This document shows positions 1 to 64,000 of a stretch of DNA of 64,000 bases, piece by piece (the first letter of the stretch is position 1; each line of letters opens with the position of its first letter). The stretch spans positions 1 through 64,000 of the forward strand of contig DATKYS010000132.1 of the NCBI GenBank assembly GCA_035528375.1, in the 5' to 3' direction. This DNA comes from a bacterium (GTDB lineage Bacteria > RBG-13-66-14). The translations under genes and the position numbers were made by a program. Below the pieces are notes generated by a model. The model worked only from the letters and a program-made list of their open reading frames with translations, searched no databases and was not told the origin of the DNA.

Positions 1-2228
1 AGGGCCGACCCGTCGAAACCCCCGAGGAGCTCTTCCACCGCGTCGCGGGGGCCATCGCCTCGGCCGACGAAAACTACGCCGACCTGACCCACTCCGTGGA
101 CACGGGGGCCACGACGGCCCGCTTCTACGAGATGATGGCCAACCTCGAGTTCCTGCCCAACTCGCCGACGCTGATGAACGCGGGGCGTGAGCTGGGGCAG
201 CTCTCCGCCTGTTTCGTCCTGCCCGTGGGCGACTCGATGGAGGAGATATTCGACTCGATCAAGCACACCGCACTGATCCATAAATCCGGCGGGGGGACGG
301 GGTTCAGCTTCTCCCGCCTGCGCCCGAAGAACTCGCTGGTGGCCAGCACCATGGGGGTGGCCTCGGGGCCGGTGAGCTTCATGAAGGTGTTCAACGCGGC
401 CACGGAGGCGGTCAAGCAGGGCGGCACGCGCCGCGGAGCCAACATGGGCATCCTGCGCGTGGACCATCCCGACATCCTCGAGTTCATAGACGCCAAGCAG
501 GACCTGGCCCAGCTCACCAACTTCAACATCTCGGTGTCCGTCACCGACGCCTTCATGGACGCCCTGGAGAAGGACGGGACTTACCCCCTCGTCACCCCCA
601 AGGACGGCGAGGTGGTCCGCCACCTGCGGGCCCGGGAGGTTTTCGACAAAATCGTGCACAACGCCTGGGCCACCGGCGAGCCGGGCATCGTCTTCATAGA
701 CCGCATCAACGCCACCAACCCGCTCCTCGAGCTGGGCGAGATAGAGTCCACCAACCCCTGCGGTGAGCAGCCGCTTCTGCCCTACGAGTCGTGCAACCTG
801 GGCAGTCTCAACCTGGGGCGGATGATGAAGCGCTCAGGCGATTCCCACGAGATTGACTGGGACAAGCTGGCCCGCACCGTCCACGACTCCGTGCATTTTC
901 TGGACAACGTCATAGACCTGAACAGCTATCCCCTGGAGGAGATTTCACAACAGACGCGGGCCAACCGCAAGATCGGCCTGGGAGTGATGGGCTTCACCGA
1001 CATGCTGGTCCGGCTGTGGGTCCCCTACGACTCGGCGGAGGCGGTGAAAATCGCCGGGGACGTAATGTCGTTCATCCAGGCCGAGGCTTGCAAGGCGAGC
1101 GAGAAGCTGGCCGAGACGCGCGGGCTTTTCCCGAACTACCCCCACTCGTCCTTCGCCCGCGAGAAGGGCCCCAAGCTGCGCAACGCCGCGCTGACCACCA
1201 TCGCCCCCACCGGCTCCATTTCCATCATCGCAGGCTGCTCGTCGGGAATCGAGCCCTACTTCGCCCTGGCCTTCTACCGCCGGGTGCTCGACGACGACAA
1301 GCTCCCGGAGATCAATCCCCTCTTCCGGGAGGTGGCCGAGAAGCGGGGTTTCGCCTCGGATGACCTGTTCAAGAAGGTGGCGGAGCACGGCTCCGTGGCC
1401 GGCCTCAAGGACGTGCCCGAGGACGTCCGGCGCATCTTCGTCACCGCCCACGAGATAGAGCCCGCAGACCACATCCGCATCCAGGCCGCCTTCCAGAATC
1501 ACGTGGATGCGGCCGTGTCGAAAACCATCAATTTCCCCACGAGCGCCACCGAGGCCCAGATAAAAGAGGCGTACCGGGTGGCCTACGACCTGGGGTGCAA
1601 GGGGATCACCGTTTACCGCGACGGCTCGCGCGACGCGCAGGTCCTCAACATCGGCCGGGAGGAGAAGAAGGTCGAGGAGAAGCTGCGTGAGCCGCGCCCG
1701 CGCCCCATGGTCACCCATGGCCAGACCATCAAGATGACCACCGGTTGCGGAACCCTCTACGTGACCATCAACGAGGACGCCGAGGGCCTGTGCGAGGTTT
1801 TCGCCCAGATGGGCAAGGCCGGCGGGTGCGAGGCCAGCCAGAGCGAGGCGGTGAGCCGCCTCATCTCCACCTCCATCCGCGCCGGCGTGGACGTGAACAA
1901 AATCGTGGACCAGCTCCGCGGCATCCGCTGCCCCACCCCCATCTGGCACGGCGGCGAGCAGATTCTCTCCTGCCCCGACGCCATCGCCCGGGCCATCCAG
2001 TACTACCTCGACCCCGAGAAGCACGGCTTCGGCGGACGCGCCGCCAAGCAGATGACCTTCGAGGCGATAGAGGGCAAGGTGCCGGAAGAACAAGGCGACG
2101 GGAACAACGGCGGCAAGCAGAAGGTGATGCTCCCGGTGAAGTCCGCCTGTCCCGACTGCCACGGCCAGCTCTACTTCGCCGAAGGGTGCCTGATTTGCCC
2201 GGCCTGCGGCTACTCGAAGTGCAGTTAA
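1..2228 (+). CDS. nrdJ: Adenosylcobalamin-dependent (class II) ribonucleotide reductase, 5' end outside the window
   Basis: Reduces ribonucleotides to deoxyribonucleotides in the cytoplasm using a B12-generated thiyl radical. The frame is already open at base 3, so 741 residues are visible and the N-terminus is missing; a GTG at 96 is internal to the conserved region and is not the start. Family signatures are SPTLMNAGR and LSACF near bases 160-215, SGGGTGFSFSRLRP near 290, GTRRGANMG near 425 and the radical-cysteine motif NPCGE near 760. A TSCPD-type domain follows (TGCGTLYVTI near 1740 to LSCPDAIARAI near 1980). The tail carries a CPDC...CPAC zinc-ribbon-like pair and ends KCS, as expected for the redox-active C-terminus that recycles the active-site disulfide. 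Being oxygen-independent but oxygen-tolerant, class II enzymes suit variable oxygen. Assignment is secure. Confidence 0.95.
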   Translation, partial: GRPVETPEELFHRVAGAIASADENYADLTHSVDTGATTARFYEMMANLEFLPNSPTLMNAGRELGQLSACFVLPVGDSMEEIFDSIKHTALIHKSGGGTGFSFSRLRPKNSLVASTMGVASGPVSFMKVFNAATEAVKQGGTRRGANMGILRVDHPDILEFIDAKQDLAQLTNFNISVSVTDAFMDALEKDGTYPLVTPKDGEVVRHLRAREVFDKIVHNAWATGEPGIVFIDRINATNPLLELGEIESTNPCGEQPLLPYESCNLGSLNLGRMMKRSGDSHEIDWDKLARTVHDSVHFLDNVIDLNSYPLEEISQQTRANRKIGLGVMGFTDMLVRLWVPYDSAEAVKIAGDVMSFIQAEACKASEKLAETRGLFPNYPHSSFAREKGPKLRNAALTTIAPTGSISIIAGCSSGIEPYFALAFYRRVLDDDKLPEINPLFREVAEKRGFASDDLFKKVAEHGSVAGLKDVPEDVRRIFVTAHEIEPADHIRIQAAFQNHVDAAVSKTINFPTSATEAQIKEAYRVAYDLGCKGITVYRDGSRDAQVLNIGREEKKVEEKLREPRPRPMVTHGQTIKMTTGCGTLYVTINEDAEGLCEVFAQMGKAGGCEASQSEAVSRLISTSIRAGVDVNKIVDQLRGIRCPTPIWHGGEQILSCPDAIARAIQYYLDPEKHGFGGRAAKQMTFEAIEGKVPEEQGDGNNGGKQKVMLPVKSACPDCHGQLYFAEGCLICPACGYSKCS

Positions 2229-2324
2229 CCCCCGTTCGGTGAGGTTTTCTCCGTATCGAGGCCGGCGGGCGCTGACCGCGGATACGATGCGTCGAGCTGT
2301 TTTGCTCTATTCCAAGGGGTAACG

Positions 2325-2675
2325 ATGCACGAATATGGGGCTTACTGCGGGCTGGACTGCGACGCCTGCGAGGCGCGGCTGGCCCACGTGGACAACGACT
2401 TGGCCAAATTGGAAGAGCTGGCCCGCAAGGCCCGCGAGGAGTGGGGCATGGCCGACGCCACCGCCGAGGACACCCGCTGCGTCGGCTGTTACGGCGACCC
2501 GCCCGACCCGCTCATCGGGTACTGCCTCGAGTGCGGCATCCGGGCCTGCGCCCGGGGGAGGGGTGTTTCCACCTGCGCCGAGTGCCCCGACTACGCCTGC
2601 GAGCAACTCCGGGGTTTCATCGAAAAGTCCCCCGAGGCCAAGGGGAACCTGGAGGCCCGCCGAGCTGAGATGTAA
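2325..2675 (+). CDS. DUF3795 cysteine-rich protein
   Basis: A 116-residue cytoplasmic protein with 11 cysteines in the DUF3795 pattern: CGLDCDAC at the N-terminus, CVGC and CLECGIRACA in the middle and CAECPDYAC near the end. The spacing suggests metal or Fe-S binding, but the family function is not established. ATG at 2325 is preceded by AAGGGG with good spacing. It stands alone 96 bases after nrdJ and is closed by a strong hairpin terminator at 2733-2756. Confidence 0.85.
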   Translation: MHEYGAYCGLDCDACEARLAHVDNDLAKLEELARKAREEWGMADATAEDTRCVGCYGDPPDPLIGYCLECGIRACARGRGVSTCAECPDYACEQLRGFIEKSPEAKGNLEARRAEM

Positions 2676-2732
2676 ACCGCCGCCCCGTTTCCCGTCTCTG
2701 TACCGAGTTGTAACCGTGAAGTCCGAAACAAG

Positions 2733-2756
2733 AAAGGCGGCCCGTGCCGCCTTTTT
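2733..2756. terminator. Bidirectional intrinsic terminator
   Basis: A perfect 9-bp stem (AAAGGCGGC / GCCGCCTTT) with a 4-base loop and a T run. It ends the DUF3795 transcript on the plus strand; the A run on the other side lets it also stop minus-strand transcription leaving the AT-rich island. Confidence 0.85.
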
Positions 2757-2770
2757 AATATCGCTTTAAT

Positions 2771-3028
2771 TCAAACTTCATTGACTTCTTGGATGGGGGT
2801 ACCTGTACCTGAAGGGATTGTAACCACATTGAATTCCCCACAGTTAGGGCAAGTGAAAGGACTTGTGTTAAAAGTGTTAACTGGGAATATAATTTTACAC
2901 GCCGGACACCAAGCAGCTGCGTTATTTCCCAACGCCCAAATAGGAAATGACCTTCTATTTAACAGATTTTCCGGTATTTGCCTGTATGATTCTTGACCTA
3001 CTGCGCCGTATTTGTATCTCATTCCCAT
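2771..3028 (-). CDS. Small zinc-ribbon protein in AT-rich island
   Basis: An 85-residue protein, unrecognised as a family. It has two CxxC knuckles about 16 residues apart (WCPAC and TCPNC), a typical zinc-ribbon arrangement, and a polar tail. ATG at 3028 (a GTG at 3031 is the alternative) follows a purine-rich AAGGAAAGGTGAGG stretch. Base composition (about 38% GC in one line counted) is far below the surrounding chromosome. It lies downstream of the 237-residue AT-rich gene on the same strand with an 85-base gap. Probably acquired; function unknown. Confidence 0.55.
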   Translation of the reverse strand: MGMRYKYGAVGQESYRQIPENLLNRRSFPIWALGNNAAAWCPACKIIFPVNTFNTSPFTCPNCGEFNVVTIPSGTGTPIQEVNEV

Positions 3029-3116
3029 CACCTCACCTTTCCTTTAGAGTTGAAAAAATCATTTTGTCCTGATAGAGTGCTAGGTAATTTAATGTATGTT
3101 TCTGTACAGCTATATT

Positions 3117-3830
3117 TTAGTATCTGTTTATGAAATCTAAGAATTTCAAACCAGATGTGTCAATTATATTTGTGTGGTATTTGTTTGTATCATATTTATA
3201 CTTATCATCTTGAATGTTTTGTTGTTTTGTATAACCACCATATAAGAAGAAAATGTGTGTAGAGGTGATTATTGATTGAGCAATGTCGGATGGTAAGTCT
3301 GGTAATGCTTCTTTAATTAGTAAATATTGTGGACTATTAGGTGGATTGTGTTGTAAAAACCTATCATAAATGTCTTTCTGCACTGATATTTCTAAGAGAG
3401 TTAGATGTAAACTTGTTAGGCTATTAAGGCAATGTAAATAATAGTCAGCTAAATCTAATTCTATACGTTCTTTTTTTGATATATTTAAAATAGCATTTTT
3501 ATAATTATTAATTTTGCTTGTATTCTTGGCGGTTGTGGCACTTATTAAAACGTCTTCGAAAAAACAGGTGTATTCATCGGTTCGAAGAAAATTATCATCT
3601 AATATATGCTTATTCGATAATTCATTCAAACCCGCTGCTATTTCGAATAGTAATCTTTTTAATACATCAAATCTCCTTTTAGTAATTCGATAGCTAATAA
3701 TATTATCTATTGATGAACCAACTATTGGAAATGCCGTTATAAGTGGCTTAATAATAGATTCATATAGTTCTTCATGTGGTTTTGATAAATCTCTAAGGTA
3801 ATCGTATAATTTATTATTTGCTTCTACCAC
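3117..3830 (-). CDS. Hypothetical protein, AT-rich, probably horizontally acquired
   Basis: A 237-residue protein with no family I can name. It is rich in Ile, Asn and Lys with many ATA, AAT and TTA codons; three lines counted (180 bases) average about 26% GC. No signal peptide. The N-terminal third contains a PIVGS segment (residues about 35-40) followed by an amphipathic helix with RITKRRFDVLKRLL; the rest looks alpha-helical. The GTG start at 3830 lies five bases after the pilQ stop, so it could be read through from pilQ, with CGGAG at the pilQ stop serving as ribosome-binding site. A stand-alone accessory gene is possible; no defence or toxin role can be claimed from sequence alone. Confidence 0.6.
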   Translation of the reverse strand: MVEANNKLYDYLRDLSKPHEELYESIIKPLITAFPIVGSSIDNIISYRITKRRFDVLKRLLFEIAAGLNELSNKHILDDNFLRTDEYTCFFEDVLISATTAKNTSKINNYKNAILNISKKERIELDLADYYLHCLNSLTSLHLTLLEISVQKDIYDRFLQHNPPNSPQYLLIKEALPDLPSDIAQSIITSTHIFFLYGGYTKQQNIQDDKYKYDTNKYHTNIIDTSGLKFLDFINRY

Positions 3831-3835
3831 AGAGT

Positions 3836-5878
3836 TTACTCCGGGCGGACCAGGTGCGGGGTGACGAATATCAACAGCTCGCGCACCTCGTCGGAATCCG
3901 ACGTGCTCTTGAACAACAGGCCCAGTACCGGGATGCTGGATAACAGCGGCACCCCCTGCTCAATCGATTCGGTCTTGCGCCGCAGGAGGCCGCCGATGAC
4001 GCCGGTCTCGCCGTTCTGCAGCAACAGTGTGGTGCTGGCCTCGGTGGTGTCCACCTGGAACTCGAGCCCCGGCGCCGGGGTGCGGGACATCTCCGAAATC
4101 TCCGGCCGGATGTCCAGGGTTATCTCGTTGACCGAGTTCACGTGGGGGGTGACCGAGAGCTTGATGCCCACGTCGTAGAGCTCGACGTAGGTGTTGCCGT
4201 TCTCGTCGAGTAGGTTGACGGGGATGCGGCTGCCGACGAGGATGCGGGCCTCCTGGTTGTCCAGGGTGGTGATGCGGGGGGCAGAGAGGATGTTGGTGTC
4301 GGTGTCGGCGGCGTTGGCCTGGAGGGTCGCCTGGAGTGTGGCGGCGTCGAGGGCCGTGCGGCCGGTGGCGGTGAGGGTGCCGGCGTTGGACGGGGTGTCT
4401 ATGACCACCGAGTTGCCCCGGAGACCGAACTCCCAGTCTATGCCCAGCTCGGTGAGGGTGGTGATGCGCACGTCGAAAATTTTCGCCTCGATCATCACCT
4501 GGGCGGTGCGGGCGTCGAGCTGCTCGACCAGTCGGCGGATGCGGTCGCGGCGCTCCAGGGTGTCGGTGACGATGAGGGAGTTGGTCCGCGGCTCGACCTG
4601 AATCTGGCCCCGGTCCGAAATCATGGACTCGAAGCTGGCCTTGAGGCTGGCCGCCGTGGCGTAGCGCAGGGTGATTATCTCGGTGCCCACGGGCGAGGCG
4701 GCCTCGGCCTCGGCCATCTTCACCAGCTCCTCGGGGGTGTTGACCCGGATGATGGAGCCCTCGACGCGGTAGGAGAGGCCGTGGGCGGCCAGAATCACGC
4801 GCAGCGCCTCGTCCCAGGGCACGTCGCGCAGGGCGACGGTGACCTTGCCGGTGACGTTGGGCCCGGCCACGATGTTCATCCCCGTCTCGAAGGCCAGCAT
4901 CCGCAGGACGTTGCCGATGTCGGCGTCCTTCAGGTCCATGGATATGCGCTTGCCCGAGGGGATGGTGCCTCCCCCGCTCGAGCCGCCGTAGCCCGTCTCG
5001 GCGGTGTAGGTCTCGGTGGTGTGGTAGGAGGTGGAGCCGACGCCCGACTCGGCGACCTCGGCGGTGACGTAGGTCTCCACGCGCTCCAGGTCCACGCTGG
5101 AGGTGTAGCCGTAGCTCAGGCCGGCGAAGGGATCGGTCTCCTCGGTGATGACGTCCAGGTAGAGGGCGTTGCCCCGGCGGGTGATGAGGTAGGGGTAGTC
5201 GCCGGTGGTCTGGGTGACGACGCGGACGATGCGCTGGGGGGTGGTGGAGTACTGTGTGGCGCTGACCTTGACCAATCCGCCCCGGTCCAGGTAGAGGGTC
5301 GGCTGGTCGAGGTCCACCCGGGCGCCGATCAGGTCCAGCACGAAGGTCCGCGGCGATACGGTCTTAGAGAAATCGAACTTCAGCGGCGCGTCGGCGGTAA
5401 TCTCTATCCGGGTCTTGCCGATGAGCTCGCGCACCTCGATGTCGCCGACCGCGGCTATCTCCGCCGTAATCCGCTCCTCGGGCCGTCCCCCGGGCGGGGC
5501 GGGGAAGCGGACCTCGATGGTGTTGCCCTCCTTCGTCAGGTAGTAGGGTTCGAACCGGGTCAGATCAATGACCACGCGGACTATCTTGGAGGGTATCTCC
5601 GAGTACTGGCTGGAGCGGATGCGCTGTATGTTATGGCCGGTCTCGACCTTGACCAGGGGGTCGCACTGGTGGACCGAGTTCTTGATGTCCACGATGACCC
5701 GGGGCGGGTCCTCCAGGGAGAAGACGTCGTAAACCAGGGAGGCGTCGCCGGTGATGGTGACTATCTCGTCGCCGCCGGCGTCGGTGGAGAACTCGACGGA
5801 GGATACGCGGGGCGCCTGGGCGAGGGCGATCGTCGCCGACAGGAAAACGATGAGCAATAACGGGGGTCTGACTCTCAC
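3836..5878 (-). CDS. pilQ: PilQ-like type IV pilus secretin with AMIN domains
   Basis: Outer-membrane secretin through which a type IV pilus or related fibre would pass. From the N-terminus: signal peptide (RPPLLLIVFLSATIALAQ), two AMIN-like peptidoglycan-binding regions (about residues 25-110 and 135-215), a low-complexity Ser/Thr/Gly linker, an STN/N0 domain (GKRISMDLKDADIGNVLRML), an N1 domain ending in LVEQLDARTAQVMIEAKI, and the secretin barrel (LSAPRITTLDNQEARI; GVPLLSSIPVLGLLFKST; ELLIFVTPHLVRPE). GTG at 5878 is chosen (680 residues): it has GGGA seven bases upstream and a good promoter at 5916-5943, whereas the ATG at 5953 would lie upstream of that promoter. No other pil genes are in the window. 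Confidence 0.9.
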   Translation of the reverse strand: MRVRPPLLLIVFLSATIALAQAPRVSSVEFSTDAGGDEIVTITGDASLVYDVFSLEDPPRVIVDIKNSVHQCDPLVKVETGHNIQRIRSSQYSEIPSKIVRVVIDLTRFEPYYLTKEGNTIEVRFPAPPGGRPEERITAEIAAVGDIEVRELIGKTRIEITADAPLKFDFSKTVSPRTFVLDLIGARVDLDQPTLYLDRGGLVKVSATQYSTTPQRIVRVVTQTTGDYPYLITRRGNALYLDVITEETDPFAGLSYGYTSSVDLERVETYVTAEVAESGVGSTSYHTTETYTAETGYGGSSGGGTIPSGKRISMDLKDADIGNVLRMLAFETGMNIVAGPNVTGKVTVALRDVPWDEALRVILAAHGLSYRVEGSIIRVNTPEELVKMAEAEAASPVGTEIITLRYATAASLKASFESMISDRGQIQVEPRTNSLIVTDTLERRDRIRRLVEQLDARTAQVMIEAKIFDVRITTLTELGIDWEFGLRGNSVVIDTPSNAGTLTATGRTALDAATLQATLQANAADTDTNILSAPRITTLDNQEARILVGSRIPVNLLDENGNTYVELYDVGIKLSVTPHVNSVNEITLDIRPEISEMSRTPAPGLEFQVDTTEASTTLLLQNGETGVIGGLLRRKTESIEQGVPLLSSIPVLGLLFKSTSDSDEVRELLIFVTPHLVRPE

Positions 5879-5915
5879 GGCCACTTCCCGTTCGGGGCGG
5901 GTATTCTTCCCCTGA

Positions 5916-5943
5916 AGTATAGCAGAAATCGAGGGTGATGCAA
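5916..5943 (-). promoter_or_regulatory. Sigma-70-type promoter for pilQ
   Basis: On the minus strand TTGCAT, 16 bases, TATACT. The -10 ends 37 bases before the GTG start at 5878, which supports that start. Confidence 0.7.
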
Positions 5944-6020
5944 GGGTGTGCAACCCCTTCTGACTGACCGCCCCCCGCCGGACGGCGCTTCGATCATACG
6001 GACGGGGCGCGTTTTACCGG

Positions 6021-6518
6021 TCACCAGCCCTCGACGATGCGGTCCACGACACGCTGGGCCAGGAGGTTGACCGACTCGGTGTAGGCCTCCGCCTCGGTCC
6101 CGCTCCCCGCGCCGGTCTCGACGTCGTAGTACGTCACGCGCTCGGAGAGGGAGGTGTCCCGCCAGAGGTCGCGTTTGGCGTCCAGGTCCCGGAAGACCAC
6201 CTCGAGCTCCACGGTGAGCTCGCGTTTTTTCACCGCCTCCTCCACGTCGTAGGCCACGGCGCGGGTGACGTAGCTGGTGATGGTGACCAGGAGGAGGGAG
6301 TCGGCGCGCGCCTCGGGGGCCACGGTCAGGGGCGAGTTGACCAGGAGTTCCTCGATGATGGCGGCGGTGAGCTCCTGCTCGATGCCGTACTCGAATGTGG
6401 CGTTGGCGACGGTGGGCACCGCCACCGACTCGATTCCCGGCGGCAGGTTGGGGCTGAAGGTGTAGCGGCAGCCCGCGGTAAGGACCAGCGCCACGAGTGG
6501 AGCGACGATTCTCCTCAC
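6021..6518 (-). CDS. lptE: LptE-like LPS-assembly lipoprotein
   Basis: A 165-residue lipoprotein of the LptE family, the plug of the LptD translocon that inserts lipopolysaccharide in the outer membrane. Signal peptide with lipobox LTAGC (Cys17), then CRYTFSP and the typical IESVAVPTVANATFEYGIEQELTAAI-type beginning of the domain (residues 29-55), followed by an alternating strand pattern. GTG start at 6518 overlaps the rdgB stop by four bases (GTGA), indicating translational coupling. LptE is poorly conserved, so the call rests on length, lipobox and N-terminal pattern. Confidence 0.8.
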   Translation of the reverse strand: MRRIVAPLVALVLTAGCRYTFSPNLPPGIESVAVPTVANATFEYGIEQELTAAIIEELLVNSPLTVAPEARADSLLLVTITSYVTRAVAYDVEEAVKKRELTVELEVVFRDLDAKRDLWRDTSLSERVTYYDVETGAGSGTEAEAYTESVNLLAQRVVDRIVEGW

Positions 6519-7180
6519 GGCCGTTCCTCTTTCAGGAAGTCCACGAGCCGCTTCAGCGCTCGGCCGCGGTGGCTGACGGCGTGCTTGGCCTCCGGGGAAT
6601 GTTGGGCGAAGGTAAGCTCCGACCCCTCGGGGATGAAGAGGGGGTCGTAACCGAATCCCCCGTCGCCTACCGGCCGGTCCCCGATCCGCCCCTCCACCTT
6701 CCCCACGGCGGCCAGGAGAACCTCCCCCGCCGGAGTGACCAGGGCGACGGCGCAGGTGTAGCGGGCGATGCGGTCGGAGAATCCCTCGAGCTCGGCGAGG
6801 AGCCGCACGTTGTTGAGCGAATCCGCGGGGACGTCCGTCGCCGTCAGCGGACGGCCTCCGGGGTATTCTGGATAAATGCCGCGAAGCATTTCGGCGTCGA
6901 GGGCGTGGTACCGGGCGGAGAAGATACCCGGCGCGCCGCCCAGGGTGTCCACGGACAGCCCCGAGTCCTCGCCCAGCCCCAGGTCGCCGAACCTCTCGGC
7001 TACGGCGGTGGCCTTGAGGACGGCGTTTTCGGTGAAGCTCCGGCCGGTCTCGGCAATCTCGAGGGTGCCCGCGGGGTCGAGCTCCAGGAGGGAGACCGGG
7101 TGGTACCCCTCGGTTCCGAGGATGTCCCGGAGCTCGCGGAGCTTGTCGGGGTTTCGGCTGGCGATCAGGATGCGGCTCAT
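6515..7180 (-). CDS. rdgB: Non-canonical purine NTP pyrophosphatase, RdgB/HAM1 family
   Basis: Hydrolyses dITP, ITP and XTP to monophosphates, cleaning the nucleotide pool. 221 residues. Family motifs are SRNPDKLREL (residues 7-16), FTENAVLKA (about 49), GEDSGLSVDTLGGAPGIFSARY (about 70-91, split here only for description), FGYDPLF (about 178) and AVSHRGRAL near the C-terminus. First gene of a two-gene operon with lptE. Confidence 0.95.
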   Translation of the reverse strand: MSRILIASRNPDKLRELRDILGTEGYHPVSLLELDPAGTLEIAETGRSFTENAVLKATAVAERFGDLGLGEDSGLSVDTLGGAPGIFSARYHALDAEMLRGIYPEYPGGRPLTATDVPADSLNNVRLLAELEGFSDRIARYTCAVALVTPAGEVLLAAVGKVEGRIGDRPVGDGGFGYDPLFIPEGSELTFAQHSPEAKHAVSHRGRALKRLVDFLKEERP

Positions 7181-7225
7181 GGTTTAAAATAATTCATGCG
7201 TTTATTAATTAAATTAATTTTGCAC

Positions 7226-7254
7226 TTGACATTATAAATGTTTCTCGCTACACT
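7226..7254 (+). promoter_or_regulatory. Strong sigma-70-type promoter for the DUF2089/SHOCT-like cassette
   Basis: TTGACA, 17 bases, TACACT. It sits in an AT-rich spacer (7181-7250) between divergent rdgB and the cassette. Predicted start of transcription near 7261, leaving a leader of about 97 bases before the ATG at 7358. Confidence 0.85.
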
Positions 7255-7357
7255 TTCTCTCGGACCGGGTGAACGCGCAAAGAAGAAGTCGCCAACCTGG
7301 ACATTTTACCAGACGCACGGGATCCGTACTGAGCCAAAATCGTCCGAGGAGCCGAAA

Positions 7358-7759
7358 ATGCCCTATCCCATACCCGGCCACTGCCCCGTCTGCGGCAAGG
7401 AGTTCAACGTCACCGAGCTCCTCTGCAAGAGCTGCCGCGCCACTCTGCGCGGTGACTTCACCCTCTGCGATTTCTGCCGCCTGAGCTCTGAACAGCGCGC
7501 CTTCCTGAAGCACTTCGTCGCCGTCGGCGGGAGCATCAAGGACATGGAGGGCATCCTGGGCATCAGCTACCCCACGGTGAAAAAGCGGCTGGCCGAGCTG
7601 GCCGACATCCTGGGCGTGGGGCACCGATTCCCCCGACCGGACCCCAAACGGGCGGCCGCCGAGAGGCTCAGGTTGCTGGAGATGCTGGCGGCCGGCGAGA
7701 TGACGGCCGACGAGGTTTCCAAACGGTTCGAGGAGATGAACGAAGAGGAGGAACGATGA
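7358..7759 (+). CDS. DUF2089 zinc-finger/helix-turn-helix regulator
   Basis: A 133-residue protein. The N-terminus holds a zinc ribbon (CPVCG...LLCKSC, residues about 9-28) and a further CDFC pair; the middle is the DUF2089 helix-turn-helix segment, with GGSIKDMEGILGISYPTVKKRL matching the family recognition-helix pattern (LGISYPTV). The C-terminal 35 residues resemble the SHOCT-like helical pair (LLEMLAAGEMTADEVSKRF). The family is regarded as DNA-binding; targets are unknown. ATG at 7358 has GAGGAG five bases upstream; upstream in-frame codons precede or overlap the promoter. The stop overlaps the next start by ATGA. Confidence 0.85.
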   Translation: MPYPIPGHCPVCGKEFNVTELLCKSCRATLRGDFTLCDFCRLSSEQRAFLKHFVAVGGSIKDMEGILGISYPTVKKRLAELADILGVGHRFPRPDPKRAAAERLRLLEMLAAGEMTADEVSKRFEEMNEEEER

Positions 7760-8136
7760 CCGCCGAGGAGAGAAAGAAAATACTGGAGATGGTGGCCGAC
7801 GGGACCGTCACCACCGACGAGGCCGAACGGCTGTTCACCGCCGCCGGACCCGACGACGACACACCGAGGATCGTCCGGGCCGACAACAAGTTCCTGATCA
7901 TCAAGGTTCATCAGGGCGACAAGACCAACGTAAACGTGCGCGTACCGCTCGCCCTGGCCCGGCTGGCCAAGATGTTCATCCCCAAGGACATCGAGGTCAA
8001 CGGCAAGCCGCTCAACGTTGACATGGACCAGATCATCAACCTCGTGGAGTCCGAGGTCGAGGGCAACATCGTCGAGGTGCACCAGGAGGACGACGACTCC
8101 GGCGAGATTACCGACGTGGAAATTTATCTCGAATAA
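7756..8136 (+). CDS. SHOCT-like domain protein, copy 1
   Basis: A 126-residue cytoplasmic protein. Residues 1-35 are a SHOCT-like helical hairpin (ERKKILEMVADGTVTTDEAERLF), as at the N-terminus of YvlB/LiaX-type proteins. After a short acidic linker comes a conserved region LIIKVHQGDKTNVNVRVPLA and an acidic C-terminus ending IYLE. Overlaps the DUF2089 gene by four bases and is followed 20 bases later by a paralogue with the same layout. Probably an adaptor or sensor acting with the DUF2089 regulator; inferred from position only. Confidence 0.75.
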   Translation: MTAEERKKILEMVADGTVTTDEAERLFTAAGPDDDTPRIVRADNKFLIIKVHQGDKTNVNVRVPLALARLAKMFIPKDIEVNGKPLNVDMDQIINLVESEVEGNIVEVHQEDDDSGEITDVEIYLE

Positions 8137-8156
8137 CGGCACTACGGGAGGCAGAG

Positions 8157-8519
8157 ATGAAGTCCGAGGAGAGGCGCGAGGTGCTGGATCGGGTGGTAGG
8201 TGGCGAGCTCTCCGCCGAGGAGGCGGACCGGCTCCTCGTCGGGGACGTCCCCGCCGTGGCCGGGCGGAACAGGTTCCTCATGATCAAGGTCCGCCAGGGG
8301 GACAAAACCAACGTGGACGTCCGCCTGCCCATCGGTCTGGCGAAAATTGCGAAGTTGTTCGTGCCCAAGCGGATAGACGTGAACGGCGAATCGGTGGACT
8401 TCGATTTCGACGAAATCATCCGGGTCGTCGAGAGCGAGGTGACGGGGAACATCGTCGAGGTGCACCAGGTGGACGACGAGACCGGCGAGGTCACCGACGT
8501 GAGCATCTATCTCGAATAG
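8157..8519 (+). CDS. SHOCT-like domain protein, copy 2
   Basis: A 120-residue tandem paralogue of the preceding gene. Shared segments include MIKVRQGDKTNVDVRLP against IIKVHQGDKTNVNVRVP, VESEV(E/T)GNIVEVHQ, and the final IYLE. The N-terminal hairpin (RREVLDRVVGGELSAEEADRLL) is retained. ATG at 8157 follows GGGAGGCAG. Third gene of the cassette; both products lack signal peptides and membrane segments, unlike LiaX. Confidence 0.75.
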   Translation: MKSEERREVLDRVVGGELSAEEADRLLVGDVPAVAGRNRFLMIKVRQGDKTNVDVRLPIGLAKIAKLFVPKRIDVNGESVDFDFDEIIRVVESEVTGNIVEVHQVDDETGEVTDVSIYLE

Positions 8520-8556
8520 AGCCTTGTGTCCATGTGTCCGCGACGACGAAATTAGG

Positions 8557-8576
8557 CAAGGGGCTTAAGCCCCTTG
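8557..8576. repeat. Palindromic repeat, copy 1 (REP-like)
   Basis: A perfect 20-base palindrome, CAAGGGGCTTAAGCCCCTTG, between the convergent SHOCT-like and CAP genes. Near-copies lie at 21786-21805 and 57105-57124. It may also end transcription from both sides. Confidence 0.7.
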
Positions 8577-8643
8577 TCTTGTTGGGTTCCGACCCGCCTT
8601 TTTCCGCCCCCGCCTCGGGAGCCGCTCGATGGACGGCGCCCGG

Positions 8644-9447
8644 CTAATGGGCGCCGTTGATGAGTAGCGCACGCTCCACCGGCTGGTTCGTGTCCACGTT
8701 GAACTGGTTGAAGATGTCCTTCGAGCCGAACTCCTCGGGGCCGATTCCCAGCTTGAGCGTGTAGGTTCCCGTCTCCTGCCTGAGCTTGATCACCGTGGCG
8801 AAGAAGCCGTCGGGGTCGGGGGTTATCGGGGCGAATTCCTGGGCGGAACCGCGGACGAAACAGCCGGGCCAGCCGTCGGCCAGGAGCCAGCCGGTCAGCT
8901 TCACGTTGTAGAAGGCGCCGTCGGAGACGATGGATATCGGGTTCAGCTCGATGCGCTTCGAGGTGAACACCTCCGTGACGTGGATTCCCTCCAGGTCCCC
9001 CCGGGAGCTGTGCACGATTCCGATGCCCACCCGGTTGAAATCTGGGTCGAGGATGTTCGCCCGGTGGGGCGGCGAATCCATCAGGCCCTCGAAGGTGGAC
9101 CGGGTGAGGGTCGCCCAGTCGTAGGGCCCGCTGCGGTAATCGGCCCCGATGTTCTCCCCGACCCAGACCTCCGTCAGCCCCGCGTTGGCCACGCGTTGGG
9201 GAACCGTCTCGCTCCCCGAAACCGGCGACTCGTGGCTGAAGTAGCCCAGGGTAACCATCTCCCAGGAGTGCTGTCGGGCGACCTGGGTGAAGGCGGGGTC
9301 CATGGCGAGGGGGGCCACGCCATCCTCGGCGCGGGCGGCGTTGACGAGCTCCAGCATGAGCTCCTCCGCCTCCGCCTCGCCGGTGAAGGCGGCGGCACCG
9401 ACCGCCGGGAGCAGGCAGAATATGATTGCGAAGAGCCCTTTGGGCAC
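8644..9447 (-). CDS. Secreted CAP-domain (SCP/PR-1-like) protein
   Basis: A 267-residue exoprotein with a signal peptide (LFAIIFCLLPAVGAAAF). The CAP domain covers about residues 25-155: LVNAARAEDGVAPL, the first His in ARQHSWEM, YFSHESP, GENIGA and WMDSPPHRANIL-like GLMDSPPHRANIL with the second His, then GIGIV. The C-terminal 110 residues form an unrecognised beta-rich domain (TLKLGIGPEE). Bacterial CAP proteins are extracellular; their activity is mostly unknown. GTG start at 9447. Convergent with the SHOCT-like cassette. Confidence 0.85.
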   Translation of the reverse strand: MPKGLFAIIFCLLPAVGAAAFTGEAEAEELMLELVNAARAEDGVAPLAMDPAFTQVARQHSWEMVTLGYFSHESPVSGSETVPQRVANAGLTEVWVGENIGADYRSGPYDWATLTRSTFEGLMDSPPHRANILDPDFNRVGIGIVHSSRGDLEGIHVTEVFTSKRIELNPISIVSDGAFYNVKLTGWLLADGWPGCFVRGSAQEFAPITPDPDGFFATVIKLRQETGTYTLKLGIGPEEFGSKDIFNQFNVDTNQPVERALLINGAH

Positions 9448-9570
9448 GGTTCAGCCGCCTTTCCGCCACCAATTATAGCGGCAAGAGCCCGCAGTTATCC
9501 AGGTTTTGCCGCTTGGCCGGCGGGTTCCCCCTGTGTTACCGTAGCCCCGTTCGAACCACCGGGAGGGTTT

Positions 9571-10032
9571 ATGAGAAGGGTTCCTCTAGTTTTGATTACC
9601 CTCGTTTTCCTGGCCTCCTGCGGCGGCAAGCCGCCCCGGGAGGAGTACGTTCAGGACCCGCGGTCCACCGCTGCCGAGACCCCCGACGTCACCGAGCCCC
9701 TGGGGTTCCCCGCCGGCGATCCGACCGCGGCGGTGGAAGCCTTTCTCCTGGCCGCCAAGCTCGGTCAGGACGAGAAGCTCGGGGAGATGCTCTACCCGCC
9801 CGGGGTGGGTGAGGAGGGCGCCGGGCTGGGTGAGAAGCTTAAAAACCTCGATGGCGCGGGAATCACCAATTGGGGCGAGGTCACCGTGGGCGCGGAGCGC
9901 CCGGGCGAGGGGGAGGTGCTGGAGAGCCGGGAGGTTACGGCGCGGGTACACCGGGGTGAGTCGTCGCGGGTCTGGCGCTTCACCGTGGTGCGCACGAACG
10001 CGGGCTGGTACATCCGGGATTTTGAGGACTGA
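9571..10032 (+). CDS. Small lipoprotein of unknown function
   Basis: A 153-residue lipoprotein: MRRVPLVLITLVFLASC gives a clean lipobox with Cys17. After a Pro-rich linker, FPAGDPTAAVEAFLLAAKLGQDEKLGEML to the WRFTVVRTNAGWYIRDFED end resembles the NTF2/DUF4878-like fold of small lipoproteins, but this is only a pattern impression. ATG at 9571 has GGGAGG four bases upstream; longer upstream frames run antisense to the CAP gene and are not credible. Convergent with holA, three bases apart. Confidence 0.7.
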   Translation: MRRVPLVLITLVFLASCGGKPPREEYVQDPRSTAAETPDVTEPLGFPAGDPTAAVEAFLLAAKLGQDEKLGEMLYPPGVGEEGAGLGEKLKNLDGAGITNWGEVTVGAERPGEGEVLESREVTARVHRGESSRVWRFTVVRTNAGWYIRDFED

Positions 10033-10035
10033 GCC

Positions 10036-11043
10036 TCACGCCCCGGTGAGCTCCTCCAGGAATGCGGGCCAGCCGCCCCGCCCCTTCGCGGCCAGGGCGT
10101 GGACGAGCTCGAGGAAGGCGGTCTCGATGGCCGGCAGTCCGCGTTTCACCGCCGCATCGAAGCCCAGCAGCGCCGACTGCGCCTCCCACAGCTCGCGGGG
10201 CGTGTGCCGTCCGGCCGCCCGCCGGTAACCGTCGAGGAAGTAGGGAGTCACCCCCGCCAGACGCGCCAGCTCGCCTTTTTCGAGGTCGCGCCGCGAGTGG
10301 AAACGGATGAGCTGTAAAATCCGGTAGTGACGCGCCAGGAGGCCGACGAGGCGGGGCATCTCGGCCGGGTCGGCCAGGGATCGGGCGGCCATGAGGCAGG
10401 CCTCGGCCTCCCGACCCGCGGTGACCAGGTCGCACAGACGGAAGGGATCGAAACCCGGCGCCGTGCCGACCGCCTGGGCCACCTGCTCCGCGGTGAGCGT
10501 GCCCCCCTTCTCCACGAGGAGGGACAGGCTCTCGCAGGCGTTCTCCAGGGTGTCCAGGTTCCCGGCGACGGCCAGGATAAGCTCCAGCGCCGGGGGGGCG
10601 GCCTTGACACCGCGCTCGTCGAGGAAGTGGAGGGCGGCCTTGCGCAGGTCGGCCTCTTTCAACGGCTCGCACTCGACGGTGGAGTCCTGCAATTCCTTCG
10701 ACAGGCGGGTGCGCCGGTCCAGCCGTTCCAGCACCACCGCCAGGTGGTTGGGCGGTCTGACATTAGGGAGAAGTTTGAGTACCGTCTCCACCAGCTCCGC
10801 CGGGAGGGTGTCCCCCTCGATGACGGCGAGGCGTGCGGCGCCGAAAAGGGGCAGCGTCTGAACGGCGTCGGCGAGCTCGCCGGGCGCCACGTCGGTGCCG
10901 TACCGCTCCAGGTCGGCTCCCGCCCCCAGGGTGTCGCGCAGCGCTGCCAGGGCCCTCCTCCGCAGCCCCGCCTCCGGACCGGCGATGAGGGCCACGGCGG
11001 GCGGCTCTTTTCCCAAAACACTGCGCCAACGTGTAAGGTTCAC
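10036..11043 (-). CDS. holA: DNA polymerase III delta subunit
   Basis: Clamp-loader wrench that opens the beta sliding clamp. 335 residues, the usual HolA length. Features of the family: an AAA-like N-terminal region (VALIAGPEAGLRRRALAAL), TLPLFGAARLAVIEGDTLPAEL about residues 63-85, LAVVLERLDRRTRLSKEL, a lid region ILAVAGNLDTLENACESLSLLV (about 160-182), and the C-terminal collar helices (RHYRILQLIRF, LELVHALAAKG). As in other delta subunits, no Walker ATP site is present. GTG start at 11043. Confidence 0.9.
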   Translation of the reverse strand: MNLTRWRSVLGKEPPAVALIAGPEAGLRRRALAALRDTLGAGADLERYGTDVAPGELADAVQTLPLFGAARLAVIEGDTLPAELVETVLKLLPNVRPPNHLAVVLERLDRRTRLSKELQDSTVECEPLKEADLRKAALHFLDERGVKAAPPALELILAVAGNLDTLENACESLSLLVEKGGTLTAEQVAQAVGTAPGFDPFRLCDLVTAGREAEACLMAARSLADPAEMPRLVGLLARHYRILQLIRFHSRRDLEKGELARLAGVTPYFLDGYRRAAGRHTPRELWEAQSALLGFDAAVKRGLPAIETAFLELVHALAAKGRGGWPAFLEELTGA

Positions 11044-11096
11044 GCCCCAAGGATACCCGGCTCCGCCCTTTGTATCAAGGGCCGAATTGGCGTCTA

Positions 11097-11125
11097 TTGT
11101 CTTAGGCCGCCCCAGGCCGTATAAT
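11097..11125 (+). promoter_or_regulatory. Sigma-70-type promoter, apparently leaderless
   Basis: TTGTCT, 17 bases, TATAAT. Only seven bases separate the -10 from the GTG start at 11133, so the predicted mRNA begins at or within a base of the start codon. Confidence 0.75.
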
Positions 11126-11132
11126 CACCACC

Positions 11133-12200
11133 GTGAGATTATTCGCGACCCTCCTGGTGCTTCTGGCGCTCCTCGCCGTCTCCTCCGGTGCGACGGAGGC
11201 CTACTACCGCACCCTTTCAAATTTAAACTGCCGTCCCCTGGCGATGGGCGGCGCCTTTCTGGCCGTACCCTGCGAGTTCGAGGCGGCGCTCTACAACCCG
11301 GCCGGCTTCGTCCACGGGGAGGGGTTCGGCGGGGTGCTGAACCTGGGCCTCACCATGTACTGGCTCTGCCGCGGATTCGGGGAGGAGGCCCGAATGCAGG
11401 ACGTGGAGCTCGGCGGCTCTCCGGGCTCCGATTTCGCCACCCTCGCCCTCTCCACCCTGGTGGGCGCCAAAGCGCTCAGCTACTCCGTCGGTGGATTCTA
11501 CGCCTTCTGCAACCTCTGGGAGGAGAGCCTCGCCGATCCGGCGACCTTCGATGACCCCCATTTCTTCCACGTCAAGGGGCTCTGGGCCGATCGCACCAAC
11601 ACCCTCGGGGCGGGATACCGCTTCCCCGAGGGGGTCACGCTGGCCGTGAGCGGGAGCTACTACTCCCGCGAGTACCCGGTGGTGCGTGAGGGTGGGGCTC
11701 TCGATGAAGTCGTTGACTGGGAGCGCAGGAGCGGCTACGGCTTTACCGTGGGCGCCACCTGGGAGTTCATCCCCCGCGCCTACGTGGCCGCCACCTATGT
11801 GGACCTCCCCGATAATCTCCCCGGCTGTCGGGCCAACCTGGAGGGCCTGGGCGACGAGACCATCAACGTCGGCGCCGCGTGGTTCCCCTTTCCCGACGTC
11901 GTCTTCTCCCTGGACGTACGCAACCTGGTCAACAGCCGGGCCGAGGCCTTCCGCGAGGTAAGGGTCGGGCTGGATCAGCGTCTGCTGCCCCACCTGACCT
12001 TCCGGGCCGGTTACGCCTACACGGGTGAGGAGGAGCACCTGTGGAGCCTCGGGTTGGGGGTGGGTGACGGCAGCCTGGGCGCCGCGGGCGGCATCCAGAC
12101 GAACCTGGCCCAGAGCAACTACATCCTCAACTACACGTTTCTGAAGAACCAGACCGCCGACCAGATTTACCACCTCCTGAGCTTCGTCGTGACGTTCTAG
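11133..12200 (+). CDS. Secreted outer-membrane beta-barrel, PorV/FadL-like
   Basis: A 355-residue protein with a signal peptide (LFATLLVLLALLAVSSGATEA). The mature start CRPLAMGGAFLAVPCEFEAALYNPAGF (in two parts: residues about 29-38 and 46-55) is the PorV/PorQ/UPF0164 hallmark of FadL-fold barrels: MGGAF followed by NPAGF. The rest alternates amphipathic strands with aromatic residues and ends in an aromatic strand (LSFVVTF). PorV is the SprA partner and shuttle in type IX secretion; with an SprA-like gene in this window that role is plausible but inferred. GTG start at 11133 has no Shine-Dalgarno sequence and sits right behind a promoter. Confidence 0.7.
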   Translation: MRLFATLLVLLALLAVSSGATEAYYRTLSNLNCRPLAMGGAFLAVPCEFEAALYNPAGFVHGEGFGGVLNLGLTMYWLCRGFGEEARMQDVELGGSPGSDFATLALSTLVGAKALSYSVGGFYAFCNLWEESLADPATFDDPHFFHVKGLWADRTNTLGAGYRFPEGVTLAVSGSYYSREYPVVREGGALDEVVDWERRSGYGFTVGATWEFIPRAYVAATYVDLPDNLPGCRANLEGLGDETINVGAAWFPFPDVVFSLDVRNLVNSRAEAFREVRVGLDQRLLPHLTFRAGYAYTGEEEHLWSLGLGVGDGSLGAAGGIQTNLAQSNYILNYTFLKNQTADQIYHLLSFVVTF

Positions 12201-12213
12201 CCCGCGGGCTCCC

Positions 12214-12242
12214 TTGACACAACGGTTTAACGGGAATACCAT
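12214..12242 (+). promoter_or_regulatory. Sigma-70-type promoter close to the start codon
   Basis: TTGACA, 17 bases, TACCAT. Eleven bases lie between the -10 and the ATG at 12254, predicting a leader of only about four bases. Confidence 0.75.
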
Positions 12243-12253
12243 CCACGGTGGAA

Positions 12254-12829
12254 ATGGGTGCCGCCGCAAAAGCCCTGATTCCGCTTCCCGCGCTCCTCCT
12301 GCTCGGCTCCCTGGGCTGCGTTCAGGCCCAGTTCAACGTCGAGCTGGTGGACGCCAAGACGATGTTGGAAAACCAGGTTCTGGGCAGCTACGCCGAGCTG
12401 GGGGAAGACGTGTGGATGGTTTCCAACGTCCGTGCGACCGGGGAGCTCATCTACGGCTACGAGCCCCTGATATTCGAGGGTGAGCTGGACCCGGAGAAGG
12501 CCGCCGCCCTGACCGCGCTCCTGGACACGCTCTACACCGCCGATGAGGTCACCCGCCTGAAGGCGACCGGGCTCATCGGGGAGACCGCCGGGGGCTACCT
12601 GGCGGTGACCCCCGCCGGCGAGGGGGGCGTCTACGCCGAGGAGATCGTCGGACGCGAGAACAACAACCGGGGCCTCGTATACGACCGGCTGGCGGTCACC
12701 ACGCCGGAGCTGGCCCGTTTCCCCGACCCCCGGGCCGAGGTGGAGAAAGTCTTCGCCCGCTACTACCGGGAGAAACTCGCCCCGGGGATGTACTACCTCG
12801 ACGAAGCGGGCAACTGGTTGCAGCTCTGA
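12254..12829 (+). CDS. Secreted protein of unknown function
   Basis: A 191-residue protein with a signal peptide (ALIPLPALLLLGSLGCVQAQ); cleavage after VQA is more likely than lipidation because the residues before Cys do not make a good lipobox. The mature part is acidic and mixed alpha/beta, with no recognised motif. ATG at 12254 is preferred to the GTG at 12248 because the promoter predicts transcription starting near 12249-12250. It follows the PorV-like barrel but has its own promoter. Confidence 0.6.
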   Translation: MGAAAKALIPLPALLLLGSLGCVQAQFNVELVDAKTMLENQVLGSYAELGEDVWMVSNVRATGELIYGYEPLIFEGELDPEKAAALTALLDTLYTADEVTRLKATGLIGETAGGYLAVTPAGEGGVYAEEIVGRENNNRGLVYDRLAVTTPELARFPDPRAEVEKVFARYYREKLAPGMYYLDEAGNWLQL

Positions 12830-12895
12830 ACGTCGCGGCGGGGATGGGGAACGGCGCGTCCAGCCGCTTCTTTTTTTATCCGAGGTGGATCGCCC

Positions 12896-14068
12896 TTGAG
12901 TAAGCGGGATAAAGTCAAACGGCCGGCTTTCCGCACGCAGCGGGAAGGGGTGGCCTTCCGCCGCCACGATTTCGCCAGGCTGCGCTCCAACGCGCAGAAG
13001 GCGCTGAAGGCCCTGCAGAAACGGGACCCCGACGGCGAGAAGAGGCTGCTCGACGACCGGGACGGCTTCGGCGCAGCCGTGGCCGCACTCGTCAAGGTCC
13101 CCGAGTGGTCCAACGTCCGCCTCGACCCGCGGGTCATCGCCGACTACATCGCCTCGAAGAAGCCGCCCGAGGGGGGCAAAGAGGAGGCGATGGCCGAATA
13201 CATCGGGACCTGCCTGGACGAAATCGTGGACGACCAGGCGCGGATGGGACTCACCGTCATCGCCCTGAGCGCGCAGGTGAACCTGGTCGGCCGGAACGAG
13301 GACCGCCTGGCCTGGATGAACCTCGTCATGCTCAACCTTTTCACCAATCCCGAGGCCAAGCCCCGGGGCATCCCGATACTGCACCACCTGTTCTGGCTCA
13401 ACTACGGCGATTACGTGTTTCAGCGCAACGTAATGGGCTTCGTGGGGCAGGTGCTCGATCCGGACCTTCTCCAGGGCGATGTGTTCCGCGAGGTGCTGGC
13501 CCAGGATTGGGAGGCGGAGGCGATTGACCTCGGGGGTCTGGCGGAGAGCCTCGGGGTCAAGCCCGAGGATGTTCCGGTCAAGGTCTGCGAGACGACCCGG
13601 CTGACGACCCTCGCCGCCGAGCGGTTCGAGGGGTTCGTTCCCGACGATGACCTGGTGGAGCGGACCCTGGACGTCATCTCAGACCAGGCGGTGGAGCTGA
13701 TGCGGGCCGCTCTGGACAACCGGGCCAAGCGGGAGGAGCTCGAGGCGGCCGCCGCCGGCCTGGTCCGCCAGGTGGCGACGGAGGCCGCCCGCGCCTTCCA
13801 GGCCAAGGGGTATCTGGAGAATCTGGAGCGGACCCTGGCCGAGCTGGAGGCCTCCGACGCGGGATCCCTCCCCCGGGAGCTGGCGCGCCGGGCGAAGATC
13901 GTCCTCGGCAGCCTGCCCACCCGGTTCAACCCCCTCTTCGACGCCCTCTTGATCCTCGGTGTGCGCCGGAGGGCCGCGCGGGACTACCACGAGAGCGCCG
14001 AGAAGCGGGCGGAGCCCACGGAGGTTCCCGGTGGGAAGGGGAAACCCGAGCCGCCCCCCGACGTATAA
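12896..14068 (+). CDS. Conserved-looking hypothetical protein, 390 residues
   Basis: No family recognised. A soluble, largely helical protein without signal peptide: a basic N-terminus (KRDKVKRPAFRTQREG), a central region with LVMLNLFTNPEAKPRGIPILHHLFWLNYGDYVF (described as a span, about residues 143-175), then long charged helices (ELEAAAAGLVRQVATEAARA) and a Pro-rich tail. TTG start at 12896 has GAGGTGG seven bases upstream. Only 16 bases separate it from ridA, which probably shares its transcript. Confidence 0.65.
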   Translation: MSKRDKVKRPAFRTQREGVAFRRHDFARLRSNAQKALKALQKRDPDGEKRLLDDRDGFGAAVAALVKVPEWSNVRLDPRVIADYIASKKPPEGGKEEAMAEYIGTCLDEIVDDQARMGLTVIALSAQVNLVGRNEDRLAWMNLVMLNLFTNPEAKPRGIPILHHLFWLNYGDYVFQRNVMGFVGQVLDPDLLQGDVFREVLAQDWEAEAIDLGGLAESLGVKPEDVPVKVCETTRLTTLAAERFEGFVPDDDLVERTLDVISDQAVELMRAALDNRAKREELEAAAAGLVRQVATEAARAFQAKGYLENLERTLAELEASDAGSLPRELARRAKIVLGSLPTRFNPLFDALLILGVRRRAARDYHESAEKRAEPTEVPGGKGKPEPPPDV

Positions 14069-14084
14069 AGACCAGGAGGTTTCG

Positions 14085-14471
14085 ATGCAGCGCCACACCG
14101 TATCCACCGACGAGGCTCCGCAAGCGGTAGGCCCTTACAGCCAGGCGGTCGTGTCTGGAGGCTTCGTCTTCACGGCGGGCCAGATTCCGCTCAATCTCTC
14201 CACGGGCGAGCTCGAGCAGAACGACATCGAGACGGCCACCCGGCGCGTCTTGGCGAACCTGGACGCGGTTCTGCGAGCCGCCGGAAGCTCCCTGGATCGG
14301 GCGGTCAAGCTCACCGTTTTCATGACCGACCTGGGGCTTTTCTCCAGGATGAACGAGGTTTACGCCGGGTTTTTTAAAGGGGACCCGCCCGCGCGCTCGG
14401 CGGTCCAGGTCGGAGCCCTCCCCAGGGGGGCCGTCATCGAAATCGAGGCCGTGGCCGTCCTCGAGGGCTGA
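14085..14471 (+). CDS. ridA: RidA family 2-iminobutanoate/2-iminopropanoate deaminase
   Basis: Cytosolic enzyme that hydrolyses reactive enamine/imine intermediates released by PLP enzymes. 128 residues, the family length. Motifs: APQAVGPYSQAV (residues 11-22), FTAGQIPL (about 29), NLDAVLRAAGSSLD, VFMTDL, and the active-site region PARSAVQVGALPRGAVIEIEA with the conserved Arg and Glu. ATG at 14085 is preceded by a consensus AGGAGG. Only longer frames start further upstream, inside the previous gene. Confidence 0.95.
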   Translation: MQRHTVSTDEAPQAVGPYSQAVVSGGFVFTAGQIPLNLSTGELEQNDIETATRRVLANLDAVLRAAGSSLDRAVKLTVFMTDLGLFSRMNEVYAGFFKGDPPARSAVQVGALPRGAVIEIEAVAVLEG

Positions 14472-14527
14472 TCCGTCCCGGCGGCGATGAGAAAACGTAT
14501 CCGCGGCAGGTCCGATAAACCGCGGGC

Positions 14528-14557
14528 TTGACAGCCCCTCGTTCTTAACCGTAAAAT
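14528..14557 (+). promoter_or_regulatory. Sigma-70-type promoter for the 264-residue lipoprotein
   Basis: TTGACA, 18 bases, TAAAAT, ending 34 bases before the ATG at 14592. Confidence 0.65.
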
Positions 14558-14591
14558 CCAGCGGACTGACCAGAAAAAGGGAGATCAGTTC

Positions 14592-15386
14592 ATGAATCGC
14601 TCCCTCATTTACGCCGTCCCGTTCGTTTTTCTCCTGGCCCTCGCCTGCACGGACCTCCCCCTCAACGTCCACGGTGACACGCCCACCGACGGCCAGTTGA
14701 AGATCATGGCCCTGACCGACGTCGTGGAAATCCTGGCCCGCAGGCCGGAGATGATGCCCGGCCTCATCCAGGGGATCAGCGACGTTTCCAAGGGGGACAA
14801 GACCGCCCTGCACGATAGGTTGGAAGAGGAGCTCATCAGCATCTTAACCCGACGGGGCTACTTCGTCGGGGCCGTGGCCGCGCCCGAGGAGGAGAGCGAG
14901 ACGGAAGAGGCGCTGCGGGAAGCGCATGAAGAGAAGGAGATGGTGGTGTCCGGAGCGGGTGCTGACGGTAACACCGCCGGGGCCCAGGATCCCGTGGAAT
15001 CCACCCCCTCGTCCTCTCCGTCCTCCCCGTCCCGGACCGAAGACTCTACCCATACCGTGGCCAAACCGGGCACCCTGGAGTACCGTCTGGTCGAGTGCCG
15101 GGTCATCTACACCCGGGCTGGATCGGGCGTGAAACGTCAGGCCGTGGCGGTGGTTCATTTCCGTATCCCCAGCTCCTCGGGCGAGGGGTACGCCTGGGCC
15201 GGCGACATCACCGGCTCCGCCGAGGACGTCGTGTCCACCACGGCCGCCGAGGAGTTGATAGACACCCGCTACGCCGACATCGGCCCCACGTCGCCCGAGG
15301 AGGAGGAGACGCCGATTCTGGAGCCGATTATCGTGACCGCCGTAACCGTGGGTCTGATCGTCCTCTTCAGTTTCACCAGCCAGTAG
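14592..15386 (+). CDS. Lipoprotein with C-terminal hydrophobic segment, unknown function
   Basis: 264 residues. MNRSLIYAVPFVFLLALAC gives a lipobox (LALAC, Cys19). Residues 33-90 are helical (IMALTDVVEILARRPEMM), residues about 97-155 are a low-complexity Glu then Ser/Pro linker, and residues about 158-220 form a conserved-looking domain (LEYRLVECRVIYTRAG ... GYAWAGDITG). The last 20 residues are a hydrophobic segment (IIVTAVTVGLIVLF). Lipid anchor plus a membrane-like tail could bridge two membranes, or the tail may pack within the protein. GGGAG lies eight bases before the ATG. Possible curli-type or FlgO-like relative; not sure. Confidence 0.6.
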   Translation: MNRSLIYAVPFVFLLALACTDLPLNVHGDTPTDGQLKIMALTDVVEILARRPEMMPGLIQGISDVSKGDKTALHDRLEEELISILTRRGYFVGAVAAPEEESETEEALREAHEEKEMVVSGAGADGNTAGAQDPVESTPSSSPSSPSRTEDSTHTVAKPGTLEYRLVECRVIYTRAGSGVKRQAVAVVHFRIPSSSGEGYAWAGDITGSAEDVVSTTAAEELIDTRYADIGPTSPEEEETPILEPIIVTAVTVGLIVLFSFTSQ

Positions 15387-15503
15387 GGTCGGCTGGAGGC
15401 GGGTCTGCGCCCCGGAATACCGCGATACGTCGAGCTGAGAAAAAGACTCCCGCGCATATTAGTGTTTCTGTTGACGGTGGCGGAATACAGCTCAATAACG
15501 ATT

Positions 15504-15529
15504 AAAAAAACGCCCCCTCGGGCGTTTTT
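15504..15529. terminator. Bidirectional terminator 1
   Basis: AAAACGCCC / GGGCGTTTT stem with flanking A and T runs between convergent genes. Confidence 0.75.
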
Positions 15530-15578
15530 CTCGCCGGCTCGCGGGCGTCCCCCGCCCGGGCCGCCACGAAGCTGAAAT

Positions 15579-15604
15579 AAAAAACGCCCCCCCTGGCGTT
15601 TTTC
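15579..15604. terminator. Bidirectional terminator 2
   Basis: AAAAACGCC / GGCGTTTTT stem 75 bases from the first and nearly the same in stem sequence; serves the minus-strand cupredoxin gene and backs up the plus-strand terminator. Confidence 0.75.
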
Positions 15605-15639
15605 TTCGTCGTTTTGCGGGCTTTTTCCCTTCGGCGATC

Positions 15640-15996
15640 CTAGCGGTAAAGGCTGAGGATTACACCCCAACTGGTCATCGCCACACCGCTGGGCTCCACG
15701 ATGACGGTCCCGGTGGCGTAGGGGTACTGTGGGTCGTTGTAATCGAAGGAGCCCGAGGTGTTGAAGGTGCGGGTGTACGTTTCGCCGGGATCCAAAAATC
15801 CCGAGTCCCACAGCCCGTCCACGGATTTGGTACGGTGCGTGTGCGCGCCGTCGTTGGTCCAACGGACGCGGTCTCCGGGTGAGACGGTGACTATCGCGGG
15901 ACTGAACAAGTTGTCGCCGATGCTGACCTCGTGGACCTCCGCCAGGGCCGCCAGCGCCAGGGTGAGGATGCCGAATACGAGCAATCCTCTTCTCAT
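15640..15996 (-). CDS. Exported cupredoxin-fold protein lacking most copper ligands
   Basis: 118 residues: signal peptide (GLLVFGILTLALAALAE) and a plastocyanin/amicyanin-like domain (FSPAIVTVSPGDRVRWTNDG; HTHRTKS; DSGFLDPGETYTRTF; ATGTVIVEP). The first copper His is present (AHTHRT), but the C-terminal loop that normally supplies Cys, His and Met reads YNDPQYPYATG, so a type 1 copper site is not expected. The protein ends SWGVILSLYR, a tail resembling C-terminal motifs of other exported proteins in candidate phyla. ATG at 15996 with GGAGG eight bases upstream is preferred to an ATG at 16038 that would hide the signal peptide. Confidence 0.8.
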   Translation of the reverse strand: MRRGLLVFGILTLALAALAEVHEVSIGDNLFSPAIVTVSPGDRVRWTNDGAHTHRTKSVDGLWDSGFLDPGETYTRTFNTSGSFDYNDPQYPYATGTVIVEPSGVAMTSWGVILSLYR

Positions 15997-16165
15997 CGCG
16001 CAGCCTCCGATTTCGGGGGGATTTGGCAGATCCTCCACTGTAAGAATAGCCTGAAATAAGGAAATGTCAAGAGCCGGCGTGTATTTTTTATATTTCGGAC
16101 GACCGGGCTGTTCCGGGTGAACCGTTGTCGTTCCGGTTTTTTATGTACGTCTAGCCACCCACGCC

Positions 16166-16194
16166 AAAGCCCCCGCCGCGGTGCGGCAGGGGCT
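16166..16194 (-). terminator. GC-rich terminator after the DUF1858 pair
   Basis: Minus-strand hairpin AGCCCCTGCCGC / GCGGCGGGGGCT followed by a short T run. Confidence 0.6.
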
Positions 16195-16209
16195 CGTCGT
16201 CGTAAAATC

Positions 16210-16413
16210 CTACGGCTCGACGGCGTTAAGCTCACGTAAAAGGTCGTCCGGATCGAGCCCGTGGAGGATGGCGTAGAGCTCCAGGGTTTCGTCCCCGGCT
16301 GCGGGACAACCGGCGCAGTCTGAGCCGGTTATCCGCTTTACCGCCTCGGCCAGCCGCGGGGAGCGGCCGATGAGCTCGGCCATCGTCGTGTCCCGGGTGA
16401 TTTTATCCGCCAT
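16210..16413 (-). CDS. DUF1858-domain protein, copy 2
   Basis: 67 residues, a stand-alone DUF1858 (hybrid-cluster-protein-associated redox disulfide) domain. MADKITRDTTMAELIGRSPR opens as in its neighbour; the cysteine pair is SDCAGCP (CxxC). The second half is a helix pair (LYAILHGLDPDDLLRELN). Function unproven; the CxxC suggests redox or metal chemistry. It starts two bases after the stop of copy 1. Confidence 0.8.
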   Translation of the reverse strand: MADKITRDTTMAELIGRSPRLAEAVKRITGSDCAGCPAAGDETLELYAILHGLDPDDLLRELNAVEP

Positions 16414-16415
16414 GC

Positions 16416-16634
16416 TCAGTTGCCGCCCGTGTCCGCGGCGGTTTCGTTCAGGTCCTTCAACAGGTTCGCGACGTCGTCCAAGCCGTGGCCCAGGGCGCCC
16501 TGCTCGATGGTCTCGTAGTTGGCGATGTGGCAGCCGATGCAGTGCAGGCCGTGGGCCATGAAGACGGGGATGGTCTTCGGGTACTTCCGGACGACGTCCT
16601 CGATGATCATGTCCTTGGTGATTTTCTCGGCCAA
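16416..16634 (-). CDS. DUF1858-domain protein, copy 1
   Basis: 72 residues. MAEKITKDMIIEDVVRKYPK, the family VFMAHGLHCIGCHIANYE core with the CxxC pair, and LGHGLDDVANLLKDLN match DUF1858/TIGR03980. Upstream gene of a two-gene operon with a diverged copy; the two share MA(E/D)KIT(K/R)D at the start and HGLD...LL.(D/E)LN near the end. No hybrid-cluster protein gene is nearby. Confidence 0.85.
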   Translation of the reverse strand: MAEKITKDMIIEDVVRKYPKTIPVFMAHGLHCIGCHIANYETIEQGALGHGLDDVANLLKDLNETAADTGGN

Positions 16635-16718
16635 TGGTCCTCCATTTTGCGTCCCGTCGGGGGCGGTTTTTTTTAGTTTCGCAGTGCTCGAACGTCATTC
16701 TAGCCGAAAATGCGCTCG

Positions 16719-16747
16719 TTGACAACCAGGAAGACGGTGCCTATACT
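16719..16747 (+). promoter_or_regulatory. Near-consensus sigma-70 promoter for the phosphohexomutase operon
   Basis: TTGACA, 17 bases, TATACT; predicted start near 16754 and a leader of about 29 bases to TTG at 16783. Confidence 0.85.
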
Positions 16748-16782
16748 CTTTTTAATACCCTTTGAGACTCACTGGAGGCCGA

Positions 16783-18138
16783 TTGTTCTTCCGGTTTTCC
16801 GTTTCCGGGGCGCGGGGAATAGTGGGCGACGGCCTGGACCCCAAGCTGGCTCTCGAGCTCTCCGCAGCTTTCTCGGGGATTTTACCGACGGGTCCGGTGA
16901 TCCTCGGCCGCGACAGCCGGACTTCGGGGCCGGCGCTCCGACGGGCCGTCATCGCCGCCTTGACGGGCTGCGGGCGGGATGTGGTGGATCTGGGCATCTG
17001 CCCCACCCCCACCGTGCAACTCGCCGTGGAGTGGCTACGGGCGGCCGGAGGGATGATCATCACCGCCAGCCACAACCCCGCCGCCTGGAACGGCCTGAAA
17101 TTCGTCGGCGCGAGGGGGACCTTCATCCCGCCCGAGGAGCTCTCCCGGCTGAAGAAAATCCACTCCAACGGCGAGTACGGCTGGGTGTCCCACGACCGAA
17201 TCGGATCCGTCTCCGAGAGAAAAGACCTCGTCGCCCGCCACGTGGACGAGGTGGTCGGGCTCGTGGACCCGAGGCAGATAAAAAACGCCGGCCTGAACGT
17301 GGTGGCCGACTGCTGCCGCGGGGCCGGCGGCGCGGTCATACCGAGCCTCCTGGAGAAGCTGGGGGTGAAGTTCCGCTGTCTCGGCGCCGAGACCGACGGG
17401 CGCTTCCCCCGCGACCCCGAGCCGGTGCCCGAGAACCTCGCCGAGCTGTCCCAGGCCGTGGTCGAATCGCGGGCCGACCTGGGGCTGGCCTACGACGCCG
17501 ACGTGGATCGCCTGGCTCTGGTCGGGACCGATTGGAAGCCCATCGGAGAGGAGCGGACGCTGCAGTTGGCCTGCTGGGCCCTTTTGGACCGGGGCGAGCG
17601 GGGTGACCTGGCGACCAACGTCTCGACCAGCCGGGGCCTGGACGACGTGGCCGCCCGCTTCGGGGTGAAGGTCCACCGAACCCCCGTGGGCGAGGTGAAC
17701 GTGGTCGAGACCATCGTCGAAAAAAACTGCCTCGCGGGGGGCGAGGGGAACGGCGGCGTCATCTACCCCCGCCTGCACCTTGGACGCGACGCCCTGGTCG
17801 CCACGGCGCTCATCGTCGAGTTCCTGGCCCGGTCGGGCAAGGGGATTCTGGGTCTCGTCGAGGAACTCCCCGTGTACGTGATGCTGAAGCGGAAGGCCCC
17901 TATGCCCGAGGAGAGAGTCCTGCGCCGGGTTTACGACCGCCTCCGGGACGTCCATCCCGACGCGGCTTTCTCGGAGCTGGACGGTCTCCGGCTGGACTGG
18001 GGGGACCGCTGGCTCCACCTGCGGCCCTCGGGGACCGAGCCCATCGTGCGCATCTTCGCCGAGGCGCCCGACGAGGACACGGCCCGCGGTCTGGTGGACG
18101 GGGCCCGGGCGGTTCTGGAGGCCGGCGATGGAGGATAG
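16783..18138 (+). CDS. Phosphohexomutase (phosphoglucosamine/phosphomannomutase family)
   Basis: 451 residues of the alpha-D-phosphohexomutase superfamily, converting hexose 6-phosphate to 1-phosphate for cell-wall or LPS sugars. Visible: N-terminal FSVSGARGIVG, the phosphoserine loop ITASHNPAAWNG (Ser near residue 95), the metal loop DADVDRLAL (near 244), the sugar-specificity loop GGEGNGGVI (near 323) and the phosphate-binding loop RPSGTEPIVRIFAEA near the end. The GGEGNGG loop is closest to GlmM-like enzymes with this variant rather than GEMSGH of ManB, so phosphoglucosamine mutase is favoured but unproven. TTG at 16783 has GGAGG four bases upstream; the TTG at 16762 has none. Confidence 0.85.
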   Translation: MFFRFSVSGARGIVGDGLDPKLALELSAAFSGILPTGPVILGRDSRTSGPALRRAVIAALTGCGRDVVDLGICPTPTVQLAVEWLRAAGGMIITASHNPAAWNGLKFVGARGTFIPPEELSRLKKIHSNGEYGWVSHDRIGSVSERKDLVARHVDEVVGLVDPRQIKNAGLNVVADCCRGAGGAVIPSLLEKLGVKFRCLGAETDGRFPRDPEPVPENLAELSQAVVESRADLGLAYDADVDRLALVGTDWKPIGEERTLQLACWALLDRGERGDLATNVSTSRGLDDVAARFGVKVHRTPVGEVNVVETIVEKNCLAGGEGNGGVIYPRLHLGRDALVATALIVEFLARSGKGILGLVEELPVYVMLKRKAPMPEERVLRRVYDRLRDVHPDAAFSELDGLRLDWGDRWLHLRPSGTEPIVRIFAEAPDEDTARGLVDGARAVLEAGDGG

Positions 18139-18592
18139 CCCTTCCGTCGTCGTACGGCCCTGCGGCGTGGCCCACACCCCGTACACCCCCGAAGCGCAGG
18201 GGCCGATTCAGGGCGTCTTCCGCGAGGACGTCGAGTCGCGCCTGGAGATTTTCCCGCCCTACGACGCCTGTCTGGACGGCCTGGAGGGCTATTCCCACCT
18301 CATCGTCCTGTTCCACTTCCACCTCGTCTCCGAGCGGGAGCGCACCCTCGTGACCAAGCCCTACCTCTACGACCACGAGGTGGGCGCCTTCGCCTGCTGC
18401 TCGCCGAGGCGGCCGTCGGGGCTGGGGCTGGACATCGTCCGGCTGCTCCGCCGCGAGGGGAACGTGCTGGTCGTCGCCGGTGGGGACATGACCGACGGCA
18501 GCCCCATCCTGGACATCCGCCCCTACATCCCGGAATTTCACTCCTTCCCCGACGCCGAGCTGGGGTGGATTCGGGGCCGCATCCCCGAATAG
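18128..18592 (+). CDS. trmO: tRNA (m6t6A37) methyltransferase TrmO family
   Basis: 154 residues of the TrmO/YaeB family, which methylates N6-threonylcarbamoyl-adenosine 37 in some tRNAs using S-adenosylmethionine. Family pattern: CGVAHTPYTPEAQGPIQG-like N-terminus, YDACLDGLEGYSHLIVLFHFH (two spans about residues 45-65), VGAFACCSPRRPSGLGLD in place of the common FATRSPxRPNPIG, GGDMTDGSPILDIRPYIP near the end. The start overlaps the phosphohexomutase stop by 11 bases, so both are co-translated. It lacks the C-terminal extension of the E. coli protein. Confidence 0.85.
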   Translation: MEDSPSVVVRPCGVAHTPYTPEAQGPIQGVFREDVESRLEIFPPYDACLDGLEGYSHLIVLFHFHLVSERERTLVTKPYLYDHEVGAFACCSPRRPSGLGLDIVRLLRREGNVLVVAGGDMTDGSPILDIRPYIPEFHSFPDAELGWIRGRIPE

Positions 18593-18613
18593 CGGCGCGC
18601 CGGTGGGAATCGT

Positions 18614-18639
18614 TAAAAAGGGACCACCGGTCCCTTTTT
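18614..18639. terminator. Bidirectional intrinsic terminator
   Basis: AAAAAGGGACC / GGTCCCTTTTT hairpin 22 bases after trmO; an 11-bp stem with T run. Confidence 0.85.
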
Positions 18640-18705
18640 CCTACAGGAACCTGGAGCGGAACGGGGACGTAGAATACTAATCGTCCCTTCTCCCGAGGAG
18701 TCGTC

Positions 18706-19782
18706 ATGCGGATACGGCATTTTCTCATCGTTCTCGTCGTCTTCGTCGCCCTGGGCTTCCTGGGGTCGCTCTCGGCCCAGGAAAACGAGTCCCCGTCGCA
18801 GAACGCCGGCGAGCCGCAACTGGAACAGGTGTCCAACCTCTGCGCGGAGCCCGAGGCGACCCTGGAACCACTCGACACCGACACCCTCGCGGCCCTGGCC
18901 GGCGGGCTCAGGCTCGGCTCCCCGGAGCGGGTGGGAGGGGCTTGGGTCTTCCCACTGTACCTGGATAAACCCGGGACGCGGGAGTACCTCACCCTGGCCG
19001 AGGCCGGGGAGGAGGGCCTCCTGGGAGTCAACGAGCTGGAGTCGGCGGAGGTGAACGCGGTGGAGCTCGTCTGGGAGACGAAGAGGCCGCTCTTCATCAT
19101 GGCCGGCCAGATGATCCGCGGGGCGAAGCAGGACCGGGTCTTCGCCCGGGACGTGCTCGTGATCGGTCAGGGGCGCGGTCCCCTGCCCGTTTACTGCGTG
19201 GAGTCCGGCCGCTGGACCAGCGGACCGACGGCGTTCACCGCGGCCAAGATGGTGGTCGGCAACGAGGTTCGCGGCGCGGTGAACCTCCAGGCCGACCAGG
19301 GGACGGTCTGGTCCAAGGTCTCCGAGGTGCAGGAGAGCGTGGGCCGGTACTCCGAAACGTCGGCCTACCGGGTTGTGCTCGAGGACTCGGTGGTGAGCGG
19401 CATCGCCGGGGATTTGGGGGATATTTTCAACGGGTTCGCCGAGGACGGCGCCTGCGGCGTGCTGCTCTTCGGCGGGGGGTACGTGCTGGGGCTGGACGTG
19501 TTCGATAACGCGGCGCTCTTCGGCGATCTGTCCGGGGAGCTGGGCGTGGCCTACGCGACCCAGGTGGCGGTCCTGGATGAGGAGCCCGGCCATCCCGAAC
19601 CGGGGAAGCTGGTGAAGGAGTTTTTGGGGGATTTGGGCGGTCTGGCGACCTTCACCTACCCCGGCGAGACCGTGGGCGAGGGCGAGTTCGTCGTCGTCAA
19701 CGACGGCCACCTCTCCGGGGGTTTCCTGAATACGGACGGCGGGATCGTCCACCTGATGCTGACGCAGTCGGCGCCCGAATGA
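18706..19782 (+). CDS. Exported ARPP-1-domain protein
   Basis: 358 residues with an N-terminal signal peptide (FLIVLVVFVALGFLGSLSAQ). The ARPP-1 region spans about residues 60-330: AVELVWETKRPLFIMAGQMIRGAKQDRV (two spans, about 121-148), VLVIGQG, LPVYCVESGRW (about 165-176) and QGTVWSKVSEVQ. These are the most conserved stretches of the ARPP-1 family, found fused or near rhodanese and phosphatase genes; the biochemical role is unknown. Most ARPP-1 proteins I know of are cytoplasmic, so export is unusual. Possible -10 TAGAAT near 18671. Single-gene unit closed by a hairpin at 19807-19831. Confidence 0.75.
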   Translation: MRIRHFLIVLVVFVALGFLGSLSAQENESPSQNAGEPQLEQVSNLCAEPEATLEPLDTDTLAALAGGLRLGSPERVGGAWVFPLYLDKPGTREYLTLAEAGEEGLLGVNELESAEVNAVELVWETKRPLFIMAGQMIRGAKQDRVFARDVLVIGQGRGPLPVYCVESGRWTSGPTAFTAAKMVVGNEVRGAVNLQADQGTVWSKVSEVQESVGRYSETSAYRVVLEDSVVSGIAGDLGDIFNGFAEDGACGVLLFGGGYVLGLDVFDNAALFGDLSGELGVAYATQVAVLDEEPGHPEPGKLVKEFLGDLGGLATFTYPGETVGEGEFVVVNDGHLSGGFLNTDGGIVHLMLTQSAPE

Positions 19783-19806
19783 TCCCGGTTTTCTTTTTGA
19801 TCTGCG

Positions 19807-19831
19807 GGGAGCCGGTCGGCTCTCCTTTTTC
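19807..19831 (+). terminator. Intrinsic terminator after the ARPP-1 gene
   Basis: GGAGCCG / CGGCTCTCC hairpin followed by TTTTT. Confidence 0.75.
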
Positions 19832-19843
19832 ACGCGTGTCTGT

Positions 19844-20914
19844 CTACCGCGTGTACTTCAACAGGAAGCGCCACAGCCAGCGCAGGCCGAAGTACAGCCC
19901 GGCGGCCACGGCGATCAAGAGGGGGAAGAATGCGGTTAAAAGGTGGGTGGAGAGGTACTCCCACAGGGTCTCGTACCACGTGCTTACCGAGCCCTCTCGC
20001 AGGCTCTCCACCACCCGGTCGAAGAGTGCCTCGAAGGAGCGGTGGTTCGCCTCGGCGGTTTCACCGTGGATGGCGTAGGTCCCGCGGTTGCCGTATAAAA
20101 CGACGCAGCGCCAGCGAAAGGGGACGCCGTCCACCCGGTAGATGCCGTTCAGTCTCTGGGCCGCCAGACCGGCGGCCTCGCCGGGTGTCGAGTCGAGCAG
20201 CCGGAATCCGGGGCGGTGGCTCTCGGCGTCCAGGAGCAGGCTTTCCAGGAACAGGGCGCGGTTCTCGTTGTCGGCGGCCGCTCCCGAAACGATGACCCCG
20301 ATCTCGGCCACCGGCGCCCTCTCGTCGGTGAGCTCGGCCAGATAATCGTAGGCCCCGGCGGGGATTATCCGCCACTCCTGCGGCAGGGCGAGTCGGAAAC
20401 CCGGTCCGACGCGGATGACGAGCTCCCCGCCGAAGTCGCGGCTCTCCTGGGCGACCGCCAGGGGCAGGCGGCAATCCAGGTCCCGGAGGGCCACCGTCCC
20501 CAGGGCCGCCAGCCGGTCCCGCTCCCGCCACGGCCCCTCCAGCTTCCAGAGCCAGAGTCGGCGCGCGGCGTAGATGCCGGCGAAGAGCCCGAACCGGTTC
20601 CCCCGCCGGTACTCCACGGTGCGGGCGTAGGTCCCGTCAAGCTCCCGGGAGATGAAGGGGCCCAACAATTCCGCGCCCCCAAGCCCTCCCAACGACACGA
20701 GCCCCCCGTCGGTGGGGGGGGCTTCCAGTTTCGGCAGCAGGGTCAGGCTGAATCCGGCGGCGCCGTCGGCCCGTTCGGCGAGGAGTGAGCGATCCCGGTA
20801 GGACACCTCCCAGCCCTTCGGCACCTCGGCGACCATCGTCCCGGCGGGACCGATGACGGGGCGGAGGGGCCAGGAGGCGATGACGCCTAAAATCCAGAAG
20901 ATTAGGTGGCTCAC
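19844..20914 (-). CDS. Membrane-anchored protein of unknown function
   Basis: 356 residues, no family recognised. The N-terminal hydrophobic segment (LIFWILGVIASWPL) is a signal sequence or anchor; residues about 315-345 (LLTAFFPLLIAVAAGLYFGL) are a transmembrane helix followed by a short basic tail (RWLWRFLLKYTR). Between them lie two related-looking lobes: AEVPKGWEVSYRD near the start and LALPQEWRIIPAG near residue 175, each followed by beta-rich sequence. This topology puts the bulk outside the cytoplasmic membrane with the C-terminus inside. GTG at 20914 overlaps the uspA stop by four bases. Confidence 0.65.
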   Translation of the reverse strand: MSHLIFWILGVIASWPLRPVIGPAGTMVAEVPKGWEVSYRDRSLLAERADGAAGFSLTLLPKLEAPPTDGGLVSLGGLGGAELLGPFISRELDGTYARTVEYRRGNRFGLFAGIYAARRLWLWKLEGPWRERDRLAALGTVALRDLDCRLPLAVAQESRDFGGELVIRVGPGFRLALPQEWRIIPAGAYDYLAELTDERAPVAEIGVIVSGAAADNENRALFLESLLLDAESHRPGFRLLDSTPGEAAGLAAQRLNGIYRVDGVPFRWRCVVLYGNRGTYAIHGETAEANHRSFEALFDRVVESLREGSVSTWYETLWEYLSTHLLTAFFPLLIAVAAGLYFGLRWLWRFLLKYTR

Positions 20915-21705
20915 GCGGTTACGATGATAGGTCCGGTCGCGTCGCGGATGGCGCGCTGGGTCCTAGGCTCCAGGATGAGGTGATCCGCGCTCCCGGTGGC
21001 CCCGATGACGACCAGCTCGCCGGGGTCCAGATCGGCGATGCGCTCCTCGAGGGGCAGGGTCAGCTCCTCGTATTCGGCCGGTCGGTCGTAGCTCGCCAGG
21101 AGCTTCTCGGCGTCGGCGCGGGTCCCGCCCTCGTGGATGACCAGAATCCGGTGCCCGCCGGAGAGGTCGGCGGCGAACCGCAGGGTCTCCTCGGCGGAGG
21201 GCTTGTCGTCGGCGAAAACCACGACGCGGGACGGCTTCTCGAAATCGGCCGGGGCCAGCATGACCGCGGTGTTCACCCGCTTGAGCACCCCCTCGGCGAC
21301 GTTGCCGAGCATGTCGTTCTCGTACTCGGCGTGGTCGCCCTGGCGCCCGATGACGACGAGATCGGCCCTCTGCGCCCTCTCGACCAGGGTGGTGGCGACG
21401 GGGCCGCTGGTGATGATTTCCTCGTAGGAAACCCCCGCCTTGCGGGCCAGCTCGGAGATGAAGCCCAGGGCCGTCTCGCCCAGGCCGCGCAGGACAGGTT
21501 CGGCCGCGGCGCGGAAGTCGGTCGCCGGGGCGAAGCCCAGCATCGCCGCCAGACGGGCGAAAAAGGGCCCATCCAGCAGGCGGATGTCCAGGACGTAGCA
21601 GCCGATCAGCTTGGTGCCAGCGGCCTGCGCCGCCCAGACGCCGTAACGGGCGGCTCCCTCGGCGTAGCGCGAGCCGTCGGTGCCGACCAGGACGTTGCGG
21701 ATCAT
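20911..21705 (-). CDS. Universal stress protein, two UspA domains
   Basis: 264 residues. First UspA domain: MIRNVLVGTDGSRYAEGAAR, ending in DLVVIGRQG...NDMLGNVAEGVLKRVNTAVMLAP (about residues 112-150), with the ATP-loop-like GxxG...S region altered (GRQGDHAEYENDMLGN). Second domain (about 155-264): RVVVFADDKPSAEETLRFA to ELVVIGATGSADHLILEP. ATG at 21705 has GGGGAGAG upstream; the longer frame from 21768 adds residues without a ribosome-binding site. Translationally coupled to the membrane-anchored protein, whose function it may modulate. Confidence 0.85.
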   Translation of the reverse strand: MIRNVLVGTDGSRYAEGAARYGVWAAQAAGTKLIGCYVLDIRLLDGPFFARLAAMLGFAPATDFRAAAEPVLRGLGETALGFISELARKAGVSYEEIITSGPVATTLVERAQRADLVVIGRQGDHAEYENDMLGNVAEGVLKRVNTAVMLAPADFEKPSRVVVFADDKPSAEETLRFAADLSGGHRILVIHEGGTRADAEKLLASYDRPAEYEELTLPLEERIADLDPGELVVIGATGSADHLILEPRTQRAIRDATGPIIVTA

Positions 21706-21785
21706 CTGTCTCTCCCCGGGTGCGGTTCCGGCCAAGTGTACCAAAAAAGGAAGCCGTGTCCCCGGCAAAACGAAGTTATTCCGGA

Positions 21786-21805
21786 CGAGGGGTTAGCCCC
21801 TTGCC
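21786..21805. repeat. Palindromic repeat, copy 2 (REP-like)
   Basis: CGAGGGGTTAGCCCCTTGCC; its complement matches the copy at 8557 with one base missing in the centre and one arm change. It lies between trmFO and uspA. Confidence 0.6.
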
Positions 21806-21821
21806 TTACACATGAACGGAG

Positions 21822-23171
21822 CTACGCCCCCGGCGACTCGATCCGCCACCGGAAGGCGCGCATCGCGGCCAGGGCCCGGAGCGCCAGCGCCGTCCGCCGG
21901 TCCCTTTTTCCCCGCACCCGGGTCGAAAGCGGCGGCAGGAGTCCGTAGTGGGCGTTTACCGGGCACGGGGGATCGTCCTCGTCGTTACGGTCCGCGCCGG
22001 ACAGGGTTCTCACCAGACCGCCCAGCACCGTCTCCCTTGGCGGAACGATCGGCTCCGACCCCGACAACCGGCGGGCGAGGTTCTTTCCCGCCAGAAGGCC
22101 CGTGGCGACTGCCTCGACGTACCCCTCCGCCCCCGAGAGCTGCCCCGCGACGAAGACGCCGGGCCGTCCCCGAAGCTCCAGGCTCGCCTCCAGCAGCGCC
22201 GGGGCGTCCAGGTAGCCGTTGCGGTGCATCCGGCCGTAGCGGACGAACTCGGCCCGCTCCAGGCCGGGCAGGGAGCGCAGGAGTGTTCGCTGGGCCGACG
22301 GGGTCAGGCGGGTCTGGCAGCCGACGAGGCTGTACCGCGTCCTTTCCCGATTCTCGGCCCGGAGCTGGATGACGGCGTGGTAAGACTGCCCGGTGTCCGG
22401 CCGGCGGAGACCAACGGGTCGCAACGGACCGAAGCGCAGGGCGTCCCGGCCCCGCTCGGCGAGGACCTCCAACGGCAGGCAACCCTCGAAGACCGCGAAC
22501 GCGTCCCCGACCAACTCCCGGTCCACCGCGTGAACCGGCGCCCGGGGCAGCGTGAGCAGATTTTGCCAAAAATTCTCGTACACCTCGGCACAGAGGCCCA
22601 CGTTCATGTAGTCGTCCCCGAGGCCGTGGCGCCCGGCGGGGAAGACCTTCTCCGGGTCGAGGCTCTCCGCCGTCACCACGGGCGAGGTAGCGTCGTGGAA
22701 AAAAAGCCGCCCGCGACCCAGCTCCTCATCCAGCCTTCCCATGAGCGTCGGTCCGGTGAGCGGGCCGGTGGCCAGGACGGCCGGAGCCTCCGGGGGCTCG
22801 GTCACCTCCTCCCGGACGACCTCGACGAGCGGATTGGCCGTCAGTCTACGCTCCACCTCCGCCGAGAAGAGCTCCCGGTCCACGGCCAGCGCCGAACCGG
22901 CCGGCACCCGGTAAATCTTCGCCGCTTCGATTAAAAGGGACCCCAGGAGCTCCAGCTCGGCCTTCAGGCAGCCGTGGGCGTTGTGGAGCTCGACGCTCTT
23001 GAGCGAATTGGAGCAGACGAGCTCGGCCAGCCCGCCGCCGGTGTGTGCGCCGGTCCCCTTGCCGGGGCGCATCTCGAACAGCCGCACCGGATGCCCGGCC
23101 CGGGCGAGCTGCCACGCCGCCTCGCAGCCCGCCAGCCCCCCTCCGACCACGGTCACGTGTCCGGGAGTCAT
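21822..23171 (-). CDS. trmFO: Folate/FAD-dependent tRNA m5U54 methyltransferase TrmFO
   Basis: 449 residues. Makes ribothymidine 54 in the tRNA T-loop with methylenetetrahydrofolate as methyl donor and FADH2 as reductant. FAD site VTVVGGGLAGCEAAWQLARAG (residues 6-26 in part), the family landmarks ELVCSNSLKS (about 50-59), GCLKAEL, AGSALAVDRELFS (about 91), ATGPLTG, and the catalytic-region Cys in VGCQTRLT; YGRMHRNGYLDAP and FVAGQLSGAEGYVEAVATGLLAG close the flavin fold. It is paired in other bacteria with TrmO-like modification enzymes only functionally, not by position. Confidence 0.95.
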   Translation of the reverse strand: MTPGHVTVVGGGLAGCEAAWQLARAGHPVRLFEMRPGKGTGAHTGGGLAELVCSNSLKSVELHNAHGCLKAELELLGSLLIEAAKIYRVPAGSALAVDRELFSAEVERRLTANPLVEVVREEVTEPPEAPAVLATGPLTGPTLMGRLDEELGRGRLFFHDATSPVVTAESLDPEKVFPAGRHGLGDDYMNVGLCAEVYENFWQNLLTLPRAPVHAVDRELVGDAFAVFEGCLPLEVLAERGRDALRFGPLRPVGLRRPDTGQSYHAVIQLRAENRERTRYSLVGCQTRLTPSAQRTLLRSLPGLERAEFVRYGRMHRNGYLDAPALLEASLELRGRPGVFVAGQLSGAEGYVEAVATGLLAGKNLARRLSGSEPIVPPRETVLGGLVRTLSGADRNDEDDPPCPVNAHYGLLPPLSTRVRGKRDRRTALALRALAAMRAFRWRIESPGA

Positions 23172-23182
23172 CCCGAGTCCAA

Positions 23183-23200
23183 AGGCCCCCGCGGGGGCCT
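23183..23200. terminator. GC palindrome between the phosphatase and trmFO genes
   Basis: AGGCCCCC GC GGGGGCCT palindrome in the 53-base gap; T run is very short, so termination is only possible. Confidence 0.4.
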
Positions 23201-23224
23201 CTCGCCTGAGTCCGTGCGAACCAT

Positions 23225-24904
23225 TTACCCCCCCTCGGATATGTATCGGTCCACCGTCAGGCTGACCTCTTCGGCCAGGTCCACGTCCAGGGGTTCCTCG
23301 ACTTCCGGCTCGAGCGCCTTCAGCGCGACCAGGGTCATGTCGTCGAACTGCCTCTTCTCCCCGGCGAATGCGCGCGCCGTTTCCGCCAGCCTTTTCACCA
23401 ACTCCGGCGGCGCGAGCTCGGCGGAGGCGGCGAAAGCATCCTGAAGCCTTCTGTCACCGAAGATTTCCATTTCTTCGTTCATGGCTTCGGAGACGCCGTC
23501 GGTGTAGAGGAGAACGGTGTCCCCCGGTTCCAGGCGAAGCGTCGTGGATTCCAGGGTCCGGCAGAACTCGTCGGGCTCGATAAGACCCAGGGGGCGTCCC
23601 CGGGTCTTGACGACCTCCACCAGCTTCTCGCTCGCGCGGAATACGAGCATCGAGTTGTGCCCGGCGTTGACCACGTCCAGGCTTCCGTTGCGGGAGTCGT
23701 AAACGTAGTAGAGGCAGGTGACGAAGTTGCCGGAGCGCATGTCGGGGCTGAGAAGGGTGTTGGTTTCGCAGAGGGTGGGCAGGGCGTCGAAATGCCGCGG
23801 GGCGGTGCTCTTGAGTATCGTGCGCAGTATGAGCATGACCATGAGCCCCTGGAGACTTTTCCCCGACACGTCGGCCACGACCACGCCCAGCCTCCGTTCA
23901 TCTATGGGGATGAAATCGTAGTAATCGCCGCCCACCTCGAAGGCCGGTTCGCAGAGGCCGGCAACGGCCATGCCCGGGTAGTCTGGCGGTTCGTCGGGCA
24001 GGTAGGAGAGCTGGAGCTGGCGGGCGATTTCCAGGTCCCGCAGGAGACGCCCCCTGTCGCCGGAGGCGTCGCGCGGGTTCTCCAGTCTCTCGGCCAGGTC
24101 GTTGACGGCCGCGGCCAACCGACCGAGCTCGTTCCTGGCGGAAGCCTTCAGGCGGTAGGTGATGTTGCCCGCCCCGAGCTTTCTCACCCCACGCTGGAGC
24201 TCCTTCAGGGGTCCCAGGATCCGCAGGATGAAGAGAACGCCCAGGCCCGTGGTGATGAGGAACGCCGCCGCGCCGATGAGGACGCCGTTGACCGTGGCCC
24301 GCTCCAGGGCCAGGCGCACCGGCTCCGCCGACATCACCAGGCGCAGCTTCCCGAGGGTGGTGAAATCACCCGGCGGGCGCGCGGGGTGGTACACCGGCAG
24401 GGTGAGGCAGAAGGACCCGCCGTCGGAGACGAGCTCCTCCCTCGCCCGGAGAGATCCCAGCTCCGCCGGCTCCCCCCCGACGTTCAGGGGGACTATCTCC
24501 TCGTCGGCCGAGTAGATGCCGCCCCGGTCGTCGAAGTAGTAGGCGCCGGTGAGGTGCGGGTTGTCCTCCAAAACCTCGGCCAGCGTCCGCACGATCCCCT
24601 CCCCCGCGTCGGGATCCCGGGCGATCGGGGAGAGCGTTCGGGCGACGGTCCGACCCTGGCGCACCAGCGAGGTCTGGAGTCCCTGGTAGAGGTTCGCCCG
24701 CTCGGAGGCGACCAGAAACCAGGTAAGCCCCGTCGCGGTGACGAGGACCAGCAGCCCGACGAGGATGGCGAACTGCCAGTGCAGGTTGAGGCGTCTCTTT
24801 TCCTTATCCGTCAAATCGGCTTCCCGGGTCGTCGTTCGCCGTGAGGTGGCCCGTGCTCCGAGCGAAGTGCTCTCCAATCTGTAGCTTACACCCATACGCG
24901 GCAT
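23225..24904 (-). CDS. Membrane-bound RsbU/SpoIIE-type PP2C phosphatase with HAMP domain
   Basis: 559 residues. TM1 about 43-66 (FAILVGLLVLVTATGLTWFLV), an extracytoplasmic sensor of about 140 residues, TM2 about 207-230, a HAMP domain (LGPLKELQRGVRKLGAGNITYRLK), then the SpoIIE-type phosphatase domain: QLQLSYLPDEPP, FEVGGDYYDF with metal Asp, VADVSGKSLQGLMVML, NAGHN, YTDGVSEAMN and DDMTLVAL. Such proteins dephosphorylate anti-sigma-factor antagonists in partner-switching cascades; no STAS or RsbW gene is nearby. ATG at 24904 is nominal; TTG near 24814 (before TDKEKRRLN) with GGGAAG upstream is a credible alternative. Confidence 0.85.
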   Translation of the reverse strand: MPRMGVSYRLESTSLGARATSRRTTTREADLTDKEKRRLNLHWQFAILVGLLVLVTATGLTWFLVASERANLYQGLQTSLVRQGRTVARTLSPIARDPDAGEGIVRTLAEVLEDNPHLTGAYYFDDRGGIYSADEEIVPLNVGGEPAELGSLRAREELVSDGGSFCLTLPVYHPARPPGDFTTLGKLRLVMSAEPVRLALERATVNGVLIGAAAFLITTGLGVLFILRILGPLKELQRGVRKLGAGNITYRLKASARNELGRLAAAVNDLAERLENPRDASGDRGRLLRDLEIARQLQLSYLPDEPPDYPGMAVAGLCEPAFEVGGDYYDFIPIDERRLGVVVADVSGKSLQGLMVMLILRTILKSTAPRHFDALPTLCETNTLLSPDMRSGNFVTCLYYVYDSRNGSLDVVNAGHNSMLVFRASEKLVEVVKTRGRPLGLIEPDEFCRTLESTTLRLEPGDTVLLYTDGVSEAMNEEMEIFGDRRLQDAFAASAELAPPELVKRLAETARAFAGEKRQFDDMTLVALKALEPEVEEPLDVDLAEEVSLTVDRYISEGG

Positions 24905-24990
24905 CGGGGCAAGCGGATGCCTCCGGCGTCGTTGTGGTATGATGATCGGGTGTGGGACAGCCCATTTCCCTGGAGTTCAAAGGAGACACC

Positions 24991-26010
24991 ATGGTCCGGA
25001 AAGCCGTCACGGCCCTGCTGCTTCTCGCGGTCGGGGCGCTCCTCGCCGAGGCCACCTACCCCATGCCCGAGGGTTCTTTGAGTTACTGGGAGTTCTTCGG
25101 CGACACCCCCTTCACCCCCGGTCGGGGTTTCGTGGGGAAGCTGGAGCTGGGCGATCTGGTCTCCGACATGTACAATCGCGTCGGCGGCGGGATGGAGGAA
25201 ATGGACTACCCCTTCTGGTACTTCTTCGAGGACGGACCCTACGCTTTCACCGTCATCGGCCAGTACGACATGGATTCCATGACCTTCCCCATCGTCGGGC
25301 TGGCCCTGGGCGGTATGGCGGATTTACCGCCACCCGCCATCATCACCCCCGAGGGGATAGGGGTCGGGGCGACGTGGCCCGAAGTGGTCGCCCTTTACGG
25401 TCGTCCCCCCCTGGGTGTGCGCGCGGCCGGGGCGTCGTACCCAGAGTTGGGGCTGGTCGTGTACCTCGACAACTACTTCAACGTCTCCACGCTCTTCGTC
25501 CAGGTGCCCGGTCCTCCCGAGGAGCCTTCCGGGATGCGCTACGAGAACGACGGTGTGGAGCTGCCCCAGGTCGTGACGCCGGCCAAGGGCATCCTGGCCG
25601 TGCCCCTGCCCGCGGGGTGGTCGCTGAGCGACTCGGCCGACGTGACCGCCTTCTACGCCGATCCTTCGGACGGTTGGAACGTCCAGGTGTCCACCTGCGT
25701 GGACTGCAGCGACGACGTCACCCAGTGGGCGGACATGCAGGAGGGGTTGCTGTACGGTTCGAATCTCCTCCCCGTCGGCGAGTGGTACCTTCATCCCGAA
25801 GCGCTCGCGGCCTACGGCGCGGACGAGAGTTATTGCGCCGAGTATTCGAGCGATTTCATGGGGCACGGCTGGAGTCTCTTCCTGCGCCGGAACACCGAGA
25901 CGGTGAACGTCACCGTCAACTGCCTGGATCCCGTGATGTACGGGGATGATCCCGAGGGGGCGGACCGTCTGGCCAGCGCGATTCTGGCCGGGCTGGAATT
26001 CGTGGAATAG
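24991..26010 (+). CDS. Secreted protein of unknown function
   Basis: 339 residues with a signal peptide (KAVTALLLLAVGALLAEA). Mature protein is acidic, aromatic-rich and has two Cys pairs (CVDC near 230, plus C near 280 and 308). No recognised family; ITPEGIGVGATWPEVVALYG and VPLPAGWSLSDS suggest beta-rich folds. ATG at 24991 has AAAGGAG nine bases upstream. A -10-like TATGAT lies at 24938. Divergent from the RsbU-type phosphatase. Confidence 0.65.
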   Translation: MVRKAVTALLLLAVGALLAEATYPMPEGSLSYWEFFGDTPFTPGRGFVGKLELGDLVSDMYNRVGGGMEEMDYPFWYFFEDGPYAFTVIGQYDMDSMTFPIVGLALGGMADLPPPAIITPEGIGVGATWPEVVALYGRPPLGVRAAGASYPELGLVVYLDNYFNVSTLFVQVPGPPEEPSGMRYENDGVELPQVVTPAKGILAVPLPAGWSLSDSADVTAFYADPSDGWNVQVSTCVDCSDDVTQWADMQEGLLYGSNLLPVGEWYLHPEALAAYGADESYCAEYSSDFMGHGWSLFLRRNTETVNVTVNCLDPVMYGDDPEGADRLASAILAGLEFVE

Positions 26011-26019
26011 GCCGAACCC

Positions 26020-26049
26020 TTGACATGTCCGACCCGTTCTTGCTACGCT
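26020..26049 (+). promoter_or_regulatory. Promoter for tRNA-Phe
   Basis: TTGACA, 18 bases, TACGCT (or 17 bases and CTACGC), ending 24 bases before the mature tRNA. Confidence 0.7.
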
Positions 26050-26073
26050 CGCCCTGCTGTAAAAAGGCCGCGG

Positions 26074-26149
<76 letters not shown>

Positions 26150-26317
26150 TCGGTCCGGTGGGCCGGTGTCGGTGATAAAAGGTGGGGCGAACGGGTAAAT
26201 GATATCGCCTTAGCCCTTCGGGGAGTCCGCCCCGGTCGGACGCGGGCGGTTGTGTGGCGCGGCGGAGCCGTAAGTCAAAAAGCCGGGTGCTGGTTGACTT
26301 TACCCCGGGAGGTCGAA

Positions 26318-27490
26318 TTGGGCGCGAAGCGCTATCTCAACGTTCTGGTCACCTTCGTCCTCTTCATCATCTGCCTCGGCGTCGTCTACCTACTGTCCCT
26401 GGATCGAACCGAGGGGCATCGCGGCGCCGGTGACCAGTTATACGGGAAATACGAGTACGAGGCCGCGCTGGAGGAGTACAGGCAGGCCTGCCTCGTGGAG
26501 TACAGTGACATTTTCGAGAGCATCGCCGACCCCGGTTCGCTGCCGCTCGACGACATACTCGATATTCTGACGGACCACGGCGTCGGCAACGAACGCGTCC
26601 TGAACAGCATCAACGACTGCTGGTTCCAGATGGGGTCCATCGAATTCGACAACTTCGACAAGAAAGGCCTCGATGTGGCCCTCCTCCCGGCCGAGACATA
26701 CCTGACCAAGGTGGAGCGCGGCGAGCATATGGAGGAAACCCAGGAGATGCTGGCCAAGGTGCAGACGGCCTTGAAGGAGGAGGTGGATATAGAAACCGGC
26801 ACCCGCGTGGTTTGCGCATACACGGTGTACATGGGCTGGCCCGAACCCCCCGAGGACCTGGTATACGAGGGCCCCGTTCCGCCTAAGGGCTATCTCTACA
26901 TCATGAACGACACCATCCACACCGAGAAGCTCACCAAGCGGGCCTATCTCAAGTACTCCGATGAGCTGAAGACCGTCATCATTGACGACTACGCCTCCCA
27001 GTATTACGCCAAGGATTTCATGGGCATCCCGAGCCACATCGCCGACGACAGCCCCGTAGACCTCTCGGTTAAAAGCGACACCCGGGAGACATCCATCGAG
27101 CTTTCCGGCGGCGACAGGCTCAACGCCGAGCCGTACAGGTACATGGTCTTCGTTCTCATCGAGATCACGAACCGGAGCAACGATCCGGAGTACATGGGCG
27201 GCCCCGAGCCCTACGAGTTCGAGCTGGCGAACTGCCGCCTGTACAAGTCCTTGGAGACCAACTTCGACGAGCCGATGGCGTCCGACCAGAAGGATTCCCG
27301 CGATCCGCGCAAAACCTATCTGCCCGACACCGCGACCATCCTGCCCGGCGAGACGCTCTCCGGCTGGATCATGTTCTACACCTGGGATTCGGCCGAGTAC
27401 TACTTCAAGATTATCCGCAAGAAGGTCAACCCCGATACCGGGATGGAGTTCTCCGAGCCGCTGGTCGGCAAGACCCTGCCGGCGTTCTAG
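26318..27490 (+). CDS. Membrane-anchored protein with DUF4352-like C-terminus
   Basis: 390 residues. One N-terminal transmembrane helix (LNVLVTFVLFIICLGVVYLLS, residues about 7-27), a TPR-like segment just after it (AGDQLYGKYEYEAALEEYRQACL), a middle region, and a C-terminal immunoglobulin-like domain: YRYMVFVLIEITNRSND, YEFELANCRLY, and ILPGETLSGWIMFY, which follow the DUF4352 pattern. Probably faces the periplasm. TTG at 26318 has GGGAGG five bases upstream; upstream frame would overlap tRNA-Phe. Function unknown. Confidence 0.65.
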   Translation: MGAKRYLNVLVTFVLFIICLGVVYLLSLDRTEGHRGAGDQLYGKYEYEAALEEYRQACLVEYSDIFESIADPGSLPLDDILDILTDHGVGNERVLNSINDCWFQMGSIEFDNFDKKGLDVALLPAETYLTKVERGEHMEETQEMLAKVQTALKEEVDIETGTRVVCAYTVYMGWPEPPEDLVYEGPVPPKGYLYIMNDTIHTEKLTKRAYLKYSDELKTVIIDDYASQYYAKDFMGIPSHIADDSPVDLSVKSDTRETSIELSGGDRLNAEPYRYMVFVLIEITNRSNDPEYMGGPEPYEFELANCRLYKSLETNFDEPMASDQKDSRDPRKTYLPDTATILPGETLSGWIMFYTWDSAEYYFKIIRKKVNPDTGMEFSEPLVGKTLPAF

Positions 27491-27510
27491 TAGCCCTCGG
27501 TGTTTCAAAC

Positions 27511-27539
27511 GGCGGGGGATTGGTCCCCCGCCTTTTTTT
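27511..27539 (+). terminator. Intrinsic terminator
   Basis: GGCGGGGGA / TCCCCCGCC stem plus seven T, 20 bases after the DUF4352-like gene. Confidence 0.9.
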
Positions 27540-27584
27540 CAGGTTCGTACATCTTGCTCTGGCGAAGTCGGTGTTTTAAAAACG

Positions 27585-27610
27585 GGCGGGGTTCGGTCCC
27601 CGCCTTTTTT
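27585..27610 (+). terminator. Second intrinsic terminator
   Basis: GGCGGGG / CCCCGCC hairpin with TTTTTT, 70 bases after the first and similar in sequence; protects the convergent SprA-like gene from read-through. Confidence 0.8.
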
Positions 27611-27699
27611 CGACCCCCAACCCCGGCCCGCGCCTCGCGGATTGCGATGACGTGGGGGCGCGTGTCCGCACCCGTACCCCTTTTCGTCACCGTCCCGCG

Positions 27700-30600
27700 T
27701 CAGAACTTCAGCTCCAGAGCCAATTTCACGTCGAAGCTCGAGTAGTCGTAACCCACCGAGGTCTTGTTGGTAAAGTCCTCGTAGGTCAGCGTCAGATTGG
27801 CGTGGATGTTGGTGGTGAGGTAGTACCCGCCGGTGAGCGAGGCGGTGTGGCGATTGGTGTCGTCGGGCGGCGTCTGGCTGCCTCCGGAGACGCTGTTCTC
27901 GACGATGGTCAGGCTGTAGCTCGCGGTGAGTTGCAGCTCGTTGCGCAGCGGCACGTTCTCGCCGAGGAAGGGGATGCGGAAGGAGCCCGGCAGCTCCATC
28001 ACGTAGGTGAGGCTCGCCCCGGGGTTGTACGTGTTGGTGACCCGGTGGGTGTCGCCGATGCCGTACGCCGACCCGCTCTCGTCGGTTATGGTCGAGGCCT
28101 CGGTGTAGGAGAGCATGGTGGAGAGGTCGTCAGACCAGGCGGCGCGCCAGGAGATGCTCGGTGTGTACGTCCGCGACAGGCTGACCCCGATCCACTTCGT
28201 CGTCTGTTTCTGGTAGGAGAGCTTGACCGTGGACTGCTGCAACAGGGACGCGAAGATGGGAAAATACTTGTGCCCGGTGATGGTGAGCTCGGCGGCGGGC
28301 CAGACCTCGGTCCAGGTCCGGCTGCTGCTGCCGTAGGCCTCGGAGAGGTCCGTGGAGAAAGAGTACTTGATTTCCCCGAGAAGGACGTCGTAGCTCGCCA
28401 GCTCGGGGTCGTCGAATCCGCGGAAGAACTCCAGCGGGCGGAAGCGGTTCGAGACGAGATAGGAGTAGCCCCGCCCCGAATAGGTGGGCTCGCCGGCCTC
28501 GTGCCAGATGTGGTCCCAGCCCCAGACGTACTCGGGGGGCGGCTTTTGGGTGACCTCGTCGTAAGTCGAGCTCCTCCGGAGGGTGTAGTTCAGGTTGGTC
28601 GTCCAGGAGCCGAACCACTTCTCGATGAGGGTTCCCAGTGAGAGGGGCAGGCTGGCCGAGAAGTTGTTGCTGACGCTCACGTCGTAGGTCTCGGAAGCGT
28701 AATCCGAGGGGGGGTTGAAGAGCTCCGAGTAGGTGGTGCCGAAATCCAGCGACGGCTGAGCCAGGCGGAATCGGCTGAAGGAGAGCATCAGCCCGGAGTT
28801 CTGCGTGTGACTCACCGGTTCGGAGTGCAGCAGGTCGCGGGTATCCGAGATGGAGAAGCTGGGGGAGAAGGACAGCCCGCGGATGAACTGCCAGGTTACC
28901 GAGGTGGTGACCTCTTCCTTTCCGGTAATGGTGTCCACCCGCCCCGTTTCCTCGTCGTAATCGGTGGAGTCCTTCTTGTAGAGGTACCGGGCGTTTATCT
29001 TTGTCGGGACGAAGAAGAGCTCGGAGATTAACGAGTAATCGAAGCTGGCGCTCGCCGACTCATCGTGGTCGTTGCGGCGGGCCGTCTCGTTCAACCCTCG
29101 GTAGTCGGTGTAGGAGAAGCCGAGCGTGGGCCAGCCCGTCTTCGAGAAGGCCAGGTTGGCCTTGGCGGTGTCCGAGACCGTCTTGCCCAGGTCTTCGACG
29201 GAACCCTCGTAATCGGCGATGTTTTCCACGTAGACGGTGGAGTGGGTCATGGAGCCGGTCAGCGGTATGTTGACGCGCCAATCGTCGGGCATGAAAGCGC
29301 CCAGCGCCAGGGTGGCCGCCCCGTCCAGGTCCTCGGCCGTGACCCCGGTGCGCCGGAGCCCGATGGACTGGAAGTCCCCGTCCACCTTCTGGTAGCTGCC
29401 CTCCACGGTGAGCACGTCGCCGAACTTCAGCGAGAGCCTCCCCCGCTGAGCCAGCCCCTCGCGCACGACCGGGTTTTCCAGGTCTATATTGTTTACCCAG
29501 ACCCGACCCAGTCCCCCTCCCGGCTGGAAGGCGCCGCTCATGGGGCTGGTGGTCCCGACGCCGCAGGTGACCTCGTACGTGCGTACCAACTGCGGAGACC
29601 CGGCCACGGTGAGGTTGTTCCTCGTGTATGTCTCCGGACGCACCTCGGGGTCGAGGGCCTCGTACTCCTGCCTGAGGGCGATGAGCTCGGTGAAGTCCAC
29701 TTCCAGCTTGTTCCAGCCCGGCGCCGCCAGGGGCATCGCCGCCTCGTAGTAGTTGTTCTCGTCGGTGCCGAAGCGGATGAAGAAGAGGTCTTCGCCTGAT
29801 CTGTCCAGGTTTCGGTTGTTGATGGATACGGTCAGACGGTCGTGGGTGGTGAAGTCGCGGCTCTCCAGGAACTCCTGCACCGTGTAGCCTCGGATGACGT
29901 CCTCGGTGTCCAGCACACCGTTGCCGGCCCCGGTGGCCTCCGGGTCGTAGCCGGACCACCCGACGTCCTCGCCGGGGTCGAGGATGCCGTTGTGGTTCGT
30001 ATCCTCGGTGTTCAGGATGCCGTCCCCCTCGCCGTTGTCCGGCTCGCCGGTGTCGCGGAACCGGGGATTCGGTTGGAAGGAGCCCCGCCCGAAACGTCCG
30101 TCGTAGCCCCAGTCGTTCCAGCGGACGAGGTTGTAGGCAAGGTCGAGGGCCTGCTCGCGGATTAAAAACCCCTGCGTGTCCTCGCGCTGCTCCAGCGGCT
30201 CGTAGTCCTGGTTGTCCTCGGAGTTCACCGTGCCCACGGCGAAGTGATTCCTCGGGTTTTCGGGCTCGGTGACCGGCGCCTCCCACCGGACGCCGGTGAG
30301 CCGGAGGTTGTACACGAGGACGGCCGTGTCCTCGCCTCCGACGAAATCCCCGGTGTTCTCGGACTCGATCCAGATGCGCATGGCCTTGATCAGTTTGGAC
30401 AGAGGCGGCATGTAGTCCCCCGGCCGCGTCTCGTCGGTTTCCAGGGGGATGCGGATGGCCAGCCAGCCGTTGCCCAGGTCGCGCCCCAGGTACTCCTCGG
30501 GGATGTCCGCCAGGGGGAGGGCGTAGCCGAAGTGCTGCTCCGTGGTGTCCAGGGTGAGGTTGAAGTCCAGGTCCTCTGTGTTGAGGAGGGAGTTGTTCCG

Positions 30601-33381
30601 ACCGATGACGACCTCGTCGTAGATGCCGCCGTCGCCCGTGTTGTTGAAGGTCCAGCCGCGCTCGTCCTCCGAGTAGTTCAACCGCCCGTCCAGTTCGCCG
30701 GGATCGGAGAGGTCGTCGGAGATACCCTCGTGCAGCCCCTCGTCCTCGGTGTCGTAGCCCTCGTAGCCGAAACCCGTGTAATCGCCGTCCGAGTCCTCGT
30801 TGATGAACCCGATGTCGAAGTGCAGCACGCCGCCGTTGATCTCGCCGCGGCGGTAGAGGTAGAACTCCAGGTACTTGAGGTTTTTCTCCTCGAGGTCCAG
30901 GCCGTTGGGGGAGATTATCCGGCAAACGGAGTCCCACTGCCCCGCCTCCTGGGGCAACGGCCGCGATTCGTCGGCGCCGAAAACCATGACGCGCACGACG
31001 TCCTCGTTCCACTCGTCGTTTATCTGGCTGCGGATCCACTCCTCATCCCCCACCTTCATGAGCCTCCGGTAGGCCTGGTCGTAGGCGCCGTCCTGGGTTA
31101 CCGGCGGTGAGCTCGGGCCCCACTCGTCGCCGTCGGCGGGGAAGGAGATGGACTGGTGCGCGCTCTCCATGTCGTCCACGTGAGCCCGACCCGCCCGGTT
31201 CGGGTCGTAGAAGCTGTAGGCCCATTCGCCCTCGAGGGTGATGTTCGATTCCTCCTTCGATTCGACGAAGGGCAGGAGGTTGATGAAGTCGGTCATGAAT
31301 TGGTTCCGCACGTTCAGGCTGGCGTCGGCGTCCATCACCTGATGGGAGCTGGGGATGGCCCGCAGCTCGGGAATCTCCAGCTTGTCCACCGGTAAGTCGG
31401 TCCACTCGCCGATGTAGGTCCCCCCCAGCGACAGCACGTCGCCGAGGTTGAACTCCAGCCGGCCGCCGGCCAGCGTCTTGCCGGCCTCGCCGAAGAGCGG
31501 CTTGTACTCATATTTTATATTCAGGTCGGCGTCCGAGGAGTCGGCGCCGGGGACCAGGAATTCGATGTACCCGGAGTCGTAATCTATGATGTAGTCCACG
31601 TCGCGGACCAGGCGCCGGCCGTTCAGCGTCACCTCCTCGGAGCCGGGGATGATGTTGGGCTTGAGGAAGCGGACGGCCGAGGCGCTGTGGTACTCCACGT
31701 GGATGTCGTAACGGTGGTTGCGCCGGGAGTAGCTCTCGTCGTAGGCGTCCTCGTCGGTGCCCTCCTCACCCTCCTTCTGGAAGGGGTAGCGTTTGGGGAA
31801 GATCAAGAGGCCGTTGGCAAAGTCTATGTAGTTGATGTTGACCCGGTCGTCGGAGCCGTCGGCGGCGCGGGTGAGCCCGAAGACGCGTAACAGCGGTTCC
31901 GAGGTGTTGCCGTCCCCGTCGAAGTCGTCGGCGTCGTTGGCCCGGTCCTGGAGGTCGAAAATCTCCAGGATGAAGTCGGAGTCGTTCTGCAGCCCGGAAG
32001 CCCCCAGGTAGTAGATGTTGTGGTACATGTACCCGGTCAAAAGCGGGTTGATGATCCCGCTCTTGACGAGCTTGGGGTTCGCCGTCGCACCTCCACCGTA
32101 GCCCACCGAGTAGATGACGCCGGTGGGGCTGGAGGGGCTGGCCACCTTGTACTTGATCGCCACGTAATCGGTGGTGCTGATGCTGGTGGAGAAGGTGACC
32201 CTGCCGGTCGCCTTGTTGACGTAGAAATCCTGCACGTTCTCCAACCGGCGCCAGAAGTTGGAACTGATGGGATCATCGCCTGTCGGGATGGGCGGGTCGG
32301 TGGGGTTGCCCCCCTCGCCGTCCGAGTAAATTTGGGCGTCGAGCGAGTAGTAGGTGTAGGTGGGGTCGCGCTGCTGGCCGTAGGAATAAACGTAGATCTC
32401 GATGAGGGCGCTGCCGTCAATGGGGGATTCGGCTATCTGCAACTGCGGTCCGAAGTGGGCCGGGTTGGTGTCCACCCGGTAGTAGATCCGCTCCGAGTAG
32501 CTCGTGTCCCGGATGTCCTCCCGCTGAAGCTGGCCGGTGCCGGTGAACTCCTCCTCCTCGGTGATGCCTTTCTCCCGGGAGCCGATCAGGGTGAAGGTGA
32601 ACCACTCGCCCAGCCCGCCGATGACCTTGGCCCCGAAGAGGCTCTTCGCCGAGTAGCTGACGAACCGCGTCCCGGGGATGGAGAGGTTGACATCGCCCAG
32701 CTCGGCCCGGCGTATGAGCTCGTCCTCCCGGCCGGTGTAGATGAGGGACAGCTTGTTCCGCGAGTCGTTCTCCCGGGTGTCGTCGTAGTCCACGTTGACG
32801 GTAACCCGCTCGGCGATGGTCCCCTCGACCCGGATCTGGGTCTCCTGGTCCATGTTGAAATCACCCTGGGTACCCACCAGGAGTGGGTCGGGGGGATTTA
32901 CGTAGGTTTTGGACGTGTAGCCGAGGACGAAGAGCTTGCGGCCGGTGATTTTCAGGGTGGTGGCGAGCCAGTCTATGGAGATGTCGCCGATGAGCCCCTC
33001 GTCGGCCTCGCGGGCGTAGGTCCGCTCGCGGAACCGGAGATTCGCCACCCGCTCGGACCACTCGTCGAGGTTGAAGGGGTAGGGGTAGGGATCACCGAAG
33101 GCGTCGTAGGTGCGGTTGTAGCTCCAGAGCCGTTCCCCGAGCTCCTCGGCGGTGGGAGGTGCGTAGGCGAAGGGCTCGAGGACGAGCTCCTCGTAGAAGC
33201 CGGGGGTTCTCGGGTTCTCGAGCTCGGGGGTGAAGAACGCCTCGTAGGGGTGGCGTTTGGGCGGGTTGATCCGGTAGTAGAACCTCTCGATCCGGTAGCC
33301 GTCGTCGGGTCTCGCCCGGAGTGTGCCGACGACGAGGAGGACGGCGAGGAAGGCCAGGATTACCGGGACGACAGGGCGCAA
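27700..33381 (-). CDS. SprA-like giant outer-membrane protein (type IX secretion translocon family)
   Basis: 1,893 residues, the largest gene here. Signal peptide (VVPVILAFLAVLLVVGTLRA). The N-terminal 600 residues follow the SprA_N pattern: LWSYNRTYDAFGDPYPYP, the SIDWLATTLKITGRKLFVLG region, GTQGDFNMDQETQIRVEGTI, VDYDDTRENDSRNKLSLIYTG-like repeats, and TGRVTFSTSISTTDYVAIKY. The middle is Asp/Glu-rich with calcium-site-like DTNHNGILDPGED (near residue 1,137). The C-terminal half is a train of amphipathic strands ending in Phe (LALELKF). In Flavobacterium SprA/Sov is the outer-membrane pore of type IX secretion; here it is somewhat shorter than the ~2,400-residue form. TTG at 33381 has GGGAG seven bases upstream. 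Confidence 0.8.
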   Translation of the reverse strand: MRPVVPVILAFLAVLLVVGTLRARPDDGYRIERFYYRINPPKRHPYEAFFTPELENPRTPGFYEELVLEPFAYAPPTAEELGERLWSYNRTYDAFGDPYPYPFNLDEWSERVANLRFRERTYAREADEGLIGDISIDWLATTLKITGRKLFVLGYTSKTYVNPPDPLLVGTQGDFNMDQETQIRVEGTIAERVTVNVDYDDTRENDSRNKLSLIYTGREDELIRRAELGDVNLSIPGTRFVSYSAKSLFGAKVIGGLGEWFTFTLIGSREKGITEEEEFTGTGQLQREDIRDTSYSERIYYRVDTNPAHFGPQLQIAESPIDGSALIEIYVYSYGQQRDPTYTYYSLDAQIYSDGEGGNPTDPPIPTGDDPISSNFWRRLENVQDFYVNKATGRVTFSTSISTTDYVAIKYKVASPSSPTGVIYSVGYGGGATANPKLVKSGIINPLLTGYMYHNIYYLGASGLQNDSDFILEIFDLQDRANDADDFDGDGNTSEPLLRVFGLTRAADGSDDRVNINYIDFANGLLIFPKRYPFQKEGEEGTDEDAYDESYSRRNHRYDIHVEYHSASAVRFLKPNIIPGSEEVTLNGRRLVRDVDYIIDYDSGYIEFLVPGADSSDADLNIKYEYKPLFGEAGKTLAGGRLEFNLGDVLSLGGTYIGEWTDLPVDKLEIPELRAIPSSHQVMDADASLNVRNQFMTDFINLLPFVESKEESNITLEGEWAYSFYDPNRAGRAHVDDMESAHQSISFPADGDEWGPSSPPVTQDGAYDQAYRRLMKVGDEEWIRSQINDEWNEDVVRVMVFGADESRPLPQEAGQWDSVCRIISPNGLDLEEKNLKYLEFYLYRRGEINGGVLHFDIGFINEDSDGDYTGFGYEGYDTEDEGLHEGISDDLSDPGELDGRLNYSEDERGWTFNNTGDGGIYDEVVIGRNNSLLNTEDLDFNLTLDTTEQHFGYALPLADIPEEYLGRDLGNGWLAIRIPLETDETRPGDYMPPLSKLIKAMRIWIESENTGDFVGGEDTAVLVYNLRLTGVRWEAPVTEPENPRNHFAVGTVNSEDNQDYEPLEQREDTQGFLIREQALDLAYNLVRWNDWGYDGRFGRGSFQPNPRFRDTGEPDNGEGDGILNTEDTNHNGILDPGEDVGWSGYDPEATGAGNGVLDTEDVIRGYTVQEFLESRDFTTHDRLTVSINNRNLDRSGEDLFFIRFGTDENNYYEAAMPLAAPGWNKLEVDFTELIALRQEYEALDPEVRPETYTRNNLTVAGSPQLVRTYEVTCGVGTTSPMSGAFQPGGGLGRVWVNNIDLENPVVREGLAQRGRLSLKFGDVLTVEGSYQKVDGDFQSIGLRRTGVTAEDLDGAATLALGAFMPDDWRVNIPLTGSMTHSTVYVENIADYEGSVEDLGKTVSDTAKANLAFSKTGWPTLGFSYTDYRGLNETARRNDHDESASASFDYSLISELFFVPTKINARYLYKKDSTDYDEETGRVDTITGKEEVTTSVTWQFIRGLSFSPSFSISDTRDLLHSEPVSHTQNSGLMLSFSRFRLAQPSLDFGTTYSELFNPPSDYASETYDVSVSNNFSASLPLSLGTLIEKWFGSWTTNLNYTLRRSSTYDEVTQKPPPEYVWGWDHIWHEAGEPTYSGRGYSYLVSNRFRPLEFFRGFDDPELASYDVLLGEIKYSFSTDLSEAYGSSSRTWTEVWPAAELTITGHKYFPIFASLLQQSTVKLSYQKQTTKWIGVSLSRTYTPSISWRAAWSDDLSTMLSYTEASTITDESGSAYGIGDTHRVTNTYNPGASLTYVMELPGSFRIPFLGENVPLRNELQLTASYSLTIVENSVSGGSQTPPDDTNRHTASLTGGYYLTTNIHANLTLTYEDFTNKTSVGYDYSSFDVKLALELKF

Positions 33382-33532
33382 CGGATAACTCCCGGGCGGG
33401 GCTTCGGGGATTGAAAACGGCGGAATACGTTAATCTCAAACAGGATACGACGTTCTTTGATTCCCGGTTCCCCTCTCGGGACGGTATAAAGAGACCCTCC
33501 GCGGCGCGGGTCGCACACTCCGGAGGGGTCGC

Positions 33533-35713
33533 CTACTCGGCCTGGATTAAAGAGAGGTCGCCCACACGGCCGAAAACGCCCACCAGCTCGTTCAATAGTG
33601 CCAGGCGGTTGTCGCGGAGCTCCTCGGAGTCGGTGAAAACCGTCACCTCGTCGAAGAAGCGGTCTATTGCCTCGCGGAAGCCGGCGATTTTCCCCAGAGC
33701 GGCGTCGAAGTCTCCCCGCCGGACTGCGGCGGCCACCCCCTCCCCGTCGCGGGCGAGCAGCTTCGCCAGCCTGCGTTCCTCGTCCTGCTCCAGCCTGGCC
33801 GCATCGAAGGGCTTAAACTCGGTGAGGTCGAATTCCCTGGCTGCCTGGCGGAGGATGTTGCAGGCCCGTTTGTAGCCGGTCGCCACGTCGGCGAACTCGG
33901 TACTCCCCTTGGCCCGGGCGAGGGAGTGGGCCGAGCGCCAGGCGGACCAGGGGCGGGTCGGGTAGGCCCCCAGCGCCGCCCGAACGGCATCGGTCGGCAG
34001 ACCCAGCTCTCCGAGCAGGCGGAGGGCGCGTTCGGCGAGGAAGGCCACCAGCTTCCCGTACACCTCGCCCTCGTCGAAAGCCCTCTTGGTCGTTCCGCTG
34101 AAATTCGAGACCGCAATCCGCAGGAGCGGTTCCAGGTCGAGCCGCGCGTGGTCGAATCCCGTGGGCTCGTGTCCCTCCACCCCGGCGGCGATGCCGATGA
34201 TCCCCCGCGCGGCGCGGCGCAGCCCGTAGGGGTCCCTCGATCCGGTGGGGGAAAGACCGATGGCGAAGCACCCCGCCAGGGTGTCCAACCGGTCCAACAG
34301 CGCCAGGAGGCATCCCGCCGCCGTTTGCGGCAGCTCCTCCGCCCGGCCCGAAAATCTTTTCGGGAGGTACTGCTCACAGACGGCTCGCCAGACCGGCTCG
34401 GGCTCCTTCTGCGTCCGCGCCAGCTCGCCGCCGATCAGCCCCTGCAGGCCGGTGAACTCGACGACGAGACGGGTGAGCAAGTCCTGCTTGGCCAGGGAGG
34501 CCGCCCGCTCGAGGTGTCCCGCCACGGCCGGGTCGGCGCCGCAAAACCCCTCCGCGTTGACCGACTGCACGAGGGTGAGGAGGCGGTTCCTCTTGTCGGA
34601 ATAACTTCCCAGACCGCGGATGAACTGGAGGTCGGCGAGCTCCTCGGTCAACGAAACCAGGGACCGCTTGCGGTCCTGATCCCAGAAGAAGGCGGCGTCG
34701 GTGAGCCGCGCCCGCAGGACGCGCTCGTGACCGGCGACGACGCCCCCGACGTTCCTGTCCCCACCGTCCCGCACGACGATGAAACGCGGCAGGAGCGCAC
34801 CTGTTGCGTCGCGCACCTCGAAGTACTTCTGATACTCCTTCAGGACGCTGGAGACCACCACCTCGGGCAATTCCAGGAACCGCTCCTCGAACCCGCCCTC
34901 CAGACAGGTCGGATGCTCCACCCCATTGGTGACGTCGAGGAGCAGCTCTTCGTCAAAAATTACGTTGCCGTGCGCGGAGAGCAGTTCTTCCAGACGCTTT
35001 TTGAGATACGAATACCGTTCTCCCGGCGACTGGACGCCCCCCTCGTCGTCCACGGTGGTGCCGTCGGGGATGAGGTCGTGTTCCCGGCAGGCGCGGACGT
35101 AGGTGTCCAGGGAGGCGTCGGGCAGCTCGAACTCGACGTCCGCCAGGAAACGGTGCCCCCTAGAGTGGCGCCCGGCCTTGATCTCGCCTATTTCCAGCGG
35201 CACCACCGCGTCGTCGGCCAGGGCCACGAGCCAGCGGATGGGCCGCAGGAACCTCACCTCGCCGGCGCCCCAACGCATGGCCTTGGGCAGCGGCAGCTCG
35301 GTGACGAGGGCCTCCGAGATGCCGGGGAGCAGGTCCACCGTGGATGCTCCGCCCGTTTTTATCTCCACCTGCACCCGTTCCCCCTTGGGCGTCTGGGCTA
35401 TCCCAAGGTCGGCCTCGGTGAGGCCGAATTTCGCGGCGAAGCTGATGGCGGCCGCGGTGGGATTGCCCTCGCCGTCGTAAGCCACGTGGATGGGAGGGCC
35501 GAGCTTGAGGTCGGTCCTCTCCGGCTGCCGGTCCGCGAGCCCGGAGGCGTGGACCGCCAGCCGCCGCGGGGTGCCGAGGGCCGTTATCGAGACGAAGCCC
35601 AGGTCATTCTGGGTCAACTTTTCGCGCAGAAGGGCCGCGAGGTCGCCCAGGGCCGGGGTGAGGAAGCGGCTCGGCAGGTCCTCGACGCCGATTTCCAGAA
35701 GGAAGTCCATCAC
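33533..35713 (-). CDS. glyS: Glycyl-tRNA synthetase beta subunit
   Basis: 726 residues, normal for GlyS. The beta subunit binds tRNA-Gly and carries an HD-type domain and the anticodon-binding DALR-like C-terminus. Landmarks: LLEIGVEDLPSRFL at the N-terminus, GTPRRLAVHASGLADRQPE, KAMRWGAGEVRFLRPIRWLVAL (about 140-161), VEHPTCLEGGF, LPEVVVSSVLKEYQKYFEV, AAFFWDQDRKRSL, FTGLQGLIGG and SPTGSRDPYGLRRAARGI. The ATG overlaps the glyQ stop by four bases. Last gene of the operon. Confidence 0.96.
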   Translation of the reverse strand: MMDFLLEIGVEDLPSRFLTPALGDLAALLREKLTQNDLGFVSITALGTPRRLAVHASGLADRQPERTDLKLGPPIHVAYDGEGNPTAAAISFAAKFGLTEADLGIAQTPKGERVQVEIKTGGASTVDLLPGISEALVTELPLPKAMRWGAGEVRFLRPIRWLVALADDAVVPLEIGEIKAGRHSRGHRFLADVEFELPDASLDTYVRACREHDLIPDGTTVDDEGGVQSPGERYSYLKKRLEELLSAHGNVIFDEELLLDVTNGVEHPTCLEGGFEERFLELPEVVVSSVLKEYQKYFEVRDATGALLPRFIVVRDGGDRNVGGVVAGHERVLRARLTDAAFFWDQDRKRSLVSLTEELADLQFIRGLGSYSDKRNRLLTLVQSVNAEGFCGADPAVAGHLERAASLAKQDLLTRLVVEFTGLQGLIGGELARTQKEPEPVWRAVCEQYLPKRFSGRAEELPQTAAGCLLALLDRLDTLAGCFAIGLSPTGSRDPYGLRRAARGIIGIAAGVEGHEPTGFDHARLDLEPLLRIAVSNFSGTTKRAFDEGEVYGKLVAFLAERALRLLGELGLPTDAVRAALGAYPTRPWSAWRSAHSLARAKGSTEFADVATGYKRACNILRQAAREFDLTEFKPFDAARLEQDEERRLAKLLARDGEGVAAAVRRGDFDAALGKIAGFREAIDRFFDEVTVFTDSEELRDNRLALLNELVGVFGRVGDLSLIQAE

Positions 35714-36609
35714 GCAACCACCGCCCCGGAACCGAGAATCCAGTCCGGCCTCTTTTCGATTCGTTCGAGGTAGAGGGCGGCGAGAGCGGAGGTAATCTTG
35801 CGCAGCCGGCCCAGGTAACGCGCCCTCTCGGCCACGCCCACCGCCCCCCGGGCGTCCAGGACGTTGAACAGGTGGGCGGCGTAGCTGACGAGATCGTAGG
35901 CGGGATAGATGAGCGGCTCTTCCGCCTGGAGAAGTTTCTCTATCTCCGCCTCGAGCTCGTCGAACTGCCTCGTGTAAAGCTCCACGTCGGCCGTTTCGTA
36001 GGAGTAGCGGCTGTTCTCGTACTCGGACATCTGCTGGACCCGCCGGTAGCTCACGTCGGGCGACCAGAGGAGCTCGAAGCCGTCATCCACGCCGGCGATG
36101 TGCATCAACAGACGTTCAAGGCCGTAGGTCAACTCGACGGTGACCGGTTTGAGCAGGGCGCCGCCCATCTGCTGGAAGTAGGTGAACTGGGTTATCTCCA
36201 TCCCGTCCAGGAGCACCTGCCAGCCGGTGCCCCAGGCGCCCAGGGAGGGGGATTCCCAGTTGTCCTCGTCGAACTTCACGTCATGGTCCAGCGGCTCGAT
36301 GCCCACCGCCCGGAGCGAGTCCAGGTAGACGTTCTGGATGTCGGCCGGCGAGGGCTTGAGGATGACCTGGAGCTGGAAGTGCTTGTAGAAGCGGTGTGGG
36401 TTCTCGCCGTAGCGGCCGTCGTCGGGCCGGCGCGAGGGCTCCACGTAGGCGGTACGCCACGGCTGCGGCCCCAGGACGCCGAAGAAGGTCAGCGGGTTGG
36501 CGGTCCCCGCCCCCGTGGGCATGTCGTAGCCGTGGCCTATAAGGCAGCCTTGGTCCGCCCAGAAGCGGTAGAAACGGAGGGTGAGCTCTTGAAGTGTCAG
36601 AATATTCAT
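35710..36609 (-). CDS. glyQ: Glycyl-tRNA synthetase alpha subunit
   Basis: 299 residues; class II catalytic subunit forming an alpha2beta2 enzyme with GlyS. Motifs: [21 protein letters not shown] (residues 15-35 in part; the common form is QGCVILQPYDMEVGAGT), [28 protein letters not shown]-like start of motif 2 (GPQPW, [20 protein letters not shown]), [22 protein letters not shown] and the closing YLGRIR-type helix. ATG at 36609 has no Shine-Dalgarno sequence; TATATA lies four bases upstream, so a very short leader is possible. Confidence 0.96.
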   Translation of the reverse strand: [299 protein letters not shown]

Positions 36610-36789
36610 GTTCTATATAGTGTCATCAAAAATAAGGACTCGACTCCGGTTCGCAACCCGGTGAAAACCCGCGCAAAGCGAGATTTTAGGCCTTCCCGGC
36701 TGTCGTGTCAACCTGCGGCGCCGGTTCGGGGGTGCGGTTTGCGTCCGTGCACACCGCCGTTTTTACGGCTTCGCCACCGCACTTGCCCC

Positions 36790-36818
36790 TTGACCATACC
36801 GGGGATTCCCCGTATACT
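36790..36818 (+). promoter_or_regulatory. Sigma-70-type promoter for the M42 peptidase trio
   Basis: TTGACC, 17 bases, TATACT; predicted leader of about 30 bases to TTG at 36855. The 245-base gap to divergent glyQ otherwise shows nothing I recognise. Confidence 0.8.
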
Positions 36819-36854
36819 GTGCCCTCGAAGGAACCGACCCAAAGGGGAGCCCGC

Positions 36855-37904
36855 TTGGAAGAGATCCTCAAAAAGCTCACCGGAACCATCGGGCTCACCG
36901 GGATGGAGGAATCGGCCGCCCAGGTCGTCCGCGATCTCTGGGAGCCGTACACCGACGAGCTGCGCACGGACCGGATGGGGAGCGTCATCGGGTTCAAGCG
37001 GGGAGACGGACCCAAGGCTGAAAGGCTCCGCCTGGCCGTTCTGGCCCACCTAGACCAGATAGGCCTCGTGGTGCACAAGATCGAGCCGGGCGGCTACCTG
37101 CGCCTGCACCGGGTCGGCGGGGTGGACCGGCGCATCCTGCCGGGTCAGCTCCTCACCGTGTGCGGCTCCGAGCCGGTGAAGGGCGTCGTCGGCTCGGTCC
37201 CCCCCCACCTGCAGCAGGCCGGCGAGAAGAATAAGGTCACCTCCTGGAACGACCTCTACCTGGATACCGGGCTCCCGGAGCGCGAGGTGCGGAAACGAGT
37301 CCGGGTGGGCGACCCCGTGGGTTACCCCACGTCCTTCGTCGAGCTGCAGAACGACCGTCGGGTGATGGCCGGGGCCGACGACCGCTGTTCCGTGGCCGCC
37401 CTCACCTGGGCGCTCCGGCTCGCCCGGCGCCAGCGGCACAAGCACGACATCTACGCCGTCGCCGAGGTGCAGGAGGAGTGTACCGGAGTCGGCGCCTACG
37501 CGGCGGTTTACGGGATCGAGCCGCACTGTGCGATCGTCGTAGACGTGGACCAGGGGCGCCACGAGGGCGTTCCGGAAAAGGACTCCGTCGAGCTCGGCAA
37601 GGGGCCGTCGGTCAGCTTCGGTCTCAACAACTACCCCGACCTGGTCGAGACGACCCTTAAGGTCGCCGCGGCCCAGAACATCCCCCACCAGAAGTTCTTC
37701 TGGCCCAGCCCCTACGGCACCGACGGGTCCACCGTCGAAACCCTGCACTCCGGCATCCCGACCATCAACCTGGGCATCCCTCTGAGCTACATGCACTCCA
37801 CGGTGGAGATGCTGGACATGGGCGACGTGAAGAACGCCGGCCGGCTGATCCTCGCCATCGCCGACGCCGATGGGCTGCCGGTCATCCCGCCGGTGGACTG
37901 GTAA
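36855..37904 (+). CDS. M42 family (TET-type) aminopeptidase, copy 1
   Basis: 349 residues of the M42 metallo-aminopeptidase family, large self-compartmentalised complexes that trim peptides. Metal and catalytic motifs in order: AHLDQIG (His; the usual form is AHMDEIG), GADDRCSVAALTWAL (bridging Asp), EVQEECTGVGAYAA (catalytic and ligand Glu), VVDVDQ (Asp ligand), SPYGTDGSTV, and LSYMHSTVEMLD (last His). The N-terminal LTGTIGLTGMEESAAQVV replaces the usual GPSGxE. TTG at 36855 has GGGGAG five bases upstream; in-frame ATG at 36705 precedes the promoter. First of three consecutive paralogues, the most diverged. Confidence 0.9.
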   Translation: MEEILKKLTGTIGLTGMEESAAQVVRDLWEPYTDELRTDRMGSVIGFKRGDGPKAERLRLAVLAHLDQIGLVVHKIEPGGYLRLHRVGGVDRRILPGQLLTVCGSEPVKGVVGSVPPHLQQAGEKNKVTSWNDLYLDTGLPEREVRKRVRVGDPVGYPTSFVELQNDRRVMAGADDRCSVAALTWALRLARRQRHKHDIYAVAEVQEECTGVGAYAAVYGIEPHCAIVVDVDQGRHEGVPEKDSVELGKGPSVSFGLNNYPDLVETTLKVAAAQNIPHQKFFWPSPYGTDGSTVETLHSGIPTINLGIPLSYMHSTVEMLDMGDVKNAGRLILAIADADGLPVIPPVDW

Positions 37905-37915
37905 AGGATTCATCC

Positions 37916-38965
37916 ATGCTCGACAAGCTCTCCAACGCCTTCGGTACGTCGGGATACGAGAAAGAGGTCCGCGAGCTAATCCTCGGCGAGATCTCCAAGA
38001 AGGTGGACCTGCACCAGGTGGACACCCTGGGCAACCTGATCGTGCGGGTGTCCGGCCGCGCCCGCTATAAGGGGCCGCGCCTCCTGCTTTCGGCCCACAT
38101 GGACGAGGTCGGCTTCGTCGCGAGCGAAATCACCGGCTCCGGCGACCTGAAGTTCCAAAAGATGGGAAGCACCGATGACCGCGTGCTTCTGAGCAAGCGG
38201 GTCGTCGTCCGCCACGAGGATTCCGGGGTACCGGGCGTCATCGGCATGAAGAGCCCGCATCTGCACAAGAAGCGCGAGGAGTTCGAGCAAGTCCTGGACT
38301 ACGACAAGCTGTACGTGGACATCGGCTGCTCGAAGAAGGAGGAGGCGGAGAAGCTCGTCGCCGTGGGGGACGGGATTTACTACGACACCCGATACTTCGA
38401 ACAGGGTGGCCGGGTCTTCGGGAAGTGCTTCGATGATCGGGCCGGCTGTTCCGTCATCGCGGAAGTCGTCAAGGGATCGCCGAAACTGACCGGCGGAACG
38501 CCCTTCTACGCCGCCTTCACCACCCAGGAGGAGATAGGCGTCCGGGGGGCGCGGGTGATAGGGAACGCGGTGAAGCCCGACGTTTACATCGCCGTCGAGG
38601 GTACCGCCGCCGGTGAGGGACCGCCGTCTTGGATCGGCCGCGACGCCTCGCCCTCCACCGAACTGGGACGGGGACCGGCGCTCTCCATCCTCGACCGCTC
38701 CCATATCGCCGACCCCGCCTGGCTCGAGTTCGTCCAAAACATCGCCCGCGAGGAGAACATCCCGTACCAGTTCAAGAGGTTCGTGACGGGGGGCACCGAG
38801 TCCAGCGTCGTGCAGCGGAGCATGGCCGGCGTGCGCGTCGTGACCATCTCGGTCCCGGTCCGCTACATCCATTCCCCGGTGGGCATCCTCGACAAGGGCG
38901 ATTATCGGAACACGAAGCGGCTGGTAGCCGCCGTCATCCGGCGCCTCGAGGAATTCAAGCCCTAG
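37916..38965 (+). CDS. M42 family (TET-type) aminopeptidase, copy 2
   Basis: 349 residues. MLDKLSNAFGTSGYEKEVRELI opens the fold; metal motifs are LSAHMDEVGFV, CFDDRAGCSVIAEV, FTTQEEIGVRGARV, AVEGTAAGEGP, TGGTESSVVQ and RYIHSPVGILDKGD. VEGT in place of VDVT puts Glu at the usual Asp metal-ligand position. The start lies 11 bases after copy 1, in a shared transcript. Confidence 0.92.
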   Translation: MLDKLSNAFGTSGYEKEVRELILGEISKKVDLHQVDTLGNLIVRVSGRARYKGPRLLLSAHMDEVGFVASEITGSGDLKFQKMGSTDDRVLLSKRVVVRHEDSGVPGVIGMKSPHLHKKREEFEQVLDYDKLYVDIGCSKKEEAEKLVAVGDGIYYDTRYFEQGGRVFGKCFDDRAGCSVIAEVVKGSPKLTGGTPFYAAFTTQEEIGVRGARVIGNAVKPDVYIAVEGTAAGEGPPSWIGRDASPSTELGRGPALSILDRSHIADPAWLEFVQNIAREENIPYQFKRFVTGGTESSVVQRSMAGVRVVTISVPVRYIHSPVGILDKGDYRNTKRLVAAVIRRLEEFKP

Positions 38966-38988
38966 CCGAAGAGTCCGGAGGACTACCG

Positions 38989-39996
38989 ATGGAGGAAACC
39001 ATCCGCGCCCTGTGCCAGCTCTACGGCCCCTCGGGTCACGAGGAACGGGTTGTGGAGAGGATCGAGAAGATGGTGAAGCCGCACGTGGACGAGCTTCGCC
39101 GCGACGTGATGGGCAACCTGCTGACCCGGATCGGTTCGGGCGGCAGTAAGCTGATGTTCGCCGCCCACACCGACGAGATCGGCGTGGTGGTGCACTACAT
39201 AGACGAAAAAGGGTTCGCCCGCATCTCCCCCGTGGGCGGGGTGCAACCGCTGTGGCTCTACGGGCGGCGGGTTCAGTTCGCCAACGGTACCGTCGGCGTC
39301 ATCGGCCGGGAGCAACTCGGCACCGAGCCGAAGGACACGGACTGGAACAACCTGTTCCTCGACGTGGGGGTCACGTCGAAGAAGGACGCGGAGAAGCTCA
39401 TCGCCGTGGGAGACTTCGGGGTTTTCGTGCGCTCAACAGTAGCCCAGGGCAGGGTCTTCATCTCCAAGGCGCTGGACGACCGCATCGGCTGCGCCGTCCT
39501 CGTCGAGGCGCTGAAGAAGCTGAAGAAAAAGGCGAAGAACGAGGTCCACTTCGTCTTCACCGTCCAGGAGGAGGTGGGCGTCCGCGGGGCGCGGACCAGC
39601 GCCTGGAGCGTCACCCCCGACGTGGGCTACGCCATTGACATCACCGGCTGGGGGGACACGCCCCTCGTCGAGCCGATGAACGTCGAGCTGGGGAAGGGTG
39701 TGGCGATCAAGGCCATGGACCAGGGTACCATCGTCTCGCCTAAGGTCCGCAAGCTGATGGTTGATACGGCCGTGGCGAAGGGCATCCCGTACCAGATGGA
39801 GGTGCTGCGCGGCGGCGCCACCGACGCCTTCGCCATCCAGTTCACGAAGACCGGCGTGCCCTGCGGCGTCATCTCCATCCCGACCCGTTACGTCCACCAA
39901 CCCAGCGAAATGGCGCACATGGACGATTTCGCCGGCGCCGTCAAGCTGGTCTGCGCCCTGGCCAACGCCGACCATTCGGCGGTCCTGGCCACTTGA
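38989..39996 (+). CDS. M42 family (TET-type) aminopeptidase, copy 3
   Basis: 335 residues. METIRALCQ-type start with the canonical LYGPSGHEERV; motifs FAAHTDEIGVVV, ALDDRIGCAVLVEAL, FTVQEEVGVRGARTS, AIDITGWGDTP (Asp ligand), RGGATDAFAIQ and RYVHQPSEMAHMDD. This is the most canonical of the three. ATG at 38989 has GGAGGA five bases upstream and follows copy 2 by 23 bases. Followed by a terminator. Confidence 0.92.
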   Translation: MEETIRALCQLYGPSGHEERVVERIEKMVKPHVDELRRDVMGNLLTRIGSGGSKLMFAAHTDEIGVVVHYIDEKGFARISPVGGVQPLWLYGRRVQFANGTVGVIGREQLGTEPKDTDWNNLFLDVGVTSKKDAEKLIAVGDFGVFVRSTVAQGRVFISKALDDRIGCAVLVEALKKLKKKAKNEVHFVFTVQEEVGVRGARTSAWSVTPDVGYAIDITGWGDTPLVEPMNVELGKGVAIKAMDQGTIVSPKVRKLMVDTAVAKGIPYQMEVLRGGATDAFAIQFTKTGVPCGVISIPTRYVHQPSEMAHMDDFAGAVKLVCALANADHSAVLAT

Positions 39997-40020
39997 TTCC
40001 GAGCCCTTGTGTAGTCAAAC

Positions 40021-40048
40021 GGGCCGGCCATTTGGTCGGCCTTTTTTT
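40021..40048 (+). terminator. Intrinsic terminator after the M42 operon
   Basis: GGCCGGCC / GGTCGGCC stem and seven T. Confidence 0.85.
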
Positions 40049-40079
40049 CGGGGCGACCGATGGGCGAGGGCTGCCGCGT

Positions 40080-40330
40080 GTCCCCTCCCCCCGTTGGGGG
40101 GAGGGCTAGGGTGAGGGGTGGAAAGCGGCGGGGATAGGAATCCCCGCCCTACATTTAAGGAAAGCTCGTAGGAGCCGACGGGCCAGGGTGAGGGTCGGGG
40201 TAGGGAATGTGGAAACGGCGGCCCGCGACCTCCCTCTCCCTCCGGGAGAGGGATTGAGGGTGAGGGCCACTATTGATAAAAGACGGCGTGGACTAAAGTC
40301 CCCGCCCTACATTAAGGAAGCGCAACGCCC
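40080..40330. repeat. Interspersed palindromic repeat block
   Basis: Two units of the same kind: a C/T-rich palindrome (CCTCCCCCC/GGGGGGAGG near 40085-40105; CCTCTCCC/GGGAGAGG near 40233-40252), followed by AGGGTGAGGG-like sequence and then a short hairpin with CCCCGCCCTACATTAAGGAA (near 40140-40160 and 40300-40320). Intergenic, non-coding. Confidence 0.65.
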
Positions 40331-40332
40331 TC

Positions 40333-40386
40333 GTAGGGGCCGACCTTTAGGTCGGCCCGCGGGCGGGTGTGGACACCCGCCCCTAC
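40333..40386. repeat. Double-palindrome repeat, intact copy
   Basis: GTAGGGGCCGACC TTTA GGTCGGCC followed directly by GGGCGGGTGT GG ACACCCGCCC CTAC. The same two halves recur split by 64 bases at 49211-49328. Confidence 0.75.
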
Positions 40387-40445
40387 TGCGGAGGTGTGAG
40401 CGTGATACTCGAAAGGGCCCGCCCAAAGGCAGGCCCGTTTGCGAC

Positions 40446-40521
40446 TGGTGGAGATGAGCGGGCTCGAACCGCCGGCCTCAGCCTTGCGAAGGCTGCGCTC
40501 TCCCAGCTGAGCTACATCCCC
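40446..40521 (-). tRNA. tRNA-Ala (CGC)
   Basis: 76 bases with encoded CCA. Acceptor GGGGATG pairs with CATCTCC (one G-U); anticodon stem CAGCC/GGCTG, loop TTCGCAA, anticodon CGC. Last tRNA of a minus-strand trio. Confidence 0.95.
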
Positions 40522-40534
40522 TCAAACCCCCCAT

Positions 40535-40675
40535 CCCCCCCATCTTGGGGGGGCACAGTCGCGGGGGGAATTTTTCTCGATTCGACAATCACCGCCGCGT
40601 GCGGAGCCCGGTTTCCGTTTGAAGCCCCTCAACCCCCCCATCTTGGGGGGGGCACAGTCGCGGGGGGAATTTTTA
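40535..40675. repeat. Pair of 41-base direct repeats
   Basis: Copies at about 40535-40575 and 40634-40674: CCCCCCATCTTGGGGGGG followed by CACAGTCGCGGGGGGAATTT, differing by one G. Each begins with a palindrome (CCCCCC ATCTT GGGGGG). They sit just upstream of the mature tRNA-Ala on its strand. Confidence 0.75.
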
Positions 40676-40795
40676 AAATTAGCTACAATTGCGTTGCGTA
40701 CGGAAGGTAAATTTCCCGTTCTCGGCGGCCCGCAGAGGACTCGTCCTACGGGGCCGCCCTACATTAACAGAAACGGCGGAATTGTAAACATGCGT

Positions 40796-40862
40796 CGCTC
40801 GCGGCGTTGACTTTCGAATGGATTAACCGTTCGTCGCGGAACCGGGGTCCAGCGCCCCGCGC
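40796..40862 (-). repeat. tRNA-linked repeat, copy A
   Basis: On the minus strand: GCGCTGGACCCCGGTTCCGC, then GACGAACGGTT, a variable AT-rich middle with ATCCATTCGAAAGTCAA, and CGCCGCGAGCG. Same family as copies B-F. Confidence 0.7.
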
Positions 40863-40895
40863 TTCAAGAAAAAATAAGGAACTGAAAAAGGGCTC

Positions 40896-40960
40896 CACTC
40901 GCGGCGTTGACTTTCGAATGGATTAACCGTTCGTCGCGGCTACGCTGGCGGCTCAGCCGC
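40896..40960 (-). repeat. tRNA-linked repeat, copy B, touching tRNA-Ser (GGA)
   Basis: Begins right at the 3' end of tRNA-Ser (GGA) on the minus strand. The head is replaced by GCCAGCGTAGCCGCGACGAA but the ACGGTTAATCCATTC middle is identical to copy A. Confidence 0.7.
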
Positions 40961-41054
40961 TGGCGGAGAGGGAGGGATTCGAACCCTCGAGGGGAGGATA
41001 AGTCCCCTACGCGATTTCCAGTCGCGCCCCTTCGACCAACTCGGACACCTCTCC
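40961..41054 (-). tRNA. tRNA-Ser (GGA)
   Basis: 94-base class II tRNA with encoded CCA. Acceptor GGAGAGG/CCTCTCC, anticodon stem CGCGA/TCGCG, loop CTGGAAA, anticodon GGA; long variable arm. Confidence 0.95.
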
Positions 41055-41120
41055 GCGTGCCTGGAGTTCGAAGCTGTCAGTGGGGCGTTAGGCTGCATCT
41101 TTAATACTTGAATTAATACA

Positions 41121-41178
41121 GCTCGCGGCGGTTGTTATTGAATGTATGGAACCGTTCGTCGCGGCTACGCTGGCGGTG
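41121..41178 (-). repeat. tRNA-linked repeat, copy C
   Basis: Minus strand: CGCCAGCGTAGCCGCGACGA, ACGGTTCCATACATTC, then CCGCCGCGAGC. Resembles copy B in its head. Confidence 0.65.
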
Positions 41179-41203
41179 CATTGTACTGACAGATTTTTAA
41201 GCA

Positions 41204-41276
41204 GGCTCCGCTCGCGGCGGTAACTTTTAAATGGATGAAACCTCTCCCCGCGGAATCGGGGTCCAGCGCCCCGCGC
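41204..41276 (-). repeat. tRNA-linked repeat, copy D, just 3' of tRNA-Ser (CGA)
   Basis: Minus strand: GCGCTGGACCCCGATTCCGC, GGGGAGAGGTT, ATCCATTTAAAAGTTAC, CGCCGCGAGCGGAGCC. Starts three bases after the CCA of tRNA-Ser (CGA). Confidence 0.7.
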
Positions 41277-41277
41277 T

Positions 41278-41370
<93 letters not shown>

Positions 41371-41484
41371 AGCGCGCTCGCGAGTATAACCGAGGGTGTA
41401 GAGGCTGTCAAGAAGCGGCTCGGAGGCGCCTTGCGCTCGACCGAAGCATCGGTTATTCTCGGGTTGCGACCGAGGGGGCCGTGA

Positions 41485-42921
41485 ATGTCGTTGCCGAAAA
41501 ACATCGTCCGGTTGGGTGAGTTCGAGTGGCGCATCGAGCCGTGGTATTTTCGCGGGATGCTCCGTCCTGCGCGGATCTTCGTCGGCGAGGAGGAGCTGGA
41601 GCGCGCGCACGCCGACGGCGCCCTGCGGCAGATAGCCGAGGTGGCGTGCCTGCCGGGCGGGGTGGGCGAGGCGCTTGCGATGCCGGACATCCACCACGGG
41701 TACGGCTTCCCGATCGGCGGCGTGGCGGCCTTCGATGCCGTGGAGGGAATAGTCAGCCCCGGCGGCGTGGGGTACGACATCAACTGCGGGGTGCGGGCCC
41801 TGACGACACCCCTGACCGCGGATGAGGTCCGGAAATGGGTGGACCGGCTGGCCGACGCCCTCTTCAGTGGAGTTCCCTGCGGCGTGGGTTCGCACACCCG
41901 GGAGTCCTTCTCCGACGATGAGCTGGACCGCGTCATGCGAGACGGCGCCGGGTGGGCCGTGGCCCTGGGGCGGGGCTTCGGGGAGGACCTATCCGCCTGC
42001 GAGTCGGAGGGCGCGGTGGAGGGGGCCGATCCCCGGGCCGTTTCCGCCACGGCCAAGGAGCGTGGGCGGAACCAGTTGGGCACCCTGGGGTCGGGGAACC
42101 ACTTCCTCGAGGTGCAGCGCGTGGCCGAGGTGTACGATCCCGACGTGGCCGCCGAGTGGGGCGTCGAGACCGTGGACCGGGTCACGGTGATGATCCACTG
42201 CGGCAGCCGCGGCCTGGGGCACCAGGTCTGCGACGATTACCTGAAGCTGCTCCGGGCGGGCGGGGGGGACTGGCCGAACCGGGAGCTGGTTTACGCCCGG
42301 ATCGGTTCCCCCGAGGGCGGGCGCTACCTGGCGGCGATGGCCGCGGCGGCCAACTACGCCTGGGCGAACCGCCAGCTCATCGCCCATAAGGTGCGCGGCG
42401 TCTTCGAGAAGATTTTCGGCGTCCGGCCGGATGGACTCCGCCAGATCTACGACGTGGCCCACAACGTGGCGAAATTCGAGGAGCACGTCGTGGACGGTCG
42501 GAAGCGGAAACTACTCGTCCACCGCAAGGGGGCGACCCGGGCCTTTCCCGCCGGCCATCCCGACCTGCCTGAGCGTTTCCGCCCCCTGGGCCAGCCGGTG
42601 ATTCTACCCGGCGACATGGGCACGGCCAGCTACCTGCTCCTCGGCATACCCGGCGTTTTGGAGAAGAGTTTCGGCTCGACGGGTCACGGGGCCGGTCGGC
42701 GGATGAGCCGCAAGGAGGCGGTGCGGACACTCCGGGGTCGGAAAATTGTCGAGGAACTGGGCGAGCGGGGCGTCACCGTCCGCTGGGAGGGGCGGGACAC
42801 GCTTTACGAGGAGCACCCCCTGGCGTACAAGGACGTTCACGAGGTGGCCGCGGTCTGCGAGGGCGCGGGGCTGGCGCGCAGGGTCGTCCGCCTGGAACCG
42901 CTGGCGGTGATTAAGGGATGA
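41485..42921 (+). CDS. rtcB: RtcB-type RNA ligase (3'-phosphate, GTP-dependent)
   Basis: 478 residues. Joins RNA 2',3'-cyclic phosphate or 3'-phosphate ends to 5'-OH, in tRNA splicing or RNA repair. Landmarks: MPDIHHGYGFPIGGVAAFD (residues 67-85), SPGGVGYDINCGVRAL with the metal Cys, GRNQLGTLGSGNHFLEVQ (about 193-210), IHCGSRGLGHQV, AHNVAKFEEH, HRKGATRAFPAG, PVILPGDMGTASY and the guanylation His in STGHGAGRRMSR (usually STCHGAGR or similar; the His is kept). ATG at 41485 lies 114 bases after the tRNA-Ser gene on the other strand. Overlaps the next gene by ATGA. Confidence 0.95.
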   Translation: MSLPKNIVRLGEFEWRIEPWYFRGMLRPARIFVGEEELERAHADGALRQIAEVACLPGGVGEALAMPDIHHGYGFPIGGVAAFDAVEGIVSPGGVGYDINCGVRALTTPLTADEVRKWVDRLADALFSGVPCGVGSHTRESFSDDELDRVMRDGAGWAVALGRGFGEDLSACESEGAVEGADPRAVSATAKERGRNQLGTLGSGNHFLEVQRVAEVYDPDVAAEWGVETVDRVTVMIHCGSRGLGHQVCDDYLKLLRAGGGDWPNRELVYARIGSPEGGRYLAAMAAAANYAWANRQLIAHKVRGVFEKIFGVRPDGLRQIYDVAHNVAKFEEHVVDGRKRKLLVHRKGATRAFPAGHPDLPERFRPLGQPVILPGDMGTASYLLLGIPGVLEKSFGSTGHGAGRRMSRKEAVRTLRGRKIVEELGERGVTVRWEGRDTLYEEHPLAYKDVHEVAAVCEGAGLARRVVRLEPLAVIKG

Positions 42922-44141
42922 CCTACGACGTGGTCGTTGTCGGTGGTGGCGCGGCGGGTCTGACGGCGGGATTGTCCGCGGCCCGGAGCGGCGCGCGGGT
43001 TTTAATCCTGGAGCGCGGTCCCCGGCCGGGACGAAAGATTCTCGTCACCGGGAACGGCCGCTGCAACCTGACGAACGCCCTGGCCGACGGGATCGAGCAT
43101 TACCGCGGCGCCGAGCCGCGATTCTGCTACGGCGCCCTGCGCCGGTTCCCCGTCGCCGACACCCTGGCCTTTTTTTCGAAATTGGGGGTTCCCTGTGTGG
43201 ACGAGGGGGACGGCCACTACTACCCCCGGTCCTTCTCGGCGGCCGACGTCGCCGATTCCCTGGAACTCTCCTACCGCGAGGCCGGCGGCGAGGTGGTCGC
43301 CAACGCGCGGGTCGTCGGGCTGGCCCCCGGCCCGCCCTGGGTAGTCGCGGGGGCGGGTGGTCGGAGCTGGTCCACCCGGGCGGTGGTCCTGGCGACGGGC
43401 GGTCGCTCGGCGCCCAAGACCGGCTCGGACGGCGACGGTTTCACTCTGGCCGGGAAGCTCGGGCACTGGATTACGCCGGTGGCCCCGGCCATCGTCCCGC
43501 TCACCGTCGCGGGGAATTTGGGCCACTTCCTCCAGGGCGTGAAAGTGACGGCGGCGTTGCGGGCTCCCCGGTTGGGGTTGGAGGCGGGTCCCGCGGAGCT
43601 GATGTTCGCCCACTACGGTGTTTCAGGTCCGCTGGCCCTGGGGCTCTCCGTGGAAATCGGTCTGGCTGTCGAGAGCGGTCCGATGGACCTGGAACTGGAC
43701 CTGTTGCCCGAGATGGGGCCGGAAGAACTGTCCACGTTCCTGCAATCACGCGCCGAAGCGCACCCCAAACGCGAGCTGGGAAACCTTCTCCTGGGCGTCC
43801 TGCCGCGGAAGGTTTTTCCCGCGGTGCTCCGCCGGCAGGGGATGGATCCCGGCGGGGCTCTCGGGGAGATGCGGGGGGAGCTGCGGGAGCGACTGGTCGG
43901 CCTCCTGAATGCGTACCCCTTGGTCTGCACCGGCACCCTGGGGTGGGACGAGGCGGCGGCGACGCTCGGCGGCGTGGACACACGGGAGGTGGGGCCGAAG
44001 ACCCTTGAGAGCCGGATACACCCCGGCCTCTTCTTCGCGGGTGAGGTCCTCGACGTGTGCGGGGAGTGCGGGGGCTTCAACCTCCAGTGGGCCTGGTCCT
44101 CGGGGTACGTCGCCGGCTCGAGCGCGGCCGGCGCGGATTGA
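42918..44141 (+). CDS. BaiN/HI0933 family flavoprotein (NAD(P)/FAD-dependent oxidoreductase)
   Basis: 407 residues. FAD-binding VVVVGGGAAGLTAGLSAARSG (residues 4-24 in part), the family signature GRKILVTGNGRCNLTN (about 37-52), FFSKLGVPCVDEGDGHYYPRS, VLATGGRSAPKTGSDGDGF, PAELMFAHYGVSGPLAL, and the C-terminal FAGEVLDVCGECGGFNLQWAWSSG-type signature (in part) that completes the flavin site. Substrate unknown for most of this family. Co-translated with rtcB via a four-base overlap; closed by a bidirectional hairpin at 44154-44180. Confidence 0.9.
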   Translation: MTYDVVVVGGGAAGLTAGLSAARSGARVLILERGPRPGRKILVTGNGRCNLTNALADGIEHYRGAEPRFCYGALRRFPVADTLAFFSKLGVPCVDEGDGHYYPRSFSAADVADSLELSYREAGGEVVANARVVGLAPGPPWVVAGAGGRSWSTRAVVLATGGRSAPKTGSDGDGFTLAGKLGHWITPVAPAIVPLTVAGNLGHFLQGVKVTAALRAPRLGLEAGPAELMFAHYGVSGPLALGLSVEIGLAVESGPMDLELDLLPEMGPEELSTFLQSRAEAHPKRELGNLLLGVLPRKVFPAVLRRQGMDPGGALGEMRGELRERLVGLLNAYPLVCTGTLGWDEAAATLGGVDTREVGPKTLESRIHPGLFFAGEVLDVCGECGGFNLQWAWSSGYVAGSSAAGAD

Positions 44142-44153
44142 ACATCTTCGATT

Positions 44154-44180
44154 AAAAAAGGCCGGCGGTCCCGGCCTTTT
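44154..44180. terminator. Bidirectional intrinsic terminator
   Basis: AAAAAGGCCGG / CCGGCCTTTT hairpin between the convergent flavoprotein and DUF3343 genes. Confidence 0.85.
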
Positions 44181-44194
44181 CAATGCACGGATAC

Positions 44195-44413
44195 CTAGCC
44201 GACCACCTTGATCTTCCATCCGATTTCCGCCCCGGTCCAGGTGTCCTCGGCGAGGTCCTGTTTCTCGGCCGGGATGCGGACCGCCATGCTGCAGTCGGGG
44301 TCGCCCGGCGGGTTGGGGACGAGCTTCGCCTCGATCCCCTCCCTGACGATCGAGCGGTAGGCCATCATGGTCCGTGTGTTCGAGCCGAAGGTGTAGTAGG
44401 CGAAACCCGTCAA
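44195..44413 (-). CDS. DUF3343 putative Se/S carrier-like protein
   Basis: 72 residues, DUF3343 family. Pattern: an N-terminal strand with YTFGSNTRTMMAY, a helix, LVPNPPG, and the conserved Cys in DPDCSMAVRIP. Family members are often beside cysteine-desulfurase-like genes and are proposed sulfur or selenium carriers; that role is not proven. TTG at 44413 overlaps the desulfurase stop (TTGA), so the two are translationally coupled. Confidence 0.8.
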   Translation of the reverse strand: MTGFAYYTFGSNTRTMMAYRSIVREGIEAKLVPNPPGDPDCSMAVRIPAEKQDLAEDTWTGAEIGWKIKVVG

Positions 44414-45564
44414 GCGAGTATCCCCCCCAGCGTCCGGTCCAGCACGTCCAGGTCGTCTTCGGTGTTGAAGGCCCCGAGGCTTACCCGCACGGCCCCGGTC
44501 TCATGGGTGCCCGCCAGCTCGTGTGCTCCCGGGGCGCAGTGCAGGCCCGTCCGGACCTGAATCCCCCCGCGCTCCTCGAGGTCGGCGGCCAGTCGGTTGG
44601 CGTCCCGGCCCGGGATGGTGAACGTGGCGAGGGGGACCCTGCCTTCGACGTCGGGCGGTCCGATCAGCCGGGCCCCGTTTTTTTTCAGAATGTCCAGGAG
44701 CTTTTTCAGCAGGCGGGTCTTTTGTCGGTGCAACTCCTCCACGCCCCGGTCCAGAACCCACTCGATGCCGGCGGTGAGCCCCACCAGGCCGACGACGTTG
44801 TAGGTGCCGCACTCGAGCCTCTCGGGCAACTCCTCGGGCATGTCCTCGGTGATGGGCGTCCCGCCGCCGCCGCGCAGGAGGGGAATCGGCTCGACACCCT
44901 CGGCCGCGTACAGGCCGCCGGTGCCCTGTGGTCCGAGCATCCCCTTGTGGCCGGTGAAGGCGGCCGCGTCCACGCCCCATTTCTCCAATTCGAGGGGGAC
45001 GACGCCGGAGGCCTGGGCGATGTCGGCCAGGACCAGGACGCCGTGCGCGTGGGCGACCGCCGTAAGCTCGGCGAGCGGCTGGACCGTTCCCAGGACGTTG
45101 GACACGTGGTTCAGGCAGAGCATCCTCGGCTGCTTCTCACCGAGCAGACGGTCCACGGCAGCGGGATCGTGGGGCCGGGTGTGATCGGCCGGGGCGAACC
45201 AGTCCAGCCCGATGACCCCCCGGCGGGCCAGGTCCAGGAGCGGTCGGCGCACGGCGTTGTGGTTGGTGACGCAGGCGAGGACTCGGTCACCCGGTTTCAG
45301 GAGGCCGTAGAGGGCCTGGTTCAGGGCCCAGGTGGCGCCGGGGCCCAGGCAGATGCGCTGCGGCTGTGTCACGCCCAGGAGCCGGGCTACCGCCTCCCGC
45401 GCCGCGAAGACAGACCCCGCGGCGTGGATGGCCCGGGTGTGTGAGCCGCGCCCCGCCGAACCGCCCTCCTCGGTGAGAAAGCGGGTCATCGCACGGGCGA
45501 CGGCGGGCGGTTTGGGCCAGCTCGTGGCCGAGTTGTCCAGGTAGATGTAGCGGAACTCGCTCAA
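44410..45564 (-). CDS. Cysteine desulfurase-like PLP enzyme (aminotransferase class V)
   Basis: 384 residues. Removes sulfur (or selenium) from cysteine or selenocysteine. YIYLDNSATSWPKPPAVARAM opens as in the TIGR01977 subfamily; PLP contacts include NHNAV, HVSNVLGTVQPL, ADIAQASG, the Schiff-base Lys in FTGHKGMLGPQGTGGLY (about residue 200), and the persulfide Cys in VRTGLHCAPGAHE (near 355). TTG at 45564 overlaps the thioesterase stop by TTGA and has GGAA upstream; a GTG at 45588 has no ribosome-binding site. No iscU, sufBCD or selD is in the window. Confidence 0.88.
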   Translation of the reverse strand: MSEFRYIYLDNSATSWPKPPAVARAMTRFLTEEGGSAGRGSHTRAIHAAGSVFAAREAVARLLGVTQPQRICLGPGATWALNQALYGLLKPGDRVLACVTNHNAVRRPLLDLARRGVIGLDWFAPADHTRPHDPAAVDRLLGEKQPRMLCLNHVSNVLGTVQPLAELTAVAHAHGVLVLADIAQASGVVPLELEKWGVDAAAFTGHKGMLGPQGTGGLYAAEGVEPIPLLRGGGGTPITEDMPEELPERLECGTYNVVGLVGLTAGIEWVLDRGVEELHRQKTRLLKKLLDILKKNGARLIGPPDVEGRVPLATFTIPGRDANRLAADLEERGGIQVRTGLHCAPGAHELAGTHETGAVRVSLGAFNTEDDLDVLDRTLGGILA

Positions 45565-45977
45565 CGGGATTCCGAGATTGGAAGACACCGTTTGAAGGCG
45601 TCGGTGAGCCAGGGTGGCGGACGACGGGGCGTACCGTCCCGGTTCGTCACCGCGTGCCGGGTGAAGCCGGTGACCAGGAGCTCGCCGTCGCGGTGAATCT
45701 CGTAGTCAATGCGCAGGCTGACCGGCCTGAGCTCGCCGACCACGGCGGTGACCTCGACCAGGTCGTCGTACCTCGCGCTATTCACGAACCTGGCGCCCGT
45801 TTCCACCGCGGGGAGGTAGTAGCCCCGCCGCTCCATCTCGATGTAGGGGAGGCCGGCCTCGCGGAGGAGTTCGGTGCGCGCCGCCTCGAACCACACGAGG
45901 TAGTTGACGTTGTACACGATGCCCATCTGGTCCGTCTCGGCGTAGAGAACCCGGTGGGTGATGGTGTGGGGCGGCAT
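45561..45977 (-). CDS. YbgC/FadM-type acyl-CoA thioesterase (hotdog fold)
   Basis: 138 residues. VLYAETDQMGIVYNVNYLVWFEAARTEL (in two spans, residues 10-37) is the 4HBT signature with the catalytic Asp in TDQMG; later FVNSARYDDLVEVTA and RIDYEIHRDGELLVTG form the hotdog strands. Substrate unknown. First gene of the three-gene operon with the cysteine desulfurase and DUF3343 protein; four-base overlap with the next. Confidence 0.9.
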   Translation of the reverse strand: MPPHTITHRVLYAETDQMGIVYNVNYLVWFEAARTELLREAGLPYIEMERRGYYLPAVETGARFVNSARYDDLVEVTAVVGELRPVSLRIDYEIHRDGELLVTGFTRHAVTNRDGTPRRPPPWLTDAFKRCLPISESR

Positions 45978-46057
45978 GCAAACCTCTTCGGGCGTGTTTC
46001 AGGCCATTATAAAGGTTTAGCCGGGGACGGGCAAGCGGGCGGAGGTAACCGTGCCGC

Positions 46058-46086
46058 TTCACAAGCCGGGGGCCGTCTGGTAAGAT
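46058..46086 (+). promoter_or_regulatory. Sigma-70-type promoter for lgt
   Basis: TTCACA, 17 bases, TAAGAT; leader of about 22 bases with GAGG five bases before GTG at 46115. Confidence 0.65.
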
Positions 46087-46114
46087 AACCGCTCCCAACG
46101 CGCGCGAGGTTTCC

Positions 46115-46978
46115 GTGTACCCCGTTTTTCTCCGCGACATCCCGAACCCGCTCACCGGTGAGACCTTCGATATCCGGTGGTACGGCGTCTGGTTCATGGT
46201 GGCGCTTCTCGTCGGCCTGTTCGTCTTCGCCCGGCGCGGCAGGCGCATGTTGGGATTGCCCTTCGACGATGTCCTCATCCTGTCGGTGATCGTCATCGCC
46301 GCCGGTCTTTTCGGGGCCAAGCTGCTCACGGTCTTCCTCCGGTTGGACTACTTCTGGGCCGATCCCCTGGGTTTCCTCTTCGGTCGGAGCAACATCAGCA
46401 TCACCGGCGGGCTGTTGGGGGGCGGTCTGGCGCTCTGGCTATGCACCCGTCGGAAGGAGGGGATCGGTTTCCTCGGAGTTGCCGACGCCCTGGCCGGGGC
46501 CTTGCCGCTGGCCCAGGCCCTGGGGCGCCAGGGCTGCTTCTCCGCCGGTTGCTGTTACGGCAAGCCCACCCACGCCTGGTGGGGCGTCACCTTCACCCAC
46601 CCCGATTCGGTCTGCGGGCTGAAGGATGTCCCGCTCATCCCGACCCAACTCCTGGAGTCGGGGCTGAACCTCCTCCTCTTCATCGGGATAATACTCTTCG
46701 AGAAATTTTGCAAAAAAAGGCGTCAGGGGGCGACCTTCCTCGTGTACGGCTTCGGCTACGGGACTATCCGCTTCGTGATGGACTTTCTCCGGGCCGACAA
46801 GCAGGCCTTCTGGCTGGGGCTGACGACGAACCAGTGGGCGGTCGTCGTCGGCTTCGTGCTGTTGGGGCTTGCCTGGTGGCGGCTCCTGCCGAAGTCCGCC
46901 CTGGCCGTCGAGGCTTATGCCGACCCTCCGGCGCGGAGGATTTTCAAGACGAGGATAAAGAAGAGGGACCGCGGCTAG
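46115..46978 (+). CDS. lgt: Prolipoprotein diacylglyceryl transferase
   Basis: 287 residues, inner-membrane enzyme attaching diacylglycerol to the lipobox Cys of prolipoproteins. IRWYGVWFMVALLVG (about residues 20-34), SITGGLLGGGLA, the signature ALGRQGCFSAGCCYGKPT (about 140-157) and YGFGYGTIRFVMDFLRAD (about 215-232) are all present, with the expected seven hydrophobic segments. It serves the several lipoproteins in this window. GTG start at 46115. The basic tail (RRIFKTRIKKRDRG) is cytoplasmic. Confidence 0.95.
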   Translation: MYPVFLRDIPNPLTGETFDIRWYGVWFMVALLVGLFVFARRGRRMLGLPFDDVLILSVIVIAAGLFGAKLLTVFLRLDYFWADPLGFLFGRSNISITGGLLGGGLALWLCTRRKEGIGFLGVADALAGALPLAQALGRQGCFSAGCCYGKPTHAWWGVTFTHPDSVCGLKDVPLIPTQLLESGLNLLLFIGIILFEKFCKKRRQGATFLVYGFGYGTIRFVMDFLRADKQAFWLGLTTNQWAVVVGFVLLGLAWWRLLPKSALAVEAYADPPARRIFKTRIKKRDRG

Positions 46979-47073
46979 GCCAAAAAGGCACTCTCCCCTG
47001 CGGCGGTGTCAAGGTGGCGCTTTAAAATCGGGGACGGTGCGTCGTAAAACGGCCCGTGGCGGCCGATTTCCTT

Positions 47074-47089
47074 TGGCACGCTGCTTGCT
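47074..47089 (+). promoter_or_regulatory. Sigma-54-type (-24/-12) promoter before groES
   Basis: TGGCAC, five bases, TTGCT, with GG (47075-47076) and GC (47087-47088) separated by exactly ten bases, as required for RpoN promoters. It lies 77 bases before the groES ATG. No CIRCE element (TTAGCACTC inverted repeat) is visible in the 187-base spacer. A small GGCC/GGCC inverted repeat lies just upstream at 47052-47064. Confidence 0.7.
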
Positions 47090-47165
47090 TTACCACCCAA
47101 TGGACTATCCTGTTCCAGTGTTTCGGTTCATTTTTTAAACAACCTCAGCCTTTCCCGGAGGAGAC

Positions 47166-47456
47166 ATGAAGTTCAAGCCTCTCGGAGACCGGATTCTGGT
47201 CAAGCGTCTCGTGGATGAGACCGAGAAAACCTCGGGCGGCATCATCATCCCCGACACGGCCAAGGAAAAACCCCAGCGCGGGAAGGTCGTTTCGCTGGGC
47301 GAGGGCAAGCGCACCGAGGAGGGCAACCTCCTCCCCATGCGCCTGAAGAAGGGCCAGGAGATTCTCTTCGGCAAGTACTCCGGCAACGAGGTCAAGATTG
47401 ACGGCGAGGAGTACATCATCATGCGCGAGGACGACGTCCTGGGCGTCATCGAGTAG
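47166..47456 (+). CDS. groES: Co-chaperonin GroES
   Basis: 96 residues, heptameric lid of the GroEL cage. [13 protein letters not shown] (residues 3-15), the mobile loop [18 protein letters not shown] (about 20-37), GKVVSLGEG and [19 protein letters not shown] are canonical. ATG at 47166 follows CGGAGGAG. Paired with groEL 58 bases downstream. Confidence 0.97.
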
Positions 47457-47460
47457 CTAA

Positions 47461-49143
<1,683 letters not shown>

Positions 49144-49167
49144 GTGTTCTGGCCGTATAAAAAAAAG

Positions 49168-49193
49168 AGGGCGGGATATTTCCCGCCCTTTTT
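49168..49193 (+). terminator. groESL terminator
   Basis: AGGGCGGG / CCCGCCCT stem with TTTTT, 25 bases after groEL; A run on the left makes it bidirectional. Confidence 0.9.
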
Positions 49194-49210
49194 CGTGTTG
49201 TCGTGATTCT

Positions 49211-49328
49211 GTAGGGGCCGACCTTTAGGTCGGCCCGCTCCCCTATCCACGTGGGAGGTCTGCGAGGCACAGGGTCGGGGGTGAGGGCTGCCTCGTTAAA
49301 ACGGGCGGGTGTGGACACCCGCCCCTAC
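49211..49328. repeat. Double-palindrome repeat, split copy
   Basis: First half GTAGGGGCCGACC TTTA GGTCGGCC at 49211-49235; second half GGGCGGGTGT GG ACACCCGCCC CTAC ending at 49328; 64 bases of unrelated sequence between. At 40333-40386 the halves are adjacent. The 318-base groEL to 49462 gap holds only this, the terminator and unremarkable AT-rich sequence. Confidence 0.75.
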
Positions 49329-49461
49329 GTCAGCGCAACCGGGTTGAGGGCTTACGAATATTCTCCTCTACCGGTAAGTACCGTCGAATCTTTTTTTATT
49401 TTCCGAGGGAAATAAAGCCGCACCTATACAACCTAGGTCGTCTTCGATTCCCGGTTCCTGT

Positions 49462-49980
49462 TCAGGGGTATACGATCAGCCCCAGCCAGCCGGTCAGGCC
49501 CACGCCGGTCTCGATCGGCCCATTGCCAAAAAGGTTCCATTCACGGCCGGCGCCCACCGAGAGCTTCACGTCGGCCAACAGTGCCAGACCGTGGGCGATC
49601 TCCCACCGCCAGCCGCCGTCCAGGTTCATCTCCCACCAGGCGCGATCCAAACGCAGGTCCCAGTTGAACCACTGCCAGGTGAAGGGGTAGCTCATCCCGG
49701 CGCCGAAGCCGAAGCGCAACGCCTGCCGCCGGGCTATCTCGTAGTACCGGATGATGCCCAGGGTCATCCGGTTCACCGTGTTGAACTCGAAGTTTACGCC
49801 GTAGGTGAACTCGAGGGCGGCGCCGTCAGTGTCGAGGAAGATTTCCAGCCCGAAAGCCGTCCGCCAGCCACCGCCGGAAGGCCAGGTGTAGCCCTCCACG
49901 CCGCCGCGGATACCGGCGAAGGGCACCGCCGCCGCCCCGCAAGAAAGAAGGGAAAGGATGACGAAAATGCGCCGGGGCAT
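49462..49980 (-). CDS. Exported beta-barrel-like protein of unknown function
   Basis: 172 residues. Signal peptide (IFVILSLLSCGAAAVPFA), then alternating amphipathic strands rich in Trp, Tyr and Gly (WRTAFGLEIFLDTDGAALEFTYGVNF). The terminal residues VYP lack the usual closing Phe. No family recognised. Eleven bases after the preceding barrel gene on the same strand, so in one operon with it. Confidence 0.65.
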   Translation of the reverse strand: MPRRIFVILSLLSCGAAAVPFAGIRGGVEGYTWPSGGGWRTAFGLEIFLDTDGAALEFTYGVNFEFNTVNRMTLGIIRYYEIARRQALRFGFGAGMSYPFTWQWFNWDLRLDRAWWEMNLDGGWRWEIAHGLALLADVKLSVGAGREWNLFGNGPIETGVGLTGWLGLIVYP

Positions 49981-49991
49981 CGCCCTCCGCC

Positions 49992-50615
49992 CTAGAAGTA
50001 GTAGTTAACGCCCAGGCCGATGGCCCAGTGGACGCTGCCCGCGAAGTCGAAGAAGGTCGTCGGCCGCAGGGCGAGGAAGTCCATGACGAAGACCTCTATC
50101 CCCCCGTTGATGTTGAAGCCCACGTTGGTCTTGTCGCCGTCGTGGTAGACCGGGTCGGCGTTGTCCTCGGGGTCGTCATCGCCGCGGTCCGCGTAATCGA
50201 AGGCCTTCCAGGAGCCCATGTCCAGGGCGATGCCCGCCCCCAGAAAGGCGGTGAACATCTCGCTCAGCGGAATGTTGTACTGGGCCCCCAGGTCCACGTG
50301 GATCATGTTGGTGTACTCGCCGAGGCCGAAATCCAGGCCCAGCTTCGCCGCCAGGTTTTCCGCGAAGTAGTACGCCCCGGAAACCCCGACCAGAAAGCCG
50401 CCGCCGTCGTGGCCGTAGCCGTTCACGGGCCAGGTCATGTAACCCAGCATCAGCCCGGCGGAAATGGCCCCGGGTTTGTGGAAGTTGCCCTCGGCGTCGG
50501 GGGTCGTGGGTGTGGTCGTCTCCTCTCCGTCGCCGGGGTCGTAGGTGACCTCCTCCCGGGCCGCGCTCGGGGCGAGCAAGGCCGTCAGCAGGCAGAAGAG
50601 CAGCATGTACCTCAT
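49992..50615 (-). CDS. Outer-membrane beta-barrel protein (OmpA/OMP_b-brl-like)
   Basis: 207 residues. Signal peptide (YMLLFCLLTALLAPSAA), an acidic Thr/Pro linker (residues about 20-40), then strands of an eight-stranded barrel type: ISAGLMLGYMTWPVNG, FLVGVSGAYYFAENLAAKLGLDFGLG, MFTAFLGAGIALDMG and the terminal VHWAIGLGVNYYF with C-terminal Phe, a BAM signal. An acidic loop DYADRGDDDPEDNADP may bind cations. ATG at 50615 has GAGGACG eight bases upstream. Confidence 0.75.
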   Translation of the reverse strand: MRYMLLFCLLTALLAPSAAREEVTYDPGDGEETTTPTTPDAEGNFHKPGAISAGLMLGYMTWPVNGYGHDGGGFLVGVSGAYYFAENLAAKLGLDFGLGEYTNMIHVDLGAQYNIPLSEMFTAFLGAGIALDMGSWKAFDYADRGDDDPEDNADPVYHDGDKTNVGFNINGGIEVFVMDFLALRPTTFFDFAGSVHWAIGLGVNYYF

Positions 50616-50692
50616 ATCGGCGTCCTCGGTTTGGGTTGAGAGGCTTTTAGGGCAGTATAGCACGGTGGGGCAACGTCTTACAATTCTTACCC

Positions 50693-50721
50693 TTGACTAA
50701 AAAACGTCAGCGGGCTAAACT
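50693..50721 (+). promoter_or_regulatory. Sigma-70-type promoter for the TPR/Roadblock operon
   Basis: TTGACT, 17 bases, TAAACT. Transcription would start near 50728, which excludes the GTG at 50725 as start codon. Confidence 0.75.
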
Positions 50722-50754
50722 TCAGTGGGGTTCGGTGAAAAACGCTCCAGGGAG

Positions 50755-51921
50755 ATGTTCGCCCAAATGGCTAAACGTTTCCAGCTCGGACCGGAGATCG
50801 AGCGCTACACACAGCTCCTGGCGCGCGATCCCGATTCCCTAGCCTTCGTGCCCCTGGCGGACGCCTACCGCAAGAGCGGCCTCTTCGAGGAGTCCTTCGC
50901 GGTGCTCAAGCGGGGGATGGGCCGGCGTCCCGATTACATCCCCGCCAAGATAGTTTTAGGCAAGTGCTACCTGGACCTGGGCAACTACCCCAAGGCTGAG
51001 ACCACCTTTGAGGACATCCTGCGGTTGGACCGGGACAACCTCGTGGCGCTCTCCTCCATGGCCAACGTCAGGTTGCACCAGCGGCGCTACGGCGAGGCGG
51101 CCACCATCTACCGCCGCATCCTCGAACTCGACCCGTCCAACGACGCCGCGGCCCAGCAGTTGGCGAAACTGGAGGGCAAGGCCCTCTCGCAGAACCAGGG
51201 TGAGGTCATCGAGATAGACATTGAATCCACCGCGACGAAGATCCCGGCCACCGAGCCTCTCTCCGGCGAGATCGAGGAGGTCGAGGAGAGGCCTCCGGAC
51301 ACCCTCGACTTCGAGAACGTGATGCGGGCTGGATCCCTCCCCTCATCCCGGGAATCCGGCGAGGCTCTGCCGGTGACGGAGCCGCCCGTGGATGGACCGG
51401 AGGTCTCGGTGGGGGAATCCCGGGGAAGCGGCGATGGTGCTGATTCACCGCCGATCACCGGGAAGGCTGCGACCGGTGTGGAACCGGCTGACTCCGGCTC
51501 GAACGGCGAACCCACGGAGATAGATTTGGACCTCATCCCCCCGGTGGTGCCCCTCGACATCGTGGATGATGAGCCCCGGGAAACTGTCGCTGAAAAGGAC
51601 GTGGTTCCCCCGGACCCGTCGAAAGCCGGAGGGGAGAAGCCGGTGAGGCACGCCGGCGACGAGCCCGAAATCAATGTTGATGTGCCCGTGCCTCCGCCGC
51701 CCGACACCGAGGAACTGGCCCTCGTGGAACCGGAGCACGTCGAGGTGATGCCCGAAGACGAGGTGCCCCCGGAGATACCCCCGGTGAAGGACACGGCTCC
51801 GATTATTCCCACCGAAGAATCCGATAAACCCGCTTTCAAGACCTTCTCGAGCTGGCTCTCCGGCATGGCCGGACGGAAAGACGAAGAGGTAGAGGAAGAG
51901 GACAAAGGAGTCGAGCAGTGA
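50755..51921 (+). CDS. TPR protein with long acidic, proline-rich tail
   Basis: 388 residues. Residues about 15-140 are three to four tetratricopeptide repeats (LAFVPLADAYRKSGLFEESFAVLKRG; AKIVLGKCYLDLGNYPKAETTFEDILRLD; RYGEAATIYRRILELDPSN). The next 230 residues are a disordered, Glu/Pro/Asp-rich stretch ending in a short conserved-looking patch FKTFSSWLSGMAG. No signal peptide. ATG at 50755 abuts CAGGGAG; ATG at 50767 (spacing 12) is an alternative. Overlaps the Roadblock gene by four bases, suggesting a TPR scaffold for that protein. Confidence 0.75.
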   Translation: MFAQMAKRFQLGPEIERYTQLLARDPDSLAFVPLADAYRKSGLFEESFAVLKRGMGRRPDYIPAKIVLGKCYLDLGNYPKAETTFEDILRLDRDNLVALSSMANVRLHQRRYGEAATIYRRILELDPSNDAAAQQLAKLEGKALSQNQGEVIEIDIESTATKIPATEPLSGEIEEVEERPPDTLDFENVMRAGSLPSSRESGEALPVTEPPVDGPEVSVGESRGSGDGADSPPITGKAATGVEPADSGSNGEPTEIDLDLIPPVVPLDIVDDEPRETVAEKDVVPPDPSKAGGEKPVRHAGDEPEINVDVPVPPPPDTEELALVEPEHVEVMPEDEVPPEIPPVKDTAPIIPTEESDKPAFKTFSSWLSGMAGRKDEEVEEEDKGVEQ

Positions 51922-52274
51922 ATGAGGTCGTGGAAATCCTGAAACGCCTGCTCGTGGTCAAAGAGGTCAAGGTCGCCGTGGTGGTCGGGGAGGACGGGCT
52001 CGTGCTCGATTCCGCCGGCTCCGAGGAGGCCGACGTCGAGGCCATCGGGGCGATTTGCGCCAGCGGCTACCTCTCCTTCAAGCAGATCGGCGAGGAGCTC
52101 AACTACGGGGCCGTAGTCCAATCCGTCACCCGATTCCAGTCCGGCGTCATCGTCCTCTCCCGGCTGCCCAACCAGCTGACCCTGGCCGTGGTGGCGACGG
52201 AAAAGGCCAACCTGGCCAAGGTCTGGGACGCCACCGGCGGAATAATCACCGACATGGCGCGGCTGCTGCGTTAA
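51918..52274 (+). CDS. Roadblock/LC7 domain protein
   Basis: 118 residues, a complete Roadblock/LC7 domain: LLVVKEVKVAVVVGEDGLVLDSAG (in part residues 10-33), EAIGAICASGYLSFKQIGEEL, and SGVIVLSRLPNQLTLAVVAT. Such proteins bind Ras-like GTPases; in bacteria MglB is the GAP of MglA. No MglA-type GTPase is in the window. GTG at 51918 overlaps the TPR stop (GTGA). Confidence 0.85.
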   Translation: MNEVVEILKRLLVVKEVKVAVVVGEDGLVLDSAGSEEADVEAIGAICASGYLSFKQIGEELNYGAVVQSVTRFQSGVIVLSRLPNQLTLAVVATEKANLAKVWDATGGIITDMARLLR

Positions 52275-52289
52275 GGACTCGCCGCGGAA

Positions 52290-52889
52290 TTGGATTATCA
52301 AACCCGACTCATCGAGGCCGCTCTGGCTGCCCTGGACGAGCGCCGGGGCGGCCATGTGCTGAGGACCGCCCAGGTCGCCGCCGGGCTTTCCCCGGGGATG
52401 GAGGGAAGGTTCCGCGAGCTCTCCCTGCCGGACGAGGAACCGGTCGCCGGTGTGCCGCTGTCCTCGCGGGCCTATCTGGCCGGCATCCTGCACGATTCAC
52501 ACCGCGACGGCTCCGGCCCCACACCCGATTTCCCCCTGGACGAGATTGAGGCGCGCTACCCCTGGAAGCTCGCCCACGCCGCCCTGGCGGCCCAGTTCGC
52601 CTACGATGGGGGACTGCGCGACGCGGGCGTGCTCTTCGCCGTCCGGTACCACACCATCGGCCACCCCTCGCCGACGCCGCTTCTGTGCTCCCTGATGCTG
52701 GCCGACGCAATCGAGCCGGGCCGCGCGCACGAGGGCGTGGAGGAGATTCGAGAAACCGCCGGGCGCGACCCCGTCGCCGCCCTGGTTAAGCGTCTGAAGA
52801 GCACCACCGGTTTCGTCGCCGCTCAGGGGCTCGAGGTCCACCCGAACGCCCTGGCCCAGATAGCGACCCTGGAACGGGCTTTAAAATGA
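52290..52889 (+). CDS. yqeK: YqeK-like HD-domain phosphohydrolase
   Basis: 199 residues. HD-domain ligands: the early His in GGHVLRTAQVA, the HD pair in AGILHDSHRD (about residues 64-73), LAHAALAAQFAYDGG, and the YqeK-specific VRYHTIGHP and LADAIEPGRAHEGVEEIRE. YqeK enzymes hydrolyse diadenosine tetraphosphate symmetrically. The yqeK-rsfS order is conserved in many bacteria and supports the call. TTG start at 52290; the stop overlaps rsfS by ATGA. Confidence 0.8.
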   Translation: MDYQTRLIEAALAALDERRGGHVLRTAQVAAGLSPGMEGRFRELSLPDEEPVAGVPLSSRAYLAGILHDSHRDGSGPTPDFPLDEIEARYPWKLAHAALAAQFAYDGGLRDAGVLFAVRYHTIGHPSPTPLLCSLMLADAIEPGRAHEGVEEIRETAGRDPVAALVKRLKSTTGFVAAQGLEVHPNALAQIATLERALK

Positions 52890-53254
52890 GCACCACCCGG
52901 AAATCACCGCCCGAGGGAGAGGAGCTGGTCCGCCTCATCGCGCTCTGCCTCGACGAGGGCAAAGCGGAGGAGGTCGTCGCCCTCGACCTTAGGGGTATCG
53001 GGGCGATGAGCGACTATTTCGTCATCGCTTCGGGTGTCACCGACAACCACGTCCGGGCGCTGTGCGAGCGAATCGAGCGCGACCTCGTCCCGAAGGGCGC
53101 CAAGCCGCTCCATCGCGAGGGGCTCGAGACCTGTAACTGGGTTCTCTTGGACTACTTCGAGGTGGTCGTGCACGTCTTCCGTCGCCCGGTGCGGCGGTAT
53201 TACGACCTGGAGCGGCTCTGGGGCGACGCGCCGGCGCTGGAGCTGGGACTTTAA
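52886..53254 (+). CDS. rsfS: Ribosomal silencing factor RsfS
   Basis: 122 residues. Binds ribosomal protein L14 and blocks subunit joining when nutrients are low. VVALDLRGIGAMSDYFVIASGVTDNHVRALCERIE (in part about residues 31-66) and EGLETCNWVLLDYFEVVVHVFRRPVRRYYDLERLWGDA (in part) are the family core. Its stop is directly followed by the rlmH GTG. Confidence 0.95.
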   Translation: MSTTRKSPPEGEELVRLIALCLDEGKAEEVVALDLRGIGAMSDYFVIASGVTDNHVRALCERIERDLVPKGAKPLHREGLETCNWVLLDYFEVVVHVFRRPVRRYYDLERLWGDAPALELGL

Positions 53255-53722
53255 GTGTTCACCGTCCGGCTGCTCACCGTCTCCCCGACGCGGCGCGATT
53301 TCGTCCGCGACGGGCTCGCATTCTACATCGAGCGCCTGAACCGCTTCTGCAATTTTCATCTGGTGGAGGTGCGTGAAGTTCCCCTGAAGGAGGGGGAGAA
53401 GGGGGGGGCGGAATGGGCCCGCCGGCGGGCCGCGGTCGCCCTGGCCGCCAAGCGCGCGGGGGGATTCGCCTCCGTTCAGGTGGATCCGCGGGGGCGGCAG
53501 CTCTCCAGCGAGGAGTTCGCGAAATGGCTCGACGGGGCAAGGCGGACTAAGCCGGGCCTGGACGTCATTCTCGGCGGAGCCGCGGGGCTGGAGCCGATGA
53601 AGGTGGACCTCATGCTTTCCCTCGGACCGTGGACGCTGCCCCACGAGCTGGCGCGCCTGGTGGTCATCGAAGGGCTCTACCGCACTTTCACCATCCTCAC
53701 CGGACACCCGTACCACAAATGA
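53255..53722 (+). CDS. rlmH: 23S rRNA pseudouridine-1915 N3-methyltransferase RlmH
   Basis: 155 residues, a SPOUT methyltransferase of the large ribosomal subunit. VILGGAAGLEPMKVDLMLSLGPWTLPHELARLVVIEGLYRTFTILTGHPYHK (in spans, residues about 103-155) carries the knot and the YHK end. GTG at 53255 begins at the base after the rsfS stop. Six bases separate it from argS. Confidence 0.95.
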   Translation: MFTVRLLTVSPTRRDFVRDGLAFYIERLNRFCNFHLVEVREVPLKEGEKGGAEWARRRAAVALAAKRAGGFASVQVDPRGRQLSSEEFAKWLDGARRTKPGLDVILGGAAGLEPMKVDLMLSLGPWTLPHELARLVVIEGLYRTFTILTGHPYHK

Positions 53723-53726
53723 TTTT

Positions 53727-55556
53727 ATGCCTCTGGAAGATTTAAAGAAAAGCCTGTCGGCGATAATCGGCAAAACGGCCGAGGGGCTCTTCGACCTCCC
53801 GGACGGCCCGCCCGCCTTCGACCTCTCGCCCTCGGCGGAGCCGAAATTCGGGCACTTCGCCTGCAACCTGGCGTTGCAGCTCGCCGGTCCGCTGAAGCGC
53901 AGCCCGCGGCAGATTGGCGAGGCATTGGCCGGAGAGTTGGAGAAGGTTTTTGGGGATTTGGTGGAGCGGATCGAGGTCGCCGGGCCGGGTTTTTTGAACT
54001 TCCACCTCGCCGCCGGGGCGCAGGCCGAGCCGGTGAAGTCCATTCTCGCGGAAGAGAAGCCCTTCCTCTGGCCCGCCGAGAAGCCGCTAAAGATCAACTT
54101 GGAGTACGTGAGCGCCAACCCGACGGGTCCGCTGCTGGTGGTGAACGGCCGCGCCGCGGCCCTGGGCAGCGCGTTGGCGAAAATCCTCGTATCGGTGGGC
54201 CACCAGGTCACGGAAGAGTATTTCGTCAACGATGCTGGTAGCCAAGTGGTCGAGTTCGGCAAGAGCGTGTTCCGGGAGAATAGGGACAAGTATCGTAAGG
54301 CTGGATATGAGATACCAAATAATGTTTATGATTTGGGTAACGAGGGAGGCTATGCAGGTGATACTACTTCTGATGTAGCTGACACTGTTTATAAGAGCTT
54401 TATAGAAGAATACATGGCGACTACGCGAAAAATGATCTTTGACGAAAAAGCATATATAGATGAAGTAAATAACAGTGTAGTTGCTCAGCTGGAAAAGCAA
54501 CAAATTACATTAAAACGATTTGGTTGTTTGTTCCAACAGTTTTATAAAGAGCACTATCTCTACTTCCCATCGGTTCGTCCATCCTATAGGAGCGTACTTG
54601 AAAATTATATTTTAAACGATGAATTATACATTGAGCGACTTCCAGGCCCAATTCGGGATGCCCTTTACCTACTTAAAGAGCTACGGATCGCCTACGAGTC
54701 CGAGGGCGCGGTCTGGCTCAGGACCACCGACTACGGCGACGAGAAGGACCGCGTCATCGTCCGCTCCAACGGCAAGCCGACCTATCTCCTCACCGACATC
54801 GCCTACCACCTGGACAAGTGGGAACGGCTCGGCGGGGACGAGTCGGGACGCCTGATGATTGACATCTGGGGACCGGACCACCACGGCCACATCCTCCCCA
54901 CCAAGGCCGGCCTCCAGGCCGCCGGCATCCCGCCGGACAGGCTGGAGGTTTTAATCTCCGGTTGGGTGACGCTCAAACGCGGCGGCGAAATCGTCTCCAT
55001 GAGCAAGCGCAAGGGGAACATCGTCACCCTGGACGAGCTTCTGGACGAGGTCGGGGTGGACGTGGCGCGGTACATGTTCCTCGAGCGCTCGCCCGAGGCG
55101 CACCTGGACTTCGACCTGGACCTGGCCGTCCAGCAGTCCTCGGAGAACCCGGCGTACTACATCCAGTACGCCCACGCGCGCATCGAGAGCATCTTCTCCG
55201 TGGCCCGGGAGGAAGGTTTTAGCGAGGATGAGCTTGGCGATGCCTCACTGGCGGAAGCCGACCTGACGCCCCTCTTTACCGACGACGACGCGGGCGAGCG
55301 TCAGCGGGAACTCCTGCGGCAGATAATCTTCTACCCCGGCGTGGTCGCGGGCGCCGCGGCGGGCTACGCCCCCCAGCGCGTGACCGCCTATCTGCACAAC
55401 CTGGCCGGCGTCTTCCACCCGTACTACAAGAAGGTCAAGGTGCTGGTGGAGGAACGGGGGACGGCGCTGGCGCGGCTCGCTTTATGCCGGTCGTTGCAGA
55501 AAATCCTGGCCCACGGGCTCGGCCTGTTGGGCATATCGGCCCCCGAGTCCATGTAG
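53727..55556 (+). CDS. argS: Arginyl-tRNA synthetase with AT-rich central segment and altered HIGH motif
   Basis: 609 residues, class I synthetase. N-terminal additional domain (about 1-115, FGHFACNLALQLA), SANPTGPLLVVNGRAAALG (about 128-146) where the family normally has PLHVGH, ATP and Arg site YFVNDAG, GAVWLRTTDYGDEKDRVIVRSNGKPTYL (in spans), TDIAYHLDKWERL, WGPDHHGHI, the KMSKS loop as SMSKRKGNIV, and a DALR anticodon domain (QYAHARIES; AYLHNLAGVFHPYY). Bases about 54285-54660 have 37% GC by count against about 65% around them, yet stay in frame. Upstream ATG at 53727 has no strong Shine-Dalgarno sequence. Last gene of the yqeK-rsfS-rlmH run. Confidence 0.93.
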   Translation: MPLEDLKKSLSAIIGKTAEGLFDLPDGPPAFDLSPSAEPKFGHFACNLALQLAGPLKRSPRQIGEALAGELEKVFGDLVERIEVAGPGFLNFHLAAGAQAEPVKSILAEEKPFLWPAEKPLKINLEYVSANPTGPLLVVNGRAAALGSALAKILVSVGHQVTEEYFVNDAGSQVVEFGKSVFRENRDKYRKAGYEIPNNVYDLGNEGGYAGDTTSDVADTVYKSFIEEYMATTRKMIFDEKAYIDEVNNSVVAQLEKQQITLKRFGCLFQQFYKEHYLYFPSVRPSYRSVLENYILNDELYIERLPGPIRDALYLLKELRIAYESEGAVWLRTTDYGDEKDRVIVRSNGKPTYLLTDIAYHLDKWERLGGDESGRLMIDIWGPDHHGHILPTKAGLQAAGIPPDRLEVLISGWVTLKRGGEIVSMSKRKGNIVTLDELLDEVGVDVARYMFLERSPEAHLDFDLDLAVQQSSENPAYYIQYAHARIESIFSVAREEGFSEDELGDASLAEADLTPLFTDDDAGERQRELLRQIIFYPGVVAGAAAGYAPQRVTAYLHNLAGVFHPYYKKVKVLVEERGTALARLALCRSLQKILAHGLGLLGISAPESM

Positions 55557-55598
55557 CGGCGGTCCGCGGACTGGTTTATACTGGTTCCGAGGGAACCC

Positions 55599-56495
55599 AT
55601 GCGGAAACTTTACGGCTTGATCCGGCTGATGCGGCCCAGGCAGTGGCTGAAGAACGTCGTCGTCTTCGCCGGCGTCGTGTTCGCGCAGCTTTACACCTCC
55701 CCGGCGGCGCTTCTGCGGTCCCTGGAGGCCTTCGGCATCTTCTGCCTCCTTTCGGGGGCGGTTTACGCCCTCAACGACGCCGTGGACGCCGAGCGCGACC
55801 GCTCGCACCCACACAAGAAAAACCGCCCGGTCGCCTCGGGCTTGGTGCCCCGGTCGCTGGCCTACTCCTGGTCCATCGTTCTGGCCGCCGGGGGGCTCCT
55901 GGCGGCCTGGACGGTCACGGAGGGCTTCCTCATCGTCGGCGCCGTTTACCTCGGCCTGAACCTGATTTATAGCTTCTGGGCCAAGAAGGTGGTCATCCTC
56001 GACGTCCTCCTCGTCGCCTTCGGCTTCGTACTGCGGGCCATCGGCGGCGTGGAGGCGCTGGTGGACTTTTCGCCGGGCCTGAAGTCCTCCCCCTGGTTCC
56101 TGGCGGTGACGCTCTTTTTGGCGCTCTTCCTGGCCCTGGAGAAGCGCCGGGCCGAGCTCACGTCCCTGGCCGAAGGCGCGGAGAGCCACCGCAAGACCCT
56201 GAGCGAGTACTCCACGCGCCTGTTGGACCAGATGTCCGCCGTGGTCACGACCGCCACCGTGGTGGCCTACAGCCTCTACACCCTCTGGCCCTCGACCGTG
56301 GAGCGGTTCGGGACCGAGGGGCTCGTCTACACGGTCCCCCTCGTTCTCTACGGCGTCTTCCGCTACCTCTACGACGTGGAGCAGCGGCGGCTGGGCGGCA
56401 ACCCCTCGGCCATCCTCTCCAAGGACGTTTCGCTTTTGGTGGACGTTTTACTATGGGCCGCGGCGGTGGTGCTCATCATCCACTTCAAGCCGTAG
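55599..56495 (+). CDS. UbiA-family prenyltransferase, decaprenyl-phosphate phosphoribosyltransferase-like
   Basis: 298 residues, an integral membrane protein with about eight hydrophobic segments. LIRLMRPRQWLKNVVVFAG (residues 6-24) and NDAVDAERDRSHPHKKNRPVASG (about 59-81) match the DPPR synthase branch, which moves phosphoribose to a polyprenyl phosphate for arabinose-type sugars; the second motif appears as the usual YSxxxK region (NLIYSFWAKK). Acceptor and donor cannot be told from sequence. 42 bases after argS; closed by a hairpin at 56504-56527. Confidence 0.8.
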   Translation: MRKLYGLIRLMRPRQWLKNVVVFAGVVFAQLYTSPAALLRSLEAFGIFCLLSGAVYALNDAVDAERDRSHPHKKNRPVASGLVPRSLAYSWSIVLAAGGLLAAWTVTEGFLIVGAVYLGLNLIYSFWAKKVVILDVLLVAFGFVLRAIGGVEALVDFSPGLKSSPWFLAVTLFLALFLALEKRRAELTSLAEGAESHRKTLSEYSTRLLDQMSAVVTTATVVAYSLYTLWPSTVERFGTEGLVYTVPLVLYGVFRYLYDVEQRRLGGNPSAILSKDVSLLVDVLLWAAAVVLIIHFKP

Positions 56496-56503
56496 TTTTA
56501 ACG

Positions 56504-56527
56504 AAAGGCGGGCCCGGCCCGCCTTTT
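56504..56527. terminator. Bidirectional intrinsic terminator
   Basis: AAAGGCGGGC / GCCCGCCTTT hairpin with T run between convergent genes. Confidence 0.88.
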
Positions 56528-56544
56528 TAAAAACCCGCGAACGG

Positions 56545-57054
56545 TCAGTCCTCCATCGTCCACTGGTTGATGCCGAACCAGTGGCCGGTGTTGTTGATGT
56601 AATCGAGCTGTGACCTGAGCAGCTCGAAGTGACCCTCCTCCATCTGGGCGAGGTTTTTAAAGGTCTCGCGGACGGTGGCATCGTCGGCCTTGCGCGACCA
56701 CTCGGTGTAATAGTCTATGGCTTCCCGCTCCAGGTTAATGGCCGTCTTGATGGCGTGGAGCTCGTTGGCGCCCTCGGCCCCGGCGGTCCTCTTCGCCACC
56801 GAATCGAGTTTCGGGACGAGCTCCGCAATCTCCGTCTGCGAGATTTCTATCGGCTCGATGGGCTTCCCGGCGAAGGCGTCGTTGAACTGCCGCCGCAGAA
56901 TCTCGTAGTGGTCCACCTCCTCCCGGGCCAGGGTGATGAACATGTTCTTGCCGGTCTCGTCCCTGGTCTGCCGGGCGAACTCCAGATAGGTGGTGAAACC
57001 GGTTATCTCGGCCTCTATGGCCTGGGCGAGCACCTGTGCCACGGTTTTGCTCAA
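56545..57054 (-). CDS. Ferritin-like (rubrerythrin-type) diiron protein
   Basis: 169 residues, four-helix bundle. Iron ligands: Glu in AEITGFTTYLEFA, EExxH in LAREEVDHYEIL (about residues 43-54), Glu in NLEREAIDYYTEWS (about 109), and MEEGHFELL (about 138). The rubredoxin tail of classical rubrerythrin is absent. Likely in oxidative-stress defence or iron handling. TTG at 57054 has AGGAGG six bases upstream. Confidence 0.88.
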   Translation of the reverse strand: MSKTVAQVLAQAIEAEITGFTTYLEFARQTRDETGKNMFITLAREEVDHYEILRRQFNDAFAGKPIEPIEISQTEIAELVPKLDSVAKRTAGAEGANELHAIKTAINLEREAIDYYTEWSRKADDATVRETFKNLAQMEEGHFELLRSQLDYINNTGHWFGINQWTMED

Positions 57055-57104
57055 GGGTGCCTCCTGCGCTGGGTCGTTGATTATCGTCGTCTATCTCGTG
57101 CCGG

Positions 57105-57124
57105 CAAGGGGCTTAAACCCCTTG
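57105..57124. repeat. Palindromic repeat, copy 3 (REP-like)
   Basis: CAAGGGGCTTAAACCCCTTG, one base different from the copy at 8557, in the gap between ychF and the ferritin-like gene. Confidence 0.7.
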
Positions 57125-57130
57125 TCTCCT

Positions 57131-58195
57131 TTATACGGAAAAACGGAAGAGGATGACGTCGCCGTCCTGGACCGGGTAGTCTTTGCCCTCGATGCGGTAG
57201 AGGCCTCTCTTTTTGAGCTCGGCGATAGAGCCGTGCTCGCGCAGGTCTTCGAAGTGGGCCACCTCGGCGCGGATGAAGCCGTGGGCGATGTCGGAGTGTA
57301 TGCAGGCCGCCGCCTCGAGGGCGGATGCGCCGCGCGGGAGAGTCCAGGCCCGGGTCTCTTTCTCGCCGGAGGTGAAGAAGCTCGACAGGCCCAAGGTGTC
57401 GTAACAGGCCCTGATCACTCGCTGGACGCCGTCTTCGGGCAGGTCGAACTCCCTCCTCATCAGTCCGGCTTCTTCAGGCTCCAGGCCGGCCAGCTCGCCC
57501 TCCAGCTTCCCGTGGATGACGAGCGGCTCGGCGGTCATTTGATCGAAATCTTTCGACAGGTCGCGCCCGTCGGCGTCCGCATTCAGGAGCGTGATGGTCG
57601 GCTTCAGCGTCAACAGGCCCAGGCCGCGGACCAGCTCCTCCTCGGCGGGGGTGAGGTCCACGGCGGATGCGGGACCGCCCCCCTCGAGCGTCCGCGCCAG
57701 CCGCCCGAGAGCCTCCCGCTCGACGCTCGCCAACTCCAACGCCCGCTTGTCGCTCCGGTTCACCCCCCTGTCCACGTTCTCCATCCGGGTTTGAACCGCG
57801 CCGAGGTCGGCCACGCCCAGTTCCAGCACGAAGACCTCGAAATCCCGGGCCGGGTTCACGGAGCCCTCGGGGTGGGGAACGTTGGGGTCATCGAAGGCGC
57901 GCAGAACGACGAGAAGGGCGTCGGCACGGCGAAGCTCGCTGATGAAACGCGCCGCCACCGATCCCCCGCCCTGACCCCGGGCCAGACCGGCCACATCGAG
58001 GTAGGTCACCTGCGCCCGGGTAAGCTTCCCCTTCCCCTCCAGGGACCAGAGCCATTCCAAACGCTCGTCAGCCACCGGCGTCACCTCCACGTTGACCTCC
58101 ACTTTCCCGGGGTGCGAGTCGTGGTGCGATCCGGTCAGGAGGTTGAAGAGGGTGGTCTTGCCCGACTGGGGCAGCCCGCAGAGGCCGACGTTCAT
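57131..58195 (-). CDS. ychF: YchF/OLA1-family ATPase with TGS domain
   Basis: 354 residues. P-loop GLPQSGKTTLFNLLTG (residues 6-21; the usual form is GLPNVGKSTLFN), DVAGLARGQGGGS switch, DPNVPHPEGSVNPARDFEVF, and the nucleotide-base motif as TLLNADADG, typical of YchF rather than NKxD. C-terminal TGS domain: FFTSGEKETRAWTLPRGASALEAAACIHSDIAHGFIRAEV (in spans) to DGDVILFRF. ATG at 58195 is chosen; the promoter at 58225-58253 lies between it and the longer frame start at 58285. Confidence 0.92.
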   Translation of the reverse strand: MNVGLCGLPQSGKTTLFNLLTGSHHDSHPGKVEVNVEVTPVADERLEWLWSLEGKGKLTRAQVTYLDVAGLARGQGGGSVAARFISELRRADALLVVLRAFDDPNVPHPEGSVNPARDFEVFVLELGVADLGAVQTRMENVDRGVNRSDKRALELASVEREALGRLARTLEGGGPASAVDLTPAEEELVRGLGLLTLKPTITLLNADADGRDLSKDFDQMTAEPLVIHGKLEGELAGLEPEEAGLMRREFDLPEDGVQRVIRACYDTLGLSSFFTSGEKETRAWTLPRGASALEAAACIHSDIAHGFIRAEVAHFEDLREHGSIAELKKRGLYRIEGKDYPVQDGDVILFRFSV

Positions 58196-58224
58196 CGTAC
58201 CCGGTCCGTTTCGATGGCGGAAAA

Positions 58225-58253
58225 AGTATAGCAGCCGGTGCCGCGGCTGTCGA
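58225..58253 (-). promoter_or_regulatory. Sigma-70-type promoter for ychF
   Basis: Minus strand TCGACA, 17 bases, TATACT; 29 bases before the ATG at 58195. Confidence 0.7.
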
Positions 58254-58278
58254 GACGACGGCGCCTGAACCTTCCCTC

Positions 58279-58307
58279 TTGACATCCGCCCGGCGTCCGG
58301 TTAAACT
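58279..58307 (+). promoter_or_regulatory. Sigma-70-type promoter for rpmA
   Basis: TTGACA, 17 bases, TAAACT; -10 ends 41 bases before the ATG at 58349. Confidence 0.8.
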
Positions 58308-58348
58308 ACGCCGCGAAAAATGCCGCTGTACCCGACGGGGGGAAAAGA

Positions 58349-58600
58349 ATGGCTCACAAGAAAGCGGGCGGCTCTTCCAGAAACGGACGCGATTCCGAGT
58401 CCAAGCGCCTCGGATGCAAGCGCTTCGCGGGGCAGTTCGTCACCGGCGGGTCCATCCTCGTCCGACAGCGGGGGACGGAGTTCTTCCCCGGCCCCGGCGC
58501 CGGTCTGGGGAGGGACAACACCGTGTTCGCCCTCTTCGACGGCGTGGTGGATTACTACCGCCGCCGCGACCGCCGCTACATCTCCGTGACGGTTAGGTGA
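58349..58600 (+). CDS. rpmA: 50S ribosomal protein bL27
   Basis: 83 residues. [20 protein letters not shown] is the canonical start whose tail reaches the peptidyl-transferase centre; [16 protein letters not shown] and [14 protein letters not shown] complete the protein. It has its own promoter. The usual upstream partner rplU (bL21) is absent: the divergent ychF gene lies there instead. GGGGGGAAAAG precedes the ATG. Confidence 0.97.
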
Positions 58601-58664
58601 CCTCGTCTCTGTGCCGGTGTGCGGTGGCGACGGGATGCAAATTTGAGAAGAACGAGACGCTCCC

Positions 58665-58688
58665 TTAAAACCCCGGACGGGGTTTTTT
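58665..58688 (+). terminator. Hairpin with T run directly before the obgE start
   Basis: AAAACCCC GGAC GGGGTTTT plus two T, ending four bases before the obgE ATG. It looks like an intrinsic terminator for rpmA, or an attenuator controlling obgE. Confidence 0.75.
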
Positions 58689-58691
58689 AAC

Positions 58692-59738
58692 ATGTTCACA
58701 GACCGGGCTAAAATTTACGTCTGCAGTGGTTCCGGCGGCGACGGCGTCGTCAGCTTCCGCCGGGAGAAGTACGTCCCCCGGGGCGGCCCCGACGGCGGGG
58801 ACGGTGGACGCGGCGGGTCGGTCTACATCGCGGGCACCTACGGGCTCAACACCCTCGTCTGCTTCCGCTACCGTCCGAGGTACCTCGCCCCCGACGGCAA
58901 GCCCGGCGCCAAACAGCGGAAGACGGGCGCCTCGGGGGAGAATCTCGTTGTCTTATGCCCCGTGGGAACCCAGGCTTACCGTTTGCCGGAGAACGTCCTC
59001 GCGGCCGATCTCGACGAGGACGGCAAGCGGGTCCTCATCGCCCGGGGCGGACGCGGCGGCAAGGGCAACGTCCACTTCGCCACGGCGACAAGACAGGCCC
59101 CGCGCATTGCCACTCCCGGCGGGGCGGGGGAAGGCTTCGAGCTGCAACTGGAGCTGAAGCTCATCGCCGACGTGGGGCTGGCCGGGATGCCCAACGCCGG
59201 CAAGTCCTCCATCCTCGCGCGGCTCACCAACGCCCGGCCCGAGATCGCCGCCTACCCCTTCACCACCCTGGAGCCCCACCTCGGCGTGGTCGAGCTGGAC
59301 CGGGAGAGGGCCTTCGTCTTGGCCGACATCCCGGGCCTCATTGCCGGCGCCAGCAGGGGGGTCGGCCTGGGGCACGATTTCCTCCGCCACATCGAGCGGA
59401 CACGCCTGGTGGCCGTGGTGGTGGACGCCGCGGGCACAGAAGGACGAGACCCCGTCGAGGATTTCGCCGTCGTGCTCGGCGAGTTGAACGCGCACAGCCC
59501 GGAGCTGGCGGCCAAGGTCGCCCTGGTCATCGGCAATAAAATTGACCTGCCCGGTGCGACCGTCCACGTGCATCGGATGCGGGAGGCGACGGGGTTGCCG
59601 GTCCTCCCCCTGTCGGCCGTCAGCGGCGTCGGCTGCGACGACCTGATCTCCCTTCTCGCACGGGAGCTGGTCGCACGGGGGCTGTGGACCGTCGGGCTTC
59701 CCGCCTCCGACGAGGAGCCCTTCGATCCCCTCGCCTGA
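58692..59738 (+). CDS. obgE: Obg family GTPase
   Basis: 348 residues, ribosome-associated GTPase of large-subunit assembly and stress signalling. Obg fold: VCSGSGGDGVVSFRREKYVPRGGPDGGDGG (in spans, residues 10-40), RGGRGGKGNVHFATATRQAP. G domain: GMPNAGKSS (about 163), switch I YPFTTLEPHLGVV, DIPGLIAGASRGVGLGHDFLRHIERT, NKID and SAVSG. It lacks the C-terminal OCT domain of longer forms. No Shine-Dalgarno sequence; a terminator-like hairpin occupies the region before the ATG. It follows rpmA as in most bacteria. Confidence 0.95.
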   Translation: MFTDRAKIYVCSGSGGDGVVSFRREKYVPRGGPDGGDGGRGGSVYIAGTYGLNTLVCFRYRPRYLAPDGKPGAKQRKTGASGENLVVLCPVGTQAYRLPENVLAADLDEDGKRVLIARGGRGGKGNVHFATATRQAPRIATPGGAGEGFELQLELKLIADVGLAGMPNAGKSSILARLTNARPEIAAYPFTTLEPHLGVVELDRERAFVLADIPGLIAGASRGVGLGHDFLRHIERTRLVAVVVDAAGTEGRDPVEDFAVVLGELNAHSPELAAKVALVIGNKIDLPGATVHVHRMREATGLPVLPLSAVSGVGCDDLISLLARELVARGLWTVGLPASDEEPFDPLA

Positions 59739-59755
59739 ACCCGACCCCATTTTCC

Positions 59756-59784
59756 TAGTCTAATAAAGCCGTATCGGGTATAAT
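59756..59784 (+). promoter_or_regulatory. Promoter close to a start codon
   Basis: TAGTCT, 17 bases, TATAAT, nine bases before the ATG at 59794; predicted leader about two bases. Confidence 0.6.
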
Positions 59785-59793
59785 CGAGATGGG

Positions 59794-60156
59794 ATGGTGA
59801 TTAACATGGAGGGCCCCTTGCTCCTGCCGGGCCACAACGACAACGTCGAGATTGACGACGAGGTGTATCACGTCCAGTCGGAGACCCGCGGCGAAGTTGA
59901 TTCCCCCTACATCGTCACTCTGGTCTTCGTGGCCGGAGGCATCGTCTATCGCCGTAAAACCGAGTGGCTCGGTGCCGTGGATTCCGACGAGGCCCTGACC
60001 CAGTTCAAAGAGCTCCTGACGAACCAGCACCGGTCGGTCATCGCCGATATCAAGAGCAACTCCCTCAAGAGGGTCAGCGTCGAGGAGCAGAAGCAGATCG
60101 AGATGGACGAGCGCGAGCTCATCGCACGCTTCCTCGACGAGTGGGCCAGCGAGTGA
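59794..60156 (+). CDS. Conserved hypothetical protein
   Basis: 120 residues, no signal peptide. LLLPGHNDNVEIDDEVYHVQSETRG (in spans, residues 9-33) followed by PYIVTLVFVAGGIVYRRKTEWL and LLTNQHRSVIADIKSN is a recurring pattern in proteobacterial and FCB genomes of unknown function. The C-terminal third is a charged helix. ATG at 59794 stands just behind a promoter; ATG at 59806 is an alternative without ribosome-binding site. Confidence 0.7.
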   Translation: MVINMEGPLLLPGHNDNVEIDDEVYHVQSETRGEVDSPYIVTLVFVAGGIVYRRKTEWLGAVDSDEALTQFKELLTNQHRSVIADIKSNSLKRVSVEEQKQIEMDERELIARFLDEWASE

Positions 60157-60205
60157 GCCGTTCCTCCGAAGCGGCGGGGCGCGGGTTTGTAAATGCGCGT
60201 TAACC

Positions 60206-60229
60206 CGGCGGGGGATCATACCCCCGCCG
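60206..60229 (+). terminator. Stem-loop without clear T run
   Basis: GGCGGGGG ATCATA CCCCCGCC hairpin nine bases before tRNA-Leu; a weak terminator or a processing signal. Confidence 0.45.
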
Positions 60230-60237
60230 TCCGGTGA

Positions 60238-60322
60238 GCGAGAGTGGCGGAACTGGCATACGCGCTGGATTTAGGTTCCAGTGGCTCCGGCCGTGCGGGT
60301 TCAAGTCCCGCCTCTCGCACCA
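60238..60322 (+). tRNA. tRNA-Leu (TAG)
   Basis: 85-base class II tRNA with encoded CCA. Acceptor GCGAGAG/CTCTCGC, anticodon stem CTGGA/TCCAG, loop TTTAGGT, anticodon TAG. Confidence 0.96.
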
Positions 60323-60392
60323 GCATGATGCTGGACCCTGTTCCGCGGGGAACGGTTTGAGTCATTCGTGAGCAATCGCCGCGAGCGGGGCC
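60323..60392 (+). repeat. tRNA-linked repeat, copy E, abutting tRNA-Leu
   Basis: Starts at the base after the CCA: GCATGATGCTGGACCCTGTT CCGCGGGGA, ACGGTTTGAGTCATTC, ending CAATCGCCGCGAGCGGGGCC. 70 bases. Confidence 0.8.
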
Positions 60393-60420
60393 TTTTTCTA
60401 ATCGCCAAGTTTATTTAAAC

Positions 60421-60490
60421 GCATGATGCTGGACCCTGTTCCGCGGGGAGAGGTTCAGTTTATTCCCACACAATCGCCGCGAGCGGGGCC
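60421..60490 (+). repeat. tRNA-linked repeat, copy F
   Basis: Second 70-base unit, 98 bases downstream of copy E. The first 29 bases and last 20 bases are identical to E; the middle differs. The rest of the 60157-60557 gap (60393-60420, 60491-60557) shows nothing recognisable. Confidence 0.8.
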
Positions 60491-60557
60491 AAGTCCAATT
60501 TTAATAGCACCAACCTCGCCGTATGCAGACCGACATTGACCACCTCACCCCCCTCCG

Positions 60558-61523
60558 ATGCCAAAACACATAAACTCCTCCCTCTACACCCGCTTCGCCG
60601 GCCTACGCGACTTCCTGTCGCTGAAGCTGACCGGCGCGTACCCCCGCCCCATCAACGTCCACGTCGAGATAAACAACACCTGCAATCTCGACTGCGTGAT
60701 GTGCCCCCGGGACCGGCTTACCCGCCGGTTGACCCTGATGGACGACGACCTTTTTCGGAGCGTAGTGCGCCAGCTTGCGGGAATGGGGGTTCCATCCGTC
60801 AGCCTGTTCCTCTTCGGCGATCCGCTTTGCCACCCGCGTCTGGACGAGATGGTGGCTTACGCCGCGGAGCACGGCGTGGCCCCCGTCCTCAACACGAACG
60901 CGATGGCTCTGACCGAGGAGCGCGGTCGGAAGCTCCTCGACGCGGGGCTGAAAACCGTCATCTTCTCCGTGGACGGCGTCACGCCGGAAGTCTTTGCGGA
61001 AGTCCGCCGGGGGGGCGATTTGGAGCGGGTGCGGGCCAACATCCTCCGTTTCCTCGAGCTGGCGGCGGAGCGCCGACCGCGGCCGGCCACGGTGGTGCAG
61101 TTTGCCGTCTCCAATATCAACGAGCACGAGGTGGACGCCTTCCGGGCCTTCTGGGAGGGGAAGGTGGATCGGCTCAAATTCACCCGCGTCACCGAGTACG
61201 CGGGCATCGAGGGGCTCAAGACCTACGAATACAAAACGCTGGAGCGGCGTCCCTGCCCGGACACCTGGAGCAAGATGGTGATTCTGGCCGACGGCACGGT
61301 GACCACCTGCTGCCTGGACCTGAACGGTGAGCTGGGGATGGGGGACGCCGCCGCGACACCGCTCCGGGACCTCTGGCGCTCCCCCCGCTGGAGAACTCTC
61401 CGCCGGGCCCACCGGCGCCTGAATTTCGCCGAATACCCCGTCTGCGACGCCTGCCCCATGCCGCTTTTATACGCGGCCAACCTGGCGGACCGTTCCGCCG
61501 ACGAGCTCCCGGAAAGGTCGTAA
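60558..61523 (+). CDS. Radical SAM protein with SPASM-type C-terminus
   Basis: 321 residues. N-terminal radical SAM cluster CNLDCVMC (CxxxCxxC, residues about 41-48), GDPLCHPRLDEMV in place of the GGEP loop, VIFSVDG. C-terminal SPASM-like cysteines: RRPCPDTW, GTVTTCCLDLNGELGMGD, and YPVCDACPMP. This resembles enzymes that modify peptides or sugars; substrate unknown, and no precursor peptide is evident nearby. ATG at 60558 lacks a clear ribosome-binding site. Ends at a hairpin shared with ispG. Confidence 0.85.
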   Translation: MPKHINSSLYTRFAGLRDFLSLKLTGAYPRPINVHVEINNTCNLDCVMCPRDRLTRRLTLMDDDLFRSVVRQLAGMGVPSVSLFLFGDPLCHPRLDEMVAYAAEHGVAPVLNTNAMALTEERGRKLLDAGLKTVIFSVDGVTPEVFAEVRRGGDLERVRANILRFLELAAERRPRPATVVQFAVSNINEHEVDAFRAFWEGKVDRLKFTRVTEYAGIEGLKTYEYKTLERRPCPDTWSKMVILADGTVTTCCLDLNGELGMGDAAATPLRDLWRSPRWRTLRRAHRRLNFAEYPVCDACPMPLLYAANLADRSADELPERS

Positions 61524-61542
61524 GTTCCAATCCACTAAAAAA

Positions 61543-61566
61543 GGGGAGAGCGTCGGCTCTCCCTTG
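61543..61566 (-). terminator. Terminator between the radical SAM and ispG genes
   Basis: GGGAGAGC / GCTCTCCC stem; on the minus strand it is followed by TTTTTT and so ends the ispG operon. Confidence 0.85.
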
Positions 61567-61585
61567 CCAATTCGCGCGCGTTCGG

Positions 61586-62662
61586 TCAGCCTCTCTCGGC
61601 GGCGACCTCCCGGACCAGCCGTTCCAATCTCTCCGCCAGCTTCTTAGCGGGAACGGCCCGCTCCACTATTTCACCCCGGACGAAGATGTCGCCCGAGTCC
61701 GCGCCCCCGGCGACGCCGACGTCGGCGTGAGCGGCCTCCCCGGGACCGTTGACCACGCAGCCCATCACCGCCACCCTCAGGGGGGTGACGATGTCGGAGA
61801 GCCGTTTTTCCACCTCCCGCAGGAGCCCCTCCAGGTCGTAGTTGCAGCGGCCGCAGGTGGGGCAGGCGATGATTTCCACCCCCCGCTCGCGCAGACCGCA
61901 GGCGCGGAGTATCTCCCAGGCGACCCGCACCTCGGCCGTCGGGTCTCCGGTCAGACTCACCCGCAGCGTGTCGCCGATGCCCTCCAGTAAAAGTGTGCCT
62001 ATGCCCAGGGCGCTCTTGACTACACCGGCGTCGTGCCAGCCGGCCTCGGTCACCCCCAGGTGGAGCGGCCAGCTCGTCTTCTCCGCCAGGAGGCGGTAGG
62101 CGGCGAGGGTGTCCGTGACCGACGACGCCTTGGCGCTGATTTTAATGGATTCCAGACCGGCGTCCTCCAGCAACCGCACTTCATTCAGGGCGCTTTCGAC
62201 CAGGGCTTCGGGCGCAGGGCCGCCGAATTTCGCCAGCAGGTCGGGATCGAGGGAGCCGGCGTTGACTCCGACCCGGATGGGAATCCCCGCCTCGACCGCC
62301 GCCCGAGCCACCCGGCGGACGGCCCCGGGGTCGCGCAGGTTCCCCGGGTTCAGCCGCAGGCCCGCGACGCCGGCCTCCACCGAGGCCAGGGCGAGCTGCT
62401 CCGAGAAGTGGATGTCCGCCACGAGGGGGATGGTAGTTTTTTTCACCAGCTCCGGGAGCGTCTTGACCGCCCGGCGGTCCGGGACCGCCACCCGCACTAT
62501 CTCGCACCCCGCCGCGACCAGCTTTTCGATCTGCGCCAGGGTCTTTTCCGCGTCGTGGGTCGGGGTGTTGGTCATGGACTGGACGGCCACCGGCGCGCCG
62601 CCGCCGATGGGCACGCCGCCCAGAAAAATCCGACGCGTCGTCTCTCGGTGCAGAGGGGCCAT
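61586..62662 (-). CDS. ispG: (E)-4-hydroxy-3-methylbut-2-enyl-diphosphate synthase
   Basis: 358 residues. [4Fe-4S] enzyme of the MEP isoprenoid pathway making HMBPP. N-terminal TIM barrel: VAVQSMTNTPTHD, GCEIVRVAVPD, PLVADIHF, GLRLNPGNL; C-terminal cluster domain CPTCGRCNYDLEGLL (CxxC, about residues 266-280), VMGCVVNGPGEAAHADVGVAGG. This is the short bacterial form. ATG at 62662. 24 bases after the GNAT gene, presumably in one operon. Confidence 0.96.
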   Translation of the reverse strand: MAPLHRETTRRIFLGGVPIGGGAPVAVQSMTNTPTHDAEKTLAQIEKLVAAGCEIVRVAVPDRRAVKTLPELVKKTTIPLVADIHFSEQLALASVEAGVAGLRLNPGNLRDPGAVRRVARAAVEAGIPIRVGVNAGSLDPDLLAKFGGPAPEALVESALNEVRLLEDAGLESIKISAKASSVTDTLAAYRLLAEKTSWPLHLGVTEAGWHDAGVVKSALGIGTLLLEGIGDTLRVSLTGDPTAEVRVAWEILRACGLRERGVEIIACPTCGRCNYDLEGLLREVEKRLSDIVTPLRVAVMGCVVNGPGEAAHADVGVAGGADSGDIFVRGEIVERAVPAKKLAERLERLVREVAAERG

Positions 62663-62686
62663 GAATTTTATCGCTTAGGTTGGATG

Positions 62687-63265
62687 CTACCCGTCGAGAT
62701 AATACCTTACGACGGGCCGCATGGGGGAGCGCCGGGACACCTCTCTGAATCCCATCTTCATATAAGTCGAGAAAAGGCCCATGTATGCGGAAATTTCCGG
62801 GTTCTTGCTCTTCTCGGGGATGAGCGGGTAGGCCTCGACGACCCCGCCGCCCCGCTCCTCGACGTAATCCACGGCTGCGCCGACGAGGGCCTCCGACATC
62901 CCGCTCCTGCGGTGCCGCTCCGGGATGAAGAAGCAGGTGATGGACCACACCGGCTCGTCGTCCACCCTCTTCAGGACCGGCGACCGGTCCTGGACGGGAA
63001 AAGTCTCCCGGGGCGCCACCGAGTACCAGCCCGCCGGCTCACCACCGGAGTAGGCCAGGATGCCGGGTACATCCCCGGATTCGATGATGCGGCGGAAATT
63101 TTTGCGGTTTTCCTCCCCGTAATTTTTCTCGAAGTCTTTGCGCCTGTTGCGCCGGTACATGCACCAGCAGCCCGGGAACGGGTGGCCGTCCCGGAACAGC
63201 CGCTCCAGGTCGTCCCAACGGTCGGCGGTCGCCGGCGCGAACACGAGCCCCTCGGTCCTTGTCAC
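62687..63265 (-). CDS. GNAT family N-acetyltransferase
   Basis: 192 residues. N-terminal CWCMYRRNRRKDF, GILAYSGGEPAGWYSVAPRE, and the acetyl-CoA loop ITCFFIPERHRRSGMSEALV (in part; the R/QxxGxG/A signature appears as RRSGMS), then GVVEAYPL. Substrate unknown. GTG at 63265 overlaps the stop of the upstream membrane protein (GTGA). Confidence 0.85.
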   Translation of the reverse strand: MTRTEGLVFAPATADRWDDLERLFRDGHPFPGCWCMYRRNRRKDFEKNYGEENRKNFRRIIESGDVPGILAYSGGEPAGWYSVAPRETFPVQDRSPVLKRVDDEPVWSITCFFIPERHRRSGMSEALVGAAVDYVEERGGGVVEAYPLIPEKSKNPEISAYMGLFSTYMKMGFREVSRRSPMRPVVRYYLDG

Positions 63266-64000
63266 TGCTTTTTCCCCGCCTCGTCGTCCATGTCCCGGAG
63301 CGCCGCCGCGGCGTCCACCCCGGAGCCCTCTTTCAGCCGACCCCGTTGCAGTTGCCCCAGGCTCAGGCCCTCCCGGACGAGGAAAATCAGCCCCACGACG
63401 ATGTACGGGAGCACCTGGGTCACGTGCAGGAGGATGGCGAAGGCCCCGGCCATGCCCTTACCCGCCTCGCCGTACACCCCGACGATGGCCGGCGCGCAGG
63501 TGGTGAGCCCCAGGTAGCCGAACTGCTCGAAGATGCCCAGGAATCCCGGCGCCGAGGGGAAGACCACCCCCAGGCACACGTAGGCCAGCGTGAACGGCGC
63601 GGCGAACCACGGCGTCAGCCCGGCGAAGGGCATCGCCTGAATGATGGGCACGTAAGAAAGCACCGCCGTGCCCCAGATGGCGAAGGACAGCCCCACGGCC
63701 GCCCACAGCCGTCCCTTGTGGTTGAAGATGTGCAGCCCGTCGCCGAAATTCACGAAGAACTCCCGGACCTTCTCCCGCGTCTTTTTCCCGAAGAGACGGG
63801 CCGGGAGCGACAGAATCTTCGCCACCGGGTCGCGCCGGTAGTACAGAAACACCAGCGCCAGGCATCCCGTCACGTACACCGCACCCACCGCGATGGCCAG
63901 CCCCATCTTCACCATCCCGCCGAAGGGGAAGAGGAAGAGCATCCAGATGAAAATCGCCATGATGACGAGGCCGTCGAGTATGCGGACGAAGATGACCGTG
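63262..64000 (-). CDS. Flippase-like membrane protein (UPF0104/LPG synthase TM family), cut by the right edge
   Basis: At least 245 residues; the frame is open to base 64000, so the N-terminus is missing. The visible start VRILDGLVIMAIFI matches the VxRxxDg helix of the AglD/YbhN/MprF-transmembrane family. Five or more hydrophobic helices follow (LAIAVGAVYVTGCLALVFL; LSFAIWGTAVLSYVPI; FTLAYVCLGVVFPSAPGFLG with the family PSxPGxLG motif; IVVGLIFLV). The tail is charged and cytoplasmic. Probably moves or synthesises a lipid; exact role unknown. Upstream member of the GNAT-ispG operon. Confidence 0.82.
   Translation of the reverse strand, partial: TVIFVRILDGLVIMAIFIWMLFLFPFGGMVKMGLAIAVGAVYVTGCLALVFLYYRRDPVAKILSLPARLFGKKTREKVREFFVNFGDGLHIFNHKGRLWAAVGLSFAIWGTAVLSYVPIIQAMPFAGLTPWFAAPFTLAYVCLGVVFPSAPGFLGIFEQFGYLGLTTCAPAIVGVYGEAGKGMAGAFAILLHVTQVLPYIVVGLIFLVREGLSLGQLQRGRLKEGSGVDAAAALRDMDDEAGKKQ

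Follow-up and report, generated by a model that had tools for sequence, protein, structure and literature searches.

A sharply bounded, AT-rich connective module, replaced or extremely fast-evolving, in the sole argS gene of a Candidatus Coatesbacteria genome

Aminoacyl-tRNA synthetases are usually viewed as enzymes that evolve slowly and uniformly or that are transferred as whole genes. The gene described here, argS of a Candidatus Coatesbacteria genome, codes for an arginyl-tRNA synthetase (ArgRS) that has the domain order, the KMSK-type loop, the invariant ArgRS residues and the overall fold in common with the ordinary bacterial enzyme (TIGR00456). Its likeness to mosaic genes, such as those coding for the target-recognition domains of DNA methyltransferases and the specificity subunits of restriction systems, lies in conserved flanks around a sharply bounded, divergent and AT-rich centre that stays in frame. 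With diversity-generating retroelements it shares very local variation inside an otherwise conserved gene. As for the class I signature motifs, KMSK is degenerate in many ArgRS (PMC8318970), and mutation of the HIGH histidines lowers the activity of TyrRS (PMC5919687).

The 64,000-nucleotide stretch analysed (hereafter the window) comes from a Candidatus Coatesbacteria MAG (G000) of 2.63 Mb, assembled in 144 contigs and about 100% complete. The argS gene forms one open frame of 609 codons (Table 1). Protein, Pfam and TIGR00456 searches of the genome recovered this gene as its only ArgS, which argues that the enzyme is active. Three further genomes of the genus, one per species, served for comparison; one of them (G002, 96% complete) is without argS in its assembly, probably because of an assembly gap.

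Table 1. Features of the argS locus, in window coordinates.
Feature	Coordinates	Strand	Basis
argS, arginyl-tRNA synthetase, 609 aa	53727..55556	+	Pfam PF03485, PF00750 and PF05746 above cut-off; TIGR00456, 310 bits
LVVN (residues 137-140), where class I enzymes typically carry HIGH	54135..54146	+	alignment with other ArgS
Collapsed tract; no other part of argS diverges strongly from G001	54269..54701	+	blastn blocks stop at 54268 and resume at 54702
Core AT-rich patch (37% GC), coding for about residues 184-319, the helical connective module	54277..54683	+	maximal-scoring segment; GC3 0.36; predicted helices
MSKR, intact KMSK-type loop, residues 425-428	54999..55010	+	alignment

The central part of argS stands out by its base composition. 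A reading of the window from its sequence alone had counted 133 G or C among the 360 bases 54301-54660 (36.9%) and had placed this patch in frame within the expected part of ArgS; both statements hold, the patch lying inside the single open frame and spanning the helical connective region from the second conserved block (VNDAGSQ) to GAVWLRTTDYGD. The lowest value over 360 bases is 35.8%, at 54275-54634. All three codon positions are affected, with G+C fractions of 0.51, 0.31 and 0.36 at positions 1, 2 and 3 in the patch vs. 0.66-0.68, 0.41 and 0.84-0.90 in the flanks. Such a dip is not a generic trait of the connective region: third-position G+C (GC3) minus that of the flanks is -0.52 here, whereas the same region of 64 ArgS from other lineages averages -0.03 (sd 0.05, minimum -0.21). 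Milder dips of -0.21 in this region were recorded for L194 (G150, from another lineage), L142 (G006) and L138 (G010).

The one other place in the window with less than 50% GC over 360 bases is an island at 2.75-3.84 kb, which the sequence-only reading had set beside the argS patch. The island is indeed present (2752-3840, 32% GC), but it does not look like the same phenomenon: flanked by a secretin-like gene and a gene region resembling ribonucleotide reductase, it holds separate small ORFs of 86 aa (its cysteines arranged as in a zinc ribbon) and 237 aa, and for this reason looks like an ordinary accessory insertion. Across the approximately 0.99 Mb of the genome examined for AT-rich segments, four lie well inside one ORF, and only one of these besides argS is strong. 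This second in-frame patch (L111:12799-13212, on G000:C61) falls in a DNA methyltransferase-like gene (L111:11197-13992), probably at its target-recognition region, the family being read from the sequence. The segments in L077 and L101 were rejected as comparable cases, since they code for acidic, repeat-rich proteins and their GC is only mildly low. The 47 low-GC segments listed include four contigs without any G or C (L073, L074, L093 and L128, i.e., C23, C24, C43 and C78), presumably masked as N.

Comparison with the sister species G001 gives the patch its boundaries. Over the 8 kb around argS (50.5-58.6 kb) the two genomes are about 88% identical in DNA, and so are the blastn blocks on either side of the collapsed tract, within which identity falls to 41-42%. 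Against the third argS-bearing species of the genus, G003, the blastn break lies at 54278-54693, so that two sharp identity boundaries are found inside argS in both comparisons. Protein identity to G001 follows the same division, with 84-92% in the flanks and 24% in the patch; the patch is in fact nearer to that of G004, a member of another genus (46-50%), than to that of the sister species. The low-GC3 run of G001 continues beyond the patch into conserved protein, for about 14 codons upstream and 9 downstream, which is how a recombination tract would be expected to behave. In about 180 kb compared between the window's genome and G001 there are 29 collinear breaks; only the one in argS is AT-rich and keeps an open frame in each genome. 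A second break near argS, at 52051-52489, faces masked bases in G001. Elsewhere in the same comparison, similarity is lost over an equal length of 329 bases between L083:11267-11595 and L205:3831-4159, in DNA of ordinary GC whose frame is open.

AT-richness at this place is not confined to the window's genome. Both other argS-bearing members of the genus carry an AT-rich patch there (GC3 of 0.27 in G001 and 0.49 in G003), so this composition characterizes the genus: GC3 of the patches ranges from 0.27 to 0.49, that of the flanks from about 0.8 to 0.9. In the family's other genera GC3 is close to normal or slightly reduced (0.64 in G004, 0.85 in G005 and 0.70 in G006), and milder GC3 dips occur at the patch position in the Coatesbacteria G006, G010 and G009. 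The patch protein is itself of the Coatesbacteria-family type and includes the family's extra segments. A shared composition in related argS genes had been named beforehand as an observation that would refute a mosaic; the composition is shared by both other argS-bearing members of the genus, but the sequence is not, the patches being mutually only 18-33% identical in protein.

The divergence from G001 exceeds what neutral change would be expected to produce, and it extends to the codons of conserved residues. Four-fold degenerate sites are identical at 76-82% in the flanks and at 1 of 11 in the patch; where the residue is the same, the same codon is used at 77% of sites in the flanks and 41% in the patch (p = 2e-5). 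Likewise, columns conserved in the family have a GC3 of 0.31 within the patch, compared with 0.90 in the flanks. Since codons and GC3 change even at conserved residues, the DNA itself differs, beyond what the protein requires. Neutral drift simulated at the four-fold rate of the flanks left at least 69% DNA identity and at least 40% protein identity and introduced a stop in more than 99% of runs, whereas the observed patch has 41% and 24% identity and no stop. Codon bias in a well-expressed gene may restrain four-fold sites and thus lead to an understatement of neutral divergence; with four-fold identity assumed at 60%, the simulated DNA identity still stays above 53%. Neutral, relaxed drift is therefore ruled out, because the observed identity is too low and the frame is still open. 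The sharp boundaries, the codon change and the AT-rich run beyond the patch are typical of DNA that has been replaced; a strong local acceleration, with frame and fold kept by selection, could also be at work.

The predicted structures suggest a sound protein with its fold intact. AlphaFold2 models have a mean pLDDT of 88.5 for the window's protein and 88.3 for that of G001, the patch helices follow in the same order in both, pLDDT is mostly above 75 in the helices of the window's patch, and solved ArgRS structures are the first matches to the window's model.

A further peculiarity of this ArgS is the absence of the HIGH signature. The replacing LVVN is found in all six argS-bearing members of the family, and other Coatesbacteria have N-x-V-N. 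In a sample of 77 ArgS, biased in that most were best matches to a Coatesbacteria profile, HIGH is absent from 36, namely all 13 Coatesbacteria and 23 of 64 from other lineages. Variants such as NVVS, NIVS and NAVN take its place among these 36 (the window and loci L002-L006, L020-L026 and L140-L197). None of the 23 other-family genomes with a HIGH-lacking ArgS, all of them tested, has a second ArgS above the family cut-off. The KMSK-loop lysine (in MSKR or MGKR) is present in 36 of 36 HIGH-lacking and 17 of 38 HIGH-like proteins, a contrast confounded by relatedness, and HIGH-lacking ArgS have GPDH where HIGH-bearing ones mostly show GADH. In a tree built without the motif columns, holding the 36 HIGH-lacking proteins together outscored a free quick search (p-AU 0.95), which is compatible with a single origin. 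Evidently, HIGH is typical of class I but is not needed for membership in the ArgRS family. Its absence across a lineage of sole-copy ArgRS makes the textbook statement on class I catalysis directly testable. The open-access literature yielded nothing on point for HIGH-lacking ArgRS or mosaic argS, which is weak evidence.

Several sources for the patch were searched. Its DNA is present once in the window's genome, with no second copy and no near-identical template repeat, and no match to a reverse transcriptase (PF00078) was obtained there; a diversity-generating retroelement or a cassette from the same genome is thus ruled out. Phages, plasmids and viral contigs gave no match and were likewise rejected as donors, and a search of the phylum yielded no donor, relatives of the patch occurring there solely in orthologous argS genes. 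Because the patch has the family's extra segments, any donor could only be a low-GC relative carrying an ArgS of the Coatesbacteria-family type. The split-gene phylogeny proposed in the sequence-only reading was of limited help: the flank tree rejects a grouping of G000 with G004 (p 9e-8), but the patch-only tree gives no clear grouping on account of its long branches (0.75, 1.99 and 2.95 in the genus vs. 0.2-0.33 in the family's other genera), and a single clade for the genus, which costs 1.2 log units, is not rejected (p-AU 0.34).

The patch represents a module of an essential enzyme that either was replaced or evolves extremely fast, and we favor, with moderate confidence, its replacement more than once within the genus by divergent AT-rich homologues through recombination. 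According to this model, the connective module of a working ArgRS would be swapped as a block by homologous recombination between the conserved segments that flank it, the incoming blocks would derive from argS genes of that family type, divergent and richer in AT, and repetition of the process would leave each species with a different AT-rich version while the rest of the gene is vertically inherited. From the sharp boundaries, the block-wise divergence of DNA and protein, the open frame, the conserved predicted fold and the recurrence in three species, all directly observed, we infer recombination rather than local hypermutation as the cause, with donors that would be as yet unsequenced relatives of low GC content. 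Recombination with a low-GC donor had already been proposed from the sequence; the sharp division between patch and flanks at the DNA level supports a replacement, but a single transfer from one donor finds no support in patches that differ so much from one another. Indeed, if replacement is right, at least one event after the split of the window's species and G001 is required. Some observations run against it: the searches described above returned no donor, which is what holds our confidence in a mosaic at a moderate level, the patch tree does not reject one clade for the genus, AT-rich patches at one place in three species exceed what independent events would give without a common donor pool, a low-GC donor would poorly provide the flank identity that recombination needs, and the graded GC3 dips in G006, G010 and G009 hint at a graded local process.

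These dips, together with the common position of the patch in three species, its long branches in the genus and a rate about twice that of the flanks for this region in family f5 too, are what would be expected of a module inherited vertically that has undergone far faster AT-biased mutation or selected change in the genus, its frame and fold being kept by selection. We regard such a local acceleration as possible but rather unlikely, since the local rate would have to be many times that of the flanking four-fold sites, codons have changed even at conserved residues, and no mechanism was found in a genome without a reverse transcriptase or a template copy. Unlikely too, and more so, is diversifying selection on the module with AT-rich alleles pooled and exchanged through the flanks, for instance if a phage protein, a toxin or an inhibitor acts on the ArgRS surface. 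One ancient transfer of AT-rich DNA into the ancestor of the genus, followed by vertical descent and a slow return to host composition, would explain why all three argS-bearing species are AT-rich at the same place; it is quite improbable, as the window and G001 are so alike around the patch and so unlike within it, though their split is younger than such an event, a comparison that contradicts this history unless the rate of the patch was extreme as well. Low protein identity and GC3 in the patch, along with the missing HIGH signature, could suggest a module or gene that is losing its function and drifting to AT under relaxed constraint, yet the neutral simulation fails widely and predicts stops, the flanks are highly conserved in protein, no other ArgS exists in the genome and the fold is predicted intact (pLDDT 88), which makes decay very improbable. 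A chimeric assembly or a binning artefact, a concern with a draft MAG in 144 contigs and one that had been raised for this locus, is hardly credible and in practice excluded by the in-frame, ArgS-homologous, AT-rich patch found at the same position in two independently assembled MAGs from other projects.

If it is true that a module has repeatedly been swapped between close species in a gene otherwise about 88% identical, a surface of this essential enzyme would be under unusual pressure, and phylogenies based on argS would be misled. The selective reason can be conjectured to be, e.g., an escape from something that binds the surface of the module.

Set against the ordinary bacterial ArgRS (TIGR00456), the window's enzyme differs by the larger connective module of its family, by LVVN in place of HIGH and by the extreme variation of that module inside its genus. 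Unlike diversity-generating retroelements, the argS case comes without a reverse transcriptase or template repeat in the genome, and third codon positions and conserved residues are altered too. The target-recognition domains of methyltransferases and the specificity subunits of restriction systems have the same architecture of conserved flanks around a divergent centre; in contrast to these mosaic genes, the gene at this locus is single-copy and codes for an essential aminoacyl-tRNA synthetase, and neither a donor nor an alternative allele was found for it.
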